Origin: Verrucomicrobiota bacterium
GTDB lineage: Bacteria > Verrucomicrobiota > Verrucomicrobiia > Limisphaerales > VHCN01
Direction: 5' to 3'
Assembly (NCBI GenBank): GCA_016871675.1
Contig: VHCN01000012.1
Location: 1-64,000 of the forward strand
DNA: 64,000 nucleotides
Positions 1 through 64,000 of this stretch are shown here, piece after piece. A program made the position numbers and the translations under genes. The notes beneath the pieces are model-generated. The model was given only the letters and a program-made list of their open reading frames with translations. It ran no database searches and was not told the DNA's origin. Each line of letters starts with the position of its first letter. Within the stretch, counting starts at the first letter, position 1.

Positions 1-121
1 CAAGGGCGACGTGTTCACCAAGGACTTCATCGAGATGTGGATCGGCCACAAGCGCAAGGAACACGACGCCATCCGCCTGCGCCCCCATCCCTACGAGTTC
101 TTCCTCTACTACGACGTGTAA
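1..121 (+). CDS. glnA: glutamine synthetase, C-terminal end (partial)
   Basis: The window opens inside a reading frame (first full codon at 2, TAA at 119-121) that encodes the last 39 residues of a type I glutamine synthetase. The tail [15 protein letters not shown] is the usual GlnA C-terminus, where the DAIRLRPHP stretch belongs to the catalytic barrel. The enzyme makes glutamine from glutamate, ammonia and ATP. Everything upstream is outside the window, so the adenylylation site and subtype cannot be judged. A hairpin terminator follows 46 bases after the stop. Confidence 0.88.
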
Positions 122-167
122 AACAAACGACCTTCAGGGCGGCCTCCCCGGCCGCCTTCGGTAACCA

Positions 168-199
168 ACGGCGCGGACCGCAAGGTTCGCGCCGTTTTT
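168..199 (+). terminator. rho-independent terminator after glnA
   Basis: A 10-bp GC-rich stem (168-177 with 186-195, one G:T pair) encloses an 8-base loop and runs into five T residues at 195-199. It sits between the glnA stop and the tRNA gene and should end the glnA transcript. Confidence 0.75.
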
Positions 200-322
200 G
201 CATTGGACGAGCACTGAGACTCGCGCACGCCCCACAATCCGCTTGCCGCCACCGCGACGCAGCGCATAGTTCCTGCGGTGGCTCCTGGCGCAGTCGGTGC
301 CGGCGCGGGCCGCATCCCACAC

Positions 323-395
323 GGGCCCATAGCTCAGCGGTCAGAGCAGGCGACTCATAATCGCTTGGTCACTGGTTCAAATCCAGTTGGGCCCA
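323..395 (+). tRNA. tRNA-Ile2 (anticodon CAT, read as lysidine-AU)
   Basis: A full cloverleaf can be folded. The 7-bp acceptor stem is 323-329 with 388-394, the D stem 332-335 with 344-347, the anticodon stem 349-353 with 361-365 and the T stem 371-375 with 383-387, with TTCAAAT as T loop. The anticodon CAT is at 356-358. The segment GGCGACTCATAATCGC and the following TTGGTC match the E. coli minor isoleucine tRNA far better than elongator Met tRNA, so the C34 is probably modified to lysidine by TilS to read AUA. The discriminator is A395 and CCA is not encoded. Confidence 0.88.
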
Positions 396-419
396 CGCCG
401 CGCCGGCGCTTCTCTCCGG

Positions 420-1196
420 ATGAACAACATCGCCCAATGGGTCGGCAACTGGCTGCGCGGGCTCGGCAGCATCACACTGCTCGCGGTCGAAGTCGTGCGC
501 TCGCTCGGCACGCTGCGGTCCGCGGGCCGTGAGTTCCTCGACCAGCTCTATTTCATCGGCGTCAAGTCCCAGTCCGTGGTGCTCATCACGGGCGCGTTCA
601 CCGGCATGGTGCTTGCCGCGAACACCTACTTCCAGTTCGCCAAGGTCGGCATGGAGAGCGCCACGCTCGCCGTGGTCGGCGTGTCGATGTGCGGCGAACT
701 CGGTCCCGTGCTCACGGCGTTGATGGTTGCCGGGCGCGTCGGCGCGGCGATGGCCGCGCAACTCGGCACGATGAAGGTGACCGAGCAGATCGACGCGTTG
801 CGAACGCTTGCGACGCACCCGGTGGATTACCTCGTGGTGCCGCGCCTGGTGGCCACGTTGCTGGCGATGCCGCTGCTCACCGCCGAGGCCATTGCGCTCG
901 GCATCGCGGCGGCATTCGTCGTCGGGACCTACCTGCTGCAGATCGAGCCTGCGTTCCTGTGGTGGAACCTCCTGCGCCGGACCGACGTGTCGGATGTCGT
1001 GATGGGGCTGATCAAGGCGGGCATCTTCGGCGGCGCGATCGCGTTGATCAGCTGCCAGAAAGGCCTGCACTGCGGCGAGGGCGCCGAGGGCGTCGGCCGC
1101 GCGACCACGGAGGCGGTCGTGTATTCCTCGATCACCATCCTCGTGAGCAACTTCTTCCTCACGCTCCTGCTGACCAAGCTGCTGGCGCTGTTATGA
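420..1196 (+). CDS. mlaE: MlaE-family ABC transporter permease
   Basis: This 258-residue membrane protein belongs to the MlaE/YrbE permease family, which with MlaF and MlaD moves phospholipids between inner membrane and periplasmic carriers. The family signature is clear: the hydrophobic segment around residues 55-80 (GAFTGMVLAANTYFQFAKVG) followed by the conserved GRVGAAMAAQLGTMKVTEQIDAL block. An in-frame GTG at 387 lies inside the tRNA gene, so ATG 420 is the better start. The stop overlaps the ATG of the ATPase gene (ATGA). Confidence 0.9.
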   Translation: MNNIAQWVGNWLRGLGSITLLAVEVVRSLGTLRSAGREFLDQLYFIGVKSQSVVLITGAFTGMVLAANTYFQFAKVGMESATLAVVGVSMCGELGPVLTALMVAGRVGAAMAAQLGTMKVTEQIDALRTLATHPVDYLVVPRLVATLLAMPLLTAEAIALGIAAAFVVGTYLLQIEPAFLWWNLLRRTDVSDVVMGLIKAGIFGGAIALISCQKGLHCGEGAEGVGRATTEAVVYSSITILVSNFFLTLLLTKLLALL

Positions 1197-1945
1197 TCGA
1201 GGTGCGTTCACTGCGGAAGTCCTTCGGCGCGCATCGCGTGCTTGACGGCGTGAGCCTGCGCATCGAGCCGGGCGAGTCGGTCGTCATCATCGGCCGGAGC
1301 GGCTGCGGGAAGAGCATCCTCCTCAAGCACCTGATCGGCCTGCTGCAACCGGAGGCGGGCGAGGTGCTCGTGGGCGGCGAGAACATCTCGCGCCTGGGCG
1401 AGCGCGACTTGCTGCGCGTGCGGCGCAAGTTCGGGATGCTCTTTCAGGGCGCGGCGCTGTTCGACTCGCTGTCGGTCGAGGACAACGTGGGCTTCCTGCT
1501 CCGGCGCGAGGGCAACCACACCGCGGGCGAGATTGCGCAGCGCGTGGCCGAGGCGCTCGACATGGTCGAACTCGCCGGCACGCAGCGCAAGAAACCCGGC
1601 GAGCTTTCCGGCGGCATGCGCAAGCGCGTCGGCCTCGCGCGCGCGATTGTTTACCGGCCGGAGATTGTGCTATATGACGAGCCGACGACCGGGCTCGACC
1701 CCGTGGTGAGCGACAGCATCGACAAGCTGATCGTGCGCGTCTGCGAGCGGCTCAAGGTCACGTCCGTGGTGGTCACGCACGACATGCGCAGCGTGCGCAC
1801 CGTGGCGCACCGCGTCCTGATGCTGCACCAGGGCCGTGTTTACACCGAGGGCGCGCCGGACGATTTGTTCAACGCCACGGACCCGCTCGTGAAGCAGTTC
1901 GTCGAGGGCGTCTCGGATCCGAAGGAACCCGTGTTCCAGTCATGA
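1193..1945 (+). CDS. mlaF: MlaF-family ABC transporter ATPase
   Basis: This 250-residue ABC ATPase powers the MlaE permease. It has Walker A GRSGCGKS (34-41), the Q-loop near residue 85, the signature LSGGM (138-142), Walker B IVLYDE (158-163) and the switch His in VVTHD (residue 196). The signature LSGGMRKRVGLARAI with Met after GG is typical of the MlaF/Mkl branch. It starts at the ATG inside ATGA shared with mlaE and ends in another ATGA shared with mlaD, so the three genes should be translationally coupled. In E. coli-like systems a STAS protein MlaB joins the complex. None is encoded next to it here. Confidence 0.93.
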   Translation: MIEVRSLRKSFGAHRVLDGVSLRIEPGESVVIIGRSGCGKSILLKHLIGLLQPEAGEVLVGGENISRLGERDLLRVRRKFGMLFQGAALFDSLSVEDNVGFLLRREGNHTAGEIAQRVAEALDMVELAGTQRKKPGELSGGMRKRVGLARAIVYRPEIVLYDEPTTGLDPVVSDSIDKLIVRVCERLKVTSVVVTHDMRSVRTVAHRVLMLHQGRVYTEGAPDDLFNATDPLVKQFVEGVSDPKEPVFQS

Positions 1946-3111
1946 GCAACCAACGCACTGAAATCAAGGTCGGCCTGTTCGTCGTGATCGGCCTCGTTGC
2001 GCTCGTCGCGCTGGTGATCAACTTCACCAAGGGCGTGACCGCCTTCCGCCCGACCTACACGCTCACGCTCGAGACGGCGAACGTCGGCGGGCTCAAGCGC
2101 AACGCGCCCGTGCTGCTCGCCGGCGTCGAGGTGGGCAAGGTGCAGGGCTACGACCTGAGCCCCGACAACAAGTCCGTGCGCGTCGCGCTGCGCATCTTCT
2201 CCAACTACTCGATCCACACGGACGCCAAGTTCACCATCGAGGCGTCGGGCTTCATCGGAGACCAGTTCGTGTCCATCGCGCCGATGAAGAACCTCGGCCC
2301 CTTCCTCAAGGACGGCGACGTGGTCCGCGCCGAGACCCCCTTCAACATGCAGGACGCCGCCCGCACCGTGCTCGTGACGATCGGCAAGGTGGACCGCGCG
2401 GTCGAGACGTTGCAGGGCGCCGTCGCCCGCGTGGACCGCACGGTGCTGTCGGATGAAAGCCTGACCAACGCGAGCGCGGCCGTGGTGAACTTCCGGCGGC
2501 TGTCCGACCAGATTCGCACGCTCGCCGACGACGCCACGACGCTTGTGAAGAAAGCCGACGCTGCGGTGGGACGCGTGGACCTCCTGCTCGTCACGAACGC
2601 CGCGCCCGCCAGCGGCGCCGTCAGCAACTTGTTGATGTTCTCAACCCAACTCAATAAGGTGGCCACCGAACTTGAGGCACTGCTCACCACCAACCGCATG
2701 GACGTCGCCGACGCCATCCGCAACTTCCGCACCGCCACCGCACAAGTCACCAACCTCATGGCCGACCTCAACGCCGGCAAGGGCGTCGCGGGCGTGCTGC
2801 TCAAGGACGAGCGGGGTGCGGCGGATTTGCAGCGGTTTCTCGCCACGCTTCCCGCGCTCGGGAGCAACGCCAACACCGTCCTCACCAATCTGAGCGTCCT
2901 CGCCACCAACGCCGGCACGGTGTTCGTGAGCGCCAACCAGATGTTTGACCGCAGCGGCCGCGTGGTGGATGACGCCGGCGTGCTCATCAGCAACCTCAAC
3001 CGCTACGGGCTGTTTTATGGGTTCCTCGTGAAGCCCAAGGCCGCGAAGACCAACGCGCCCGCGCGCGCGGCACCCCTGTTCATCCCGCGCGAGAAATCCA
3101 GCCTCGACTAG
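1942..3111 (+). CDS. mlaD: MlaD-like MCE-domain protein
   Basis: This 389-residue protein has one N-terminal membrane anchor (about residues 9-27) and an MCE domain (about 37-115, with the typical V-GGL...APVLLAGVEVGKV segment). It is the periplasmic substrate-handling partner of MlaE/MlaF in lipid transport. E. coli MlaD is about 180 residues. Here a long Asn/Thr/Ala-rich helical tail (about residues 140-350) follows, as in tunnel-forming or long MCE proteins of other phyla. This suggests an extended periplasmic bridge, but that is inference. It overlaps mlaF by four bases. Confidence 0.88.
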   Translation: MSNQRTEIKVGLFVVIGLVALVALVINFTKGVTAFRPTYTLTLETANVGGLKRNAPVLLAGVEVGKVQGYDLSPDNKSVRVALRIFSNYSIHTDAKFTIEASGFIGDQFVSIAPMKNLGPFLKDGDVVRAETPFNMQDAARTVLVTIGKVDRAVETLQGAVARVDRTVLSDESLTNASAAVVNFRRLSDQIRTLADDATTLVKKADAAVGRVDLLLVTNAAPASGAVSNLLMFSTQLNKVATELEALLTTNRMDVADAIRNFRTATAQVTNLMADLNAGKGVAGVLLKDERGAADLQRFLATLPALGSNANTVLTNLSVLATNAGTVFVSANQMFDRSGRVVDDAGVLISNLNRYGLFYGFLVKPKAAKTNAPARAAPLFIPREKSSLD

Positions 3112-3112
3112 C

Positions 3113-4159
3113 ATGTCACTTTGGGCCATCCGCATCTTCTTCCTCGGGCTCTGCACGCTCGGCGGCTATGCCGTGAGCCAGGTGACCCCCGACCTGCTCG
3201 GGGCGGGCGCGTGGTGGACGCTCGCGGGCTTCGGACTCGGCGGGCTGCTCATCGCGGTGGACGAGATGCTCAAGGGGTTTTCGCTTCGCGCGTTTTCCGC
3301 GGCCACGGTCGGCCTCGTGCTTGGCTCGCTCATCGCGTGGATGATCGAGCGCTCGCAGCTGTTCCGCTACGTGCAGGATGAATCCACGATGTGGCTCATC
3401 CGGCTGATGCTGTTCGTCAGCTTCGGCTACATCGGCATGGTCATGGCCATGCGCAGCAACAAGGAGGACTTCGCGCTGATCATTCCCTACATCCGCTTCC
3501 AGTCCCACACCAAGCCCCACAACACCCTGCTGCTCGACACGAGCGTGATCATTGACGGCCGCATCGCCGACCTCATCGAGTCCGGCTTCGTCGAGGGCAC
3601 CGTCATTGTGCCGCGGTTTGTCCTGCGGGAATTGCAACAGGTCGCCGACAGCGCCGACATGGTCAAGCGCGGCCGCGGCCGGCGCGGGCTCGACATCCTC
3701 GCACGGCTCCAGCGCAGCCCGCGCACCGAGGTGAAAATCCACGAGGCCGACCCCACCGGCGAAACCGAGGTGGACGCCAAGCTACTGCACCTTGCCAAGC
3801 TCCTCGATGCGCGCCTCTACACGAACGACTACAATCTCGGCAAAATCGCCGAACTGCAGGGCGTGCACCACGTCTCCATCACCGCGCTTGCCGCCGCGCT
3901 CAAGCCCGTGATCCTTCCCGGCGAAACGCTCTCGCTCCGCGTGAACCGCGAGGGCAAGGACAAGGGACAGGGCATCGGATACTTGAGCGATGGCACGATG
4001 GTCGTGATAAACAATGGTTCGCCCCACGTGGGCCAGCAGGTCGAGGTGCAGGTCGGAAGCCTCCTTCACAACGCGACGGGCGTGATGATCTTCGCCGACA
4101 TCAAGGCCGCGCCGCCGGCGAATCCGCCAAGAACCCCCGCCGAACGGAGCCCGGCGTGA
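3113..4159 (+). CDS. YacL-like PIN/TRAM-domain membrane protein
   Basis: This 348-residue protein has about four N-terminal membrane segments (residues 5-112), a PIN nuclease fold (about 139-265) and a C-terminal TRAM domain (about 268-330). The acidic PIN residues are visible: D142 in LLLDTSVIIDG, E173, D221 and D239 in YTNDYNL. The architecture is that of B. subtilis YacL and relatives. PIN proteins cleave RNA and TRAM binds RNA, but the physiological target of this family is poorly known. It starts one base after the mlaD stop, so it is likely co-transcribed. Confidence 0.85.
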   Translation: MSLWAIRIFFLGLCTLGGYAVSQVTPDLLGAGAWWTLAGFGLGGLLIAVDEMLKGFSLRAFSAATVGLVLGSLIAWMIERSQLFRYVQDESTMWLIRLMLFVSFGYIGMVMAMRSNKEDFALIIPYIRFQSHTKPHNTLLLDTSVIIDGRIADLIESGFVEGTVIVPRFVLRELQQVADSADMVKRGRGRRGLDILARLQRSPRTEVKIHEADPTGETEVDAKLLHLAKLLDARLYTNDYNLGKIAELQGVHHVSITALAAALKPVILPGETLSLRVNREGKDKGQGIGYLSDGTMVVINNGSPHVGQQVEVQVGSLLHNATGVMIFADIKAAPPANPPRTPAERSPA

Positions 4160-4377
4160 AACTCGTCACGGTGTTCACCGCGTTCAATCCCGCCGAGGCC
4201 CAGCTCGTGCGCTCACGCCTCGAAGCCGCTGGAATCCCCGCGCTCGTCGCGAGCGAACTCTCCGCGCTCAGCACCGAGGGCTACGCGATGGCCGTCGGGG
4301 GCGTCCACGTGCAGGTGCCGGAGGACGAAGCGGCGGACGCGCGCGAACTTCTCAGCGCGCCGCCCGAATCGGAATAG
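4156..4377 (+). CDS. DUF2007 putative signal-transducing protein
   Basis: This is a 73-residue protein with the DUF2007 pattern: VTVFTAFNPAEAQLVRSRLEAAGIPA followed by a GGVHVQVPEDEAADARELL C-terminus. The family has a small ACT-like alpha/beta fold and is thought to bind or relay a signal, without a known ligand. It starts at a GTG whose last two bases are shared with the stop of the PIN/TRAM gene (GTGA), making it the last gene of the mla operon. Confidence 0.8.
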   Translation: MKLVTVFTAFNPAEAQLVRSRLEAAGIPALVASELSALSTEGYAMAVGGVHVQVPEDEAADARELLSAPPESE

Positions 4378-4392
4378 CGGCACGACCTGCGC

Positions 4393-6132
4393 TCACTGCG
4401 GATTGGCGCGAAGCCAGAACCGGATGTCCGTGCCCATCGGATGCTGCGGATTCAGATCGAGCACCCGCTGGTAATGCCGCCGCGCCGCGCCGATGAGGCC
4501 GAGCCGTTTCGCGTAGACGTTCGCGAGCGCCAGATGCGCGCTGCCTTCGTCCGGATAATCCGTCAGCACCCGCTCGAGCTCGGACGCGGCGTCGCGATAG
4601 TAACCGGCCTTCTCGAGCGTGAGCGCGAAATTATACCGTGCGTTCAGCGAGGCAGGCTGCAACGCGAGCGCGATCTCGCAGGCATAGAGCGCGCGCGGCA
4701 ACTGGTTCACGTTGCCGGCCATCAGTGCGAGATAGTGATGCGCTTCCGCGAAGGACGGGTCGGCCTGCACCACCTTCTCGTAATGCACGAGCGCCTCGGC
4801 CCAGCGGCGGCGATCGCGCTCCAATTCCGCCTGGGCGTAGTGCGCCTGGGCGGTGGCCCGGTTTCCCGCCGGCGGCGGCGATGGATTTCGATAGGCGTAA
4901 CGCGGGATTGCTCCGGATGGCGTCTCCACAGCGACGACCGCGGGCACGGAGACCACGGACTTCGGCGGCCCGGGCGGCGGCGGCAGAACGCCCACCGGAT
5001 TGGTCGCAGCGGGCGGCGCCGGGCTCGGTTGCTTTGCTGCGCTCGCAACCTTGGACTTCGTCGCGTCATTCGTCACGGGCCGTGGTGTCGGCGGGGAGTC
5101 CACGATGACCGGGGCGGGCGGTGTCACTGCCGGCGGCGCGACGACCTTCGGATTGAACGGCGGCAGTTCGCCGGGCCGGGTCTTCGCCGGCGCAGGATTC
5201 GCCGAGGCCACCAGCACCGTGCCGGTGCTCGCGACTGGTTTCGGCGCGGGAATGTTGGTCTCAACAGTCGGGGTCAAGCGGGGCGTGACGGCGACCACCG
5301 CCGTGGGCGGGTTGGTTGCCGCGGACGGCGGCGGGCGCGCCGCGACGACCTTCGGCGGCGGATTCAATTCGGCGTCGAGCGCGCGGGCGAGTTGGTCGAC
5401 AGCGTCGCGATAGGGAACGCCGGGCATCGCCGCGTAATCGCGATACTTTTGCAGGGCGAGCGGGCGATACTCGGGCTGGCGCGGAGCGATGTGCTGGTGC
5501 GTGACGACCGCGAGATTCAGCGCGGCGGGCGCGAAAGCCGGCTGGAGCTGGTTCGCGGTGTAGAGGCTCTGGAACGCCTCGGACGCGCGGTTCTTGTAGA
5601 GCTGGACGATGCCCAGTCCGTTGAGCGCCTCGGCGAGCCGCGGATTCAGGTTCGTCGCATTGCGAAAGCTGCGCTCGGCCGAATCGAACTGCCGCGAGCG
5701 GAGTTCCGACGAGCCGCGCTTCACCCAACCCTCGGGCGAGCCCGGCCGCTGGATCGTGTAAGACGCCAGCTCGGTGGCGGCGGCGGACGGGCTGTTGTTC
5801 TCAAGCAAGAGGCAGCCGAGATTGAAGCGCGTCACCGCGAGGTTCGGATCGAGCGTGAGCGCCTGCCGGTAGGCGCGCGCAGCGTCGGCGACCTGCCCGA
5901 GCGCGTGGTGCGCGAGCCCGAGGTGATTCCACGCCTGCGCGACCTGGGGCAGATGCGTCGTCGCCACCTTGAAATCCTCCGCGGCGGCGGCGGCGTTGCC
6001 TTCGCGAAGCAGTTTTTCGCCGCGGAGCAGCGCGCGCGGCCCGGGCGGCACGCATCCCGCGCCGAGCAACGAGACGGCTGACGCGACGGAGAGAACCCAC
6101 CGGACACGGCCCCCTTTTTTTGTCGTCAGCAT
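4393..6132 (-). CDS. TPR-repeat lipoprotein
   Basis: This 579-residue protein starts with a lipoprotein signal (lipobox LLGAGC, Cys about residue 27). TPR repeats fill the first half (e.g. AWNHLGLAHHALGQ, PEGWVKRGSSELRSRQ, EALNGLGIVQLYKNR). A Pro/Ala/Thr-rich linker without fold covers about residues 265-425, and a second TPR block closes the protein (AEHHYLALMAGN, ARYNFALTLEKAGYY, GSAHLALANVYAKR). It probably sits on a membrane as a protein-protein scaffold; partner unknown. An in-frame start six codons upstream (6150) is possible, but MLTTKK fits a lipoprotein better. It is divergent from the DUF362 gene with only about 30 bases between starts. Confidence 0.82.
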   Translation of the reverse strand: MLTTKKGGRVRWVLSVASAVSLLGAGCVPPGPRALLRGEKLLREGNAAAAAEDFKVATTHLPQVAQAWNHLGLAHHALGQVADAARAYRQALTLDPNLAVTRFNLGCLLLENNSPSAAATELASYTIQRPGSPEGWVKRGSSELRSRQFDSAERSFRNATNLNPRLAEALNGLGIVQLYKNRASEAFQSLYTANQLQPAFAPAALNLAVVTHQHIAPRQPEYRPLALQKYRDYAAMPGVPYRDAVDQLARALDAELNPPPKVVAARPPPSAATNPPTAVVAVTPRLTPTVETNIPAPKPVASTGTVLVASANPAPAKTRPGELPPFNPKVVAPPAVTPPAPVIVDSPPTPRPVTNDATKSKVASAAKQPSPAPPAATNPVGVLPPPPGPPKSVVSVPAVVAVETPSGAIPRYAYRNPSPPPAGNRATAQAHYAQAELERDRRRWAEALVHYEKVVQADPSFAEAHHYLALMAGNVNQLPRALYACEIALALQPASLNARYNFALTLEKAGYYRDAASELERVLTDYPDEGSAHLALANVYAKRLGLIGAARRHYQRVLDLNPQHPMGTDIRFWLRANPQ

Positions 6133-6162
6133 CGGTCCCGCTGGTAACACTCGCCGCTCGCA

Positions 6163-7242
6163 GTGTCAAGAAACGCGCAGGCTTATCGCATCCGCCCCGC
6201 TCCGTTCCAATCCAAGTTCGCGGGCGCGGCCCTGCTCGCACTGGCGGCCGCCGGCCTTGCGTGCGGCGCCGAGCCGGAACCCTCCACCGTCCGGCCGCCC
6301 CAGCGCGCGCGCGTGGTGATCGTCGAGGATGCGCGCGCGACCGGGACGTTCGTCCCCAAGCCGGAAGTCGTCCGATCGCTTGTGGAACGCGGCCTTCGAC
6401 AGTGGACGGGCAGGCCCACGACGACGGCCGCGTGGCTGAGCTTCGTCTCGACCAACGATTTCATCGGCCTGAAAGTTTACTCCGCGCCGGGCGCGACGGG
6501 CGGCTCGCGGCCGGAGGTTGCCGCGGCGGTCGCCTCGACGCTCATCGCCGCGGGGGTGCCGGCGGGGCAGATCATCGTGTGGGACAAGCACGCCGCCGAC
6601 TTGCGCTTGGCGGGCTTCACCGCGCTGCGCGAGCGCCTTGGTGTGCGCGTGGAATCCGCGCTGGACGCCGGATGGGATGAAAAGGCGGCCTACGATCGCT
6701 CGCTCATCGGCTCGCTGGTGTTTGGCGACTTGGAATTCGGCCGCAAGGGCGACAACGTCGGCCGCAAGTCGCATCTCTCCAGGCTCATCACGAAGACGGT
6801 CACCAAGCACATCAGCATCGCGCCGCTGCTGAATCACAACCAGATGGGCGTCTGCGGCCACTTGCAAAGCCTCGCGCTCGGGGCGGCGGACAACACGATC
6901 CGTTTCGAGAACCACCCGGCGCACTTGTTCGAGGCCGTCGCGGAACTCTACGCCATGCCCGAACTCGGCGACCGCGTGGTGCTCAACATCACGGACGCGC
7001 TGCTCTGCCAGCACGAGGGCGAACAGCGGCCGCTGTTGCATTATTCCGTCGCGCTCAACCAGCTCCGCTTCAGCAGCGACCCGGTCGCGCTCGACATCTT
7101 GTCGCTCGAGGAACTCCAGCGCCAGCGGCGGAAGGCGGGATTTGCGGCGGCGAAGGTCAGCCTCGCGATGTTTCGCAACGCGTCGTTGCTCGAACTCGGC
7201 ATCTCGGAGCCGGCGAACATCCGCATCGAGTGGGCGAAGTAG
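6163..7242 (+). CDS. DUF362 domain protein, exported
   Basis: This 359-residue protein has an N-terminal hydrophobic export segment ending near LACGAEP (about residue 36). It shows the DUF362 pattern: VGLKVYS near residue 105, the PKTVTKHISIAPLLNH-like middle region and a conserved Asn/His-rich NHNQMGVCGHLQSLALG stretch. Members often resemble ferredoxin-associated proteins, but no CxxC iron-sulfur motif is present here, so no redox role is claimed. The GTG at 6163 is the only early start in frame. It ends ten bases from the convergent Nramp-like gene. Confidence 0.78.
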   Translation: MSRNAQAYRIRPAPFQSKFAGAALLALAAAGLACGAEPEPSTVRPPQRARVVIVEDARATGTFVPKPEVVRSLVERGLRQWTGRPTTTAAWLSFVSTNDFIGLKVYSAPGATGGSRPEVAAAVASTLIAAGVPAGQIIVWDKHAADLRLAGFTALRERLGVRVESALDAGWDEKAAYDRSLIGSLVFGDLEFGRKGDNVGRKSHLSRLITKTVTKHISIAPLLNHNQMGVCGHLQSLALGAADNTIRFENHPAHLFEAVAELYAMPELGDRVVLNITDALLCQHEGEQRPLLHYSVALNQLRFSSDPVALDILSLEELQRQRRKAGFAAAKVSLAMFRNASLLELGISEPANIRIEWAK

Positions 7243-7251
7243 CGGCGCGGC

Positions 7252-8583
7252 TTACTTCAACAGCTTCGAGATTTGCGCGAACGCCTCGTGCACGCCGACC
7301 GCGGACATTGAGAGCGCGGCGATCCAGAGAAAGACGTTCCACGCGGGGCCGGAGCGCAACGCCGGGTCCGGCTCCTGCGAACGGAACCACAGCGCCGCCA
7401 GCGCGAGGAACGGCAGCATCACCCCTTGCGCTACCGCGCCTACCAGGACCAGTGCCACGGGCGCGCCCCAGATGATGAACACCACGAGCGCGCCCGTGGG
7501 CAGCGCCACGCAGCACCACTTCACCGCCGTCGCGCCCCGCTCGGGCGTTTCATACTTCACCAAGCGGAACATCTGCAAACCGTCGGCCATGAGGCGCGCG
7601 TTGGAAGCCGTCGCCGCGAAGACGGTCGAGTAGAGCACGTTGAACGCGCCGATGAGGAAAATGGCGAGTCCCCACGTGCCGAAGCTCTCGCGATACATGT
7701 GCGAAAGCGTCGCGATCATGTCCTTGTTCTCAACGACGAGGCCCTTCGCGTGCAGCACCGCGGCGCCGAGCAGGTAGAACGCGACCGTGGCGGTGGTGTA
7801 GATGATGCAGGAGAACCACGCGTCGAACTTCATCACGCGCACCCAGCCCCGCGCGCGCGCGCGCCAGCCGTCGCTCCCGTCGCGCGGCCCGACCGCGCCG
7901 GCGTAGCCTTTCTCGAGGCACCAGTAGGGATAATAGATGAGCTCCGACGCGCCCACTCCGATGATGGCAAACGCCGCGAACGCCGTCGTGAAATCCTTCG
8001 GGAAGCCGAAGCTGAACCCCTCCCGCAGGTGCGCGGCGGTGATGCGATAGTCCGACCACTGCAACGCGGCGACAGCGACGACCGTGCACAGCGTGAAGAG
8101 GACGACCATGGACGTGGAGATGTTCTCGACCAGCCGGTAGCGGCCGAAGAAAAGCAGCAGCGCGGTGAGGCCCGCGGCGATGGTGGCCCACAGCCATCCG
8201 GGGCCGCCGAAGCCCGATTGCGCCGCGATCTGCGCCACGCCACCGAGCATCCCGGCCACTTGAAACGTCAGCGCGAAAAACATCCCGAGCCACAACCACA
8301 CGAGCCACGAGACGATGAACCTCGGACCCGGGATGGTGTTCATCGCCGCGATCGTCGTCAGCCCGCGCGCCACGGCGAAGCGGCCGAGCTCGACCTGCAC
8401 GAAGACCTTGACGATGCAGCCGAGGATGATGAACCACAGCAGCGTGAAGCCCGCGGACGCGCCCAGCTTCGGCGTCACGATCAGTTCGCCCGACCCGACG
8501 ATGGACGCGGTGAGGATCAATCCCGGTCCGACGTGTTTGAAGACATCGCGCCAATGCACCGGCGCGGGACGGGGCGTGGACAT
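7252..8583 (-). CDS. Nramp-like (LeuT-fold) transporter, non-canonical
   Basis: This 443-residue protein has about eleven membrane segments and the Nramp family layout. The first helix reads GPGLILTASIVGSGELIVT, where classical Mn/Fe Nramp carriers have the metal-binding DPGN. The sixth helix reads VGASELIYYPYWCLEKGY, where they have the MPH motif. Both metal ligand motifs are therefore absent, which suggests a different substrate; what it carries cannot be read from sequence. It lies 52 bases downstream of the sulfatase gene on the same strand and may be co-transcribed with it. Confidence 0.82.
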   Translation of the reverse strand: MSTPRPAPVHWRDVFKHVGPGLILTASIVGSGELIVTPKLGASAGFTLLWFIILGCIVKVFVQVELGRFAVARGLTTIAAMNTIPGPRFIVSWLVWLWLGMFFALTFQVAGMLGGVAQIAAQSGFGGPGWLWATIAAGLTALLLFFGRYRLVENISTSMVVLFTLCTVVAVAALQWSDYRITAAHLREGFSFGFPKDFTTAFAAFAIIGVGASELIYYPYWCLEKGYAGAVGPRDGSDGWRARARGWVRVMKFDAWFSCIIYTTATVAFYLLGAAVLHAKGLVVENKDMIATLSHMYRESFGTWGLAIFLIGAFNVLYSTVFAATASNARLMADGLQMFRLVKYETPERGATAVKWCCVALPTGALVVFIIWGAPVALVLVGAVAQGVMLPFLALAALWFRSQEPDPALRSGPAWNVFLWIAALSMSAVGVHEAFAQISKLLK

Positions 8584-8635
8584 GGCGGAGCGTGGGTGTT
8601 CGGCGCGGGCCGAGTCAAGCGCGGCGCGGGCGGGC

Positions 8636-10057
8636 TCAGTAATCGCGGAATGGCCCGCGTGGTTCGGCGGCTTCCATCTCGCGCCGCCACGCGGACCAGC
8701 GGGCCGAGATCATTTCGAGTGTTGCGGCTTGCGAGGCGGAGAGGTCGTTCTTCTCGGAGATGTCCGCCGTGAGATCGAACAGGCCCTTTCCTTTCGCTGA
8801 ATCCACCCACTTGAGATTGCCGATGCGCGCGGCTTTCTCGCCGCGGAATTCCCAGAACATCTCGGTGCGCTGTGACTTCGCCCTGCCTGCGAGCACGGGC
8901 AGCATGTCGAAGCCGTCGAGCACGACACCGGCCGTCGGTTTGGCGCCGGTCGCAGCGAGCAGCGTGGGAAACAGTTCGAGCGTGGTCAGGAATTCGTCGG
9001 TGACCGCGCCCGCCGGGATGCGCGCGGGCCAGCGGGCGATGAACGGCACACGCAGTCCGCCTTCCCACAACGAGCTCTTCGCACCCCGAAGCGGCGCGTT
9101 GCCGCCGTTGCCGCTGCCGCCGTTGTCGGACAGGAACAGCACGATCGTGTCGCGCTCGGCGCCGAGTTCGCGGATGGCCGAGAGCACTTCGCCGATCGCG
9201 GCGTCCATGCACGTGACGGCGGCGAAGTATCTGGTGAGCTTGTCGGCGGGGTCTCGCGCGGGATAGAGACGGACGAATTCTTGGGGGACCTGCACGCCTT
9301 CCTTCTCAAAGGTCGATGCGGAATGCGGCGCGTTGAAGCAGAGGTGGAGATACCACGGCCGGCCGGCGCTCTCGCGGATGAACCGCAGTGCCTCGCGCTG
9401 GAAGAGGGTCGTCGCGTAAATGCCCTTGTCGGCCTCGGTGCGGTCGTTGCCGCGGAAAAGCGAGGGCACGCCGTAGCGCTCGTGCGTGTAGTAGTCGATG
9501 CCGTTGTTCCCGTGGCCGTAGAAGAAATCGTAGCCGCGCTGGAGCGGCAGGAAGCGCTTCGCCTGCCCCATGTCCCACTTGCCGACGAGGCCGGTGCGGT
9601 AGCCCGCGCGCTTGAGGGCGTCGCCGAGCGTGACTTCGCGCGTGTCGAGGCCGAGCGTCATCTCGGGGGAGACGGCGTATTGTTGCGGCGTGAAGCGATG
9701 GCCGAAGTTGACCATGTCGTTTCGAATCATGTCGTAAAGGCCGTTGCGAAGCGGGTGACGCCCGGTGAGCACGCTCCCGCGTGACGGCGTGCAAGCGGGC
9801 CACGTGACGTAAAAGCTGGTGGCGCGGACGCCGTCGCGCGCGAGGCGGTCGAGATTGGGCGTCTGGATTTCCGCGCGCCCGAGACAGGCCGCATCGCGCC
9901 AGCCCTGGTCGTCGCTGACGATGAGGAGCACATTGGGGCGCGCGGACTCCGGCGCGGCTTGCAGAAAGTGAGCGACGCCGGCCAACGCCACGAGCAACGC
10001 GACCCGAAGCACCGGGATTCGGGAACGCGGCTTTGCCGGGCAGAGCGTGGTAATCAC
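8636..10057 (-). CDS. secreted sulfatase
   Basis: This 473-residue alkaline-phosphatase-fold sulfatase has a signal peptide (about residues 1-34). The metal site starts with D49/D50 in IVSDDQGW. The formylglycine motif is C89-T-P-S-R93-G-S, so C89 should be oxidised to formylglycine by a maturase (Cys-type). LVGKWDMG and FLSDNGGSGNGG are further conserved sulfatase blocks. It removes sulfate esters, probably from a glycan, outside the cytoplasm. Sulfatase-rich genomes are typical of Planctomycetes and Verrucomicrobia. Its substrate cannot be predicted from the motifs. Confidence 0.92.
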   Translation of the reverse strand: MITTLCPAKPRSRIPVLRVALLVALAGVAHFLQAAPESARPNVLLIVSDDQGWRDAACLGRAEIQTPNLDRLARDGVRATSFYVTWPACTPSRGSVLTGRHPLRNGLYDMIRNDMVNFGHRFTPQQYAVSPEMTLGLDTREVTLGDALKRAGYRTGLVGKWDMGQAKRFLPLQRGYDFFYGHGNNGIDYYTHERYGVPSLFRGNDRTEADKGIYATTLFQREALRFIRESAGRPWYLHLCFNAPHSASTFEKEGVQVPQEFVRLYPARDPADKLTRYFAAVTCMDAAIGEVLSAIRELGAERDTIVLFLSDNGGSGNGGNAPLRGAKSSLWEGGLRVPFIARWPARIPAGAVTDEFLTTLELFPTLLAATGAKPTAGVVLDGFDMLPVLAGRAKSQRTEMFWEFRGEKAARIGNLKWVDSAKGKGLFDLTADISEKNDLSASQAATLEMISARWSAWRREMEAAEPRGPFRDY

Positions 10058-10215
10058 AAATCAGGTCACCCGGGAATCGCGCGGGCCAAGTCCAGCCGGT
10101 TCCGAGGGTGCGGCAATTGAATCCGGATTTCTCCCGCGGTCAAGCCCCGCCCCGCGCGAATCCGGCGCGCCAATGACTTTGCATTTTCCAGTCGGCTGTC
10201 CCACTCTCACGCCCC

Positions 10216-10590
10216 GTGAGTGCGCCGCTGGCCATCGTCGTGTATGAGCACCTCGTGCTGGGCAACCAGCTCGGGAACAAACTGCGCGACATGGGCTATC
10301 GCGTCACGATGCTCAAGGAACCCGGCAAGGTGATCGAGGTCGCCGGGAAGGAGAAGCCGCTCATCGTGCTGGTAGACCTCGATTGCACGGTCACGGATGC
10401 CGTGGCGCTCATCGGTCAGTTGAAGCATACCGACGGCACAAGGCACCTGCCCGTGCTGTGTTTCACCAGTCACGACGACAAGAAGCGGCAGGAAGCCGCT
10501 GTGGCCGCGGGCGCATCGCTCGTCGTGGGCGACCAGGCGATTCTCCACCAGTTTCCGCACCTGCTCGACCAGGTGCTGCAAGTCGAATGA
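10216..10590 (+). CDS. degenerate response-regulator receiver domain protein
   Basis: This 124-residue stand-alone protein has the CheY-like alternation: AIVVYEH, VLVDLDC with the presumed phospho-acceptor Asp, VLCFTSHDD and AAVAAGASLVV. The N-terminal acidic pair of active receivers is reduced to a single Glu (YEH), and the conserved Lys after strand five is not evident, so phosphorylation may be lost. It starts at GTG 10216 and ends 28 bases before hemQ, with which it may form an operon. A role as a pseudo-receiver is inference. Confidence 0.7.
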   Translation: MSAPLAIVVYEHLVLGNQLGNKLRDMGYRVTMLKEPGKVIEVAGKEKPLIVLVDLDCTVTDAVALIGQLKHTDGTRHLPVLCFTSHDDKKRQEAAVAAGASLVVGDQAILHQFPHLLDQVLQVE

Positions 10591-10618
10591 CCGAGGTTCC
10601 GCAGATTCCCCACAGCGC

Positions 10619-11431
10619 ATGGCCATCCCGAACGTAACCCTCTCGCAAGGCATCCATGTGATGCACGTGTTCCACCGCGTCAACCGCGTGCGCTGGGCGG
10701 CGCTCGGCTCCGGCGAGTCAGCAGCTGCGAAGGCAAATCTCGGCCGACTGTGCGCCGCGAACCCGGGACCGGGGCATCCGCGCCTCTGCACCTACGCCAA
10801 CGTCGGGGGCAAGGCGGATTTGGCATTCATGCTGTATCACGCCGACCTCGCCGGGCTTGGCGCGATGCACCGCGCGCTCGAGGCGTGTTTTCCGCCGGGC
10901 ACGCTTGAGCCGGTGTATTCCTACCTGAGCGTGACGGAGCTCACGGAATACATGAGCACCGAGGAGGACGTGATTGCGCGGCTGAAGGGCGAGGGCTTGC
11001 AACCGGGGAGCGAGCCATTCGAGAAGCGGCTGGGCGAGGAGAAGCGCCGGCTCGACGACTACAAACAGTTCCGCCTCTATCCCGAACTGGAGGATTGGGA
11101 GGCGATGGGCTTCTACCCGATGAACAAAAGGCGTGACCTGTCCGACAACTGGTATATGCTCGACGCCGTCACCCGGAAGAAGCTCATGGCGGGGCACGCC
11201 CGGGTCGGGCGCAAGTATCATGGGCGGGTTTCGCAGCTCATCACGGGCTCGGTCGGTCTGGATGACTGGGAATGGGGCGTGACGCTCATCGCGCACCAGG
11301 TGGATGCCTTGAAGGAAATCGTATACGAGATGCGCTTCGACGAAGTGAGCGCCCGATACGGCGAGTTCGGACCCTTTTATGTGAACCTCCGGCTTGATCC
11401 CGCCGACTTGTGGGATCATCTCCGGCTCTGA
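10619..11431 (+). CDS. hemQ: coproheme decarboxylase HemQ (chlorite dismutase family)
   Basis: This 270-residue protein carries out the last step of the coproporphyrin-dependent haem pathway: oxidative decarboxylation of coproheme III to haem b with peroxide. The C-terminal core is diagnostic. FYPMNKRRD contains the catalytic Tyr (Y166), GHARVGRKY the proximal haem-ligand His (H193), and [16 protein letters not shown] and [18 protein letters not shown] are invariant HemQ blocks. Chlorite-degrading relatives have an Arg in place of the HemQ Tyr pattern. Presence implies a monoderm-type haem route in this organism; no other haem gene is in the window. Confidence 0.93.
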
Positions 11432-11478
11432 TCCGCGTCGACCCCGGTTTTGTTCGCGCACTCAACCAATTCTCGAGT

Positions 11479-11691
11479 ATGGCAAGCGGCAAAGTGAAGT
11501 GGTTCGACAACAAGAAGGGCTTCGGCTTCATCCAGCAGGAGTCGGGGCAGGACATTTTCGTCCACCACACCTCGATCCAAGGCGAAGGCTACAAGACCCT
11601 CAACGAGGGAGAGATCGTGGACTTCGAAGTCATCCAGGGCGGCAAGGGACTCAAGGCTCAGAACGTCCACCGCTCCGGGCAATCGAGCTAG
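11479..11691 (+). CDS. cold-shock-domain protein
   Basis: This 70-residue CspA-family protein has RNP1 KGFGFIQ and RNP2 DIFVHHTSI. It binds single-stranded RNA/DNA and acts as an RNA chaperone. The frame extends upstream into the hemQ end, but [16 protein letters not shown] is the standard Csp N-terminus, so ATG 11479 is chosen. It lies 47 bases after hemQ. Confidence 0.93.
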
Positions 11692-12062
11692 TCCGCGGAG
11701 CGTCTCGCGGGACGATTCATCGAGCCGCCCTGCGCATGGACCAGGACATGGCGTCGCGACCCCTTGTGGTCGTCGAGCACGGGCGAGATGTGCGGCGACC
11801 GCCCGATCATGCAGGTGCCGATCCGCGGGAGGCGGTCGCCGCGCACCATCTCCAGCCACGCCTTGATGGTGCGAGCCTAGCGGGGCCGGTGTGCCGCTGC
11901 CCTGTCGAATTCACGCGAGCGAACGCGCCGCTTGCATTGTATTCCACACGCCACTTAGGATGAACACGGGTCGCGTGACCCGTGCATTGTGAAGATGCCC
12001 GCGACTGGCGGCGTCAGAGTCGCGGCCGCCGAAGTCAAACCAACCCCCCACGAACCCCGCGC
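11692..12062. other. gene-free stretch between csp and the HlyD-like gene
   Basis: No convincing gene is visible. The minus strand is open for 53 codons from an ATG at 11849 to a stop at 11688 with coding-like composition (MVRGDRLPRIGTCMIG...). It resembles no family I know, lies antisense, and touches the csp stop. It may be a leftover of a lost gene. The right part (about 11880-12060) is likely the promoter and leader of the HlyD-like gene. Confidence 0.4.
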
Positions 12063-12743
12063 ATGGAAACCGAGCCTACGATCCCGACACCCGCTTCCGT
12101 CAAGTTGCGCGAGTTCAATTACGCGTGGACACCGGTCATCGTCTTCGTGCTGGTGCTGATCATCGCCGCCGTTCTCTTCCAGCGCCGCCTCGGTCCGTAT
12201 TATCTGCAGGGCGAAGTCGAAACCGTGGAGTCGTCGGTCTCAAGCACCCAACCCGGCACGCTGGCTGAGGCTCCAAAGCCGATCCGCACGCTGCAAAAAG
12301 TCTCTTCCGGCGAGATCATCTCCCGTGTCGTCGGTCCCGACCCAAAGAACCCCATCCCGATCACCTCGCCGATCGAGGGCGTGGTCACGAGCATCCGCAA
12401 GATTCCCGGCGACATCGTTGCCGCCGGCGAGCCGATCATGACCGTGAGTTCGGACAAGCCCGACCGCATCATTGCGTTTCTCCGGCAGCCCATGGTCTTC
12501 ACGCCGGAGCCCGGAATGGTCGTCGAGTTGCGGCCGCGCGGGCGGTCCAAGAAGATGATCGAGTCCAAGATCGCGAAAGTCGGCTCTCAACTCGCGCCCA
12601 TCCGCGGCTCGCTTCTCCAACCTGGTCAGACCCGCACCGAGCTCGGCTTGCCGATCATCATCGACGCGCCGCAGGGCGTTGCCCTGTTTCCCGGCGAAAC
12701 CATCGACATCAACATCCGCCCGGAAAAGGTCCGCGGGAAATAG
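12063..12743 (+). CDS. HlyD-like single-pass membrane protein (biotinyl-lipoyl-like fold)
   Basis: This 226-residue protein has one membrane helix (about residues 20-40, VIVFVLVLIIAAVLF) and then a periplasmic part. The section ITSPIEGVVTSIRKIPGDIVAAGEPIMTVSS is a biotinyl/lipoyl-like barrel as found in membrane-fusion adaptors. The long helical hairpin of full HlyD proteins is missing, and no transporter lies next to it. ATG 12063 directly precedes METEPTIPTP; an upstream in-frame start at 11982 would add a low-complexity leader. It is followed at once by a broken histidine kinase. Confidence 0.65.
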   Translation: METEPTIPTPASVKLREFNYAWTPVIVFVLVLIIAAVLFQRRLGPYYLQGEVETVESSVSSTQPGTLAEAPKPIRTLQKVSSGEIISRVVGPDPKNPIPITSPIEGVVTSIRKIPGDIVAAGEPIMTVSSDKPDRIIAFLRQPMVFTPEPGMVVELRPRGRSKKMIESKIAKVGSQLAPIRGSLLQPGQTRTELGLPIIIDAPQGVALFPGETIDINIRPEKVRGK

Positions 12744-12745
12744 CC

Positions 12746-13013
12746 CGACCCGGCGGCGGCGCCGAGCGGCTCATCGAGAACATCTTCGACCCCTGCTTCA
12801 CCACCAAGGAAGTCGGCAAGGACGGCGTCGCCATGACACGCGTGCTGCGAAAAATGGACACGGAAATCCCCGTCCATCCTCGCGTCCACCGGCCTCGACG
12901 ACGATGAAAGGATCCAGGAATTGAAGGGCCCCGGCGTCCGGACATTCCTCGTAAAACCCTACACCGTGGGAAAACTCCTCTTCGCCCTCCGCGACGAACT
13001 CGCGCCCCAATAG
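12746..13013 (+). pseudogene. remnant of a hybrid histidine kinase (HATPase fused to receiver end)
   Basis: The frame right after the previous stop reads ENIFDPCFTTKEVGKDG, the F-box/G2 edge of a histidine-kinase ATPase (family form FEPFFTTKEVGKGTG). It jumps directly to the second half of a receiver domain. A one-base insertion near 12873-12875 shifts the frame. Past it the other frame continues ILASTGLDDDERIQELKG and VRTFLVKPYTVGKLLFAL, with the invariant Lys of a receiver, to a TAG at 13011. No start, no H-box, and most of both domains are deleted. This is a decayed gene, not a small protein. Confidence 0.8.
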
Positions 13014-13025
13014 GCGTCGGGACGC

Positions 13026-13250
13026 TCACCCGCCCGCCACAATCCGCACGATCTCCAGCCGGTCCCCCGCGTGGACGGTCCGCCGGGAGAACTCCGACGG
13101 CGCGACGGCCTCGCCGTTGTGCTCCACGACGACGCTTCGCGGGGGAAGTCCCTGCGCAGTCAGCAACGCCTCGATCGTGCAGGGGACCGCGGCGGCGAGC
13201 GGGCGCCCGTTCGCGACGATGCTCCCGGCGGCATGCGCGGCATCGCTCAT
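13026..13250 (-). CDS. thiS: sulfur carrier protein ThiS
   Basis: This 74-residue ubiquitin-fold protein ends in the obligatory Gly-Gly (IVRIVAGG). Its C-terminus is adenylated and thiocarboxylated to deliver sulfur for the thiazole of thiamin. The core VEHNGEAV..SEFSRRTVHAGDRLEIV matches ThiS. The start ATG overlaps the stop of the DA1-like gene (ATGA), so translation is probably coupled. thiH lies two genes upstream; thiG and thiF are not in the window. Confidence 0.88.
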   Translation of the reverse strand: MSDAAHAAGSIVANGRPLAAAVPCTIEALLTAQGLPPRSVVVEHNGEAVAPSEFSRRTVHAGDRLEIVRIVAGG

Positions 13251-14428
13251 CGGCCGACGTGCCAGAGCGTCACGTGGTTCGTCGAGCCGTCCACCGAGAG
13301 CACGACAGCGTTGGTGCGAATCTCGATGCACTTCACCATGGCAATTTTCTCGCCCAACTGGATCCGCCGCACGTCACCCGGCTCGAAGAGCTGGTCGTTG
13401 ACCTGCGCCGCGCGCTTCTTCGGGGTGAGAAACAATCCGATGAGTCGCAGTGAAGCCACGGGCGGCGGCTTCGCGGCCGGGTTGAGCACGGGGGGCGCCT
13501 TGGCGGGGACGGGTGACACGAGCGACGGCGCCGGGCGCGGGGGATTTTTCGCGCTGAACGCGGCCAGCGAGGCATCGTCCGCGATGGCGTTCGTGCCGCG
13601 GCGCGCCCACTCGAGCAGCGCGAACATGCCGTGCCGCTGTTCGGCGGCGATGAGCGTCTCGATGCGGCCGGCGGTGTAGGTGTTGCGGCGGATGCGCGTC
13701 TGCTGCGTCTCAAGCTGGCGGGCCGCGGCGAGCTTGAAGGCGACCAGTTCGCACAAGCCCTCGATGGTGTTCTGCTCCATCGCCCGCAACTCGGGCATGT
13801 TCTCGTTGAGCCACAGGTGCGTGTGCTCGTGCGCGCAGACGGACGCAAGGTCATCCCGCGGCACGCCGCTGAGCAGCAGGATGGTGTGCTTCATCTCGCG
13901 GCCGGCCGTGATCGTCTGCGCGAAGCCGGGCCGCCTCATCGTCTCTGCGACCGGTCTGCCCGAGCGATGGTTCCAGTAGTCCACGTCAAAAACCTGCACG
14001 TTCAGGTTCGTGAACTTCAGGTCCAGCACGCCGCCGAGCAGGCGGCGGAGGTCCAGCACGGTCTCGTCATAAACTTTCCGCGCCTCCTCCTGCTTGAAAA
14101 CCAGCGTCGCAAACTCGAACTTGCAGAACGCGCGGCCGTCGGCGGACTTTCCGCCCGGCTCGCGCATCGGGATGCCGCAGTTGGCGCAGGTGCGTTCGAG
14201 CGGACGGCACTGGTCGCACACGAGCCCGAACTTGTGCCTGTAAATCGTGCCGGTGAGTCCGGTTTTCTCGCACACCACGCACTTGAGCGGGCCGGGCGGG
14301 ACTTCCGCCGCATCGGGCGGCGGCGGGGCCGGGGCTTTCGCTTGCCCCGCGGACGGGGCGGCCGCCGCGAGGAACAGCGCCGCCGTGACAAGCAGCGCGC
14401 CGTTTCGGATCAGGTTCTTCGCTTCCAC
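13247..14428 (-). CDS. exported DA1-type zinc metallopeptidase
   Basis: This 393-residue protein has a signal peptide (about 1-30). Next is a LIM-like zinc section with paired cysteines (C50/C53, C71/C74, C81/C84, C102), and then a peptidase domain with H200-E-H-T-H204 in CAHEHTHLWLN and a downstream EGLCELVAF (residues 223-231). LIM plus HExxH plus EG(I/L)C is the layout of the DA1 family, known in plants as ubiquitin-activated peptidases that limit growth. The bacterial role is unknown. A C-terminal basic tail (about 320-393) may be a separate SH3-like piece. It sits between thiH (10 bases away) and thiS (4-base overlap) although nothing links it to thiamin chemistry. Confidence 0.75.
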   Translation of the reverse strand: MEAKNLIRNGALLVTAALFLAAAAPSAGQAKAPAPPPPDAAEVPPGPLKCVVCEKTGLTGTIYRHKFGLVCDQCRPLERTCANCGIPMREPGGKSADGRAFCKFEFATLVFKQEEARKVYDETVLDLRRLLGGVLDLKFTNLNVQVFDVDYWNHRSGRPVAETMRRPGFAQTITAGREMKHTILLLSGVPRDDLASVCAHEHTHLWLNENMPELRAMEQNTIEGLCELVAFKLAAARQLETQQTRIRRNTYTAGRIETLIAAEQRHGMFALLEWARRGTNAIADDASLAAFSAKNPPRPAPSLVSPVPAKAPPVLNPAAKPPPVASLRLIGLFLTPKKRAAQVNDQLFEPGDVRRIQLGEKIAMVKCIEIRTNAVVLSVDGSTNHVTLWHVGR

Positions 14429-14438
14429 GATGTCCGCA

Positions 14439-15635
14439 TCAGGCGCTCAAGGCCGCGTCCCAGTCCTTCCACACCGGCTCGTATCCGAGCCGGCCCAACC
14501 GCGCGGCAACTTCCGCGGGCGAACGTCCGTCCGCAATTTCGAATTGTCCAGTCGCATTCGTTTCGCCCGGCGCGGCCCGCGCGCTGGAATTCGCGGCCCG
14601 CGCGATGATCCGTCCGCGCCCGGTTCGATGCGTCTTCTCGCGGCCCGCGCCCGTGTAGCCGCCGGGCTCGGTGTGGCTGCCCGCGCTCATCAACGTGATG
14701 CCCATCGGGATCAGCCCGTCGCGCAGCCGCGCCGGCTCGCGGGTCGAGAGCACGAGGCCCGCATCCGGCAGGAACAGCCGGAACGCGCAAACCAGTTGCG
14801 CCAGCTCGCGGTCGGCGAGGGTCGTCAGCGGTTCAAAATCCCCGGCGCACGGGCGCAACCGCGGCATCGAAACCGTGAGTTGCGCCTTCCAGCAATGTTT
14901 CAGCAGGTGCCCGGCGTGAGCCGCGACGCACAAGGCTTCGCGCCGCCAGTCCGCGAGCCCGAACAGCGCGCCGATGCCGAGCCGCCGGAATCCCGCGGCG
15001 TAGCCGCGCTCGGCCGTCGCGAGCCGCCAGTCGAAATCGCGCTTCGGCCCGGCCGTGTGCATCGCCGCATAGACTTCGCGATCATACGTCTCCTGATACA
15101 CCACGAGCCCCTCCGCGCCCGCCTGCACGATCGGCGCGTAGTCCGCCGTTTCCATCGGCCCGACTTCGAGCGAAATGCCGGGCACCTCGTCGCGCAATGC
15201 GCGGACGCACTCCGCGAGGTAGCCGCCGGAGACGAACTTCGGATGCTCGCCCGCCACGAGCAGCAGGTTGCGAAACCCCTGCGCCTTGAGCGCGCGCGCC
15301 TCGCGCAACACCTCCTCCACCGAGAGCGTCACGCGCAGGATCGGATTGTCGCGCGAAAATCCGCAGTAACGGCAGTTGTTGATGCACTCGTTGGAAAGGT
15401 AGAGCGGCGCAAACAGCCGGATGACTTTCCCGAACCGCTGCCGGGTGACGGCCTGCGAGCGGCGGCACAAGTCCTCGAGCACCTCGCCCGCGCCCGGCGA
15501 GACCAGCCGCGCGAAGTCTGCAAGCGTGAGCCGCTCGCGCTCGAGGCACTCGCGCGCGGCGGCAGCGCCCGTGCGCGACGCGATGCGGAGCAAATCCTCC
15601 AACGGCAGAGCGTTGAACTCGCTAACGAAGCTCAC
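14439..15635 (-). CDS. thiH: 2-iminoacetate synthase ThiH (radical SAM)
   Basis: This 398-residue radical SAM enzyme cleaves tyrosine to dehydroglycine (2-iminoacetate) plus p-cresol for thiazole synthesis. The cluster motif is C84-x3-C88-x2-C91 in SNECINNCRYCGFSRDN. Further ThiH blocks are LLVAGEHPKFVSGGYL, VYQETYDREVY and, near the end, GSHTEPGGYTG and GYEPVWKDWD. The GTG at 15635 fits the family N-terminus; upstream sequence in frame does not. About 30 residues (GAGREKTHRTGRGR... to ...GETNA) are inserted between GGYT and TGQFEIAD relative to typical ThiH. The gene heads a thiH / DA1-like / thiS operon. No TPP riboswitch is visible upstream. Confidence 0.9.
   Translation of the reverse strand: MSFVSEFNALPLEDLLRIASRTGAAAARECLERERLTLADFARLVSPGAGEVLEDLCRRSQAVTRQRFGKVIRLFAPLYLSNECINNCRYCGFSRDNPILRVTLSVEEVLREARALKAQGFRNLLLVAGEHPKFVSGGYLAECVRALRDEVPGISLEVGPMETADYAPIVQAGAEGLVVYQETYDREVYAAMHTAGPKRDFDWRLATAERGYAAGFRRLGIGALFGLADWRREALCVAAHAGHLLKHCWKAQLTVSMPRLRPCAGDFEPLTTLADRELAQLVCAFRLFLPDAGLVLSTREPARLRDGLIPMGITLMSAGSHTEPGGYTGAGREKTHRTGRGRIIARAANSSARAAPGETNATGQFEIADGRSPAEVAARLGRLGYEPVWKDWDAALSA
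14571..14650. repeat. three copies of CGCGGCCCGCGC within thiH
   Basis: The 12-mer CGCGGCCCGCGC occurs exactly at 14571-14582, 14592-14603 and 14639-14650. The three copies lie in and around the part of thiH that encodes the extra residues near the C-terminus, so the in-frame insert may have grown by repeat expansion. Confidence 0.7.
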
Positions 15636-15733
15636 GCGGCGAGTGTAGCGCGCGGGATGGCGACGGCAAGGTTGGGAAGTTTCGAGCCGCGGACAGCCGG
15701 AGCGGACGGCGGAGCGACTGATTGATCCCCGGC

Positions 15734-15955
15734 TCACGCGGCGGCAGCGCTGCCATCCCCGAGTTCGCCAAGGTTCGGAGGCGGGGCCGCGGGATTGAAC
15801 AGCGTGTTCACCGATGGCCGCGGCACCACAGTCATGTTCGAGCCGTGGTGATAGCGGTCGTCGTAGTCGTCCTTGTAAAGCATCGCGGCGAGGCCGAGCT
15901 GCCGGTTGTTGTCCAGGCAATGGGCAGGCCGCGCGCGCTGCTTGGCCTTGGAGAG
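15734..15955 (-). pseudogene. 5'-truncated prepilin-like gene fragment
   Basis: The minus strand encodes SKAKQRARPAHCLDNN RQLGLAAMLYKDDYDDRYHH..., which matches the part just after the prepilin helix in the intact prepilins of this window (e.g. [19 protein letters not shown] at 23614-24318). The [16 protein letters not shown] segment, any start codon and the C-terminal two thirds are missing. It ends at a stop at 15734. This is a dead fragment between thiH and the MogA/MoaB gene. Confidence 0.75.
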
Positions 15956-16021
15956 CGGCCGGAGGGGCGATCCGCCGGATTGCGGCTTTCCCACCCGGCG
16001 CGGTTGCGGTAAGACGCTCCC

Positions 16022-16504
16022 ATGCAAATCGAGACGGGCATCATCACCATCAGCGACCGTGCGTCGAAGGGGCTTTACGACGACCTCGGCGGCCCCGCGC
16101 TCAAGAAGGCCGCGCTGGGTTACGGTTGGAAGGTCTCCGCTGAATCCCTCGTGCCGGATGAGAAGTCCGACATCCAGCGCGCCGTGCGCGAGCACATCGC
16201 CCGCGGCTGCCATCTCGTGCTCACAACGGGCGGCACGGGCGTGGCGTTGCGCGACGTGACGCCCGAGGCGGTGCGTGACATCGCGGTTCGCGAGCTGCCG
16301 GGCTTTGGCGAGGTGATGCGCGCCGAGTCCATGAAGATCACGCGCAACGCCATCCTCTCCCGCAACCTCGCGGCTGTCGTGGACCGCGCGCTGGTGCTCT
16401 GCCTGCCGGGCAAGCCGGGCGGGGCGGTGGAATGCCTCGGGTTCGTCGTCGGCGCGATCCCGCACTGCGTCGAAGTGCTGCAAGAAGTGCCGACGAGTTG
16501 CTGA
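16022..16504 (+). CDS. molybdopterin adenylyltransferase-type protein (MogA/MoaB family)
   Basis: This 160-residue protein belongs to the MoCF_biosynth family. The markers are GIITISDRASKGLYDDLGGP, LVLTTGGTGVALRDVTPEAV and LPGKPGGAVECL. MogA/MoaB-type enzymes adenylylate molybdopterin before metal insertion. Size and motif set fit MoaB/MogA; the two cannot be separated safely here. No other molybdenum cofactor genes are in the window. The gene is followed by an inverted heptad repeat at 16506-16591. Confidence 0.88.
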   Translation: MQIETGIITISDRASKGLYDDLGGPALKKAALGYGWKVSAESLVPDEKSDIQRAVREHIARGCHLVLTTGGTGVALRDVTPEAVRDIAVRELPGFGEVMRAESMKITRNAILSRNLAAVVDRALVLCLPGKPGGAVECLGFVVGAIPHCVEVLQEVPTSC

Positions 16505-16505
16505 C

Positions 16506-16591
16506 CATTGCCCATGTCCAATCTCCGGTTGCCGGAAGTGCTGACTTCGACGGATCCCCGCCCGGACATTGGCGGTTGGAAATCGGCAATG
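16506..16591. repeat. inverted pair of 7-bp-period repeats
   Basis: The left arm is 16506-16535 and the right arm 16563-16591. The reverse complement of the right arm matches the left arm at 21 of 29 positions. Each arm is a run of heptads of the form NNTNNCC (for example CATTGCC, GATTTCC, AATGTCC). The pair can form a long imperfect hairpin between the MogA/MoaB gene and the next lipoprotein, whose ATG is the last three bases of the right arm. Confidence 0.7.
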
Positions 16592-16933
16592 TTCCCCCTC
16601 GTCCTCCTCGCGTGCGGTTGCGTGTCAGAGTCCGCCTCGGACACGCGCGCGCGCGAGGCGTTTCAGCGCGGACGCAACAGCGTCATCCAGCTCGCGCCCG
16701 TGCCCGTGACGGTCACGGTCGTGGGGCCGGTGAAGCACCGGAGTCTGCTTTGGGCTGATGGCCTGACACTCGCGCGCGCGATCATCGCGGCGGAATACCT
16801 CGTGGAAAAGGAGCCGGGCGTCATCTTCCTGACGCGGGGCGGCCAGACGATGTCGTTCAGCGCCGCGCAATTGCTCAGCGGCGACGAGGGGCCGTTGCTC
16901 AAGCCCGGCGACGTCATCGAAATCCGGCCTTGA
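16589..16933 (+). CDS. small lipoprotein with SLBB-like domain
   Basis: This is a 114-residue protein from ATG 16589, starting MFPLVLLACGC, a short lipoprotein-type signal. The C-terminal part VTVVGPVKHRSLLWADGLTLARAIIAAEYL...GDVIEIRP resembles the SLBB/soluble-ligand-binding fold of polysaccharide export proteins, where GDVIEI(R)P is a common ending. The frame also opens upstream (TTG 16508), but that part is the heptad repeat. No polysaccharide export partners are adjacent. Confidence 0.6.
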   Translation: MFPLVLLACGCVSESASDTRAREAFQRGRNSVIQLAPVPVTVTVVGPVKHRSLLWADGLTLARAIIAAEYLVEKEPGVIFLTRGGQTMSFSAAQLLSGDEGPLLKPGDVIEIRP

Positions 16934-17011
16934 GGCCTAGACGGCGGTGCGGCGGCCCGTTCGTTTCCCGCGCGGCGCATCGATGGCCCCCCGGCGGCGG
17001 GATGCCTGCCG

Positions 17012-18325
17012 CTACACGTTGAGCTCGCGGGCCGGTTGCGCCGGATCCGCGGCGGAATCCGCCTCGGCGAGATAGTCGGCGATGTGCAGGACGCGCACGT
17101 GTCCCGCCCCGGCGCGCGCGAGTCCGGCGCGAATTTGCAGGAGGCAGCCGGGATTCGTGGTGACCACGATGCGCGCGCCCGTGCGGAGGATGTGCTCGAC
17201 CTTGCGCCGTTGCAGGCGCGCGGCCATTTCGGGTTCCGTCAAATTGTAGCTGCCCGCGCTGCCGCAGCAGACATCCGACTCGGCGAGTTCGATGAATTTC
17301 GCGCCCGCGACCGCCTTCACAAGGTCGCGCGGCTGCCGCGTGATGCGCTGCGGGTGCGCAAGGTGGCAGGCGTCGTGGTAGGTGACGGGCGAATGGCGGA
17401 TTGAAGCAGCCCCGTCGCCGGCCTTGGGGACAACCGGCAACCGGCAATCGGCGACGGGCAACACTTCCGTCAAATCCTTCACCTTCGCGCTGAACGCCGC
17501 CGCGCGGTCGCGCCACGCGGGGTCGTCGTGCAAGAGGTGGCCGTATTCCTTGAGCGTCGAGCCGCAGCCGGCGGCGTTGATGACGATGGCGTCGAGGCCG
17601 CGCGGCTCGAAGACGGCGATGTTCCGGCGCGCGCACGCGCGGGCCCCGGCGAGATTGCCACCATGCGCAAAGAGCGCGCCGCAGCACCCCTGCTCCGCGG
17701 GGGTGACCACGTCGAACCCCGCGCGGTTGAGCTGGCGCACGCTGCTTGCGTTGGTTCCGCCGAACATCACGCTCATCACACAGCCGGAGATGAATCCGAC
17801 CTTGCCGCGCGCCGGTTGCGCGACTGCGGGCGATTCGGCGGGCAGCTTGGACTCGCTCGCGTCGTCGGGAATCAGGTCGAGCGCATCCCGCACGAAGCCC
17901 GGGAGCAACGGCGACGCACCGAAGAACTTGACGAGCTTCGCCGGCAGGAGCGCGCGTTTCATCCGCCGCGGGTGCGGGAAGATCTTCTCGATGACGAACC
18001 GCCGCAGCACGCGCTGCAATAAAGGCCGGCGATGATGGCGCTCGATGTGATCACGGGAAGCCTCGAGCAGCGCGCCATATTGCACGCCACTCGGGCAGGC
18101 GGTCTCGCAAGCGCGGCAGCCGAGGCACAAGTCCACGTGGCGCACGGCCGCGCCGTCCGCCGGCAGTCGGCCGGACTGCATCGCGCGCATGAGGTAGATG
18201 CGGCCGCGCGGGGAGTCGTTCTCGTTGCCCGTTTCGAGATACGTCGGGCACGCGCCGAGGCACAGCCCGCAGTGGACACACGCGAGTGCCTGCCTCTCGT
18301 CGAGAAATGATTCCGGGGTGGGCAT
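17012..18325 (-). CDS. glcF: glycolate oxidase iron-sulfur subunit
   Basis: This 437-residue GlcF-type protein passes electrons from glycolate oxidation to the membrane. It has two 4Fe-4S motifs (C16/C19/C22/C26 in CVHCGLCLGACP; C67/C70/C73/C77 in CLGCRACETACPSG). Two CCG domains follow (GCVMSVMFGGTN...EQGCCGALFAHGG and YHDACHLAH...DVCCGSAGSYNL). Residues about 288-315 (VADCRLPVVPKAGDG...) come from a heptad repeat in the DNA (17382-17463) and are not expected in the family. Its start shares one base with the glcE stop (TGATG). The glycolate-binding subunit GlcD is not in the window. Confidence 0.87.
   Translation of the reverse strand: MPTPESFLDERQALACVHCGLCLGACPTYLETGNENDSPRGRIYLMRAMQSGRLPADGAAVRHVDLCLGCRACETACPSGVQYGALLEASRDHIERHHRRPLLQRVLRRFVIEKIFPHPRRMKRALLPAKLVKFFGASPLLPGFVRDALDLIPDDASESKLPAESPAVAQPARGKVGFISGCVMSVMFGGTNASSVRQLNRAGFDVVTPAEQGCCGALFAHGGNLAGARACARRNIAVFEPRGLDAIVINAAGCGSTLKEYGHLLHDDPAWRDRAAAFSAKVKDLTEVLPVADCRLPVVPKAGDGAASIRHSPVTYHDACHLAHPQRITRQPRDLVKAVAGAKFIELAESDVCCGSAGSYNLTEPEMAARLQRRKVEHILRTGARIVVTTNPGCLLQIRAGLARAGAGHVRVLHIADYLAEADSAADPAQPARELNV
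17382..17463. repeat. 7-bp-period repeat inside glcF
   Basis: On the coding (minus) strand, heptads of consensus GRTTGCC run through 17431-17463 (GATTGCC, then GGTTGCC). A second related block (AATCCGC, CATTCGC) lies at about 17382-17405. Because the inserted length keeps the frame, glcF gains about 28 low-complexity residues between its two CCG domains. Confidence 0.65.
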
Positions 18326-19272
18326 CAGAAGCCGGGGTCGGGGAGGATGTGCTTTGGGTCAAACGTGTCCTTCATGCGACGCACCAGCGCGGAAGGCGGC
18401 CCGGGCGGCGGCGGCGAGGGTCCGCCGCGCGCGTAGAGGATCCCGTTCGCCGCGCGCGCGACGAAACGCGCCTCGCCAAGCGCGGCGAGTGTTTCGCAAA
18501 GCTTCGACGGGAGCACCGACCACTTGCGCGCCGCGGAGCTGCCGGTCCAAAAACGCGCCTCGTGTCCGAGGCTTGAAGCCGTGGCGAAACCCATCGCGCC
18601 TGCGTTCGCGAGCTGCCAGTCCACCTCCTCGCGCGCGCCGGAAAAGCCGAGCACTAGTGTGATCGCTGCCCGCGGACCGCCCGCGCCCGGAAGGTTGTGC
18701 ATCTCAAAGGCGACCGGCGTGACCGGGGATTCCTGCACCGCTTCGATCACGCCCGCCGCCGCGCCGGCGTTTGGGACGGACTGCTCGACGAACACCTCGG
18801 CTTCGGGGAGCGGCCGGAGCTTGAACACCGCCTCGACGACGATGCCGAGGGTGCCGCGGCTGCCGATGAACAGTTTTTGCACATCGTAGCCCGCGACATT
18901 CTTCACCACGTTGCCCCCGGAGTGGATGACCCGCCCGTCCGCGAGCAGCGCCGTCAGCCCGATAAGGTGCTCGCGAATCGTGCCGAAGCCGCAGCGGCGC
19001 GGGCCGCTCAAATCGTGCTCGATGACGTCGCGGATCAACACGCGGTCTGCGCGCGGCGGGTCCACGGGAAGCCACTGGCCGCGGGTCGCAAGTTGAGCCT
19101 GCAACTTCGCGAGCGTGAGGCCGGACTCGACCTTCACCGTCATGTCCTCCGGCGTGTGCGCGAGGACGTGGTTGAGCGCGCCGACTTCGACCGACGGCAA
19201 CCGCGCGCCACGCGCGTGGTGCTCCGCCATCATCGCGGCAAGATCAGCGGTGGAGGCGGGCGCGAGGTTCAT
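18325..19272 (-). CDS. glcE: glycolate oxidase FAD-binding subunit GlcE, N-terminally short
   Basis: This 315-residue flavoprotein of the FAD_binding_4 type has the typical run MTVKVESGLTLAKLQAQLATRGQWLPVDPP. Next come GGNVVKNVAGYDVQKLFIGSRGTLGIV and the C-terminal DTFDPKHILPDPGF. The N-terminus lacks the usual GG(N/G)SK-containing loop that binds the FAD pyrophosphate, jumping from HHARGARLP directly to VEVGALNHVL. Either the start is further upstream in a rearranged form or the loop was lost. ATG 19272 is chosen; an in-frame upstream extension (to 19449) is Arg-rich and unlike the family. It is followed by glcF. Confidence 0.8.
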   Translation of the reverse strand: MNLAPASTADLAAMMAEHHARGARLPSVEVGALNHVLAHTPEDMTVKVESGLTLAKLQAQLATRGQWLPVDPPRADRVLIRDVIEHDLSGPRRCGFGTIREHLIGLTALLADGRVIHSGGNVVKNVAGYDVQKLFIGSRGTLGIVVEAVFKLRPLPEAEVFVEQSVPNAGAAAGVIEAVQESPVTPVAFEMHNLPGAGGPRAAITLVLGFSGAREEVDWQLANAGAMGFATASSLGHEARFWTGSSAARKWSVLPSKLCETLAALGEARFVARAANGILYARGGPSPPPPGPPSALVRRMKDTFDPKHILPDPGF

Positions 19273-19451
19273 GGCGGAAACGCGGCCGCATCTTGCCCGC
19301 GCGGGCGGCACGGGCGCAAGACGGCGGGCGAGCCTGGGCAGCGGAACGGCGGTTTTCATTCCCATTTCACTGGTCACGCCTAGGCGCCGGCCGGCGCCAG
19401 ACACCTGCAACCCGGGAGCAGCCCGCGGGGTTTCCCGTCTCAAACACACCC

Positions 19452-19667
19452 ATGAGCGACACCGTCTCCGCCTCCGTGCTCGACGGCCTCATCCATCCCC
19501 AACTTGCCTCGCGCATCCTCGTGGCAAACCTGTTGCGCGACCGGCTCGGCGACGAGTTTGAATTCGACCCATGGGCTTCGCCCAAGGCGCGCGAGGAAGC
19601 CGCGAGCGGGACGCGCGCGAGGATCGCGGCGATGTTCCCGCGACGAGTCCTGCGCGGGTTCAGATGA
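19452..19667 (+). CDS. small hypothetical protein
   Basis: This is a 71-residue protein, MSDTVSASVLDGLIHPQLASRILVAN..., with an acidic-helical middle and a basic end. I do not recognise a family. Composition and start look coding, and the gene is divergent from glcE. Its last eight bases overlap the end of the convergent DUF4864 gene. Confidence 0.45.
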   Translation: MSDTVSASVLDGLIHPQLASRILVANLLRDRLGDEFEFDPWASPKAREEAASGTRARIAAMFPRRVLRGFR

Positions 19668-20136
19668 CCGGCTCGCCGGGTTTCGCGACGAAGACGCCGT
19701 TGACCTTCCAGCCATCGCGCTCGCGAAGCAGCATGTAGTTGTAGCGGAACACGCGCTTGTCGCGGCCGTGGAAGGAGACGACCACGAGCGCCTCGCGGCC
19801 ATTGTCGAACGCAATTCCGAAGGTGGCGGACACCGACTCGGCAATGAGCGGGTAGCCCTGCTTGACCATCGCCTCGAAATCAGCGAGCAGGAATTGCTCG
19901 CGAATGCCCGCGGCCGCGAATGTATAGGCGCGCGCGTAGTCGTCGGCCCGGAACGCGGCGAGCTGGGACTCGATGACGTTTGTGAGCTGTCCGCGCACGG
20001 CGTCGCGGCTGAATTGAAGCCCGTTCCGCGGCTCGGGCCACCCGACATAGGTGATGCCGGCGAGGACGAGGAGAAGGAGAACCGGAACGAAAACCGGGAA
20101 GCCCCGTTTCGGCCTCTTGATGACGAACGGAAGCAC
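19660..20136 (-). CDS. DUF4864 membrane-anchored protein
   Basis: This is a 158-residue protein with one N-terminal membrane helix (about 14-32, FVPVLLLLVLAGITYVGW). A soluble domain of the DUF4864 kind follows: VIESQLAAFRADDYARAYTFAAAGIREQF, MVKQGYPLI, and RYNYMLLRERDGWKVNGVFV. The fold is NTF2-like. No function is known. The next gene upstream on the same strand (20155-20748) ends 18 bases before its start, so the two may be co-transcribed. Confidence 0.72.
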   Translation of the reverse strand: MLPFVIKRPKRGFPVFVPVLLLLVLAGITYVGWPEPRNGLQFSRDAVRGQLTNVIESQLAAFRADDYARAYTFAAAGIREQFLLADFEAMVKQGYPLIAESVSATFGIAFDNGREALVVVSFHGRDKRVFRYNYMLLRERDGWKVNGVFVAKPGEPVI

Positions 20137-20154
20137 GCGAATCCCAGCGGGCGG

Positions 20155-20748
20155 CTACTTCTTGAAGCTCAGCACCTCGGCAAACACAGACTTGAAGTCG
20201 TTAAGGATGGCCTGCAACTCCGTCTTCGCCACGCCCGCGGCCTGAAGGATGTCCTTGATGCCGTTGAGGGCGGCTTGCGCGTCGGCCACTTCAACCTTGG
20301 CCCCGTTGATCATCGTGGCGATGTCGCGCGCGAGCCCCACCTGCTCCGCCATGGACATTTTCTTGTCGAGCAATGCGGCGCCGAGATTCGCGCCGAGTTT
20401 GTTGACCACGGCTTCGGATGGCTTGGCCGGTCCCTCGGCGCAAGCGGCAATGTCGGCGCAGAACTGCTTGAGCAAGTCGGCGGGCATTTCCTTCCTGGCG
20501 CGGATGGCGGCGATGTCGGCCACGAGACGGGACATCGCGGGTGTCGCTGCGGGGGCGGCCGCCGCCGCCGTCGTGCCCTGCGCCGCCGGCGAGGCCGGAG
20601 TCGGGCCGATCTTGCCGGGGCCCTTGTTGTTTGGATCGCCCGGGCGCGCGATTTCCTTGGCACGCTGCTTGACGATGACGGCGCTGCCCTGGGTAACAGT
20701 GGCGCAAACGACGAGCAAACCGGCGAGGGCAAGTGGGGTGGGATTCAT
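20155..20748 (-). CDS. exported helical protein of unknown function
   Basis: This is a 197-residue protein with a signal peptide (MNPTPLALAGLLVVCATVTQGSA). A Pro/Ala-rich stretch (about 35-75) and an all-helical C-terminal domain (about 78-197; MSRLVADIAAIRARKEM..., ALLDKKMSMAEQVGLARDIATMING) follow. The helices are short and regular as in small periplasmic regulators, but I recognise no family. The start at 20748 is chosen because a clean signal peptide begins there; the frame stays open upstream. Confidence 0.55.
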   Translation of the reverse strand: MNPTPLALAGLLVVCATVTQGSAVIVKQRAKEIARPGDPNNKGPGKIGPTPASPAAQGTTAAAAAPAATPAMSRLVADIAAIRARKEMPADLLKQFCADIAACAEGPAKPSEAVVNKLGANLGAALLDKKMSMAEQVGLARDIATMINGAKVEVADAQAALNGIKDILQAAGVAKTELQAILNDFKSVFAEVLSFKK

Positions 20749-20900
20749 AGGCTCTGGATCGAAGTGTGGCCAACAGTGTGAACGCCGGCGGGCAAAGTCA
20801 ATCACTCTTCTGGCGCGCGCCGCGCGGCGCAAAGTATCGGCTTGCAACACGGGGGCGCGGGGACAACCTTGCAGCCATAGAACCCATACCATTCCATCCG

Positions 20901-21314
20901 ATGAGAGTGTCCCTGTCGCTTTTACTCTGGGCCGCAGCATGGGGGGCGTGCAGCAAGAATCCTCCGGCAGAGACCCCGCAGGTGCAGGTCGCCAGACCGC
21001 CGGCACAATCAGCGCCGGAAGCCGCGCCAGCAGCCGCCCCGCAAGCGGCGTCGCCGGTTCCACCGACTGCGGCCGGACCCGCCTCTCCAGCCGCCGCGAG
21101 CAGCGCCGCTCCCATGCCCGCTTCCGCCTACGAGACGGGCGGCGCGGGGGACGCCGCAGCCAAGAAGTGGGACCGCCAGCGCAAGTGGATGGACCAACTC
21201 AAGTCAGGCGGTTCGCAGCGCGACCAGGCCATGCGCGAAATCAATGCGCTGACGCCCAAGGACCGCGCCGACTTTGTGCGCATCTGCAAGGCATACGGAA
21301 TCGAACTCAAGTAA
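20901..21314 (+). CDS. Ala/Pro-rich lipoprotein
   Basis: This 137-residue protein starts at ATG 20901 ([20 protein letters not shown]), with a lipobox ending at Cys about residue 17. A Pro/Ala-rich spacer (about 20-85) precedes a charged helical end ([17 protein letters not shown]...[13 protein letters not shown]). It is probably a membrane-tethered lipoprotein. It ends 19 bases before a prepilin gene on the same strand. Function unknown. Confidence 0.6.
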
Positions 21315-21333
21315 CACGACTCAAACCCATGCC

Positions 21334-22236
<903 letters not shown>

Positions 22237-22266
22237 GCTCGCGACGCGGGCGCAGATCGCAGCCGC

Positions 22267-22677
22267 TCAATCCAGCCCGCGTTCCTCGAGGTCGCGCTCG
22301 TCCAGGCCGAGGTAGTGGCCGAGTTCGTGAAGCAGCGTGGTGCGGACTTCCTCGCGGAAAAACTCCTCCTCGCCATCCGCCATGTCCCAGATGTTCTCGA
22401 GAAACAGGATGATCTGCGAGGGCATGCCACCCGAGCCGAGCTCGGCGTGCGCGTAGTCGTCGCCGACGAACAACCCGAGCGTGTCCTCGTCCACGCCGTC
22501 CGCAAGCAGCGCGTCGTTTGGCTTGGGCTCGTATGTGACCGGCAACGCGCGCGCCCCGGCCTGCAGGCGCGCCGGGAGCGAGTCGAGCGTGAGGCGGACT
22601 TCGTCCTGCGCCACGGCGAGCCGCTGGAGAAAAGCCGGCGGGACGCAAGCGTTCGATGTGGGGCGTTTGCGGGGCAT
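22267..22677 (-). CDS. minimal zincin metallopeptidase-like protein (DUF1025 family)
   Basis: This is a 136-residue protein with the HExxH site in TTLLHELGHYLGLDERDLEERG and an upstream GLFVG...SQIILFLENIWD block. This matches the small metallopeptidase-family proteins (minimal zincins) found in many bacteria. No substrate is known. It starts four bases from the end of mntR on the same strand and is likely in one transcript with it. Confidence 0.85.
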   Translation of the reverse strand: MPRKRPTSNACVPPAFLQRLAVAQDEVRLTLDSLPARLQAGARALPVTYEPKPNDALLADGVDEDTLGLFVGDDYAHAELGSGGMPSQIILFLENIWDMADGEEEFFREEVRTTLLHELGHYLGLDERDLEERGLD

Positions 22678-22681
22678 GGCT

Positions 22682-23113
22682 TCAAGCCGGTTTGGCGGTG
22701 CGGCGGAATTTCTTGAAGCGCGCGATCACCGCGGGATTTCGCTCGAGGAATTCCGACAAGTCTTCGAGGCACGCGAGCGTGTCGGGGCTCAGGTGGTGTT
22801 CAATGCCCTCGATGTCCATCCGCTGCGTCTTCTGGTCGAGGCCGAGCAGCGAAAAAAAACGCGCGAGCGTTGCGTGACGACTCTGGATTCGGCGCGCGAC
22901 ATCGCGGCCCTTCGCCGTGAGCCGCAACCCGCGATACTTGACGTAGTCGAGGAAGCCGAGTTCGCCAAGTTTCTGGACCATCACGGTCACGCTGGCCTGC
23001 TTGACGTCGAGCGACTCGGCGATGTCCACCACGCGCGCGTAGCCCTTCTCCTCGATCAACTCGTGGATGCGCTCGAGGTAGTCCTCGGCGCTCTGGCTCG
23101 GCGTGTTCGGCAT
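22682..23113 (-). CDS. mntR: manganese-responsive regulator MntR (DtxR family)
   Basis: This is a 143-residue repressor close to B. subtilis MntR in length and sequence (IEEKGYARVVDIAESLDV, MVQKLGELGFLDYVKYRGL, DIEGIEHHLS). All Mn ligands of MntR can be aligned: D11, E14, H80, E102, E105, H106. The SH3-like third domain of DtxR is absent, as in MntR. The start MPNTPSQSAEDYLERI at 23113 matches the family. It should repress Mn uptake genes when Mn is high. The only Nramp-like transporter in the window (7252-8583) lacks the metal motifs. Confidence 0.9.
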   Translation of the reverse strand: MPNTPSQSAEDYLERIHELIEEKGYARVVDIAESLDVKQASVTVMVQKLGELGFLDYVKYRGLRLTAKGRDVARRIQSRHATLARFFSLLGLDQKTQRMDIEGIEHHLSPDTLACLEDLSEFLERNPAVIARFKKFRRTAKPA

Positions 23114-23494
23114 GTCGGGGCCGATTAGAACCGAAGCCCTCGATTGAACGCAACGCCGGATCGAGTCCTCGCGGGTTCGTTCGTGACACCGCCGCCGCGC
23201 GCGAATATTTTCCCGCCGCGCCCCAACGACCCCGATGGCCCACGCAGAAATCGTGCACTTGCGCGAAAGCGACGGCTCGATCGCCATGCTCGCGCCGGAG
23301 CTGGCAGCAGTGTGCCGCCCGCGCCCAAGCAGTGACTCCGCCATAGCTGAAAACCCCGACGCCGCGCGGCACGAATGCGGGAAACGGATACGGCGGAAGG
23401 TTGCGGACGCGGCGGCAGCCTGCAGACTCATCGGCGACGCGCGAACTGCGATTCAACAAAGACACGACAAACTGAAAACCAATCCACTTCACTC
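23114..23494. other. gene-poor stretch upstream of mntR
   Basis: It contains the mntR promoter region and no clear gene. An ATG at 23235 opens a frame beginning MAHAEIVHLRESDGSIAML and running to 23498; the first 25 or so residues look protein-like and the rest is Arg/Ala filler. I regard it as a possible gene remnant without assignable family. Confidence 0.35.
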
Positions 23495-23617
23495 ATGAGC
23501 AAAATCAAAATGGTCATGTTCGACCTCTCCGGCACCACGGTGTATGACGACACGGGCGTGCGCGACTGCCTCTTCAAGTTGCTCGCCTTGAATGCCCGAC
23601 GACTCCAACGCCCATGA
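23495..23617 (+). pseudogene. truncated HAD-superfamily hydrolase start
   Basis: The frame starts [21 protein letters not shown], the motif I of a phosphonatase-like HAD hydrolase with the Asp nucleophile in VMFDLSGTT. It ends after 40 residues, where a prepilin gene begins (shared ATGA at 23614). HAD motifs II-IV are missing. The 3' part was probably lost when the prepilin gene arrived here. Confidence 0.7.
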
Positions 23618-24318
23618 CACCGGCCCATGTCCCTGCGCCGCGCGCGGCCCGCGCCTTTACGCTGATCGAGTTGCTCGTGGTCATCGCCATCATCGCGATC
23701 CTCGCGGCGCTGCTGCTGCCCGCGCTCGCGGGGGCCAAGGACCGCACCAAGCGCACCTCGTGCATGAACAACCACCGGCAGCTCCTCGTGGCCAGCATGC
23801 TCTACCGGGATGACTTCCCGACCTGGTTTTACTGGACGACGGCGAATGCGGACGACCGCGCGCCGGTCTCCTACTATCCCAACTACATCCCGGCGCTGAA
23901 GTCATTCCTGTGCGCGGGAACCAAGAACATCATCCGAACAAATCGCAGCACGACGGCGGGCCTCACGACGTATCTGGCCGACTTGGTGAACACCTCGCAA
24001 GGCGACCGCGAACGGACCACGGGCGGACACAGCTACGAATACTTCGGCTACTTCGAAACACCCGCGCCCGCTGTGCGCAAGACTCCCGAGAGTGCGCTCT
24101 ACGCGCCGGAAAAAGTCGTGATCGTGGTGGACGCCGACGACAACCTCGCGAGCCTGCCGAATGACGTGAACAACTTCCCCGACCCGCACAACAACCACGG
24201 CCGCGCCGGCTGGAATTGGGGCTTCACGGACGGCCACGCCGAGTGGATCACCCGGCAGAACACGGTGCGCGCGTTGGTGGACAGCCGGCACGCGACCAAT
24301 GCGAGCATGATCCCCTGA
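23614..24318 (+). CDS. prepilin-type N-terminal cleavage/methylation protein
   Basis: This 234-residue protein has the leader [32 protein letters not shown] and a C-terminal [14 protein letters not shown] motif. The segment [19 protein letters not shown] matches the dead fragment at 15734-15955. It starts inside the ATGA shared with the HAD fragment. Role as for the other single prepilins: surface or secretion-linked pseudopilin, untested. Confidence 0.88.
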
Positions 24319-24445
24319 GCGAGTTCGGGCGGTTGAACCCGGTGAACAATCCCCCACCGGGGCCGCGTCTTTCTTCGGCTTTGATTTTTGGGGATTCGGC
24401 CGTAACATTGCAGCCGCCGTTCATGACCATCGACCAAACCAACCT

Positions 24446-25252
<807 letters not shown>

Positions 25253-25273
25253 CACGGAATCAGGCCACCCTGC

Positions 25274-25666
25274 TCACTGCCGGACAATCCGCACCTGCTT
25301 GTTCTTCGCGTCGAAGACGAACTTCGTCCCCGCCGGCGGGATCGGCTCGACGCGATAACGCAGATACTTCGACAACTCCTTCATGTCCGCGGGAAGCCGG
25401 CCCTTCTCGCTCATGAATTCCTGCAGCCCGAGCGTGAGCAGCGAAGTGTTCGACATTTCCCCCGGTGACACTTCCGCAAGCACGCCGAGCGACGGATCCA
25501 TCCCGGTGTCCTGAGCCGCGACGGGCGCAGGTTGCGGTGCCACCGGTGTGGCGGCTGCCTTCGGCGGACGCGCCGTCACGAGAGGCGGCGTCGCGGGTTG
25601 CGGCTCTTTCTTGCACGCCGTGAGCGCCAGCAGCGAGAAGCCGATTGAGGCAGCGATTCGTTTCAT
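25274..25666 (-). CDS. lipoprotein, Verrucomicrobia-type
   Basis: This is a 130-residue protein with signal MKRIAASIGFSLLALTACKKE (lipobox Cys 18) and a Pro/Ala linker. The C-terminal domain (LLTLGLQEFMSEKGRLPADMKELSKYL...PPAGTKFVFDAKNKQVRI) is of a kind I associate with small proteins encoded near prepilins in this phylum. Function unknown. It follows the Gfo/Idh gene on the same strand (20 bases). Confidence 0.65.
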   Translation of the reverse strand: MKRIAASIGFSLLALTACKKEPQPATPPLVTARPPKAAATPVAPQPAPVAAQDTGMDPSLGVLAEVSPGEMSNTSLLTLGLQEFMSEKGRLPADMKELSKYLRYRVEPIPPAGTKFVFDAKNKQVRIVRQ

Positions 25667-25685
25667 CGGGTGAAGCGGGGACTTG

Positions 25686-27020
25686 TCACGACATCTTCGT
25701 CCGCCCCGGCAACGCCATCGGCGTGATCGGAAGCGGTGCCTTCCAATCAAGCGCGGCGAGGTCCACGGGGCACTGCCGCTCATTGGACTTCATCATGTGC
25801 TCCCATGTGACTTCCTGCCCGGTGTAGCCGGCCATCCGGCCCATGATGCCCATGAGCGTGCTCTGGCACATGCGCACTCCGGAGTTGAGCGGCCGGCCCT
25901 GCCGGATCGCGGCATACATCTCGTTGTGTTCCACTTGATACATGTCCGGCACCGCGCCCTCGTGCCGCCACGTGATCTTGCCGTCGAGGTCCTTGATGAA
26001 CACGCCGCGCGTGATGTAGGCGGAGCCCTTCGTGCCGAGGATGTAGTCGTTGTTTTCGTTGTGGCAGCCGGTGGTCTGGCGCTGCGCCATGAACGCCCGC
26101 GCACCGTCCTCCCATTCGTAGTTCACGGAGATGTGGTCCCAGATGTTGCCTTCGTGATTCGGAATCTGCCGGCCGCCCGTGGCGGTGCACTTGAGCGGCG
26201 GCACGTCCTTCATGCCCCACGCGATCTTGTCCACGCTGTGGATGGCCTGCTCGACGAGGCCGTCGCCTGAAAGCCACGTGAAGTTATACCAGTTGCGCAC
26301 CTGCCACTCGGTGTCGCTCATGCCCTCGGGCCGCGATTCCTTCGCGGGCATGGGCTTGACGGGTCCGGTGAGGTAAGTCGCGTAAATCGCGCGGATGTCG
26401 CCGATCGCGCCGTCGTGAATGCGTTTGTAAAGCTCGCGCCGCGCGTAGTTGTAGCGCCAGCAAAAGCCGTCCACCACGGACAACCCCTTCTTCTGGGCCT
26501 CGGCCGCCGTGGCCATGATTTGCTTGCAGCCGGTGGCGTCCGTGCCCATCGGCTTCTCGAGGAAGACGTGCTTGCCGGCGTCGATCGCGGCCTTGAAATG
26601 CAGCGGCCGGAACCCCGGCGGCGTCGTGAGGATCACCACATCCACGCCGCTCTGGAGGACTTTCTGGTAGCCATCGAGCCCGACGAACTGGCGCGACTTG
26701 GGCACGTCAAACTTTTGAGCCTCGCCGACCTCCTTGTTCACGCTCGCGAGACTGCGGTCGAGCGAGCTTTCGTAAACGTCCGCCATCGCGTGCAGCACCA
26801 CGTTGCTGTCCGCCTTGAGCGCCTGGGCCGCCGCGCCCGTGCCGCGCCCGCCGCAGCCGATGAAGCCGATGCGCAACCGGTCGCTGTTCGCCTGCGCGGA
26901 AAGCACGGCGGGAAATCCTAGCTTCGACGCCAGTGCGCCCGCGGCGACTGCGGTGGTCGAGGCCTTCAGGAAATCCCGGCGGGTGGCGGCGGTGTCGGTG
27001 GATTCGGGTCTTGTTTGCAT
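25686..27020 (-). CDS. Gfo/Idh/MocA-family oxidoreductase, Tat-exported
   Basis: This 444-residue protein has a twin-arginine signal (TRRDFLKAS, R14/R15), a Rossmann dinucleotide motif GFIGCGGRGTG and the catalytic-type FLEKPMG Lys. A C-terminal Gfo/Idh domain with GDGLVEQAIHSVDKI and WDHISVNYEWEDG follows. Members act on sugars or inositols with bound NAD(P). Tat export of a folded cofactor-containing enzyme fits. Many such paralogues exist in Planctomycetes/Verrucomicrobia and the sugar substrate cannot be told. ATG 27020 is preferred to an upstream start at 27047. Confidence 0.9.
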   Translation of the reverse strand: MQTRPESTDTAATRRDFLKASTTAVAAGALASKLGFPAVLSAQANSDRLRIGFIGCGGRGTGAAAQALKADSNVVLHAMADVYESSLDRSLASVNKEVGEAQKFDVPKSRQFVGLDGYQKVLQSGVDVVILTTPPGFRPLHFKAAIDAGKHVFLEKPMGTDATGCKQIMATAAEAQKKGLSVVDGFCWRYNYARRELYKRIHDGAIGDIRAIYATYLTGPVKPMPAKESRPEGMSDTEWQVRNWYNFTWLSGDGLVEQAIHSVDKIAWGMKDVPPLKCTATGGRQIPNHEGNIWDHISVNYEWEDGARAFMAQRQTTGCHNENNDYILGTKGSAYITRGVFIKDLDGKITWRHEGAVPDMYQVEHNEMYAAIRQGRPLNSGVRMCQSTLMGIMGRMAGYTGQEVTWEHMMKSNERQCPVDLAALDWKAPLPITPMALPGRTKMS

Positions 27021-27094
27021 GGCGATGTAACGGGTTGCCACTTCCATTTATTCAGCGGCAAGGTCGCGTTCAAGCCCAAACTCCCGCACCCACC

Positions 27095-27213
27095 ATGAAG
27101 TCCATCCGCCTCGTTCTCCCGCCCTGCCTTGCCGCCGCCGGAAAGTCGCAGCCCTGCTGCTGAACTTCATGAAGTCCGACGCCGATGCGAAGAGTTGGTT
27201 TGTGAACCCGTGA
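27095..27213 (+). pseudogene. possible remnant: short signal-like start and C-terminal tail
   Basis: Between two genes lies MKSIRLVLPPCLAAAGKSQPCC (27095-27163). In the other frame there follows a tail ALLLNFMKSDADAKSWFVNP ending at TGA 27211. The two pieces look like the first and last residues of one exported protein joined by a large deletion. The original family cannot be named. Confidence 0.3.
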
Positions 27214-27259
27214 ACAATCTCCTGTTGTCGTCCTCCCGCGCCTGTGCTACCAACCTCCC

Positions 27260-28279
27260 ATGACTACCCGCCCGTCTCCTGATTGGGACTGCTGCCCCAC
27301 GGTCAGCCGTCGTGACTTCCTCAAGTCCAGCGTCGCCGGAACGATCGTCGCCGCGGCCGGTTCCGTGCCGCTGTTCAAGAGCGACACGCTCAGCGCCGCC
27401 GAGAAGGCGGCGCGCGCGAAACCCGAGACGCTCGTCACGACCCTTCACAAGAGCCTCACCGAGGCGCAACGCAAGGAGCTTTGCTTCGGCTTCGACCATC
27501 CGTTGCGCTCGGCAGTGAACAACAACTGGCACATCACCAAGCAAAGGATCGGCGCGTTCCTGACGAAGGACCAGAACCAGCTGGTGAAGGACATCTTCCT
27601 GGGGCTGCACAGCCCCGAATACGCGGACAAGGTCTACGGGCAGGTCGTGCACGACTCGGGCAAGGCGGGCTTCGAGGACAGTTCGATCGCGCTCTTCGGC
27701 GAACCGGGCACGGGCAAGTTCGAGTTCGTCCTCACCGGCCGCCACTGCACGCGGCGATGCGACGGCGACTCGGTCGCGGGCGCAGCGTTCGGCGGGCCGA
27801 TCTTCTACGGGCACGCGGCCGAGAGCTTCAACGAAAAGGCCGATCACAAAGGCAACGTCTATTGGTTCCAGGCCAGGCGCGCCAACGAGGTCTTCGCGAT
27901 GCTCAGCGAAAAGCAGCGCGACGTCGCCCTGCTCGGCGAACCACGGCCGGAAAAAGGCAACGACACCGTCAAGCTCACCGGCAAAACCGACGGCCTGCCC
28001 GGCATCCCCGTTCGCGATCTCTCCAAGGACCAGCAGGCGCACGTGCAGAAAGTCATGGCCGACTTGCTCGCGCCGTTCCGCAAGGACGACGCCGACGAGG
28101 CGATGAAGCTCGTGAACAAGAACGGCTTTGGCAACCTGCACCTCGCGTTCTACAAGATGGACGACATCGGCGGCGACGGCGTGTGGGACATCTGGCAGAT
28201 CGAAGGCCCGGCGATGCTCTGGTATTTCCGCGGCGCGCCGCACGTCCACACGTGGGTGCACATCCGCGACCAGGCGTGA
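27260..28279 (+). CDS. DUF3500 domain protein, Tat-exported
   Basis: This is a 339-residue protein with a Tat motif SRRDFLKSS (R17/R18). The DUF3500 pattern is clear: LTGRHCTRRCDGDS, FGGPIFYGHAAESFNEKADHKGN and the closing GPAMLWYFRGAPHVHTWVHI. Families of this kind are exported and appear beside sulfatases and Gfo/Idh proteins, but no reaction is established. It has its own start after a gene remnant, with 242 gene-free bases downstream. Confidence 0.85.
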   Translation: MTTRPSPDWDCCPTVSRRDFLKSSVAGTIVAAAGSVPLFKSDTLSAAEKAARAKPETLVTTLHKSLTEAQRKELCFGFDHPLRSAVNNNWHITKQRIGAFLTKDQNQLVKDIFLGLHSPEYADKVYGQVVHDSGKAGFEDSSIALFGEPGTGKFEFVLTGRHCTRRCDGDSVAGAAFGGPIFYGHAAESFNEKADHKGNVYWFQARRANEVFAMLSEKQRDVALLGEPRPEKGNDTVKLTGKTDGLPGIPVRDLSKDQQAHVQKVMADLLAPFRKDDADEAMKLVNKNGFGNLHLAFYKMDDIGGDGVWDIWQIEGPAMLWYFRGAPHVHTWVHIRDQA

Positions 28280-28521
28280 GGACGGATCGCACCGGGGCGG
28301 CGCACAAGCTTCGATTCAGCCGCATCGCGTCGGTTGCGTGAGCAACGGTGGAGGCGGGATCAAGCACGTCGAATACGCCAAACCTCGGCGAGCATGAGGC
28401 TGGCGATACGTGTTCTCCGGGCAATCAGCTCGCGAGGGGAGCTCGTCCTCCGCTCGTGGAGCCATTCTCACACCCGTTCGGTTGATGGACTGCGCTTCGC
28501 TTTCGATCTTGATTGAAACGC

Positions 28522-29436
28522 ATGAACACCGAACCGGGCCTCTCAGGAGTCCACGACTTTTGGAACACGGAGGCTTGCGGCACGCACTTCGTCGAGCACA
28601 CGGCGGATGAAAGCCACTTCTTCGAGCAATTCCGCGAATACCGCTACCGCACCGAGTGGCACATTCCGAGGTTGGTTCCATTTGCAGAGGCCAGGGGACT
28701 GAAGGTTCTGGAAATCGGCACGGGCAACGGTGCTGCCGGGGTGATGTTTGCCCTCAACGGCGCCCATTACACCGGCGTTGACTTGACGGAAGCGGCACTG
28801 GAGGCGACCCGCAGACATTTTGCGGTGATGGGGCTGACAAGGACCTTCAAGAAGGAGAACGCTGAGCAACTCAGCTTCCCAAACGAGAGCTTCGACTGGG
28901 TTTACTCCCACGGCGTGTTGCACCACACGCCCAACACCCAACGGGCGATGGATGAAGTCCACCGGGTTCTCAAGCCGGGCGGCCGCGCAATCATCATGCT
29001 CTACCACAAGCACAGTTTTAACTATTTCATCCGCATCATGACTTTCATGCGGTTGCGGGTCCTGCTCAAGATTCTCTCACGCGCGAGGCGGTGGAACCGC
29101 GACAAGGCTGGAGCCTCCTCCGGACCACTTCGCGGAATCCGCGGGAATCAAGATGGTCGGGTCTGGGATGTTCACTACTCGAATTTCCTCGTGCAAGGCT
29201 GAGACTATCTGCGGGCTGGAAACTTCGTTCACCGCTGCACTGATGGCCCTGAATGCCCGGTCGCTTGCGCATTCACCAAGGCGGACGCGCGAAAGTTGTT
29301 CCTCGGGTTTCGCGATGTGCGGATGACCGTCGCGCATTTTCCGCTCAGGAGATATTCGGGGAGCATCCCATTCGGGGTGGAAGAATTCCTGGCGAAGAGC
29401 ATGGGATGGTATCTCTTCATCTTTGGCCGCAAGTGA
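28522..29436 (+). pseudogene. SAM-dependent methyltransferase interrupted by one in-frame TGA
   Basis: From ATG 28522 a class I methyltransferase is encoded: motif I VLEIGTGNGAAGVMFA, then GVDLTEAALEATRRHFAVMG, SFDWVYSHGVLHH and the post-motif VLKPGGRAIIMLYHKHS. The frame meets TGA at 29200-29202 after NFLVQG. It then continues in the same frame for 77 coherent residues (DYLRAGNFVHRCTDGPECPV..., FPLRRYSGSIPFGVEEF, MGWYLFIFGRK) to a TGA at 29434. The tail belongs to the same family, so a single nonsense change (for instance CGA to TGA) is the simplest reading. The truncated 226-residue product retains the SAM fold. Confidence 0.78.
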
Positions 29437-29506
29437 ATCGACCTCGCAGGCAGGCGTGGAAATGGACCGACAAACGCCGCGAGGGCGACCACGTCGCCGG
29501 ACCCGG

Positions 29507-29701
29507 TTACCCGGCCTTGTCCGCCGTCTCGCGGCGGGTCTTGGCCCCTTCGCTTGATGGGGCTTGGAGCTGGGCGCCCGAGCGTTCGAGCGCGCCGGTC
29601 AACCCGCCGATGCACCAGCGCGTGCCGCCGGGCGCCGAGATGAGGAACCCGGCAATGATGGCGGTGAAGATGCCGGCCTCGGGCTTGGCGACCGGGTTCA
29701 G
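29507..29701 (-). pseudogene. fragment of a SulP-family anion transporter
   Basis: The minus frame reads KPEAGIFTAIIAGFLISAPG then GTRWCIGGLTGA, which matches the conserved N-terminal region of SulP permeases (usual form GLYTAIIAGFLISALGGSR..IGGPTGAF). After that it passes directly into a short LERSGAQLQ piece, resembling the STAS end, and stops at 29507. Most of the membrane domain is gone and there is no start. It overlaps the end of the zinc-ribbon gene. Confidence 0.7.
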
Positions 29702-29898
29702 TCGAAGTCAGAGCAACTCATGAAATAGTGGCAGCGCGGGCAGCGCAGTTTGCACTTCTCATTGTGCAACTCGTGTCCGCACCGCGGGCACCAGCGCCAC
29801 GGTTCGCCTTCGGGCGGGCCGGCGTCCCCCGACGTCGGACGGTCTGCGGGCTTCGGTTGGTTTTCCCCGGTCGGCACGTCGTCTTCGCGGTTGCTCAT
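29698..29898 (-). CDS. zinc-ribbon protein
   Basis: This is a 66-residue protein with an acidic, Pro-rich first half and a double CxxC zinc ribbon: CPRCGHELHNEKCKLRCPRCHYFMSCSDFD. The ending YFMSCSDF is a pattern I have seen in conserved small proteins of this phylum group. Its ATG overlaps the stop of the upstream sulfatase-like gene, so expression is coupled. Function unknown; nucleic-acid or protein binding is possible. Confidence 0.72.
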   Translation of the reverse strand: MSNREDDVPTGENQPKPADRPTSGDAGPPEGEPWRWCPRCGHELHNEKCKLRCPRCHYFMSCSDFD

Positions 29899-31310
29899 CG
29901 TCCGCGCAACGGCCAGCGCGGATCGTCGTTGCGGGCGCGATGCATCAGTTGCTCGAGTCGCACGACGACGTCGGGATGCTTCGCGGCGACGTCGGATCGC
30001 TCGACCGGATCCGCGGCAAGATTGAAGAGTTCCAGCGGTTTGTCGGGCGCCGGGCGGACACCCTTCCACTCGGCGGCGCGGATGGCCTGGCGCACGGAGC
30101 CTTCGTGCAATTCCCAGTAAAAGAACTCATGCCGGTTCGTCTGCGACCTGCCGAGCAGCGTGGGGAGAAACGAAATCCCGTCCGAGTCCGCCGGCGGTTT
30201 GACGGCGGCGAGTTCGCACGTGGTCGCAAACAAGTCCCAAGCCGCGAAAGGCTCGCCCGACACCGCGCCCGCTTTGATGTGACCCGTCCACCGAACGATC
30301 AGCGGCACGCGGATGCCGCCTTCGTGGAGATCGCCCTTCGCGCCGCGCAAGCCGCCGGCGCTGTCGAAGAACTTCGGGTCGTTGCCGCCCTCGGCGTGCG
30401 GACCGTTGTCGCTCGTGAAGATCACGACCGTCTGCTCCTCAAGACGGTGATGCCGCAACGTGTCGAGCACGCGGCCGATGTCGGCGTCGAGCCGCGTGAT
30501 CATCGCGGCCTTGTCTTTCTCCGCCTGCGGCCACGGCTCGCGCGAGTAGGGCGCGTCGGACGGCACCTGCATGCCGTTGCCGGTCTTGAGCGCGAGCGCG
30601 CGATTCGCATGCGGCAGCGTGGAGGCGAAGTAGAAAAAAAACGGCGTGGCGTTGTTGTGGCGCGCGGGCAGGTTGATCCGGATGAAGTTCGTCGCCATCG
30701 TGGTGAACACGTCGTGCGCGTAAGTGCCCTGCGCCCCGGCTTGATTGGAGTGCAGCCGAAACTGGCTCATGTTCCGCCAGATGAGCGCCGGGTAGGCTTC
30801 CTCCGCGTGGCGCCGGTCGAGGAAGCCCGCCCATTCCTCGAAGCCCTTGCGATTCGGCTCGCCGCCGGTGCCCTCGAGTCCGAGCGCCCATTTCCCGGCG
30901 GCGCCCGTCCGGTAGCCCGCCTGCCGCAGCAACTGCGGCAGCACCACGTCGGATTCCGCGAGCGACGCCGCGCCATTCGAGCGCAACGCCGCGCGTCCCG
31001 TGTGCCGCCCGGTCAAGAGCGCGCACCGCGAAGGCACGCCCAGCGCGCTGCCCGCGTAGAATTGGGTGAAGCGCAACCCCTCGGCCGCAAGCCGGTCGAG
31101 GTTCGGCGTCTTGATCTTTTTCTGCCCGTAACAGCCGAGGTCGCCCCAGCCGAGATCATCCGCGACAATCCACACGAGGTTCGGCGTCTTCGGAACGGGC
31201 GGGGGCGGCGGCGTGACGGTCTGCGCGCCCGCGGAGGCGAGTGCGAAGAACACGGCCGCGACCGCTGCCGCGGCGGCCCGCAGAAAACACGCGCACTTGT
31301 TCACGCGCAA
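29895..31310 (-). CDS. sulfatase-family protein with Gly at the formylglycine position
   Basis: This 471-residue secreted protein (signal about 1-30) has the sulfatase fold. Markers are VADDLGWGDLGCYG with the metal Asp pair (D51/D52), AAGKWALGL, FTSDNGPHAEGG and RGAKGDLHEGGIRVPLIVRW. In the active-site motif, where paralogues read C-x-P-S-R, this one reads G91-V-P-S-R-C. The residue converted to formylglycine is therefore missing (GGC codon; TGC would be Cys). It is either inactive, has another role such as binding, or carries a point mutation or sequencing error. All other motif residues look intact. Confidence 0.86.
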   Translation of the reverse strand: MRVNKCACFLRAAAAAVAAVFFALASAGAQTVTPPPPPVPKTPNLVWIVADDLGWGDLGCYGQKKIKTPNLDRLAAEGLRFTQFYAGSALGVPSRCALLTGRHTGRAALRSNGAASLAESDVVLPQLLRQAGYRTGAAGKWALGLEGTGGEPNRKGFEEWAGFLDRRHAEEAYPALIWRNMSQFRLHSNQAGAQGTYAHDVFTTMATNFIRINLPARHNNATPFFFYFASTLPHANRALALKTGNGMQVPSDAPYSREPWPQAEKDKAAMITRLDADIGRVLDTLRHHRLEEQTVVIFTSDNGPHAEGGNDPKFFDSAGGLRGAKGDLHEGGIRVPLIVRWTGHIKAGAVSGEPFAAWDLFATTCELAAVKPPADSDGISFLPTLLGRSQTNRHEFFYWELHEGSVRQAIRAAEWKGVRPAPDKPLELFNLAADPVERSDVAAKHPDVVVRLEQLMHRARNDDPRWPLRGR

Positions 31311-31390
31311 GATTTAGCCGCGACGCACGCGGCTTGGCGAGTCACAAGCGGCGGCCTTGCAGCAGGGCGCGCCCGCGTTACGATGCGCGC

Positions 31391-32188
31391 GTGACCCTGA
31401 CCGCAGAGTTCCGGTTCGGCGCGGCCTCGCTGCTCGCGGCCGCGGTGCTGTGCGGTTGCGCGCGCGAACCGATGCACGGGGGACGGCCGGTCGCCGATTG
31501 GCTTTCGGACACGGCGGCCAGCGACAACGCGGTGCGACTGCGCGCCCACCAAGCCTTCCGGCAGTGGGGCGATGCGGGCGTGGCGAATCTGCTGAAGGTC
31601 ATCCGCGCCGCGAACGGAAAGGTGGACGACGAGGCGACCCCCGAGGGTCTGCAGGCGCAGCGGGCGCTCAATGTCCTCATGCAATTGAGCCCCGACAACC
31701 GCGCCGCGACGGATGCGCTCGTGACCCTGGTGAACGAATATCACACCGCCGGCGAAGCGGCGCTGTATCTCGCGGGCACCGGGCCCGGCGCACTTCCGCT
31801 GCTCACGAACGCCCTCGCGAACGGCGAGCGCATCACGCGCGTCGCCGCGACGGCGGCCGTCGGGACGTTCACCAACGACACCGGGTCCGCCGTGCCCGCG
31901 CTGCTGCGGGCGTTGCACGACGAGCATTACACGGTGCGGGTGATGGCCGCGAGTTCGCTGTCGGGTTTCGAGCCTTCGCCCGTGGTCGTCGCTGCGCTCG
32001 CGTCCGGCCTCACGGACCGGAGCTTCACGGTGCGGACCACGTGCGCAAACACTCTCGGAACGTTCGGCCCCGCCGCGCAGTCCGCGCTGCCCGCGCTCAC
32101 GAATGCGCTCCCGGACAGACCGGATTCGATTCACGTTCAAGCCGCGGAGGCGCTGAAGAAAATCGCGCCGGGAATCCGCCGACCGTGA
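31391..32188 (+). CDS. HEAT-repeat lipoprotein
   Basis: This is a 265-residue protein starting at GTG 31391, with a lipobox near AAVLCGC. Tandem HEAT/PBS-type helical pairs follow (VRLRAHQAFRQWGDAG, ITRVAATAAVGTF, YTVRVMAASSLSGF, FTVRTTCANTLGTF, IHVQAAEALKKIAPG). HEAT solenoids bind proteins; a scaffold role at the membrane is likely but the partner is unknown. It is divergent from the sulfatase-like gene. Confidence 0.75.
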   Translation: MTLTAEFRFGAASLLAAAVLCGCAREPMHGGRPVADWLSDTAASDNAVRLRAHQAFRQWGDAGVANLLKVIRAANGKVDDEATPEGLQAQRALNVLMQLSPDNRAATDALVTLVNEYHTAGEAALYLAGTGPGALPLLTNALANGERITRVAATAAVGTFTNDTGSAVPALLRALHDEHYTVRVMAASSLSGFEPSPVVVAALASGLTDRSFTVRTTCANTLGTFGPAAQSALPALTNALPDRPDSIHVQAAEALKKIAPGIRRP

Positions 32189-32200
32189 GTCCGCCGCGGC

Positions 32201-33637
32201 TCATCCCCGCCGGTTCGCGTGCGTGAGGGTGGCGAGGGTCACTTTGGCGGACGCGGCGCGCTCGGCTTCGACGATGCGCTCGAACTCGGCCTGCACGCGG
32301 CCGATGGTCTGCGTCTCCGCGCTCATGAAGGCGCCGTCGTTGCCGCGCACGGCCTGGAGCACATCGTGGCACGAGATGGATTCGAGGGGCCGCCCCGGTG
32401 TGAACGCGGGGTCGGAGTCGGGAATCTCCACCAGCAACCGCGCCTCGGTGAGCACGGTGAGCAGCGCGCCCACGAGCCTTTCGCTCGCGGCGAGAGCGAG
32501 CGCGATCTGCGGGCGCGTCATCGGACGCTCGCCGCGCATGAACCGTTCCGCGACGCACGTCATGAGCTGGATGGCGAGAAACTCGCGCTCGCGCTGGCCG
32601 GTCTGCCCGGCGGCTTCCTCGCGGCCGAGCCGGTTCCGGTGCTGGAAGGCGTGCGCGACCTGGCCGCCGAAGAGGATGATCATCCAGGCCAGATACAGCC
32701 CGACCATGAACACCGGCACCATGCCGAGGCTGCCGTAGACTTTGTTCTGCGTCGCCACCTGCGACACGTAGAGCACGCTCAGCGAGTTGTTCGCCTGCCA
32801 CAACAGCGCGCCCACGAAGCCGCCGACGAACGCCGCGCGCCACGGGACCTTTGAGTTGGGCAGCAGCATGTAGCCGAGCGTGAAAGCGATCGTGACGATC
32901 GCAAACGGCACGATCACACTGAACAACCAGCCGATGCGCGCACCGATGCCCCACGGAAGGTCGTCCAGCAGGTGGCGTGTCGCGTCGAAATGCGGCCCGC
33001 TCGAGAGCGCGAGCGCGACGATCAACAGCATCGGCCCGAGCGTGAGCGCCGCCCAATACTGGCCGATGCGCATGAACCAGTTGCGCCCGCGCGTCACGCC
33101 CCAGATGTCGTTGAAGGTGTCCTCCACGCGCGCGAGCATGGCGATCGCCACCACCACGAGAACGATCGTGCCGGTGACGCCGAGGGCGCCCGTCCGGATT
33201 TCAGTGATGAAGCCGTTGATCTTCCGCGCCATCTCCTTGCGCGACGCCGCGGCCTGCACCTCGGCGGCTCCCACGGGCGCATCGGGCGGACGCGATTCGT
33301 CGGCGGCGGCGGCGGGTGCGACGTGGACGATCAACTGCTCGACGAAGCGCGAGACCGTCTCCTCGCCCTGGGTCCGGAGGAATGCCGCCGAAACACTCGC
33401 GACCACAGCGAGCATCGGCACGAGCGCGAGCAGGCTCGCGTAAGCCAGCGCGGCGGCGCGCACCGGACAGCGGTTGTGGACGAACGCCCGGCCGGCGTGC
33501 TTGCAGAACCGCACGAACTTCCGCCACCGCGAGCGCCAGCGGGCGCCGGTGGGGCGCGGCGCGGCAGTCGTGAGCGGGTCGTCCTCGGCTTCAATCCCGC
33601 CGGCTCCGGCGGACATCGCTGGGGGTTCTTCGGGCAT
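32201..33637 (-). CDS. YihY/UPF0761-family membrane protein
   Basis: This 478-residue protein has six membrane segments of the YihY/BrkB type: AAALAYASLLALVPMLAVVASV, TGTIVLVVVAIAMLARVEDTFNDIWGV, LTLGPMLLIVALAL, IVPFAIVTIAFTLGYMLLPNSKV, GGFVGALLWQ and MVPVFMVGLYLAWMIILFGG. A cytoplasmic C-terminal winged-helix-like extension (about 355-478) is common in longer members. The old RNase BN assignment of this family is not supported; transport of an unknown solute is possible. A Pro/Gly-rich leader precedes the first helix. Confidence 0.83.
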   Translation of the reverse strand: MPEEPPAMSAGAGGIEAEDDPLTTAAPRPTGARWRSRWRKFVRFCKHAGRAFVHNRCPVRAAALAYASLLALVPMLAVVASVSAAFLRTQGEETVSRFVEQLIVHVAPAAAADESRPPDAPVGAAEVQAAASRKEMARKINGFITEIRTGALGVTGTIVLVVVAIAMLARVEDTFNDIWGVTRGRNWFMRIGQYWAALTLGPMLLIVALALSSGPHFDATRHLLDDLPWGIGARIGWLFSVIVPFAIVTIAFTLGYMLLPNSKVPWRAAFVGGFVGALLWQANNSLSVLYVSQVATQNKVYGSLGMVPVFMVGLYLAWMIILFGGQVAHAFQHRNRLGREEAAGQTGQREREFLAIQLMTCVAERFMRGERPMTRPQIALALAASERLVGALLTVLTEARLLVEIPDSDPAFTPGRPLESISCHDVLQAVRGNDGAFMSAETQTIGRVQAEFERIVEAERAASAKVTLATLTHANRRG

Positions 33638-33701
33638 GGATGCGAGAGTAGCAGGCGCGGGCGTCAACCGGCAATCCGCCCTTTGCGGCCGAACCAGCGC
33701 G

Positions 33702-35279
33702 CTACGCGTCAGCTCCGTCGCCAGTCTTCACTTCAACCACGTCGTGTGCGCCGGCTTCGCGCTGGCCCGCGGGGCTCACGCGCGCGTATCGGGCGCGGGC
33801 GCGGAGTTCGGGAAGTGTCGCCGCGCCGAGATAGCCCATGCCGGATTGGATGCCGCCGATGAGCTGCGTAAGCACGCTCTCAACGGAGCCGGAGACTTCC
33901 TTGAGCGCCTCGACGCCCTCGGGCGCGATCTTCTGCGTCGTGGTGCTGGAATGTCCGTAGCGCGCGGCGGAGCCGGCCTTCATCGCCGCGAGGCTGCCCA
34001 TGCCGCGGTATTGTTTGTAGAGCTTGCCGTGGATTTCCATGATGTGCCCCGGCGCCTCGGGGCAACCGGCGAAGATGCCGCCGCACAACACCGCTTGCGC
34101 GAGGGTGAGCGCCTTGACGATGTCGCCGCTCTTGGTGATGCCGCCGTCGGCGATGAGGGTGACGCGTTTTTCGGCCGCGGTCCGCGACGCGACGTAAAGC
34201 GCGGTGAGCTGCGGGATGCCCACGCCCGCGACGACGCGCGTCGTGCAGATGGAGCCCGGTCCCTGGCCGATCTTCACCGCGCTTGCGCCGCAATCGGCGA
34301 GGAACTCGACGCCCGTCGCGCTCGTGACGTTGCCTGCGATGATCGGAAGCCGCGGCAGCGCACTGCGGATCACCTTCACGGTCTCGCCCACGCCCTTGCT
34401 GTGTCCGTGCGCGGTCGAGACGGCCACGACGTCCACGCCGCGGTCCGCGAGCGCGCCGACGTGGTTGAGCACGCGGTCGCGGTCAAGCTCGCCGAAGGCA
34501 TTGCGCGTGGCGCTCACGGCCGCGCCGCAGACAAGCCGGAAGTTCGCGTCGCGCGCGGGCTTGAACTGCGCGAGCCGCTCCTGGCTGATGCGCTCGATGT
34601 CGCTGAGCGTGAAGAGCCCGTGCAAATGGTCGTGGTCGTCCACGACGAGGAGCTTGTGGATGCCGAGGTGCTCGCTGAAGAACCGGTCCGCGCGCGCGAT
34701 GGGGTCGGGCGCGAGTTCGCGCGCGTTCAGGGTGTGGATTTGTGCGCGCGGCGTGAGCGACTCGGTGACCTTGCGCCTTGCGTAGCGCGGCTTGACCACG
34801 TGGCCGGGCAGGAGCCCGAGGAGTTTGCCGGAGGAATCCACCACGGGAAAGGTGCTGAACGCGAACTTGCGCTTCTCGATGATTTCGAGCACGTCGCCGA
34901 TGAGCTGGTCGGGCGAGACCTTGATGGGGTCCTGGATGAGGCCGTGGACGTGGTTCTTGACGCGGCTGACTTCGGAGAGTTGCTGGCGTTCCGGCATGTT
35001 GTAGTGGATGAGCCCCAGCCCGCCGTTGAGCGCCATGGCGATGGCCATGCGCGCCTCGGTCACGGTGTCCATGTCGGAGGAAAGAACCGGGATGTTCAAC
35101 GCGAGCCCGTCGGCGAGCGTGGTGGCGAGTTGCGTGTCTCGCGGGAGGACTTCGGAATAGAGCGTCGCGAGCGTGACATCGTCGTAGGTGAGCGCAAGGT
35201 CGGCTTGCGAGAGGAAAAACTCGTCGGCGGGCTTGTAGAACCGCCGGTCGAGCTCGGAGAGGACTTGCGAATCTGCCAT
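33702..35279 (-). CDS. guaB: inosine-5'-monophosphate dehydrogenase
   Basis: This 525-residue enzyme oxidises IMP to XMP with NAD, the first committed step to GMP. The barrel starts with [18 protein letters not shown] and continues [29 protein letters not shown]-pair (Bateman) regulatory domain follows at about 117-235. The catalytic Cys is C345 in [17 protein letters not shown], and the flap Arg-Tyr region AARYGHSS is present. It is divergent from purL; both starts lie within about 130 bases, which suggests a shared control region for purine genes. Confidence 0.93.
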
Positions 35280-35412
35280 GTCCGAAAATGCCCGACCCCC
35301 CGCGCAGATGGCAAGCGGGAATCCGGACCCGGCGCGGCTTCGATTTGCTTGTCACGTCCCGCGCCACGCCGCATCCTCGCGCCGCCTTGTGGAACGCCAA
35401 CGACCGACCGCG

Positions 35413-37926
35413 ATGACCGAGCCCGCCATCACGCCCGCCCTGATCCAGAAGCATAACCTCACGCCGGAGGAATTCTCCAGGCTCAGGGAAATCCTCGGCC
35501 GCGAGCCCAGTTACACCGAGCTCGGCATTTTCTCCGTGATGTGGAGCGAGCACTGCTCCTACAAGAACACGCGGCCCCTGCTGAAGACATTCCCGACCCA
35601 GTCGCCGCGCATCCTCGTCGGCGCGGGCGAGGAGAACGCGGGCATCGTGGACATCGGCGACGGGCTTGCCATCGCGTTCAAGATTGAGTCTCACAACCAC
35701 CCGAGCGCGGTCGAGCCGTTTCAAGGCGCGGCCACGGGCGTCGGCGGCATCGTGCGCGACATCTTCACGATGGGCGCGAGACCGGTATGCGCTGTCAATT
35801 CTCTCAGGTTTGGACCCATCACGGCAAACGGTGTGGCGGGCGAGAACGGGAGCGAGGGTGAAAGGGGCACGCAATCTCCCGCGGCTGACACCTCCCCTGC
35901 TTCCCAGCCCACTTGCTCCCCTGCGGCCACGCCTTCAAATGTGATGACCAACCGCCGTTTGTTCGCCGGCGTCGTCAGCGGCATCGCGCACTACGGCAAC
36001 TGCTTTGGCATCCCGACCATCGCGGGCGAGGTGTATTTCGACAAGAGCTACGAGGGCAACCCGCTCGTCAACGCCTTCTGCCTCGGCGTGCTGCGGCACG
36101 AGCAGATCACCCGCGGCGCGGCGCGCGGCGTGGGCAACCCGGTCTTTTACGTCGGCCCCGCGACGGGACGCGACGGACTCGCGGGCGCGGCATTCGCGTC
36201 GCAGGATTTGACCGACGAATCCGCCGAGCAACAGCGGGGCGCGGTGCAGGTCGGCGACCCGTTCATGGAGAAACTTGTGTGCGAAGCGTGCCTCGAACTC
36301 CTCGCGACCGGCGCCGTCGCCGGCATGCAGGACATGGGCGCCGCCGGGCTCACCTGTTCCACGTGCGAGACCGCGTCGCGCGCCGGCACCGGGATCGAGA
36401 TCGAGCTCGACAAGGTCCCGCAGCGCGCACCGAACATGACAAGCTACGAGATCATGCTCAGCGAGTCGCAAGAGCGCATGCTCATCGTCGTCCACAAGGG
36501 CCGCGAGGACGAGGTGAAGAAAATTTTCAACAAGTGGGATTTGCCGTGGGCGGAGATCGGCGTCGTGACGGACACGGGGCGAATGGTCGTAAAGCATCAC
36601 GGCGCGGTGGTGGCGAACATCCCGGCAAAGGCCATCGCGGACGAATCACCCATCTACCAACGCGAGGCGGTGGAGCCGGCGTATCTGGCCGACGTGCGGG
36701 CGTTCAGGCTCGAAGGCTTGGCCGATGTGACCCATGGGACGGATGCGATCGGGGCGCTGAGGAAGCTGCTCGCCTGGCCGACCATCGCCTCGAAGAACTG
36801 GGTCTATCGCCAATACGACCACATGGTGCGCGACGGTTCCGTCGTTTGCCCCGGCAGCGACGCCGCGGTCATTCGCATCAAAGGCGACTCCGTTCCACAA
36901 GGCCGGCCAGGCGTCAGTGCTTGCGACCCTCCGCACTCCGACATCCGCCCTCCGCAATCAGAGCGCCTCATCGCCCTTTCCGTGGACTGCAACGGCGCCT
37001 ACTGCGCGCTCGACCCTTACGAGGGCGGGAAGGCCGCCGTGGCCGAGGCGTGCCGCAACCTCGCGTGCTCCGGCGCGCTGCCGCTCGGCTCGACGGACAA
37101 CCTGAACATGCCCAGCCCGCTCAAGCCCGAGCTGTTCTGGCAGATCAAGGAAAGCGTGCGCGGCCTCGCCGACGGCTGCCGCGCCTTCAACGCGCCCGTC
37201 ACCGGCGGCAACTGCTCGCTTTACAACCAAAGCCCTGCCGGGCCGATTGATCCCACGCCGACGGTCGCCGTGGTCGGGCTCGTCGAGAAGCCCGAGCACG
37301 TCACGACGCAGTGGTTCAAGGATGACGGTGACGTCATCATCCTGCTCGGCGCGCCGGTGGACACGGCCGACCCGTTGCAAGGACTCGGCGGCAGCGCGTA
37401 TCTGCAAGTCATCCACGGCAAAAAGACCGGTTCGCCGCCCCGGTGCGACCTCGACCAGGCCGCGACACTGCACACGACGCTCGTCGGACTCATCCGCGCG
37501 GGCGGCGTGAAGAGCGCGCACGATTGCAGCGACGGCGGCCTTGCGGTGGCGCTTGCCGAGTGCTGCATCAGCCAGCTCGTCGCGCGCAACACACCCCGGC
37601 TCATCGGCGCGACGGTGGACTTGTCCGGCTTCGGGCCGCAGAGCTCCAGCCCCGCGAGTCCCGGCGAAACGGCGGCCCCGCGCCCCGCTGTCCGCCTCGA
37701 CGCGCTGCTCTTCGGCGAGACTCAGTCGCGCGTCGCGGTGACCTGCGCGCCGCTCGACGCGAACAAGATCATCGAGCGCGCGAAGTTGATGGGCGTGCCC
37801 GCCGCGCGCATCGGCACCGTCGGGGGCGACAAGCTCACCCTCAAGGCTGCCGCGGGCGAATCGACTTGGCCCTTGCCCGGGTTGCACGACCTCTGGTGGA
37901 ATTCCATCTCGCGCGCAATGAGTTGA
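35413..37926 (+). CDS. purL: phosphoribosylformylglycinamidine synthase II (small PurL) with in-frame inserts
   Basis: This 837-residue ATP-dependent enzyme makes FGAM from FGAR. The core motifs are present: [56 protein letters not shown] and [15 protein letters not shown]. Usual small PurL is about 720-770 residues. Two extra stretches explain the surplus. About 40 residues lie between LRFGPI and [10 protein letters not shown] (DNA about 35816-35940, Ser/Thr/Ala-rich). About 20 lie near residue 500 (DNA 36900-36960), made by a heptad repeat. PurQ and PurS are not in the window. Its stop shares one base with the purF ATG (TGATG). Confidence 0.92.
36924..36958 (+). repeat. five heptads inside purL
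   Basis: The stretch 36924-36958 is five consecutive 7-base units of the form CCGNNNT (e.g. CCGCACT, CCGACAT); the first unit is CGACCCT. It encodes the low-complexity [12 protein letters not shown] segment of PurL, between the conserved IKGDSV and [10 protein letters not shown] blocks. Confidence 0.75.
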
Positions 37927-39389
37927 TGTCAGCCGAACACCCCAAACATTACTGCGGCGTCTTCGGCGTCTTCGGACATCCGAACGCGGCGGAGCTGACT
38001 TACTACGGGCTCTTCGCGCTCCAGCATCGCGGGCAGGAGAGCGCGGGCATCGTGACGAGCGACGGCCGGCAGTTCCGCGTGCACCGCGGCATGGGGCTCG
38101 TCTCGCAGATTTTCGACGGCGCCACGTTGCACGGGCTCGTGGGCGACACGGCGGTCGGCCACACGCGCTACTCGACCACGGGCAGCTCGCACCTGCGCAA
38201 TGCGCAGCCGCTCACGGTGGATTGCGGCCGCGGCCAGATCGCCATCGCGCACAACGGCAACCTCACCAACGCCGCGCAACTCCGCGAGGAGCTCGAGTCG
38301 AAGGGCTCCATCTTCCAGACCACGGTGGACAGCGAGATCATCCTGCACCTGATGGCGCAGCCGATGCTCGGCGGCGTGGAGAACAACCTCATCCAGACCA
38401 TCCGGCGGATCGAGGGCGCGTATTCACTCGCGATCATGACGGAAAACGAGCTGATCGGCGTGCGCGACCCGCACGGTTTCCGGCCGCTGTGCATCGGCAA
38501 GCTCGACCACGGCTGGGTGCTTTCGAGCGAGTCGTGCGCGCTCGACCTCATCCACGCGAAGTTCGTCCGCGAGGTTGCGCCCGGCGAGATCGTCATCATC
38601 GACAAGGAAGGCCTGCGCAGCGTGCAGGCGTTCCCCGGCCACCAGCGCGAGGCGTTCTGCATCTTCGAATACGTCTACTTCGCGCGGCCCGACAGCACGA
38701 TCGGCGGGCGGAACGTCTACAAGGTCCGCGTCGAGATGGGCCGCCAGCTCGCGCGCGAAAATGGCGTGCCCGCCGACGTCGTCGTGCCCGTGCCCGACAG
38801 CGGCAACTGCGCCGCGCTCGGGTATTCGCTCGAGACCGGCCTGCCCTACGAGATGGCGTTCGTGCGCAACCACTACATCGGCCGCAGCTTTCTCCAGCCG
38901 TCGCAACTCATCCGTGACTTCAACGTGCGCGTGAAACTCAACCTCATCCCCGAGCTCGTGAAGGGAAAGCGCGTCATCATCGTCGACGACTCGATCGTGC
39001 GCGGCACCACGTGCAAGGCGCGCGTGAAATCGCTCAAGGAAGCCGGCGCGAAGGAAGTCCACGTGCGCGTGAGCTGCCCGCCGCACATGAACCCGTGCGT
39101 CTATGGCATTGATTTTCCCGACCGCAACAAGCTCATGGCCGTGAACCATTCGCACGAGGACATCCGCCGCTACATCAACGCCGACTCGCTCGCGTATCTG
39201 TCGCAGGACGGCATGGTCGCCGCGACGGGCCGCCCGCGCAGCGAGTTCTGCATGGCGTGTTACGACGGTCATTATCCGGTGCCTTACGACCCGCTCGTGG
39301 ACAAGCACATCATGGAACGCCGCCGCGCCCGCGTCGAAAGCCTCGGCGAAGCGCTTGCCAAGGAGGAACTGCAGCCGCGGCTGCTCTAA
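37926..39389 (+). CDS. purF: amidophosphoribosyltransferase
   Basis: This 487-residue enzyme performs the first step of purine synthesis: PRPP plus glutamine to phosphoribosylamine. The Ntn nucleophile is C10 in HYCGVFGVFG after a nine-residue propeptide. Glutaminase residues GHTRYSTTGSS and AHNGNLTN follow. The PRTase PRPP loop is RVIIVDDSIVRGTT, and a C-terminal RSEFCMACYDGHYPVP is present. The cysteines of the CPPH and FCMAC segments resemble the 4Fe-4S ligands of the B. subtilis type. Start is at the ATG overlapping purL stop. Confidence 0.94.
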   Translation: MSAEHPKHYCGVFGVFGHPNAAELTYYGLFALQHRGQESAGIVTSDGRQFRVHRGMGLVSQIFDGATLHGLVGDTAVGHTRYSTTGSSHLRNAQPLTVDCGRGQIAIAHNGNLTNAAQLREELESKGSIFQTTVDSEIILHLMAQPMLGGVENNLIQTIRRIEGAYSLAIMTENELIGVRDPHGFRPLCIGKLDHGWVLSSESCALDLIHAKFVREVAPGEIVIIDKEGLRSVQAFPGHQREAFCIFEYVYFARPDSTIGGRNVYKVRVEMGRQLARENGVPADVVVPVPDSGNCAALGYSLETGLPYEMAFVRNHYIGRSFLQPSQLIRDFNVRVKLNLIPELVKGKRVIIVDDSIVRGTTCKARVKSLKEAGAKEVHVRVSCPPHMNPCVYGIDFPDRNKLMAVNHSHEDIRRYINADSLAYLSQDGMVAATGRPRSEFCMACYDGHYPVPYDPLVDKHIMERRRARVESLGEALAKEELQPRLL

Positions 39390-39470
39390 TAATTGTTGAA
39401 GGCCCGGTCCCCCGCCAGCCCCGGCTGATTTGCCACCCGGTCGCGCATCGAACCGCCCCCCGAACGAACG

Positions 39471-40535
39471 ATGAAACAGAAAGCCTACGCCGCCGCGGGC
39501 GTTGACATTGATCTCGGCAACCGCGTCAAAGCCACCCTGCCGCAATTGCTCGCCTCGACGCATCGCCGCGAAGTGCTCGGCAAGGTCGGCGGCTTCGGCG
39601 GCCTCTTCGCGCTCGACACCCGGCGATACAAGCAGCCCGTGCTCGTCTCTTCCGTGGACGGCGTCGGCACCAAACTCAAGATCGCCTTCGCGATGGACCG
39701 CCACGACACCATCGGCGCGGACCTCGTCAACCACTGCGTCAATGACATCGCCGTGCTTGGCGCCGAGCCGCTCTTCTTCCTCGACTACCTCGGCACGGGC
39801 AAACTCGAGCCGCACGTCTTCACCGACATCATCAAGGGCTTCGCGCGCGCCTGCGCGGAAAACCGCTGCGCGCTCATCGGTGGTGAGACCGCGCAGATGC
39901 CGGGCTTCTACGCGCCCGGCGAATACGACCTGAGCGGAACCATCGTCGGCGTGGTCGAAAAGGCGCGCATGCTCAACGGACAGAAGTCCGTGCGACGCGG
40001 CGACGCCATCATCGGCATCGCATCGAGCGGCCTGCACACCAACGGCTACTCGCTCGCACGGAAGATTCTGTTCGAGCAGATGAAGCTCAAGCCCGCGAAC
40101 CGCGTGGCCGGGTTGGACAATTCGATCGGCGACGAGTTGCTCAAAGTGCACGTCAGCTACGGCCCGCTCGTGCAGAAGTTGCTCAAGCGCTTCAATCCGG
40201 TCCGCGCGTCACGCGTCACGCATCATGTCCGCGCCCTCGCCCACATCACCGGCGGCGGCTTCGTGGACAACATCCCGCGCGTGCTCCCGAAGGACTGCGA
40301 CGCCATCATCCGCAAAGGAAGTTGGGACATGCTTCCCATCTTCCGGCTCATCGCCTCGAAAGGCGGCGTGCCCGAGGCCGAGCTGTATCAGGTGTTCAAC
40401 ATGGGCATCGGCATGGTCGCCATCGTCGCGGCAGACAATGCGGAGGCCGTTCTCAAATCAATCCGCGCCGAGAAGCATGGCGCCTGGCTCATCGGCGAAG
40501 TCGTGAAGGGGACGGGCGAAGCTCGCGTGGAGTAA
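39471..40535 (+). CDS. purM: phosphoribosylformylglycinamidine cyclo-ligase
   Basis: This 354-residue AIR synthetase closes the imidazole ring. Family motifs include AYAAAGVDIDLGNRVK, VSSVDGVGTKLKIA, LIGGETAQMPGFY and AHITGGGFVDNIPRVLP. A short run NPVRASRVTHHVRA just before AHITGGG includes residues encoded by three heptads (40206-40226), a stretch that varies and looks expanded in this copy. It lies 81 bases after purF, in the same operon. Confidence 0.94.
   Translation: MKQKAYAAAGVDIDLGNRVKATLPQLLASTHRREVLGKVGGFGGLFALDTRRYKQPVLVSSVDGVGTKLKIAFAMDRHDTIGADLVNHCVNDIAVLGAEPLFFLDYLGTGKLEPHVFTDIIKGFARACAENRCALIGGETAQMPGFYAPGEYDLSGTIVGVVEKARMLNGQKSVRRGDAIIGIASSGLHTNGYSLARKILFEQMKLKPANRVAGLDNSIGDELLKVHVSYGPLVQKLLKRFNPVRASRVTHHVRALAHITGGGFVDNIPRVLPKDCDAIIRKGSWDMLPIFRLIASKGGVPEAELYQVFNMGIGMVAIVAADNAEAVLKSIRAEKHGAWLIGEVVKGTGEARVE
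40206..40226 (+). repeat. three heptads inside purM
   Basis: Two exact copies of GCGTCAC (40206-40212, 40213-40219) are followed by the variant GCATCAT (40220-40226). They encode ASRVTHHV just ahead of the conserved AHITGGG segment of PurM, in frame. Confidence 0.6.
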
Positions 40536-40547
40536 GCCATTCGCCCC

Positions 40548-41036
40548 ATGAAGCAGCCGATTGAACCCGTTTCCGCGCGCGTCTTCATCCGCTTCGCGAC
40601 GGGAGCCACAATGCTGGGCTTTGGCGTGTTCGCGCTCGTGGTCGAGGCGATCCAGCAGACGCCGACCGGCGCCGCGTTCAACTGGACCCGGAAGTCCCTC
40701 GCGGCCTTTCTCGCAGGCGCAGCGCTCGGTTGGGCTTACTGGCTTGTCATCGGCCGCATGGTCGCATCGGACGCGGGCGACGAACCGTCGCGCCGGAGGA
40801 GGTTCCTCACGCTGTCTCTCCCGCTTGTGGCCGTCGCGCTCGGGGTTTATCTCGTCTTCCCGTTCAAGCTCACCGCCGGCGAAAAGCTGCGCGACATCAT
40901 CGTCGGGCTCATCCTCGCGACGCTCGCGCTCGGCGTGGTGGGTTTCGCCATGTGGCGCGTGATCAAGTTCCTCAACGAAGACAACGAGAACCCGAATCCG
41001 CCTCCCTCCGCGCCATCAACACGCGACGACCCCTGA
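40548..41036 (+). CDS. four-helix membrane protein in the purine operon
   Basis: This is a 162-residue protein with four predicted membrane helices (about 17-36, 48-68, 84-104, 115-137) and a charged Asn/Pro-rich tail. I recognise no family. It sits 12 bases after purM and 83 before purD on the same strand, so it is probably co-transcribed with them; a link to purine or phosphoribosyl metabolism is only positional. Confidence 0.6.
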   Translation: MKQPIEPVSARVFIRFATGATMLGFGVFALVVEAIQQTPTGAAFNWTRKSLAAFLAGAALGWAYWLVIGRMVASDAGDEPSRRRRFLTLSLPLVAVALGVYLVFPFKLTAGEKLRDIIVGLILATLALGVVGFAMWRVIKFLNEDNENPNPPPSAPSTRDDP

Positions 41037-41119
41037 CGGGCACCGCGGCCGGGGCTTCACGGCCGTCATCGAAAAAGTCCTTTCCGCCGCTCGCGACTTT
41101 CCTGTTTGATTCGCCGCGC

Positions 41120-42412
41120 ATGAAGCTCCTCGTCATCGGCTCGGGCGGACGCGAACACGCGATGGTGTGGAAGCTCGCGCAGTCGCCGCTCGTCACGCGC
41201 ATGTGGTGCGCGCCGGGAAACGCGGGCGTTGGCGGCGAGCGGTTGGCGAAAAACGGCGCGCTGGTCGAGTGCGTCGCCATCGGAGCGGAGGATTTGGCGC
41301 GGTTGCTCGACTTCGCCAGACGGGAGCTGCCCGACTTGACCGTCATCGGCCCGGACAACCCGCTCGCCGCGGGCATCGTGGATTTGTTCCAGTCCCACGG
41401 CCTGAAGATTTGGGGGCCGAACCGCAAGGCGGCGCAATTCGAGGCGAGCAAGGCCTTCTCGCAGGACTTCATGGAACGGCACGGCATCCCGACGGCACGC
41501 AGCGGGACGTTCAGTGAGCCGGCATTGGCGAAGCAGTTCGCCGCGAGCCTCGATGGCCGCTGCGCCGTGAAGGCCGACGGACTCGCTCTCGGCAAGGGCG
41601 TGCTGCTTACGGCGAGCGTCGCGGAGTCGGCGAGCGCCATTGACGAGATCATGGTCGGGAAGGCGTTCGGCGCCGCCGGCCAGCGCGTCGTGATTCAGGA
41701 ATTGCTCGAAGGGCTGGAGATTTCCCTGCACGCGCTCTGCGATGGCAAGGTCGCAAAGCTCTTTCCCACATCGCAGGACCACAAGCGCGCGCTCGACGGC
41801 GACCTCGGCCTGAACACCGGCGGCATGGGCACCTACTCGCCCGCGCCGTTCCTGAGCGACGACGAGTTGCAGCGCGCGGGCGACGCGATCCTGCAGCCGT
41901 GGCTGCGCGGCTGCGCGGCGGAGGGGATTGATTTCCGCGGCATCATTTATCCCGGCGTCATGCTCACGAAGTCCGGGCCCAAAGTGCTCGAGTTCAACGC
42001 GCGCTTCGGCGACCCGGAGACGCAGGTGTATCTCACGCGAATGAAGAACGACCTCGTCGAACTCCTCCTCGCGAGCGTGGAAGGCCGCCTCGCGCCCATT
42101 GTGCTGGAGTGGTCCGCGAACGCCAGCGTGTGCGTGGTCATGGCCAGCGGCGGGTATCCGGGAAACTATCCCAAGGGCAAAGTCATCACCGGCATTGACG
42201 CCGCGAACGCGCTGCCAGCCACAAAGGTCTTCCACGCCGGCACCGCGATGAAGGACGGCGCGGTGGTGACCCACGGCGGCCGCGTGCTCGGCGTCACCGC
42301 GTGGCGGCCGGCGCTCGGCGCCGCGCGCGATGCGGCCTACGCGGCGGTGGACACGATTAGGTTTGAAGGCGCGCATGCCCGCAGGGATATTGCCGCGAAA
42401 GCACTCCAATGA
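41120..42412 (+). CDS. purD: phosphoribosylamine-glycine ligase
   Basis: This is a 430-residue GAR synthetase of the ATP-grasp fold. The markers are MKLLVIGSGGREHAMVWKL, VIGPDNPLAAG, CAVKADGLALGKGV, DHKRALDGDLGLNTGGMGTYSPAP and LEFNARFGDPETQ. It joins glycine to phosphoribosylamine, the product of PurF. The start at 41120 matches the standard N-terminus. Its stop overlaps the next gene (ATGA). Confidence 0.95.
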   Translation: MKLLVIGSGGREHAMVWKLAQSPLVTRMWCAPGNAGVGGERLAKNGALVECVAIGAEDLARLLDFARRELPDLTVIGPDNPLAAGIVDLFQSHGLKIWGPNRKAAQFEASKAFSQDFMERHGIPTARSGTFSEPALAKQFAASLDGRCAVKADGLALGKGVLLTASVAESASAIDEIMVGKAFGAAGQRVVIQELLEGLEISLHALCDGKVAKLFPTSQDHKRALDGDLGLNTGGMGTYSPAPFLSDDELQRAGDAILQPWLRGCAAEGIDFRGIIYPGVMLTKSGPKVLEFNARFGDPETQVYLTRMKNDLVELLLASVEGRLAPIVLEWSANASVCVVMASGGYPGNYPKGKVITGIDAANALPATKVFHAGTAMKDGAVVTHGGRVLGVTAWRPALGAARDAAYAAVDTIRFEGAHARRDIAAKALQ

Positions 42413-43464
42413 ACTGCCGATTGCCGGTTGCCGGTTGCCGATTGAGTTGCGTGGTCGCGTCCGCCGCGATGCATCTCGCGGGTTTCTTTCCGGGCGCCCT
42501 CCGCGCGGCGGAGCCCGCCAGACCCGCGCCGTTTCAAGAGGTGCTTGGGCTCATCCGGTCGAATCTCCCGGGCGCGAAGGCCGAGGAACTCGACCACGCG
42601 GCGTTGCAAGGCCTGCTCGAACGTCACCGCGGCCGCGTCCTGCTCGCGAATGCCGCCTCGGCCGCTGCTTCGGCCGGAGGCATGGCTCGGACAAACGTCT
42701 TCGACGAGGCATTTGCCAGCTTGCGCATCGCGACGGTGGGGGCGGGCTCGGCGGAGCAGGTGCGCGGCGCGTTCGACCAGCTAAACGCCGCGAAAAAACT
42801 CAAAGGCCTCGTGCTCGACTTGCGCGGGGCGAAGGGCTCCGATTATTCGGCGGCCGTCGCGGTGGCGGATTTGTTTCTCGACGGGGAAAAGCCGCAGCTC
42901 GAAGTCGCGGGGAAGACGCTCCGGTCGACCTCGAAAGCGACGGCGATCTCGCTGCCCGTGGCCATCCTCATGAACCGCCAGACCTCGGGCGCGGCCGAGG
43001 CGCTGGCGGCCTTGCTCCGGCAGAATCGCACGGGGCTCTTGATCGGCGGCGTGACCGCGGGCGAGGCGTTTTTGTTCAAGGACTTTCCGCTCAGCACGGG
43101 GCAGCAACTGCGCATCGCGACCGGTTCGGTGCGGCTCGCGGGCGGGGCCGCGCTCACGGGCGATGGCCTTCGGCCCGATGTGCCGGTGCTCGTGAGTCTC
43201 GAGGATGAGCGGTTGTTCATGGAGGACGCGTTTCGCGAGGCGAAGCCCGCCGCCGAGGCGGCCGGACCGCTTGTCAGCGCGAATCCACCGCGCAAGCGGC
43301 TCAACGAGGCGGAACTCGTCCGCCGCCAAAAGGAAGGCGACTCCGGTGACGGGCCCCCTGCGGTTGCGGAGCCTGCGAAGCCGCTCGTGCGTGATCCAGC
43401 GCTCGGCCGCGCGCTCGATCTGCTCAAGGGGCTCGCCGTCGTGGGCCGGGCCCGGCCGCTTTAG
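42409..43464 (+). CDS. S41-like (tail-specific protease fold) protein, catalytic Lys replaced
   Basis: This 351-residue exported protein resembles the core of C-terminal processing peptidases. GLVLDLRGAKGSDYSAAVAVADLF, PVAILMNRQTSGAAEALAALL and a following GLLIGGVTAGEAF are typical. The presumed nucleophile is S193 in TSGAAE. The Lys normally found in the TxGK motif is Glu (E219), so activity is doubtful. There is no PDZ domain. The first 15 codons are a heptad repeat overlapping the purD stop; a start at 42469 (MHLAGFFPGALRAAEP, a better signal peptide) is an equal option. Confidence 0.72.
   Translation: MNCRLPVAGCRLSCVVASAAMHLAGFFPGALRAAEPARPAPFQEVLGLIRSNLPGAKAEELDHAALQGLLERHRGRVLLANAASAAASAGGMARTNVFDEAFASLRIATVGAGSAEQVRGAFDQLNAAKKLKGLVLDLRGAKGSDYSAAVAVADLFLDGEKPQLEVAGKTLRSTSKATAISLPVAILMNRQTSGAAEALAALLRQNRTGLLIGGVTAGEAFLFKDFPLSTGQQLRIATGSVRLAGGAALTGDGLRPDVPVLVSLEDERLFMEDAFREAKPAAEAAGPLVSANPPRKRLNEAELVRRQKEGDSGDGPPAVAEPAKPLVRDPALGRALDLLKGLAVVGRARPL
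42413..42447 (+). repeat. five heptads at the start of the S41-like gene
   Basis: Five 7-base units of consensus RTTGCCG (ATTGCCG, GTTGCCG twice, flanked by ACTGCCG and ATTGAGT) begin one base after the purD stop. They encode CRLPVAGCRLS if the upstream ATG is used. The same GRTTGCC unit occurs in glcF (17431-17463) and beside the MogA/MoaB gene. Confidence 0.75.
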
Positions 43465-43553
43465 CCCTGGCCGTTCGTTCGCCCCGGGTTTCTCGCACGG
43501 GGTGGAGCTTCCGACACGCTTGAATTCGCCGCCGCGGTTCATACATTGACGCC

Positions 43554-44246
43554 ATGAAGCTGCCCGATGAGGCGCCGGTGATGATTCTCCCCGACGCCAC
43601 GTTGTTTCCGCAGGCGATGCTGCCGTTGCGGATCTTCGAGCCGCGCTACCGCCGGATGCTGCACGACGTGTTGCATTCGGGCCGGATGTTCGTGGTGGCG
43701 ATGCAAAAGCCCGGGCGCGTCTTCGAGAAACCCTCGCGCATCGCCGGGCTCGGCCTGGTGCGCGCGTCGGTGCGAAACCGCGACGGCACGTCGAACCTCA
43801 TGCTGCAAGGCATCGCGCGCGTTGAACTCGGCCGCGCCACGAAGCGCCGGCCATATCGCGTCCACGCCATCTGTCCGGTTCGGGAAACACCCGCGGACAG
43901 CCTGCACGTGGAGGCGTTGATGGCGAAGGTCCGCGAACTCGTGGATGAACTTGCGAGCCATGGCCTGGCCGCGGGGAAGCTTGCCGCGACGGCCCCCTTG
44001 CCGGAGATGCTCGCGGATCCCGGCATTCAGGCCGCGCTCGCGAAGTCCATCCGACACTTGAGGCGCGCGCTGGCGAAGACGAATGACCCGGCGAAGTTCG
44101 CTGACCTCGTGTCCTGCGCGATGCTGCTTCACCCGGGGCAGCGGCAGTTCATCCTTGAGACCGCGGACGTCGAAAGGCGGCTCGGGGCGCTTGTGAGATT
44201 TCTCATCGCCGAGGCGCGAGGCCGCCGCAAACTCCAGCAATCATGA
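43554..44246 (+). CDS. LON substrate-binding domain protein
   Basis: This is a 230-residue protein consisting of a LON N-terminal (PUA-like) domain: MILPDATLFPQAMLPLRIFEPRYRRML, FVVAMQ and GLVRASVRNRDGTSNLMLQGIARVEL. A helical part follows. The AAA+ and protease domains of Lon are absent. Stand-alone members may be adaptors that recognise unfolded peptides. It overlaps the DUF1844 gene (ATGA). Confidence 0.85.
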   Translation: MKLPDEAPVMILPDATLFPQAMLPLRIFEPRYRRMLHDVLHSGRMFVVAMQKPGRVFEKPSRIAGLGLVRASVRNRDGTSNLMLQGIARVELGRATKRRPYRVHAICPVRETPADSLHVEALMAKVRELVDELASHGLAAGKLAATAPLPEMLADPGIQAALAKSIRHLRRALAKTNDPAKFADLVSCAMLLHPGQRQFILETADVERRLGALVRFLIAEARGRRKLQQS

Positions 44247-44698
44247 GCGAGTCCAGCGATTCAATCCCCGCAGGCGGCGGCGAGATGGCTTCGGCCCTCT
44301 TCGCAAGCCTCGTCATGCAGCAGTCGGACATCGCGTTCATGCTGCTCGGGCGCACGCCCAATCCGCAGTCGGGCAAGGTCGAGCGCGACCTGCGCGGCGC
44401 GAAGATGTTCATCGACATGCTCGAGATGCTCGAATCCAAGACGCGCGGCAACCTCGACCGCCACGAGCAGGTGATGCTCAAGCAGACCCTGATGGAACTT
44501 CACCTCGCGTATGTCGAAGCCGTGCAACAGCCCGATACCGCAGCGTCCGCGCCCGAAGCTGTCGCGGCGCCAGCGTCCGCGCCCGCGGCGCCGCCCCCCG
44601 GCGAAACGACGGAGGCTTCGCAACCGGAGGCCGTCCCGGCAGCGGCCACACCCGCCCCGGACGACGACTCGAAGAAGAAGTTCAGCAAGAAATACTGA
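44243..44698 (+). CDS. DUF1844 protein
   Basis: This is a 151-residue protein with the DUF1844 pattern in residues 15-92: LFASLVMQQSDIAFMLLGRTPNPQSGKVERDL, AKMFIDMLEMLESKTRGNLD and LMELHLAYVEAV. A Pro/Ala spacer and Lys-rich tail follow. The family is widespread in Planctomycetes/Verrucomicrobia and other phyla without known function. Translation is coupled to the LON-domain gene. Confidence 0.85.
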   Translation: MSESSDSIPAGGGEMASALFASLVMQQSDIAFMLLGRTPNPQSGKVERDLRGAKMFIDMLEMLESKTRGNLDRHEQVMLKQTLMELHLAYVEAVQQPDTAASAPEAVAAPASAPAAPPPGETTEASQPEAVPAAATPAPDDDSKKKFSKKY

Positions 44699-44731
44699 GG
44701 AGGGGCGGGGCATCCGGCAGCCGGTGCGCGA

Positions 44732-45538
44732 TTACTTCGCCGCGCTTGAAGCCCACGCCAGCGTCGCAACGCCCAATGCGATGCGATACCACCCGAACGC
44801 GATGAAGGTGTGCGTCTGCACGAACTTCAGCAGCCACTTCACGGTGAGAAACGCCGTCAGCGCGGCCACGGAGCCGCCCACAAGCAGCAGGGTCTTCTCG
44901 TCACCGATCGCCCGCAGGCCGCCGGTTTTCAGCGTCTTCAGCAGTTCGAGCGCGCCCGCGGCGGCAAGCGTCGGAATGCCGACGAGGAACGAGAATTCCG
45001 TCGCCACCGGCCGGCTCGCGCCGAGCAGCAGCGCGAAGAGAATGGTCGTCCCGGAGCGCGAGGCGCCCGGGAACGCCGCGGCGACGAGCTGTCCCACGGC
45101 CACGGCGAGCGCCACGCGCCAGGTGATCGTGTCGGACGCGGGCCGGTCCAGCAGCCACTCCTCGGCGAGCAGGAACGCGACGCCGCCAATCAACGTCGCC
45201 CACGCGATGGGCATGGCTTCGTCCGGCAGTTCGAGCCCGGCCTTTTTCATCCACAACCCGCCGAGGCCGGTGAGGACAAATGCGACGCCGAGTTTCAGGA
45301 GGTAGTCCCGATTCGCGGCGTCGCGAAGGCCGAAGAGCAGTTGCTGGATGCGCTCGGAGAAGACGCCGAACACGGCGAACACCGCCGCGCATTGGATGAG
45401 GATGTTGAAGAGGTCCGACTGCCGCGGCACCCAGCCGAGGTTCTCGACGAGAAGCAAATGTCCCGTGGAGGACACGGGGAGAAACTCCGTCACGCCTTCG
45501 ATGAGACCGAGGATGGCGGCCGCGAGCCAGTCGGGCAT
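44732..45538 (-). CDS. uppP: undecaprenyl-diphosphatase
   Basis: This 268-residue membrane phosphatase recycles undecaprenyl pyrophosphate for cell-wall and glycan synthesis. Both signatures are intact: EGVTEFLPVSSTGH (residues 14-27) and PGASRSGTT (157-165). There are about eight membrane helices. It stands alone, convergent with the DUF1844 gene. Confidence 0.94.
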   Translation of the reverse strand: MPDWLAAAILGLIEGVTEFLPVSSTGHLLLVENLGWVPRQSDLFNILIQCAAVFAVFGVFSERIQQLLFGLRDAANRDYLLKLGVAFVLTGLGGLWMKKAGLELPDEAMPIAWATLIGGVAFLLAEEWLLDRPASDTITWRVALAVAVGQLVAAAFPGASRSGTTILFALLLGASRPVATEFSFLVGIPTLAAAGALELLKTLKTGGLRAIGDEKTLLLVGGSVAALTAFLTVKWLLKFVQTHTFIAFGWYRIALGVATLAWASSAAK

Positions 45539-45589
45539 GCGGGGTTTAGACTCGAATCACCCGGTGAAGACAAGAGCGGACTGCCCGTT

Positions 45590-45715
45590 TCACGCGGCGG
45601 GCGCGGGAGCATTCGCGGGCACCGCCGCTTGCGGCTTCATGAGCCACGCGAGGAACAGGCCGATGAACGTGAAGCCGATGGTGTGGTCGGCGTTCCAGCG
45701 CGCGTTGCGCGGCGG
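45590..45715 (-). other. coding-like membrane tail directly after the Gfo/Idh stop
   Basis: In the same frame as the upstream Gfo/Idh gene and directly after its TAA, the sequence reads NADHTIGFTFIGLFLAWLMK followed by an Ala/Pro tail to TGA at 45590. It looks like the C-terminal helix of a membrane protein but has no usable start. It may be a remnant. Confidence 0.3.
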
Positions 45716-47221
45716 TTACAGCGCCCAGCCCTTGCGATACTCGCGCTTGACGAGGCTGGCGATGTTCGCGTTCTTCGCCTTCATGCCGGGGCCGTCCCAG
45801 TCGAGTTTCTTTCCTGTGCCGTGCTGGACGGCGACGCACCCGAGCAGGATGACTTCAGTGAGGTAGGCCGCGATGTCGAAGTTGCTGAATGCCATCGCGG
45901 GCTTGTTCGCCCGGATGGCGTCGAGCCATTCTTTCTTGTGGCCGTCGTCGCCGCTGTTGGCGAGGCGCGGGATGGTCTGCGCGATGCCGCGGATGGCCTC
46001 GTCCTCGACGTCCTTGCCGTCCACTTTCGTGACCTGCGGTCGCAGGGTTTTCTCGTCGTTCATGCGGAAGTGGAACGTGAACCCGTAGTCGTCGCCGGAG
46101 AACAGCCGGCCCTTGTCGCCAATCACGAGGCAGCCGCTCGCGGGCAGGCTGCCGCGCAGCGCGATGATGTCTTGCGTGATGTCGGGCGAGGGACGCAGCA
46201 GCCTGACGGACTTGTCGCCGGGGTTGCCGTCATACCACCAGAACTTCAGCGGCGGCAGTCCCTCGCGCGAGGGGAACTCAAATCGGATGCGCGAAGTCTT
46301 CGCGTAGGTTTCCTTCCTGGATTCGGAGACTTCCTCGCACTCGACGGCGGTGGGGTAGCCGAGCTTGAGCGCGCGGAAGGGCATGTTGACGGTGTGGCAC
46401 GCCATGTCGCCGAGCGCACCCGTTCCGAAATCAACCCACCCGCGCCATGCGAAGGGATGATACGGGCCGCCGCCACGTCGCTTCTTGCCTTCCTTGTCCG
46501 TCGTCTCCGCGCCCGCCTTGAACGGCCGGAAGGGGGCGGGTCCGAGCCAGACGTCCCAGTCGAGATGCTCGGGCACGGGGTCTTCGCCCGCGGGCCGGTC
46601 AATGCCCTGCGGCCAGATGGGGCGGTTGCTCCAGACGTGAAGTTCGAGCGGCTTGCCGATGATGCCGGCATGGATGACCTCGACGGCGCGTCGCAATCCG
46701 GGGCCGGCGCTGCCCTGATTGCCCATCTGCGTGCAGACTTTCTTTTCCTTCGCGAGAGTGCGCAGGTGGCGCGCCTCGAAGACGGAGTGCGTGAGCGGCT
46801 TTTGCACGTAGGCGTGCTTGCCCATCTTCATGGCCATCGAAGTGGCGATCGCGTGGTGATGGTCGGGCGTGCTGACGATGACGGCGTCGATGTGGCTGCC
46901 GACTTCCTCGAGCATTTTGCGATAGTCCGTGTAACGGCTCGCGCCCTTGTAACGGTTGCCCGCGCCCTCGAGCGTGTTCTTGTCCACGTCGCACACCGAG
47001 TAAATCGTCTCCCCGTGGCCGGCGACCTGCGACGTGTCGCTGCCGCCCTTGCCGCCGACGCCGATGGCGGCGACGGAGAGTTTGCTGTTCAAGTTCTGCG
47101 CGCGCAGGAACGACGGCGCGGCGCCAAGCACTGTGGCGGTGATGGCCGAGTAGCGGATGAATTGGCGGCGGCCGAGGCGGGACGTAACCATGCTGCGCGC
47201 CGGCGAAGGGGTCGTGTTCAT
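45716..47221 (-). CDS. Gfo/Idh/MocA-family oxidoreductase, Tat-exported
   Basis: This 501-residue protein starts at ATG 47221. Its Tat motif is GRRQFIRYS (R18/R19), its Rossmann motif SVAAIGVGGKGGSD, and HAYVQKPLTHSVFEAR carries the catalytic-type Lys in the dinucleotide domain. A GALGDMACHTVNMPFRAL block follows in the C-domain. It is longer than the paralogue at 25686-27020 and of a different subgroup. The substrate, probably a sugar or cyclitol, cannot be assigned. An upstream in-frame start (47353) would bury the Tat signal. Confidence 0.9.
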   Translation of the reverse strand: MNTTPSPARSMVTSRLGRRQFIRYSAITATVLGAAPSFLRAQNLNSKLSVAAIGVGGKGGSDTSQVAGHGETIYSVCDVDKNTLEGAGNRYKGASRYTDYRKMLEEVGSHIDAVIVSTPDHHHAIATSMAMKMGKHAYVQKPLTHSVFEARHLRTLAKEKKVCTQMGNQGSAGPGLRRAVEVIHAGIIGKPLELHVWSNRPIWPQGIDRPAGEDPVPEHLDWDVWLGPAPFRPFKAGAETTDKEGKKRRGGGPYHPFAWRGWVDFGTGALGDMACHTVNMPFRALKLGYPTAVECEEVSESRKETYAKTSRIRFEFPSREGLPPLKFWWYDGNPGDKSVRLLRPSPDITQDIIALRGSLPASGCLVIGDKGRLFSGDDYGFTFHFRMNDEKTLRPQVTKVDGKDVEDEAIRGIAQTIPRLANSGDDGHKKEWLDAIRANKPAMAFSNFDIAAYLTEVILLGCVAVQHGTGKKLDWDGPGMKAKNANIASLVKREYRKGWAL

Positions 47222-47297
47222 GGGCTGGGAGCAAACCCCCGGGCCGTCCCCGGCGCAAGGCTTTTTTGGAAACGCGCGTCCGCGCGGGCTCACTCCG

Positions 47298-47456
47298 GTT
47301 TTTCGGGCGCGGCGTTTCGGGCGAGGCCGAGTTTTCGATCTCGGGCTTGACAACGGTTTCGAGGCAGCGCGGACAGACGCCGTGGGTGAACGTCACATCC
47401 GCATGTTCGCCCCGGCGTTCAAGCCCGCGACCGCGGCGAGTTGAGAACCCGCGCCA
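47298..47456 (-). other. possible remnant with HGVCPRC motif after the ABC permease
   Basis: In frame after the permease TAA the sequence reads LERRGEHADVTFTHGVCPRC, then LETVVKPEIENSA. The FTHGVCPRC piece resembles the (S/T)HGICPxC end found on some sensor kinases and regulators. A GTG at 47396 could start it, but nothing recognisable follows. Probably a fragment. Confidence 0.3.
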
Positions 47457-48731
47457 TTACTCATAACGCAACGACTCGACCGGGTCGAGGTTCGCCGCGC
47501 GCCAGGCAGGATAAGTGCCGAAGACGATCCCCACGACGGAACAAATCAGCAGGCCAATGATCGCCCAGTCGAGCGGAAAGACCGGCGCGGTCTTGAGCAC
47601 GAGCACCGCGGCGTTGCCCCCGGCGATTCCGAGGGCGACACCGATCACGCCGCCGACCTGGCAGATGACCACGGCTTCCATGATGAATTGCGTCATGATG
47701 TTCCGCTTCTTCGCGCCGACCGCGCGCCGCACGCCGATCTCGCGGGTCCGCTCGGTGACGCTCACAAGCATGATGTTCATGATGCCGATGCCCGCCGCGA
47801 TGAGCGCGATGCTGCTGACCACCGCCACGCCCATCCGCACGGCGAACGTGAGGTCGCGAAACTGCTCGACGAGCGAATCGTTGGAAAACATCTCGAAGTC
47901 GTCCTCCTCGCCCGGCGGCACCTTGCGGAGCGTGCGCATGACGCCGCGAACCTGCTCCGCGGTGTCTTCAAGCATCGCGGGACTTGGCGCCTCGACGAAC
48001 AAGCTGAGGCTGCGCCACGGCTGGAAGCCAAACCTCCCGAACCCCGTCGTCAGCGGCACGGCGATGAAGTTGTCCTGCGACTGCCCGCCCATGCCGCCCT
48101 TGGCCTCGAGCAGACCGACGACCGAGTAGCGGTGCCCGTTGAACTTGATGCTCTCGCCGACGGGCGAGCCTTGAGGGAACAGCTTTTTCGCGAGCGCGTT
48201 CCCGAGCACGCATACCGCGCGCAAGCCGTCCACGTCCCCCTGCTGGATGGCGCGGCCTTCCTCGATGATCCACTTCTTGGCGCCGAAAACCTCGGGCGTC
48301 ACCCCGATCATCCCCACGTCGGGGTTGGTTGTCTCGAAGCGCGAGACCACTTCCGCATTCCACAGGAAGGCCTCGGCGCCGACGCTCACCGCAAGCGTGG
48401 CGCGCTCGCGCAAGGCCGTTGCCTGCGCGAGCGTGATGTTCTTCCGGCGCCGGAATTTCTCCCACCCGCGCGGGCCCTCGGCGTTGATCGCGGGCCACTT
48501 CTCGACCATGAACGTGCTCGCGCCAAGACCGGTCATCTCCGTCTCGATGTTGTTCTGAAGCGCGCGCATGGCCGTCATGACCATGATGATCGAGAAGACG
48601 CCGACCATGACGCCGAGCAGCGTGAGGGCGGAGCGCAGCTTGTGCGAACCGAGCGCGGCCATGGCCATCACGAAGCTCTCGCGAGCCTCGCCCCAAAGGA
48701 GGGCGCCGCGTTTGGGCGTTGCCGGCATCAT
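47457..48731 (-). CDS. MacB-type ABC permease
   Basis: This 424-residue protein has the MacB/FtsX fold: the first helix in KLRSALTLLGVMVGVFSIIMVMTAM, a large periplasmic domain (about 70-290), and three C-terminal helices starting [41 protein letters not shown]. It ends TYPAWRAANLDPVESLRYE. It is the second of two permeases in the operon, 4 bases after the first, and presumably pairs with it. Such exporters move peptides, lipopeptides or lipoproteins. Confidence 0.88.
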   Translation of the reverse strand: MMPATPKRGALLWGEARESFVMAMAALGSHKLRSALTLLGVMVGVFSIIMVMTAMRALQNNIETEMTGLGASTFMVEKWPAINAEGPRGWEKFRRRKNITLAQATALRERATLAVSVGAEAFLWNAEVVSRFETTNPDVGMIGVTPEVFGAKKWIIEEGRAIQQGDVDGLRAVCVLGNALAKKLFPQGSPVGESIKFNGHRYSVVGLLEAKGGMGGQSQDNFIAVPLTTGFGRFGFQPWRSLSLFVEAPSPAMLEDTAEQVRGVMRTLRKVPPGEEDDFEMFSNDSLVEQFRDLTFAVRMGVAVVSSIALIAAGIGIMNIMLVSVTERTREIGVRRAVGAKKRNIMTQFIMEAVVICQVGGVIGVALGIAGGNAAVLVLKTAPVFPLDWAIIGLLICSVVGIVFGTYPAWRAANLDPVESLRYE

Positions 48732-48735
48732 GGCG

Positions 48736-49959
48736 TCATTCCGCGCGGAGCGCGTCCACCGGGTTCATGCGCGCGGCGCGCCACGCGGGCAGGAAGCCCG
48801 CGACCACGCCCGTGAGCACCGAGACGCCGAGCGCGAGCCCCACGATCGGCAGCGACATGGAGGTCGGCAGGAACTGGTTTATCATCAGGCTCACCGGCCA
48901 TGCGATGCCGAGCCCGAGCAATCCGCCGAACAGGCAGATCGTCGCCGCCTCGATCAGGAACTGCAGCAGGATCGTCCGCCGCTTCGCGCCGATGGCCTTG
49001 CGGATGCCGATCTCGCGCGTGCGCTCGGCCACGGACACGAACATGATGTTCATGATGCCGATGCCGCCGACCGCGAGCGACAGCCCCGTGATGAACAGCC
49101 CCACGCCCGCGATCACGGTGCTCACGCGCTTGGACATCTTCACAAAGGCCTCCTGCGCGTTGATGGAGAAGTCGTCGTCCTTGCCCGGGTCAATCCGCCG
49201 CACCCGGCGCATCACGCCGCGGAGTTCCTCGCGCGCCTCGTCGAGCTGCTTCATGTCGCGGACCTTCAAGCGGATCGTCACGCCCGGGCGCATCTGGTGA
49301 TCGGTGACGAAGCGCGTGATCGGCACGTGCACCTGGTTGTCGAGGCTCTCCATGCCCATGAACTTGCCGCGCTTCTCGATCACGCCGATCACCTCGTAAC
49401 TCGTCTCATCCACGCGCACCTTCTTGCCGAGCGGCGTGTCGTAACGGAAGAAGCTCGTCGCCAGATCCGCGCCCATCACGCACACGGGCCGCGCGCCCCC
49501 GACCTCCGCCGTGGTGAACCACCGGCCCTCGCGCATCGTCATGCCGGCGATGATCGCGCCGTCCTCGTTGTTGCCGATGATGGTGATGCCCGTCGCGGTG
49601 CGGTCCTGAAACTTCACGTTCTTGCGCCAGCCGGCCTCGATGCTGACGGCGTCGGAGAACTGCTGCTGGGCGCGCAGCGCGCGGCCATCCTGCAGCAACA
49701 GGTCGCGGCGGTTGCGGACCTTCCACCACGGCTCCTCGCCGAACCACGGGTATTTGGACACGAACAGCACGTCCGCGCCGATCGCGGAGATGCTCCGCAG
49801 GAAGGCCGCGTTCAAGCCCTCGATGGCCGTGCCCATGAGCGTGACGGTGACGATGCCGATGACGATGCCGAGCGTGGTGAGTCCCGCGCGCAGCTTGTTC
49901 GCGCGCAGCGCCTCGAGGGCGATGAGCAGGCCCTCCCTCAATTCGGTGAAAAGGTTCAC
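48736..49959 (-). CDS. MacB-type ABC permease
   Basis: This is a 407-residue paralogue of the next gene with the same layout: [28 protein letters not shown] as first helix, a periplasmic domain, then [41 protein letters not shown] and a final [17 protein letters not shown]. Its start overlaps the ATPase stop by 4 bases. Two different permeases with one ATPase suggest a heterodimeric exporter. Confidence 0.88.
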
Positions 49960-50657
49960 GCCAGCGCCTCCTCCTTCGCCAGCCGGTCGTCGCTCGCGAT
50001 GAGGCCGTCCAGGATGCGGATGACCCGGCGCGAGTGGCGGGCGACGGCTTCCTCGTGCGTGACGACGATGATGGTGTGGCCCTTGCGCGCGAGCTCGTCA
50101 AAGAGCGCGAGGATTTCAACGCCGGTCTTGGAGTCGAGGTTGCCCGTCGGTTCGTCGGCGAGGAGGATCGAGGGATTGTTCACCAGCGCCCGCGCCACGG
50201 CGACACGCTGCCGCTGGCCGCCGGAGAGTTCGTTCGGCTTGTGGGTGACGCGGTCAGCAAGGCCGACGGACGCGAGCGCAGCCAGCGCCTTCTCGCGGCG
50301 TTCGTCCGAGCCGACGCCGGCATAGACCATCGGCAGCTCGACGTTGCGGAGCGCGGTGGACCGGGCGAGGAGGTTGAAGGTCTGGAAGATGAACCCAATC
50401 TCGCGGTTGCGGACCTCGGCGAGGTCGTTGTCCTCCATGCGGCTCACGTCGGTGCCGTTGAGTTCGTAGGAGCCGCTCGTGGGCGTGTCGAGGCAGCCGA
50501 TGAGGTTCATGAGCGTGGACTTGCCGGAGCCGCTCGGTCCCATGATGGCGACGTATTCGCCGCGCTCGATGTCCAGCGAGACATCTCGGAGCGCATGCAC
50601 AGTCTCCGCCGCCATCTGGTATCGGCGCGAGATGTTGCGGATGCGGATGAGGCTCAC
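49956..50657 (-). CDS. MacB/LolD-type ABC ATPase
   Basis: This is a 233-residue ATPase with Walker A GPSGSGKS (40-47), signature [15 protein letters not shown] (144 on), Walker [13 protein letters not shown] (164 on) and the switch His in [14 protein letters not shown]. [23 protein letters not shown] is the usual MacB/LolD type. It drives the two downstream permeases. Confidence 0.93.
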
Positions 50658-50700
50658 GTGGGAAATGCGGATTGGACCAAGCCCCGGTTCGCCGGTTGCG

Positions 50701-51990
50701 TCACTTCTTCTCCGCCGGCTTCTTCTTCTCGTTGTCCACCTTGACCAGCTTGCCGTCCTCGAGCTCGCGGTTGATGGCTTTGTAGCTGCCGGTGACGACT
50801 TCCATCCCCTCCTGCAGGCCGTCGCGAATCTCGGTGTGGTTGTCGTCGCTGATGCCGCGGGAGACTTTGACCATCCGGACCTTGTCGCCTTCGATGATGA
50901 ACACGACCTCGGCGGGTTTGTTCACGGCCTCTTTCTTCGGCTTGTCCTTCTTGGCCACGCCGTCGTCGCCCGCGTCGCCGTTCGCGGCGGATGGGTCGTT
51001 CTTCGGCACGCGGGTCGTCACGCTTTGGATGGGCACGGAGAGCACGTTCGTGCGGTAGCGCGTCTCGACTTCGGCCGTGACGGACATGCCGGGGCGGAAG
51101 AGTTCCCTTTCCTTCACGCGGATGCGGACCTCGAACTTGGTCGCCTCCTGTTGCGTGCCCTGGCCGCTGGTCTTGGCGGTGTTCGCGATTTCGGTCACGG
51201 CGCCGGTGAACTTCTTGTCGCGGTAGGAATCCACCTCCAGACGTGCCGTCTGGCCGGCGCAAATGAGCACGACGTCCACCTCGCCGAGGTCCACGCGCGC
51301 CTCCATCTCGCTGAGGTCGGCGATGGTCATCACATCGGTGCCGGCCATCGTGGCGGTGCCGACGACGCGTTCGCCGAGCTGCGAATTGAGGCGCGTGATC
51401 GTGCCGTCGAGCGGCGAGACGATCGTGGTCTTGCGGAAGTCCTCCTCGGCGCGCGCCAGCGCCGCCGCGGCGACCTCGGCCTGGTGCTGCGACGCGGTGA
51501 CCTGCGCCCTGGCGACCTCGAACGCCGTGCGCGCCTCGACGAACTGGGTGTCGCTGATGAGCTTCTCATCAAAGAGCTGCCGGGCGCGCTTGAACTCAAT
51601 GTCGGCCTTCGCGCGGTTCGCCTCGGCGAGCGTCTGGTTCGCGATCGACGCCTTGTGGTTTGCGGTCGCGGAGTCGCGGCTCGCTGCGTAGAAGTCCGGC
51701 TTGATCTTGAGCAGCAGGTCGCCCTTCGTCACGGTCTGCCCCTCCTTCACCGGCAGGTCCACGATTTCGCCGCTGACCTCCGGGCTGATCTTCACCATGA
51801 CGACCGGCTGGATTTTTCCGTTGGCGACGACGAGTTCGGTGAGCGATCGGGACGTGACTTTCTCCGTCTGCACGATGATCGGCACCTCGCGCTTGCGGAA
51901 GTAACTCCACGCGCCGAGGCTGCCGAGCGCGAGGAGCAGCAGGGTGAAGACGACGACTTTGCGGCGGGTTTTGGACTTGGGGGCAGCCAT
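50701..51990 (-). CDS. MacA/HlyD-type periplasmic adaptor
   Basis: This 429-residue protein has an N-terminal anchor (about 11-27). A lipoyl half motif [31 protein letters not shown] comes next, then a long helical hairpin (about 95-175) and the second lipoyl half [18 protein letters not shown]. Beta-barrel and membrane-proximal domains follow. A Lys-rich insert ([17 protein letters not shown], about 345-365) and Lys tail are unusual. It should link the ABC permeases to an outer-membrane channel; no TolC-like gene is in the window. Confidence 0.88.
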
Positions 51991-52027
51991 CAGGTTCGGT
52001 TAAGCACACCGCGAAGGGCGGAAGGTT

Positions 52028-52843
52028 TCAGTGTGCGCGCGCCCCCAGATACGCGACGGCAGCCATCCCGGCGGCGAAGACGAGCCAGATGGCATAAAGC
52101 CACGCCGCGGCGCGCCACCACGGCTTGCCGCACACGCGCGCAAGCCCGGCCGACAACACCGCCACATACCAGATCATCGAGAGGTCGAGGATGCCGAGCA
52201 ACGCGTGTGTGTGATTGCCGGGGTCGAAGTCCTCCACGAGCGCGGCAGGCGAGACGCCCAGTTCCATCCGGCCCGTGGCCATCACCACGAACATCTTTGC
52301 CACCGTCCCCACCAGCGCGATCATCGCGGCCAGGCCGCTGACTTCCGCCATCTTCATGAACTCCACCTCCGCGTTCAACGCGTAGCGGCCGAGCAGCATC
52401 AGGATCAACGCCACGAAGAACACCCCGCCCACGGTCGCGATGAGCGAACCCACGGAGCCGAACGCGGCCATGATCGTCGGCGACATCCACTTCCTTGCGG
52501 CCTCGACGATGTCGTCGGCCTTGTCCGCCGGGACCTTGCCGGCCTTCACTTGATCGCGGATCGCCTGCTCCTGCGTCTGATGGAAGTTGCGCATCACGTT
52601 CTCCTGCGAGAAGACGACGAAGCAGAACACCACCGACATGATCGCCGTGAGGATGAGCGGGAGCACCCAGTTGCCGTTGTCGCGCGGCGAGCGCGCGACC
52701 TCCTCGAAGACGTCTCCCGGTGTCGCGTAGACATTCACCAGCCGCGCCGCCAGCGAACTTGGCGCGGGCGGCGGCGCAGGCGGTTGCGGACTTTCGGGTG
52801 CGGACTCGCTCATGACGACCAGGTTTTGCGCCGCATCAGACAT
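52028..52843 (-). CDS. YIP1-family membrane protein
   Basis: This is a 271-residue protein with a Pro-rich N-terminus and five hydrophobic helices. The Yip1-type core starts ARLVNVYATPGDVFEEVARSPRDNGNWVLPLIL. It lies 37 bases upstream of the adaptor gene on the same strand and probably begins the exporter operon. Two starts are possible (52843, MSDAAQN; 52813, MSESAPE). Its role in the exporter is not known. Confidence 0.75.
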   Translation of the reverse strand: MSDAAQNLVVMSESAPESPQPPAPPPAPSSLAARLVNVYATPGDVFEEVARSPRDNGNWVLPLILTAIMSVVFCFVVFSQENVMRNFHQTQEQAIRDQVKAGKVPADKADDIVEAARKWMSPTIMAAFGSVGSLIATVGGVFFVALILMLLGRYALNAEVEFMKMAEVSGLAAMIALVGTVAKMFVVMATGRMELGVSPAALVEDFDPGNHTHALLGILDLSMIWYVAVLSAGLARVCGKPWWRAAAWLYAIWLVFAAGMAAVAYLGARAH

Positions 52844-52953
52844 TAGAATCACTCCGACTGCAACCCCGGCGCGCACAGAAATGTCCGTTGCCTCACCGGT
52901 TGCCACAGCAGGCAAGCGCTTGCATCCGGCCGGGTGATGGCGAGAATCGGGGC

Positions 52954-53439
52954 GTGGACTGCCGCGAGAAATTCCTGTCCATCGAATCGCTTGCCGGGTG
53001 GCGCGCGGCGTTCCGCGCGTCCGGCCGAAGGCTCGTCGTCACCAACGGCTGCTTTGACATCCTCCACGCGGGCCACGCGGTGTATCTCGAATCGGCGCGC
53101 AACCTCGGCGATGCGTTGCTGGTCGGGGTGAATGCCGATGCGTCAATCCGCCAGCTCAAGGGCCCGGAACGCCCGCTCAACGGCGAGTCGGACCGCGCGC
53201 TCGTGCTGGCTTCGCTCGCGTGCGTGGATGCGGTGTGCGTCTTCGGCGAGGTGACGGCCGCGCGATTCCTTTCGCTGGCGCAGCCGGACATTTATGCGAA
53301 GGGCGGCGACAACACGCTGGACTCCATCAACCAGGAAGAACGCCGGCTCGTGGAATCGCTCGGGGGCCGTGTGGAGATCGTGCCCGGTTTGCCCGGGCGA
53401 TCCACCACGGGACTCGTGGACAGGATCAAGGCCGCCTGA
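52954..53439 (+). CDS. RfaE2-like nucleotidyltransferase
   Basis: This is a 161-residue cytidylyltransferase-like enzyme with the T-G-C-FDILHAGH signature (VVTNGCFDILHAGHAVYL). DALLVGVNADASIRQLKGPERPLN and the C-terminal GRSTTGLVDRI are also present. These match the nucleotidyltransferase domain of HldE/RfaE, which activates heptose 1-phosphate with ATP for lipopolysaccharide. The kinase domain is absent, as in split RfaE2 proteins. GTG 52954 is chosen as start. Confidence 0.87.
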   Translation: MDCREKFLSIESLAGWRAAFRASGRRLVVTNGCFDILHAGHAVYLESARNLGDALLVGVNADASIRQLKGPERPLNGESDRALVLASLACVDAVCVFGEVTAARFLSLAQPDIYAKGGDNTLDSINQEERRLVESLGGRVEIVPGLPGRSTTGLVDRIKAA

Positions 53440-53445
53440 CCGCGA

Positions 53446-54063
53446 TCATGGCCGCATCGCACCGCGGATCGCCGCGATGAATTCCGCGTAGGACTCGACC
53501 GCACGGAACTTCGGGAACTCGCGCTTCACGTTCCCGGGCGCGTGAAACAGGATGCCGGTGTCCGCCTCGCCCAGCATCGCCGTGTCGTTGTAGGAATCCC
53601 CGCCCGCGATGACGCGGTAATTCATCGCCTTGAACGCCGCGACGGCGCAGCGCTTCTGGTCGCGCAGCCGCAGTGCGTAATCCACGATGCGGTCGTTCTC
53701 CACGACGAGCCGGTGACAGAGCAACGCGGGCCAGCCGAGCTGTTTGAGAAGCGGTTGCGCGAACTGCTCGAAGGTGTCGGACAGGATGATGACCTGCACG
53801 AACGAGCGCAGCTCGTCGAGGAATTCACGGCCGCCCTCGAGCGGGCGCAACGTGCCGATCACCGCCTGGATGTCGGAGAGCTTGATGCCGTGCCGGTCAA
53901 GGATGCCGATGCGCTGGCGCATCAGCTTGTCGTAGTCCGGTTCGTCGCGCGTCGTGCGGCGGAGCTCGGCGATGCCGGTCTTCTCCGCGACGGCGATCCA
54001 GATTTCGGGCGTGAGCACGCCTTCCATGTCAAGGGTTACGAGGGTCTGCTGGCGATCCTGCAC
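53446..54063 (-). CDS. thrH: ThrH: phosphoserine phosphatase / homoserine phosphotransferase
   Basis: This is a 205-residue HAD enzyme, the same length as Pseudomonas ThrH. The nucleophile is D12 in VTLDMEGVLTPEIW; WIAVAEKTGI, LRRTTRDEPDYDKLMRQRIGIL and AGGDSYNDTAML are characteristic. ThrH dephosphorylates phosphoserine and can transfer the phosphate to homoserine, bypassing a normal homoserine kinase. The start is a GTG at 54063, since the family N-terminus begins right there. It is convergent with the RfaE2-like gene (6 bases). Confidence 0.9.
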   Translation of the reverse strand: MQDRQQTLVTLDMEGVLTPEIWIAVAEKTGIAELRRTTRDEPDYDKLMRQRIGILDRHGIKLSDIQAVIGTLRPLEGGREFLDELRSFVQVIILSDTFEQFAQPLLKQLGWPALLCHRLVVENDRIVDYALRLRDQKRCAVAAFKAMNYRVIAGGDSYNDTAMLGEADTGILFHAPGNVKREFPKFRAVESYAEFIAAIRGAMRP

Positions 54064-54222
54064 GGCGCGTGAGGGTGCGGAAGGGGCGCGTGGTTGTCGA
54101 GCGTGGGGTGAAGGGCGAGGCGCGCCCGGGGAAGCGGCGAGGCCGCACGGTTGCGCGCCTCCCCAAAACACCCGAGATGAAGGCTCTTGGCACTCGGTTG
54201 GGACCCGCGCATATTCGCGCGG

Positions 54223-55104
54223 ATGCAGCCTTTCAGGAAAATGGCACTGCTCGGCGTCGGCCTGCTGGGCGGCTCGATCGGCCTCGCCGCCCGCAAGAAC
54301 AAGCTCGCCGGGCGGGTCGAGGGCTTGGTGCGGCGCGAGGCGTCCATCGCCGAGTGCGAGCGCGGCGGCGTGGTGGACCGCGCCTCGCTTGATCTGGCTT
54401 CGGTCGTTTCCGGCGCGGACCTTGTCGTGCTCGGCACGCCGGTCGCGCAGATGCGCGCGCTGGCGGAGCGGTTCGCGCCGTCGCTGGGCAGGGGCGCGCT
54501 CGTCACCGATGTCGGCAGCGTGAAGGGTTGTGTGGTGCGGGATTTGGAGCCGGTCGTCGCGGCCGCGGGCGCGCACTTCGTGGGAAGCCACCCGATGGCC
54601 GGCGCCGAGCGCATGGGCGTGGGCGCGGCAAAGCCGGACCTGTTCGAGGGCGCGGTGTGCGTGACCACGCCGACGAAGCGGACGAAGGCGGACGCGTTGC
54701 GCCGGGTCGAGGAGTTCTGGAAGGCGCTCGGTTCGCGCGTGCTCCGGCTCGCGCCCGAGGCGCACGACGACCTCGTCGGCCGCGGCAGTCATCTGCCGCA
54801 CGTGGTCGCGGCGGAGTTGTCCAACTACATCCTCAGCCCGGCGCATCCGGCGGAGCAGGCGATGGTGTGCGCGAACGGCTTCCGCGACACGACACGCATC
54901 GCGAGCGGGTCGCCGGAGATGTGGCGCGACATCGCGATGGCGAACCGCGAGAAGCTGGCGCGCATCCTCGGCGTGTTCATCGAGGACCTCGACGAATTCC
55001 GCCGCGCGCTTGAAGCCGGGGACGCGGCGGCCGTGGAGGAGTATTTTGTAAAGGCGAAGCAGCGGCGTGATGCATGGGTGGGGGGCGGCAAGTCGCCCGA
55101 GTGA
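54223..55104 (+). CDS. tyrA: prephenate dehydrogenase (TyrA family)
   Basis: This is a 293-residue NAD(P)-dependent enzyme. The nucleotide motif is ALLGVGLLGGSIGLAARK, VVLGTPV and TDVGSVKG follow, and the substrate site is HFVGSHPMAGAERMGVGAA with GRGSHLPHVVAAELSN. It converts prephenate (or arogenate) towards tyrosine. No chorismate mutase or ACT domain is attached. It lies 15 bases upstream of the O-antigen-ligase-like gene but no functional link is evident. Confidence 0.92.
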   Translation: MQPFRKMALLGVGLLGGSIGLAARKNKLAGRVEGLVRREASIAECERGGVVDRASLDLASVVSGADLVVLGTPVAQMRALAERFAPSLGRGALVTDVGSVKGCVVRDLEPVVAAAGAHFVGSHPMAGAERMGVGAAKPDLFEGAVCVTTPTKRTKADALRRVEEFWKALGSRVLRLAPEAHDDLVGRGSHLPHVVAAELSNYILSPAHPAEQAMVCANGFRDTTRIASGSPEMWRDIAMANREKLARILGVFIEDLDEFRRALEAGDAAAVEEYFVKAKQRRDAWVGGGKSPE

Positions 55105-55119
55105 TCCCCGCGATTTCCT

Positions 55120-56655
55120 ATGCGCACGGCGACGCTCGCCCTTCTCTTCAGCGCGGCACTGGCGCTGGTGCTCGGCTACGTGCTGGCGACGCCGTTCGAC
55201 ATGCGGTCGCTGGTGATCGTGGGCGGCGCGCTGGCGGTGTTGTCGGTGCCGGTGCTGCTGCGCTGGCACTATTGGCTGCTGTTGCTGAGCTGGAACGCCT
55301 CGATGCTGGTGTTCTTCCTGCCGGGGCGGCCGCAGGTGTGGATGTTTCTCTCGTTCGTGAGCCTAGGGCTGAGCGTGCTGGCGTGGCTGTTGCGCGACAA
55401 CCTCGGGCACGCGGGCCGGGGCGTCGCGCGGCTCCAGCATGTGCCGGCGGTGACGTGGACGCTGCTGCTGTTGCTCGTCGTGGTCGCGGTGACGGCCGTG
55501 GCGCGCGGCGGCGTGGGCATCCGCTCGCTCGGCAGCCAGAGTTACGGCGGCCGGCATTACATTTTCATCGTGGCGTCGGTGGCAGGCTACTTCGCGATCA
55601 GTTGCCGCCGCATCGCGCCGCCGCACGCGAAGCTCGCCGTGCTGCTGTTCTTCATCGGCGCGCTGTCGCAGCCGATCAGCAACTTGATTTATCTCGCCGG
55701 GCCGAATTTCTACTGGCTGTTCACGATGTTCCCGGTGGAGTTCGCGGTGCTGCAAGCCACCACCGAAAGCGCGGTCTCGCGCTTTAACTCGATCACGTTC
55801 GCGATGACGGGCATCTACTCGTGGATGCTCGCGCGCTACGGCGTGGCGGGGTTGTTCGACTGGCGCCGGCCGTGGCGGCTGCTGTGCTGGCTGGGCGTGG
55901 TGGTGGTGAGCCTGCTGGGCGGGTTCAGGTCGGCGGTGGTTTTCGCCGGGCTCGTCTTTGCGATGCAGTTCATGGTCGAGGGGTTGTGGCGGACGCGGCT
56001 GTTGCCGCTGATCGTGCTTGGAGCGGCGGTGGCCGTGGCGACGATCATCCCGCTGGCACCGAAGCTGCCGTTCTCCGTGCAACGGGCGTTGAGCTTCCTG
56101 CCGATCGAGGTGAGCCCGCTGGCGAAGGCCGATGCGGCGGCCTCGACCGACTGGCGCATGCGCATGTGGCATGTCGTCTGGGCGCAGGTGCCTCAATACC
56201 TCTGGCTCGGCAAGGGCTACTCGATCAACCCCACGGACCTGCACCTGGTCGGCGAGGCGCAGTTGCGCGGGCTGGCGGCGGACATCGACCAGGCGGTGAT
56301 CGCGGGCGATTATCACAGCGGGCCGCTGTCGGTGCTCGTGCCGTTCGGAATCCCGGGCGCGACGGCGTTTCTTCTGTTCTGCATCGCCTCGTTGCGGTTG
56401 CTGCACCGGAACTTCAAGCGGACCTCTCCGGAGCTTCGCACGGTGAACGCCTTCCTCTACTCGTGCTTCGCGGCGAAGTTTGTTTTTTTCTGGGCCGCGT
56501 TCGGCGCGCTCGCCAGCGACCTCGCTCAGTTCGCCGGCTTCGTCGCCCTCAGCGTGGCGCTTAACGGCACGGGTGAGGACGCCCCGGCGCGCGCGCCCGC
56601 GAAGGAACCCCGCCCTGACGTGGCGCAGCCAGCGGGCGCTGCGGCGCCGGCTTGA
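55120..56655 (+). CDS. O-antigen ligase/polymerase-like membrane protein
   Basis: This 511-residue protein has about twelve membrane helices and one larger periplasmic loop in the second half (around 335-415). That loop contains WRMRMWHVVWAQVPQYLWLGKGYSINPTD, the layout of the Wzy_C/WaaL family (polymerising or ligating surface glycans). A Pro/Ala-rich cytoplasmic tail closes it. Sequence within this family is poorly conserved, so ligase and polymerase cannot be separated. Confidence 0.75.
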   Translation: MRTATLALLFSAALALVLGYVLATPFDMRSLVIVGGALAVLSVPVLLRWHYWLLLLSWNASMLVFFLPGRPQVWMFLSFVSLGLSVLAWLLRDNLGHAGRGVARLQHVPAVTWTLLLLLVVVAVTAVARGGVGIRSLGSQSYGGRHYIFIVASVAGYFAISCRRIAPPHAKLAVLLFFIGALSQPISNLIYLAGPNFYWLFTMFPVEFAVLQATTESAVSRFNSITFAMTGIYSWMLARYGVAGLFDWRRPWRLLCWLGVVVVSLLGGFRSAVVFAGLVFAMQFMVEGLWRTRLLPLIVLGAAVAVATIIPLAPKLPFSVQRALSFLPIEVSPLAKADAAASTDWRMRMWHVVWAQVPQYLWLGKGYSINPTDLHLVGEAQLRGLAADIDQAVIAGDYHSGPLSVLVPFGIPGATAFLLFCIASLRLLHRNFKRTSPELRTVNAFLYSCFAAKFVFFWAAFGALASDLAQFAGFVALSVALNGTGEDAPARAPAKEPRPDVAQPAGAAAPA

Positions 56656-56659
56656 GCGG

Positions 56660-57670
56660 TCAGTCCTTGGTGAGGGGCAACGGCCGCGCGTCCTCGGCAT
56701 TCTTGAACGGCACGCTCGCCTTGAACCGCCACGCGCCCTTGGGCTCGATCACGTTTGCCGAGTCCTGTGCGACGCCGAGCTTGTTGTTTCCCTGGTCGAA
56801 AAGCTCGAACTGCAGCTTCACGTTGAAGGCCTGCGCCGCGGCCCGGTTCGTCACCGTGCCGACGAGGAAGATCAGCCCCGTGTCGGCCTGCGGCTGGAAA
56901 CGGAAATCCAGAATCTCAAGCTCGGCCGTGCCGCCACCCCCGCCCTTGTCGCGAAGTTTCGGCAGGATGAAAACCGCGGCGACGCCGAGGAGGATGAGCA
57001 CCCCGACGGAAACCGCCACGGGGATGAGCCACTTCGGCCGCGGTTTGCGGCCGGTGTCCGCGGGCGCTGCTTTCGCCCGTGGAATGGGCGGCGGCGGCGG
57101 CGGGTTGGCCATCGGGCCGGGGACCGGGTCCACGAGTATCGCGCTTTTGGCGGGATTGGGCGCGGCGGGCGCGGCGGCGGCGGGCTTCGTGGCGCCGGGC
57201 ATCACGGGCTTGGCGGCGGGCGTGACGGGTTTCGCACCGGGGACGACGGGTTTGGGCGGCCCGGAAGGCACCGGCGGGCGCGCGGCGGATGCAGCGGCTT
57301 GGACGGCGGCCATCGGTTCGACCGGGGTCTTCTGCGCAATGGAACTCGCCGGCGCCACTGCGGCCGGTGCCGCGGCTGCGGGGGCGGTCATCGGACGCGA
57401 CTGGCTTCCGGGCGCCGCGAGCACCGTGTTCTGCTTGCAGTGCGGGCAAGGGACTTCGCTGCCGATGAGCCGGGCGTGATACTCGATCTTGTCCCAGCAG
57501 ACGTTGCAGAAGCACTTGTAGAAGAGGCTGCCATCCGCCTGCTTGCCGGGGATGAGCGGCGTCATCGCCCGGCAATGAGGGCAGGGAACCTTGTTGTTTG
57601 CGTGGGATTCGGGGAAGGCGATGTGTTCACCGCACTTCACACACGCGCCCTTGAGGGTGGCCTCACTCAT
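56660..57670 (-). CDS. zinc-ribbon membrane protein with Pro/Ala linker
   Basis: This 336-residue protein has two zinc-ribbon units at the N-terminus (C10/C13 with C30/C33; C53/C55/C58 with C75/C78, the latter in VPCPHCKQN). A Pro/Ala-rich linker (about 95-210) precedes one membrane helix (about 214-236, WLIPVAVSVGVLILLGVAAVFIL). The extracytoplasmic C-terminal domain is FxxE/transthyretin-like (ILDFRFQPQADTGLIFLVGTVTNRA...LQFELFD). The end resembles FxLD-type domains that modulate secretion, but I cannot name the family. Its Pro/Ala style matches the protein at 62972-63673. Confidence 0.6.
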   Translation of the reverse strand: MSEATLKGACVKCGEHIAFPESHANNKVPCPHCRAMTPLIPGKQADGSLFYKCFCNVCWDKIEYHARLIGSEVPCPHCKQNTVLAAPGSQSRPMTAPAAAAPAAVAPASSIAQKTPVEPMAAVQAAASAARPPVPSGPPKPVVPGAKPVTPAAKPVMPGATKPAAAAPAAPNPAKSAILVDPVPGPMANPPPPPPIPRAKAAPADTGRKPRPKWLIPVAVSVGVLILLGVAAVFILPKLRDKGGGGGTAELEILDFRFQPQADTGLIFLVGTVTNRAAAQAFNVKLQFELFDQGNNKLGVAQDSANVIEPKGAWRFKASVPFKNAEDARPLPLTKD

Positions 57671-57894
57671 GGCGGCATCCGGGGCGAACTGTCCGCAAAG
57701 TGGGTCGCATGGTTGGCGGCAGAGGATACACGCGGTCGAAAGCCGGGGAAGGAAAAATGCGGACGCCGCACGCAAACGACGGGCTTTGCCCGGCGGATCG
57801 AGCGCGCGCCCCGTGTCGAGCACTGGCCGGGGCGCTTCCTCGGACTGGGACGCGATTGCGCCTGCCGGCGGGCCGTTGCTTCGCGTCCCGCTGC

Positions 57895-60075
57895 TTACTT
57901 CGCTGCCGCGTCGAGGGCGTCGTGCATGATGCCGGGCGTGAGAAACGCGGGCAGCACGAGCGGCGGCTTGGAGGCGTCCTTCGGATACACGAGCACGAGG
58001 GGCACGCCGGCGCGGCCGAACTGCTTCAACTCGGCGATGATGGCCGGGTCTTCGTCGGTGTTGTCGCCGATGAGTGTGACGGCGTTGAGATCCTTGAGCC
58101 TCTTGCGGGTGGATGGAATCTCGATGGACGTGCGGAGATTGGCCTTGCAGGTCAGGCACCAGTCCGCGGTGAAGTCCACGAGGATGACGCGGCCCTCGCC
58201 GCGGGCCTTGGCCACGGCGTCGGCGCTCCACTTGCCCCACACCAGCTTGTCGGGGTCACTGGTGGTCGATGTGACGGCTTCCGTCCCGCCGCCGGCCTTC
58301 TTCACGGGATTCCTCCAGTGCAGTTCGTCCTCGAGCGCCTTGGCGTAGCCGCCGCCGAGGAGCAGGACGCAGAGGCCCGCCGCGAGTCCGCGGCGCCGGG
58401 TGCCGCGCTGGACAAACTCGCCGAAGATCCACGCGGCCATTGCCACGATGACAAGGAACAGCCCGAGCCAGAGCGTGCCGTCGGAGCCAAAGCGCTTGGC
58501 GGTGAAGCTGAACAGCCACAGCGCGGTCGCGAGCATCGGGAAGCCCATGGCGATCTTGAATTTCTCCATCCACGCGCCGGGGCGCGGGAGCAGCTTCACC
58601 CACGCGGGCTTCCAGCTCAGCATCGCGTAAGGGAAGGCCAGCCCGAGCCCGGTGGTCGCGAAAAACAGGATCACTTCCTGCGTGGTGCGTTCCTTCGCAA
58701 AGGCGAATCCGAGCGCGGGCGCGAGGAACGGCGCGGTGCAGGGCGTCGCGAGCACGACGGCGAGGATGCCGTTGAAGAACGCGCCGGAGGCGCCTTCCTT
58801 GTGCGCGAGCTGGCCGGCCGCGCCGACCGCGCCGCTCGCGGTCACTTCGAAGAGGCCGAAGAGGTTCAGCGCCACGAGGGTCATCAGCACGGTCAGCACG
58901 AGCGTGAATTGCGGGTTCTGCATCTGCATGCCCCAGCTCGCGTCCTTGCCCGCGCCGCGGACGGCCAGCACCATCGCAGCCATCACGAGGAACGACGCGA
59001 CGACGCCCGTCGAATAGATGAGTCCGAGATGGAAAACGCGCCGCGGGTCCTCCTTGCTCTGGTTCACGAAGCCCAGGATCTTCAGGGCGATGACCGGGAA
59101 CACGCACGGCATGATGTTGAGGATCATTCCGCCGATGAACGCAAACCAGAGCATCTTGCCAAAGGACTGCTTCGCCTCGCCGAAAGCCGCGCCCGCGGCG
59201 GACGCCGTGCCTGTTCCTCCACCCGCCGCTTCCCCGGGAATGGGGACGCTCGTCTCGAAGGCCGTGCCTGTCTTCTCGCCCGCGTTGAGGTGCACGAACA
59301 GTCCCGCGACCGCCGCGGGCCACGCGCCGCCCTCGGATTTCTTCTTCACGATTTTGCGGATGCGCGCCGTGCCGGGCTCGGACGGCAGCACTTCGGTCTT
59401 CTGGTCGATCTCCCATTTGTCGGCCTCGCCAGCGACGGGGTAGAAGTCCACTTTCTCCGGTTTGCCGGGGACGCCCCACTCGAGCACGAGCGGACGCGAG
59501 TCTCCGGTCGCGGGCTTCTCCCAGCCGACGAGGAGCTTCGCCGGCGCGGCGGGAGTCGGAAGCAGTTTCTTCGCGTCCTCGAGTTCCTTCGCGTCGCCGC
59601 CGGGCTTCGAATCGGTGCCGATCTTCAACGGCGCGCTGACCTCGGACCGGCCCGGGATGCAAAGGCCTTCGGCTTCGCATTCGAGCCACTTGACTTCGCC
59701 GACGATTTCAAACGTCCCGGCCGCGGCGTCCGCGGCGAGCTTGAGCGGGATGAGCAGGATGATTTCGTCGTGATACTCGTAGGTGAAGAGGTCGGTGAAG
59801 AGCGCCTTTTCGGGAACGGGCCACTGGATGTCTCCGGCGGTGACGCCCTTGGGGAGAGTCCACTTGATGCTCGTGGGGATGCCGGATTCGCCAGGGCTTT
59901 TCCAGTAGGTGTGCCACGCGTTCGGCATTCGCATGAGCAACCCGGCGGTGACGACTTCGCCCGGCTTGGCGGACTGGTGGGAAAGCAGCAGCGTGGTTTT
60001 GGTCTTCGCCTGTCCGAAGGCAGCGGTGGCGGAGATCAACAGCGCGGCAGCGAAGGCGAGGGGTCGGAACGTCAT
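57895..60075 (-). CDS. DsbD-like thiol:disulfide interchange protein
   Basis: This is a 726-residue protein with a signal peptide (MTFRPLAFAAALLISATAAFG). The N-terminal DsbD-alpha-like domain (about 22-260) is followed by an eight-helix DsbD transmembrane core with one Cys in each half (IMPCVFPVIALK; ATPCTAPFLAPALGFA). The C-terminal thioredoxin domain has DFTADWCLTCKANL. It carries electrons from cytoplasmic thioredoxin across the membrane to periplasmic thiols. A thioredoxin gene lies 2.5 kb upstream on the same strand. Confidence 0.9.
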   Translation of the reverse strand: MTFRPLAFAAALLISATAAFGQAKTKTTLLLSHQSAKPGEVVTAGLLMRMPNAWHTYWKSPGESGIPTSIKWTLPKGVTAGDIQWPVPEKALFTDLFTYEYHDEIILLIPLKLAADAAAGTFEIVGEVKWLECEAEGLCIPGRSEVSAPLKIGTDSKPGGDAKELEDAKKLLPTPAAPAKLLVGWEKPATGDSRPLVLEWGVPGKPEKVDFYPVAGEADKWEIDQKTEVLPSEPGTARIRKIVKKKSEGGAWPAAVAGLFVHLNAGEKTGTAFETSVPIPGEAAGGGTGTASAAGAAFGEAKQSFGKMLWFAFIGGMILNIMPCVFPVIALKILGFVNQSKEDPRRVFHLGLIYSTGVVASFLVMAAMVLAVRGAGKDASWGMQMQNPQFTLVLTVLMTLVALNLFGLFEVTASGAVGAAGQLAHKEGASGAFFNGILAVVLATPCTAPFLAPALGFAFAKERTTQEVILFFATTGLGLAFPYAMLSWKPAWVKLLPRPGAWMEKFKIAMGFPMLATALWLFSFTAKRFGSDGTLWLGLFLVIVAMAAWIFGEFVQRGTRRRGLAAGLCVLLLGGGYAKALEDELHWRNPVKKAGGGTEAVTSTTSDPDKLVWGKWSADAVAKARGEGRVILVDFTADWCLTCKANLRTSIEIPSTRKRLKDLNAVTLIGDNTDEDPAIIAELKQFGRAGVPLVLVYPKDASKPPLVLPAFLTPGIMHDALDAAAK

Positions 60076-60156
60076 GCGTGTAGGATGCACCGGGTCGTTT
60101 TTTGTTCGAACAAATTCCGTCCAGGGAGGGACACCGCGGGCGGGCGGCCTGGCGGC

Positions 60157-61305
60157 TCAGAGCATCTCCAGCACGCGGCGCAATTCGTCGTCGGTGTTGT
60201 AGCAATGCGGTGAGAGCCGGAGATACTGCCGCCCTGTCCGGTCCGCGCGCAGCGAGGTGACGATGTTCGCGGCCGCAAGCTGCTTGTGGACGGCGGCCAC
60301 GTCCGCGTCCTTGCGGTGGAGGGAGAGGATGGCGCCGGCGTTTTCCCGCGGAGCCTTCGCGTGGAGCACGGACCATCCGTTGGCTTCGAGCGCGGGCACG
60401 AGCCACTGGCGCTTGCGCAAGAGCTCGGCGGCGATGTTCTCGACGCCCAGTTCGAGCAGCAGTTCCATGCAGGCTTTCAGGCCGACAAGCCCGGCGACGT
60501 TGTGCGAGCCGGCCTCGAACCGCGCCGGGCCGCTCCGGAACATGATCGCCTCCTGTGCGACGTAGTTCGGGCAGCGGACGTTGTTCCAGCCGAGCACGGG
60601 CGGGCGCAACCGCTCCTGCAGGTCCTTCTTCACGTAGAGAATGCCCGCGGCGCACGGGCCGAGCAGCCACTTGTGCGCGTCCGCCGCGAGGAAGTCCACG
60701 TGCTTCACCGGCGTCGGGAACGCGCCGAGCGTCTGGATGCCGTCCACGCAAAACAGGATGTTCCGCTCGCGCAGGCTGCGGCCGATGGCGTCGAGGTCGA
60801 GCCGCCAGCCCGCGACGAAGTGGCAGGAGGCGAGCGCGACCAGCCGTGTTTGCTCGTCCACCTGCCCCGCGACATCGAGCGGCCGGATGCGGCCGAGTTC
60901 GCGCGCGTTCAGCAACCGCACCTGCACGCCGCGGTCGGCCAGCGCCATCCACGGATACACGTTCGTCGGGTAGTCGTCGTGGTAGATGAGGACGTTGTCG
61001 CCCTTGCGGAACGGCAGGCTGGCTGCGACGAAGCTCAGCGCGAGCGAGGTCGGGCCGACGAAGGAAATCTCGTCCGGTTGCGCGCCGACGAGCCGCGCGG
61101 CGATGTCACGAGACTGGCGGAGGAGTTCGGGCAGGATCGTCTCCTGGTCGTCCTCGCTCGCGTTGAAGGCGTAGTGCGCCATCGCATCGGCGACGCGGCG
61201 GGGCAGCGGGCAGACGCCGGCGTGGCCGAGGAAAATCTTGGTTCGGGCGACGGGGAATTCTTCGCGACGGAGTTCCTCGCTGGAGAGGATTTCTGAAAGG
61301 GTCAT
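60157..61305 (-). CDS. class V aminotransferase (cysteine desulfurase-like)
   Basis: This is a 382-residue PLP enzyme. The fold type I core includes IFLGHAGVCPLPRRVADAM, FVGPTSLALSFVAASLP, SCHFVAGWRLDLDAIG, VDGIQTLGAFP and the PLP Lys in LAADAHKWLLGPCAAGILYV. It closes with RLSPHCYNTDDELRRVLEML. It groups with the SufS/kynureninase-like branch; the active-site Cys of desulfurases cannot be identified with certainty. The start overlaps gspF stop (ATGA). Confidence 0.87.
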   Translation of the reverse strand: MTLSEILSSEELRREEFPVARTKIFLGHAGVCPLPRRVADAMAHYAFNASEDDQETILPELLRQSRDIAARLVGAQPDEISFVGPTSLALSFVAASLPFRKGDNVLIYHDDYPTNVYPWMALADRGVQVRLLNARELGRIRPLDVAGQVDEQTRLVALASCHFVAGWRLDLDAIGRSLRERNILFCVDGIQTLGAFPTPVKHVDFLAADAHKWLLGPCAAGILYVKKDLQERLRPPVLGWNNVRCPNYVAQEAIMFRSGPARFEAGSHNVAGLVGLKACMELLLELGVENIAAELLRKRQWLVPALEANGWSVLHAKAPRENAGAILSLHRKDADVAAVHKQLAAANIVTSLRADRTGRQYLRLSPHCYNTDDELRRVLEML

Positions 61306-62435
61306 TTCTCGTTGATGATGTTTCCGATGGTGTTCATGTAGCCGCCGGCCAGGGCGAAGATCATCTTGATGATCATGAGGGCGATGAAGGCGTAGACGAC
61401 CCGCGGGGTCCATTCGGCCACGGCTTCCATTTTGCGCGTGCCTTCCTCCTGATGGTAGTCCTGCAGGCGGACGAGTGTGTCGTCCAACTGGCCGCTGATT
61501 TCGCCGGTGTGGTAGAGGTTCGCGAACATCTCGGGAATCTCGCTACAGTCGGGCAAGACTTCGCCCGGTGATTCGTCGCCCTGACTGACGCGCGGCAGCC
61601 ACTTCTCGACGGCGCGGCCGAGCGCGGGCGAGCCGGCGGCCTTGGAGCCCATCTCCCAACTGTGCACGAGGTTCACGCCGGCGGAGAGCATCGCCTCGAT
61701 GGACATGGCGAGCCGCGCGAGCGCAAGGTGCTTCCACGCCTGCCCCGCCAGATACAGCAGCCACGCGACGGCGGGGCCGACGAACAGCCAGTTCCAGAAC
61801 CAGCCGTCCGCGCCGGGGACAACCGTCGAAAGCAGGAACAGGCCTCCCGCGACGACGAGATAAGTGACCGGGCTCCAGCGACAGGCTTTCTCGAGCAGTG
61901 CGCGCCAGAGTTGCCCCCAACGGCTCTGGCCTGCGAGCACCAGCGCGATGATGAGCGCGTAAGCGCAGACCAGCGGCGTGAGGGCTTGGATGAGATACTG
62001 GTCCGCCGTGATGGCTCCCTCGGGCCGGAGGAAGGCCGGCAGCGGGAAGATGAACACGGCCATGTGGAAGACAAGCGCCGGATACCACAGGCCGGAGAGG
62101 ACCTTGCGAGCGAGGACGGCCCGCTGGTTGTAGACTTTTTCGAGGATGTGGAAGCACTGGTCGAGCCGCCCGGAGCGTTCGCCCGCCTCGATGAGCGAGA
62201 GGTCGAACGGCGCGAGCCAGCCGCGGGTCTGCCGGAGCCCGTCGATGAACGTGGAACCGAGCTGGATGGACTCCAGCACCGTGCCAATGGGCTTGCGGTC
62301 GCCGTAAGAAGGCGGGGACTTCTTGAGCATCTCCAGCGCCTTGACGAGCGGCACGCCCGCAACCGTCAGCGCGCGCGCCTGATGGTAAAGCTCGGCGCGG
62401 CTCGCGAGCTGGCCAGGCAGGAAAACGATTGCCAC
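61302..62435 (-). CDS. gspF: type II secretion system protein F
   Basis: This is a 377-residue inner-membrane platform protein with two T2SSF domains. The first is LYHQARALTVAGVPLVKALEML... with LIEAGERSGRLDQCFHILEKVYNQRAVLARKV. The second is SIEAMLSAGVNLVHSWEM...NLYHTGEISGQLDDTLVRLQDY. Three membrane helices are present. It works with pseudopilins and an ATPase to export proteins or build pili. No other core gene (GspE, GspD, prepilin peptidase) is in the window. Confidence 0.88.
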   Translation of the reverse strand: MAIVFLPGQLASRAELYHQARALTVAGVPLVKALEMLKKSPPSYGDRKPIGTVLESIQLGSTFIDGLRQTRGWLAPFDLSLIEAGERSGRLDQCFHILEKVYNQRAVLARKVLSGLWYPALVFHMAVFIFPLPAFLRPEGAITADQYLIQALTPLVCAYALIIALVLAGQSRWGQLWRALLEKACRWSPVTYLVVAGGLFLLSTVVPGADGWFWNWLFVGPAVAWLLYLAGQAWKHLALARLAMSIEAMLSAGVNLVHSWEMGSKAAGSPALGRAVEKWLPRVSQGDESPGEVLPDCSEIPEMFANLYHTGEISGQLDDTLVRLQDYHQEEGTRKMEAVAEWTPRVVYAFIALMIIKMIFALAGGYMNTIGNIINEK

Positions 62436-62500
62436 GTGGGAGAAAGTGCGCGAACCGGCCGTGGCGTGGCAAGCGCGGAGGGAGGGGGAACGGGCCGGTC

Positions 62501-62555
62501 TTCAGTTTTCAGTATTCAGACCCGGCGGTGTTTGCAACCGCCTGAACACTGAACT
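62501..62555. repeat. inverted pair of 7-bp-period repeats between trx and gspF
   Basis: The left arm has three heptads starting TTCAG (62501-62521). The right arm has CTGAACA and CTGAACT (62542-62555). Over the core 12 bases the arms are complementary with one mismatch. Inside lies a second stem (GGCGGT with ACCGCC). The whole can fold into one hairpin downstream of the thioredoxin stop and may act as a terminator or mRNA stabiliser. Confidence 0.7.
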
Positions 62556-62576
62556 GTGCTTGCTTCCGGCCACCGC

Positions 62577-62909
62577 TCAAGCAGCGGCCTTGTCGAGGCT
62601 GGCCTTCAAGTCCTTCTTGGTCTTGAGGCCGACGGTTTGCTCGATCACCTCGCCGCCCTTGAAGAAGAGCAGGGCGGGAATGGCGTTGATGCGGTATTGG
62701 GCGGCGAGCATGCCGTTGTCGTCCACGTTGACCTTCCCAATCTTGACCTTGCCGGCGTATTCGCCCGCGAGTTCGTCGAGCACCGGCCCGAGCATTTTGC
62801 ACGGTCCGCACCACTCGGCCCAAAAGTCCACGAGCACGGGCGTGGCGGACTTGAGCACTTCGGCGTCAAAGTTCGATTCGGTCAGGGTGACAATATTCGG
62901 AGCTGCCAT
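62577..62909 (-). CDS. trxA: thioredoxin
   Basis: This is a 110-residue protein with the WCGPC site (W33-C37) in VDFWAEWCGPCKMLGPVL, the cis-Pro segment NAIPALLFFKGG and the full thioredoxin fold. The start MAAPNIVTL at 62909 gives the usual length. It reduces cytoplasmic disulfides and may feed the DsbD-like carrier at 57895-60075. Confidence 0.95.
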   Translation of the reverse strand: MAAPNIVTLTESNFDAEVLKSATPVLVDFWAEWCGPCKMLGPVLDELAGEYAGKVKIGKVNVDDNGMLAAQYRINAIPALLFFKGGEVIEQTVGLKTKKDLKASLDKAAA

Positions 62910-62971
62910 ATCAAGGGGATATCGATGGAGGTTGAAGCGGGTGAGACTTGGAACGCCCTGCTCGCGCCGGA

Positions 62972-63673
62972 TCAGAATCCGATGTGCCGGACGAGGTTCC
63001 CCAAGGCCGCCGCGGCTGCGAGGAACGCGATGATGGCCAGCGCGATGTCCCACTTGCTGGCTTTGCCGGGGACTGCCACCGCAGCTTCCTTCTTCTCCTT
63101 GACCGCGCCCTTTTCACGGCTCGCGGCGGGCAGGACGACGGAGGCCTTCGAGGCGACCGTCGGGGCCGCGGTCTGTGCGACGGGGGCCATCGTGACGGCA
63201 TCGGCGCCATCCGAGGGCATCACGGCGGGGGCCTCGGCTTTCGCCGCGCCCGGCTTGGCTGGCATCGTGGGCTTGGGCGGACCGGCAGGCCTGGCCGGAG
63301 CGGGCGTGTGCTGCAAAGTCACCATCTCCGCGGGGTTGGGAATTTTTACCGTCTTGCTCGCATCATCCACTTGGGGAACGACGAGGCTGATCGTGGGGCC
63401 GGACTGGGGAAGGTTGGGTTTCGGCGCGGCACTGGCGCCCAACGCCGGGGCCGGAGCCATCGCAGGCGCGCCTGGGGCGGGTCGAGGAGGGAGTTCGAGC
63501 CGGACGGTTTCCTTCGCAGCAGGTTTGGGAGGAAGTTCGAGACGCACAGTCTCTTTCGCCGTCGGTTTTGGCGGAAGGCTGATACGAACCGTCTCCTTCT
63601 TGGGCTGAACTTTGGATACCTCGGCCGGTTTTGGCGGGGCAGCTCCGGCCGGCATGTTCAGGTTGTCGGACAT
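62972..63673 (-). CDS. C-terminally anchored Pro/Ala-rich protein with triple TVRL motif
   Basis: This 233-residue protein has three tandem units near the N-terminus: KETVRISLPPKP, KETVRLELPPKP and KETVRLELPPRP (about 26-65). A long Pro/Ala-rich disordered region follows, with one membrane helix at the very C-terminus (about 207-226). The TVRLxLPPKP units look like binding motifs facing the cytoplasm in a tail-anchored protein. No catalytic domain exists. It lies 62 bases upstream of thioredoxin on the same strand. I know of no functional assignment. Confidence 0.65.
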   Translation of the reverse strand: MSDNLNMPAGAAPPKPAEVSKVQPKKETVRISLPPKPTAKETVRLELPPKPAAKETVRLELPPRPAPGAPAMAPAPALGASAAPKPNLPQSGPTISLVVPQVDDASKTVKIPNPAEMVTLQHTPAPARPAGPPKPTMPAKPGAAKAEAPAVMPSDGADAVTMAPVAQTAAPTVASKASVVLPAASREKGAVKEKKEAAVAVPGKASKWDIALAIIAFLAAAAALGNLVRHIGF

Positions 63674-63851
63674 AGAGGAAGAATCTTGTGCTGCGGAAAG
63701 CTAGGGGTTGCGTGTTTACACTGTCAAACTCTTATTCCGCCATCGGGTTGCGTAGTTCGACGCACCGCTGGCCCGTTGGAAATCGTGTCGGAGATTCGTT
63801 AAATGCCATCGAGTCGTTGCCCGTCCACCTAGGCGTCGCTATGTTCCACTC

Positions 63852-64000
63852 ATGCACGTGAACGCTCTCGCGCCGGCCCTCGCGTTGCTCTGGGTTCCCG
63901 GATTCCTCTGCGCCGCCACGCCCAAGACGGCCGCGGACGCGACAAAGTTACCCGCCCCTTCCCGTGTGGCGGCGGACTTCTCTCGCGACATCCATCCACT
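63852..64000 (+). CDS. PSCyt1/DUF1549-type exported protein, start only
   Basis: From ATG 63852 (MHVNALAPALALLWVPGFLCAA, a signal peptide) the frame runs off the window at RVAADFSRDIHP. The phrase VxFSRDIxPIL is the standard opening of Planctomycete cytochrome c (PSCyt1) domains, which precede DUF1549/DUF1553 in large secreted proteins. The haem motif would lie just outside the window, so the call rests on this short match. Confidence 0.55.
   Translation, partial: MHVNALAPALALLWVPGFLCAATPKTAADATKLPAPSRVAADFSRDIHP

Follow-up and report, generated by a model that had tools for sequence, protein, structure and literature searches.

The imperfect inverted repeat at 16506-16591 of the window, the whole 64,000-nt stretch of DNA analyzed here, is probably an old, decayed instance of a heptad-array class that is widespread, dispersed, and frequently organized in convergent pairs, and its insertion or growth would have displaced the start of a lipoprotein gene and supplied it with new codons. 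The element is placed exactly between a mog-like gene's stop codon and the gene of a small lipoprotein (Table 1). It consists of two ATTGCCN-family arrays that face opposite ways across a short spacer. Array insertion or growth at this junction would have displaced the native start along with the first lipoprotein codons, and the arm sequence would now provide the 5′ leader as well as start or N-terminal codons, read either from ATG 16589 or from ATG 16514 with a 25-residue extension.

Table 1. Coordinates of the inverted heptad element, its flanking genes, and the other heptad arrays of the window
Feature	Coordinates	Strand	Details
MoCF_biosynth-domain gene (mog/moaB-like)	16022..16504	+	Pfam PF00994, E 1.6e-28; stop TGA 16502-16504
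Left arm	16503..16535	+	Units CATTGCC, CATGTCC, AATCTCC, GGTTGCC from 16506; form NNTNNCC
Alternative lipoprotein-frame ATG inside left arm	16514..16516	+	In frame; 9 nt past the mog stop
Spacer between arms	16536..16561		No conserved content recognized
Right arm	16562..16594	-	Reverse strand from 16591: CATTGCC, GATTTCC, AACCGCC, AATGTCC
ATG closing right arm	16589..16591	+	Lipoprotein start in the original prediction
Small lipoprotein-like gene	16589..16933	+	C-terminal L-x-P-G-D-x-I-E motif
Direct heptad array inside glcF-like coding sequence	17431..17462	-	CAACCGGCAACCGGCAATCGGCGACGGGCAA
Weaker heptad array	36924..36963		CTCCGCACTCCGACATCCGCCCTCCGCA
Direct heptad array	42415..42444	-	TGCCGATTGCCGGTTGCCGGTTGCCGATTG
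Second inverted heptad pair	62501..62553		TTCAGTTTTCAGTATTCAG ... CTGAACACTGAA

Pairing of the arms inwards from 16506 and 16591 reproduced the complementarity of the original prediction, with matches at 21 of 29 positions (16506-16534 with 16563-16591), and the best local stem pairs 24 of 33 positions (16503-16535 with 16562-16594). A complement score of 14, that of the left arm, was equalled by only one of 3000 random 120-mers from the same genome, in agreement with the earlier view that the pairing exceeds chance. All units had been assigned the form NNTNNCC, which holds for the left arm, whereas the right-arm unit AACCGCC (reverse strand) departs from it. The left arm is clearly heptadic, with a period-7 self-match of 0.60 (shuffle P 1.5e-4) that is equalled by 0.17% of window 32-mers; in the right arm the heptad character is only moderate, with a self-match of 0.48 (shuffle P 0.009) equalled by 2.3% of window 32-mers. 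When the stem is slid by 7 nt it still pairs at 19 of 27 positions, thus the complementarity of the arms is partly a product of their shared unit. Folding z-scores for the element were -2.5 as RNA and -2.6 as DNA.

The arms had also been expected to covary. This was assessed in four element groups other than the 16506-16591 pair, namely the TTCAGT, Pyrinomonadaceae, Humisphaera, and Lewinella elements (sets of 4-8), and no excess of own-partner pairing was found in any of them. Since the arms in these groups pair equally well with the arms of other elements, their stems stem from a shared unit in opposite orientation and not from compensatory change, and the expectation of covariation is unsupported. 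The arms of the 16506-16591 element would pair mainly through both being built of one heptad in opposite orientation. Its unit family has no second inverted member in the genome.

The junction itself was compared among order-level relatives, a weaker stand-in for close strains, the nearest genomes belonging to other families of the order. In syntenic relatives the mog-like gene is 75-88% identical. The lipoprotein-like gene had no match in a Pfam search; of 58 genomes searched, the own genome included, 26 carry it, and a complete mog adjoins it at nine loci, the present one among them. Four relatives (G036, G017, G037, and G009; loci L026, L029, L035, and L038) separate the mog stop from the lipoprotein ATG by 1-7 nt, and here the distance is 84 nt to ATG 16589, nearly all of it within the element. 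Ahead of the lipobox Cys, about 16-18 residues are present in most relatives, as against 10 from ATG 16589, leaving a signal peptide about 7 residues short. This short leader and the 84-nt gap suggest that the native first codons of the lipoprotein gene are missing and that the element has taken their position. However, the gap could have other origins, given the longer junctions of other syntenic relatives (tens of nt in L039, L045, and L036; >300 nt in L031). The right arm does end in an ATG of the lipoprotein frame, at 16589-16591, as first described; the further claim that the arm supplies the start codon is plausible, with an ambiguity between this ATG and the in-frame ATG 16514.

Heptad arrays are a feature of this genome at large. 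In a 463-kb genome sample, which includes the window and was partly drawn from contigs with known arrays so that array densities are biased upward, 25 strong period-7 arrays (threshold, 20/28 matches) were found, against 0-2 each at periods 4, 5, 8, 10, 11, and 13. Periods 6 and 9 were also raised, with 20 and 13 arrays, an excess that codon periodicity would produce, and the six arrays at period 14 are a harmonic. The units vary and include CGGCAAY, TTCAGTN, GTTCAAR, ATTCCGC, GCGTGGC, and ATGGCCG, among others. With one mismatch allowed, CGGCAATCGGCAAT occurs at 22 genome sites and its reversed control at none. The sample holds eight inverted heptad pairs, that at 62501-62553 of the window being one. 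By gene starts from a simple ORF caller, a predicted start lies no more than 60 nt from 15 of 42 arrays (3.6 expected) and a stop no more than 60 nt from 14 of them (3.5 expected), and 16 of the 42 arrays are intergenic (5.1 expected); near-start enrichment is weaker for the strongest arrays alone (5 against 2.1 expected, P 0.07). With period-7 tandem units in both arms, judged by their shuffle P and the genome-wide period-7 peak, and many dispersed arrays in one genome, the element belongs with the heptameric (7-bp) repeat arrays. The original prediction had proposed a search for further period-7 arrays and inverted pairs and had named a lack of further copies genome-wide as the outcome that would speak against it; the class recurs in the genome and in relatives, though no second copy of the 16506-16591 element was found in its genome, where its exact sequence is single-copy.

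Several of these arrays have features of their own. The pair at 62501-62553 is clearer than that at 16506-16591, with TTCAGTN arms and a partly self-complementary spacer. The array at 17431-17462 encodes LPVADCRLPV in the glcF-like gene and is apparently tolerated in frame, and that at 42415-42444 comprises four TTGCCGR units near the point where an open frame is predicted to begin. A repeat finder also reported a tandem array of period 42 with 2.7 copies at 63486-63599 of the window. Two GCGTGGC-type inverted pairs (L197:8788-8882 and L203:17653-17723) have the inner arm ends GCGTGAAG..CTTCACGC in common.

Beyond this genome, other families of the order also have period-7 arrays and inverted pairs, the latter in G026 and G017. 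Across 388 genomes of the phylum, the convergent order TTCAGNNTTCAG..CTGAANNCTGAA (TTCAG..CTGAA) was matched in 52 registers from 23 genomes and the opposite, divergent order in 4 registers from 3 genomes, both counts including overlapping registers. Strict TTGCC..GGCAA pairs numbered one in each orientation in the phylum, too rare for a test. In a bacterial pattern scan, hairpins of the ATTGCC..GGCAAT type with several heptads per arm were found in many phyla, notably in Pyrinomonadaceae, Humisphaera, and Lewinella. Genome G377 carries five near-identical TTCAG..CTGAA hairpins with a common spacer, in both orientations (contigs C36, C132, C241, C269, and C318; example L264); they form a candidate mobile hairpin family, and it seems that some such hairpins spread as whole units. 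Many of the 118 stretches from the scan were not counted as relatives, as they carry a different GGTCAGGTCTTGCCTTTTGCC hairpin, mostly in Proteobacteria. This separate hairpin, GGTCAGGTCTTGCCTTTTGCC..GGCAAAAGGCAAGACCTGACC, is widespread at many Proteobacteria loci (L059-L138).

Chance juxtaposition of compositionally similar stretches, with no repeat history, is very improbable. The right arm would allow it, being matched in heptad content by 2.3% of window 32-mers, but the rarity of the left arm (0.17%), the one-in-3000 complement score, the strong genomic period-7 peak, and the other inverted pairs argue against it. It is also unlikely that the hairpin is a selected functional RNA whose arms are maintained by pairing, for instance one that attenuates or couples lipoprotein translation. 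The fold z-score of -2.5, the location of the start codon within the stem, and the exact placement between stop and start are consistent with such a role; against it stand the lack of own-partner pairing excess in the four other element groups, the absence of an Rfam match for the element, and the lack of conservation in relatives, four of which have a junction of just 1-7 nt. A search for an intrinsic terminator (a GC-rich stem followed by a T run) gave no site at the element, and with both the Rfam and terminator searches empty, the structured RNA family and terminator readings were rejected. In RNA folding, the start region 16575-16591 has a mean P(paired) of 0.83, and blocking 16489-16517, as would a ribosome at the mog stop, lowers this only to 0.72, a small opening that also counts against this role. 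Translational coupling via a ribosome at the mog stop is weakly supported by this calculation, and a regulatory role of the hairpin is possible. For the decayed heptad pair favored here, the predicted long imperfect transcript hairpin would cover ATG 16589 and lower or couple initiation there.

The convergent bias of 52:4 and the five near-identical G377 copies, with arms and spacer in common, would suit a mobile hairpin of the MITE or REP-like kind, inserted whole with both arms by a transposase acting in trans. For the present locus this is improbable, as its sequence is single-copy in its genome, the genome has no Y1 transposase of the RAYT/REP kind, and unit sequences differ widely among elements. 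The search for the Y1 transposase (PF01797, REPIN/RAYT) found none in this genome and was positive in five control genomes, and a REP/RAYT origin was rejected on the missing transposase and the lack of multiple copies. Insertion as a unit is unsupported because the sequence is single-copy and no target-site duplication was seen at the element. A further possibility, tentative but compatible with the favored explanation as a variant of it, is that the element is coding, with translation starting at ATG 16514 and the heptads read as an in-frame N-terminal extension of the lipoprotein. The frame is open throughout, from 16505 into the gene, but because a 28-codon open run has a shuffle probability of 0.43 this is weak evidence for a start at 16514. 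That ATG lies 9 nt after the mog stop, near the 1-7 nt of relatives, and provides a Lys ahead of the hydrophobic stretch, and another heptad array sits within the glcF-like gene; for a lipoprotein signal peptide, however, the resulting leader is long and in part acidic.

Under the favored explanation of a decayed convergent pair, period 7 would arise most simply from the replication-slippage bias put forward in the literature, and the convergent orientation suggests that pairs able to form hairpins arise, or are retained, together. A bolder proposal, and a doubtful one, is that convergent heptad hairpins of many units form one phylum-crossing element class, self-propagating or mechanism-generated and defined by period 7 and orientation instead of sequence, which repeatedly lands at gene junctions and rewrites starts and N-termini. 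The locus alone is minor, and heptad arrays as a class, with a fixed period and a changing unit, represent a long-noticed, unexplained bias. In the genome sample, period 7 is sharply set off from periods 4, 5, 8, 10, 11, and 13 and the arrays gather at gene ends, and the phylum adds one family whose inverted pairs are strongly biased in orientation. This orientation bias is directly testable and separates chance neighbors from a hairpin-based origin.

Among known systems, REP/REPIN elements with a RAYT transposase are likewise short intergenic inverted repeats able to form hairpins. REPs are not known to be built from period-7 units, and the present genome lacks a Y1_Tnp gene. Pairing heptads exist in the Nostoc tRNA-Leu intron. 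Filamentous cyanobacteria (Calothrix and Nostoc) carry heptanucleotide STRRs, which resemble the present arrays in being tandem units of 7 bp scattered through the genome (as cited in PMC4692102); they differ in sequence family and are described mainly as direct arrays. Marine Beggiatoaceae have TAACTGA heptamer arrays mostly just upstream of start codons (MacGregor, 2015, PMC4679880), and heptamer arrays lie by start codons here as well. Those repeats have one dominant forward unit and only one inverted case, whereas many units and several inverted pairs occur here. Slippage growth with a 7-nt bias has been proposed for heptads (Mrazek, 2007, as cited in PMC4679880). In an open-access library, no paper was found on heptad pairs of this kind in this phylum, taken to be Verrucomicrobiota. 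The original prediction knew of no comparable inverted form described in the phylum; as such the form is preceded by two Xanthomonas genomes, where Rehm et al. (2015, PMC4692102) report heterogeneous GGGAATC heptad arrays with convergent pairs numbering 70 and 75, and the pattern scan places pairs in many phyla. The locus is therefore a decayed example of a kind already described, inverted heptad pairs having been published for Xanthomonas in 2015. As in Xanthomonas, the 7-bp units are heterogeneous and mostly intergenic, about four units per array are typical, and convergent arrays lie close together (PMC4692102); the element likewise has two close arrays of one unit family, and seven other pairs occur in the sample. 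In contrast, the 16506-16591 pair belongs to another phylum and shows much stronger decay, and its unit is GATTGCC/CGGCAAT, GG-only at best (CGGCAAT type), whereas GGGAATC has the G-tracts that make it G-quadruplex capable. Thus, the two are of the same kind and not of the same family.

Follow-up and report, generated by a model that had tools for sequence, protein, structure and literature searches.

An inverted seven-base repeat element between thioredoxin and gspF in a Verrucomicrobiota lineage, one member of a widespread class of heptad repeats

In Xanthomonas, heptamers of the sequence GGGAATC form convergent pairs of arrays, of which 70 are reported in Xcc and 75 in Xac (Rehm et al. 2015, PMC4692102). 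Direct repeats of the heptamer TAACTGA are described in Beggiatoaceae, Cyanobacteria and Bacteroidetes (MacGregor 2015, PMC4679880). Geobacter metallireducens exhibits heptanucleotide elements of four or five tandem copies, at 16-49 places for each class, and some of these are drawn with a switch of strand (PMC2700814). Both PMC4679880 and PMC4692102 relay an idea of 2007, according to which a seven-base contact of the polymerase favours slippage. The suggestion of the first-pass annotation of our sequence, that a process acting in a seven-base register lies behind such repeats, was thus already in print.

The element reported here is genuine, was most likely gained in this lineage and belongs to a widespread class of heptad repeats. 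It is one copy of an intergenic class in which two arms of seven-base words face inward across an unrelated loop. This class shares with the Xanthomonas GGGAATC arrays the seven-base unit and a dispersed, mostly intergenic location near ORFs; the length of the GGGAATC arrays varies between related genomes (PMC4692102). Xanthomonas, however, uses a single G-rich unit capable of quadruplex formation, whereas we observe many units, an AT-rich one in the element under study, a grammar of core plus variable bases and a distribution over a wide range of phyla. No G-tract for a quadruplex is present in the unit TTCAGTN or in its complement. The TAACTGA repeats are likewise intergenic heptads, often mixed with other heptamers, and their other strand reads CAGTTAT, a word with the CAGT core discussed below. 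They differ in being nearly always direct (169 direct sets and one indirect set in the type genome) and in lying mostly just upstream of start codons (PMC4679880). The Geobacter elements have a fixed consensus for each class, and their authors interpreted them as sites for regulators or as elements of RNA; the sections that describe them make no claim of a general class with period 7 (PMC2700814). Like REP/BIME sequences, the elements are short extragenic palindromes, mainly between co-directional or convergent genes and often in pairs of opposite orientation (PMC3733652); unlike them, they do not exhibit a fixed palindrome of 20-40 bp with a GTAG or CGTC tag, REP/BIME has no heptads, and the RAYT transposase to which GTAG is tied is absent here. 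Finally, the Omega/ParB sites of plasmid pSM19035 also consist of contiguous unspaced 7-bp repeats, direct or inverted (PMC9499535). Those sites form a plasmid centromere of 7-10 contiguous heptads bound by a known protein, whereas the present arrays are short, chromosomal, of many families and arranged as two arms and a loop. A search of the open-access literature found no description of an inward element with a CAGT core, of the grammar of core plus free base, or of its spread; heptad strings matched no repeat paper by title in the full-text literature, no work on heptanucleotide repeats in Verrucomicrobia was found, and the part of PMC4060949 available to us makes no statement on heptamers. 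Inverted heptamers (GGGAATC) and TAACTGA arrays are already known, and the CAGT-core inward element is a fresh variant.

The window, that is the whole analysed stretch of 64,000 nucleotides, carries this element at positions 62501-62556, between the genes for thioredoxin and for a type II secretion system protein F homologue (gspF), with TTCAGTTTTCAGTATTCAG opposite CTGAACACTGAACTG across the loop. The forward arm (62501-62519, plus strand) reads TTCAGT-T-TTCAGT-A-TTCAG, with the core CAGT and one free base per heptad; it matches TTCAGTNTTCAGTNTTCAG exactly, and TRF assigns to it a period of 7 and 2.7 copies. The inverted arm (62542-62556, minus strand) reads CTGAA-C-ACTGAA-CTG on the plus strand and CAGTTCAGTGTTCAG on the minus strand. 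A pattern search places a one-mismatch site on the minus strand at 62541-62553, and a scan for the inward pattern matched across 62501-62553. Inside the loop, a GC-rich hairpin (62524-62542) pairs GGCGGT (62524-62529) with ACCGCC (62537-62542) around a 7-base loop, its last base being the first base of the inverted arm (62542). The window contains four strict lag-7 arrays, one of which is accompanied by an inverted 12-mer no more than 60 bp away. In dinucleotide-preserving shuffles of the window (n = 150) the mean number of lag-7 arrays was 0.47, and an array with an inverted partner appeared in 3 of the 150. Direct reading, TRF and these shuffles agree with the first-pass annotation in finding a period-7 TTCAGTN unit with inverted arms; the location that it gave, 62501-62555, also stands except at its end, since the inverted arm runs one base further (62556). 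The two arrays are convergent and close together, as in Xanthomonas, and head-to-tail seven-base units exceed chance both in the window (TRF, shuffles) and in the genome sample described below. Elsewhere in the window, a repeat with a 42-bp period and 2.7 copies (63486-63599) adjoins an ORF called at 62972-63460.

The element lies in a spacer whose neighbours could be compared among relatives, namely 57 genomes of the same order, all from other families (58 with our own). Upstream is the thioredoxin gene (62577-62909, minus strand; PF00085, E-value = 9e-34), which is present in all 58 genomes searched, and downstream is gspF (61302-62435, minus strand; PF00482, E-value = 1e-28). The gene calls are home-made, with uncertain start positions. 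Thioredoxin followed by a T2SS F-like gene (61302-62909 in the window) is a conserved pair, found at 28 of the 30 loci taken in the order, our own included. The spacer between the two genes (62436-62576, minus strand) is 141 bp long in our genome, compared with 8-46 bp in 25 of the 27 relatives having the gene pair; the two remaining relatives have spacers of 85 and 139 bp. A strict lag-7 array was found in none of the 27. Because the relatives' spacers are short and none of them carries an array, about 120 bp including the element were most likely added at this conserved junction in the present lineage, as judged from sequence comparison.

Searching the genome with TTCAGTNTTCAGTNTTCAG returned 3 exact matches, and 28 when as many as two mismatches were allowed; a reversed-letter control gave 2. 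The TTCAG matches correspond to 15 loci, seven with a single arm and eight with two arms, and all eight two-armed loci point inwards. When the window spacer was compared by BLAST with the other TTCAG loci of the genome, the matches spanned at most 34 bases and had E-values of 0.07 or more, the best being a 19-mer inside an arm. These short and weak matches indicate that the loops are not shared among the loci; the same search revealed no conserved interior of the MITE or IS kind. The heptad arms alone recur, and no conserved whole palindrome bearing a GTAG or CGTC tag was found. The Y1/RAYT transposase domain PF01797 has no match in our genome (G000, 96.9% complete) and at least one match in 49 of the 58 genomes searched. 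The nearest pairs of filled and empty sites for a target-site duplication come from other families or from species about 78% identical. A short mobile REP- or MITE-type palindrome, served by a transposase in trans, would fit the gain at the conserved trx-gspF junction, the presence and absence of elements between Flavobacterium species (see below) and the genome G049, where 41 of the 42 listed matches (e.g. L119-L122) are exactly TTCAGTGTTCAGTTTTCAG, as expected of a spreading sequence. Given the unrelated loops, the lack of PF01797 in our genome and the many unit sequences that share one design, we nevertheless consider such a palindrome distinctly unlikely.

The first-pass annotation had extended the inverted design to the GRTTGCC arrays. 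This does not hold as a rule: an opposite-strand site lies within about 150 bp at only 2 of their 17 own-genome loci. The GRTTGCC arrays are mostly single arms (L029-L058 in the genome sample; 42413-42446 and 17429-17455 in the window). Four of them, in the CAAYCGG orientation, stop 2-14 nt short of a called start codon. Ten of the 17 arms are inside called ORFs, and the intergenic ones all point away from the nearest gene edge (7/7).

The preference for a period of seven was analysed in a sample of 864 kb of our genome (40 stretches of 20 kb and the window), comprising 529 spacers and 80,444 bp of intergenic sequence. We counted 18 strict intergenic tandem arrays with lag 7 and 11 with lag 14. 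Each of the remaining lags between 4 and 20 gives 0-5, and shuffled spacers yield 0.4 at lag 7. Bulk intergenic autocorrelation exhibits no peak in the same sample, with 0.2762 at lag 7 versus 0.2721-0.2781 at lags 4, 5, 8 and 10. The first-pass annotation had named the absence of a lag-7 peak as its refutation; strict local arrays do have the peak, although the bulk measure lacks it, and the proposal is not refuted on this count. In coding sequence there are 18 arrays at lag 7, compared with 11 at lag 5, 10 at lag 8, 57 at lag 6 and 39 at lag 9, so that coding DNA, which makes up about nine tenths of the sample, has no comparable lag-7 peak. The units in our genome are many, AGTTCAA, CATTCCG, GATTAGT, TTTCCGN, CCACCAT, GRTTGCC and CAGTNTT among them, in keeping with the earlier claim of a constant period with a changing unit. 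In the relative G017 (333 kb, in stretches mostly picked for TTCAG hits) 69 arrays were found at lag 7, versus 0-19 at all other lags except 14. Some arrays of our genome and of G017 are near-perfect. Blocks such as five copies of AACCTCG followed by four of AACCTTG were also met. One inverted heptad element of our genome (L069 6024-6118, on C11) contains AATCACT AATCACT AATTACT, near the Omega/ParB heptad WATCACW.

Within the units a short core is kept while the remainder is freer. In 258 units beyond the stretch that the search itself imposed, the letters of AGT are conserved at 95-97%, and the free base is T in 52%, G in 28%, A in 19% and C in 2%; the lower conservation at other unit positions is partly due to arms that start at AGT. 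Imperfect arrays, defined by a 4-base core over four successive units, are most numerous at period 7 in each of four data sets: 17 in our genome, 51 in G017, 214 in 120 named loci (which had been selected for the TTCAG design) and 23 in Flavobacterium, against at most 4, 4, 18 and 2, respectively, at periods 6 and 8-12. Four successive GATTNNN units are present in 38 of the 58 genomes of the order, for a reversed-letter control that mostly gave no hit and gave 5-26 hits in three genomes. Four-base cores with a free remainder at an exact period of 7, and an AGT so much better kept than the free base, would be expected of sites bound by a protein that lines up along DNA or RNA at a seven-base pitch, with one paralogue per core family and the free bases between contacts. 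There is a precedent in the Omega ParB protein, a ribbon-helix-helix protein on contiguous WATCACW heptads, whether these are direct or inverted (PMC9499535), and the WATCACW-like array of our genome points the same way. However, the dozens of unit families in a genome would call for dozens of proteins, and Omega accepts mixed heptad orders, whereas the arms described here hold one polarity. A binding protein is a serious alternative, though in our judgement a rather unlikely one.

The free base is not distributed at random along an arm. Neighbouring units differ at this base in the arrays of the window, and among 15 two-armed elements of G017 they are alike in only 16 of 80 cases (random expectation 0.37, P = 0.001). 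Next-but-one units of G017 are alike in 25 of 50 (random expectation about 0.37), which amounts to a period-14 alternation. In 108 arrays other than TTCAG, mismatches gather at one heptad position, with 144 same-position pairs versus 107 (sd 9), a real but modest excess to which the array ends add noise. Simple seven-base slippage, one of the processes named in the first-pass annotation, is at odds with the avoidance of identity in G017 and with the many arrays that share a core alone. An arbitrary unit sequence is likewise not supported, given the recurrence of the CAGT core across many phyla and of GATT in 38 of the 58 genomes. Slippage as the sole process is unlikely; it may still be the source, because identical neighbours may simply get deleted.

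Copying of one arm from the other by fold-back synthesis was rejected. Counted from the outer end, the free bases of the two G017 arms match at 0.435 compared with 0.404 after permutation (46 cells, P = 0.33), and counted from the inner end at 0.348 compared with 0.390. An excess of 0.57 over 0.35 was discarded, as it pooled genomes differing in base preference. None of five other groups exhibits a clear arm-to-arm excess (P ≥ 0.09), one group being invariant, and free-base covariation between arms is absent.

The inward polarity extends well beyond our genome. The inward arrangement TTCAGTNTTCAG-gap-CTGAANACTGAA occurs in at least 120 stretches of a named collection, and the titles among the matches listed include Acidobacteria, Planctomycetota, Chloroflexi, Verrucomicrobia, Proteobacteria, Bacteroidetes, Omnitrophota and others. 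In a sample across phyla, 8 of 240 genomes, our own included, exhibit the inward pattern, and none of the 240 the outward control. Arms with a GATT core form 10 inward and 0 outward pairs in 2.57 Mb, where the counts of TTCAG pairs are biased by the 120 loci chosen for their inward design. Most other cores give counts of at most 4 in these 2.57 Mb, mostly one-sided, with GAAC/GTTC, GTAA and AGTA mixed. Inward elements are also borne by contigs titled Klebsiella pneumoniae MAG (L148, L201), a label that may reflect a mis-binned MAG. In G049, four copies that were read start with AGTTTTCAGTGTTCAG, two of them continuing into a GTYTCAN-like stretch, and resemble one spreading sequence. The consistent polarity bears on whether these arrays are ordinary heptanucleotide microsatellites produced by polymerase slippage, the facing arm being incidental. 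In most genomes with abundant repeats of 5-11 nt, heptamers are described as the most frequent long simple repeats, and a seven-base polymerase footprint has been proposed (Mrazek 2007, as relayed by PMC4679880 and PMC4692102); the AACCTCG/AACCTTG array indeed resembles unit duplication. Yet every two-armed locus of our genome points inwards, no outward pattern was met in the 240 genomes, and G017 neighbours avoid identity at the free base, so that we hold a plain microsatellite origin to be very doubtful.

Arrays are placed among genes without singling out terminators. In G017, 33 of 189 spacers carry an array (26 of the 132 co-directional, 4 of the 25 convergent and 3 of the 32 divergent ones), and in our own sample 14 of 493 (10 of 321, 1 of 70 and 3 of 102, respectively), the nearest gene edge being often within about 20 nt of the element. 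Single arms point away from that edge in 14 of 23 cases in G017 and 12 of 16 in our genome (seven partly overlapping cores), which is only suggestive of a rule. The RNA of 62490-62570 is predicted to fold at -28.8 kcal/mol (z = -2.1), an equal stability being reached in 8 of 200 shuffles. Rfam covariance models gave no match up to E = 1 in 61000-64000, and no intrinsic terminator (GC-rich stem and T run) was found in 62300-62700. The trx transcript could carry the element as a 3'-end or attenuation hairpin, with the heptads as mere building material, in line with the frequent proximity to gene ends, with the predicted pairing of the arms and with one element of Flavobacterium ZT3R18 that surrounds an apparent intrinsic terminator hairpin. 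The window element, however, has no T-rich terminator, convergent genes are not enriched in either genome, and the free bases of the arms do not covary; such a hairpin is very unlikely to account for the element.

Turnover could be followed between Flavobacterium ZT3R18 and LB3P56. At one common intergenic site with flanks about 77-80% identical, each carries a two-armed element, made of the words AGTCTC/AGTTTTT in ZT3R18 and AGTGTTC/AGTATTC in LB3P56. At another junction, ZT3R18 has a GATT-type element of about 80 bp compared with about 10 bp in LB3P56, and an AACTTCT array is common to both almost letter for letter. At a further site, locus A, the ZT3R18 element occupies the whole gap from one convergent stop codon to the other; LB3P56 carries about 450 bp of other sequence there and offers no clean empty site. 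In ZT3R18 the element at L141 1032-1105 exactly spans the gap of two convergent genes, with both TAG stops inside AGT words. A search for orthologous sites within the family of G017 found no second genome. G017 further contains another dispersed repeat, about 97 bp long (L264 6282-6378), which occurs at several places with 72-84% identity.

We tentatively favour, as a possible though not a probable origin, a realignment in seven-base steps during DNA synthesis whose product is kept as an intercistronic inverted repeat. The specificity for lag 7, the arrays with a 4-base core, the gain in the window, the presence and absence in Flavobacterium, the inward polarity and the alternation are the reasons for this preference. 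A step of DNA synthesis would set words in a seven-base register: the growing 3' end probably slips back by seven bases and re-anneals through a short core (CAGT, GATT or others). The arrays would subsequently diverge outside the core, exactly identical neighbours would be lost by deletion, and alternating words would remain. Facing arms may be retained because their paired cores make an intercistronic inverted repeat, which in the RNA of either strand could, by analogy with what is thought for REP, be a processing or stability hairpin. Against realignment, the same core across phyla would be unexpected from a sequence-blind process, and copies made by slippage would be expected to be identical, whereas many differ. 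Against the retention step stand the lack of an Rfam match or a terminator-like site, the modest fold and the lack of covariation between the arms. A dedicated enzyme behind the seven-base period is neither shown nor excluded.

More broadly, it is conceivable, if a long shot, that one unrecognised system of many phyla writes or reads DNA in seven-base steps, with a core of about four bases, a free remainder and inward arms at gene boundaries, through a template-guided polymerase or protein families of seven-base pitch; the TAACTGA, GGGAATC and Geobacter heptads would then be instances of it. The preference of bacterial tandem repeats for units of seven bases has stood as an unexplained remark since 2007 (via PMC4679880 and PMC4692102). 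The inward polarity, the core with free bases, the alternation, the independence of the arms and the gain at the junction are concrete enough to separate slippage, a binding protein and an enzyme. If one cause underlies these regularities, it would account for a noticeable part of the intergenic DNA of several phyla.
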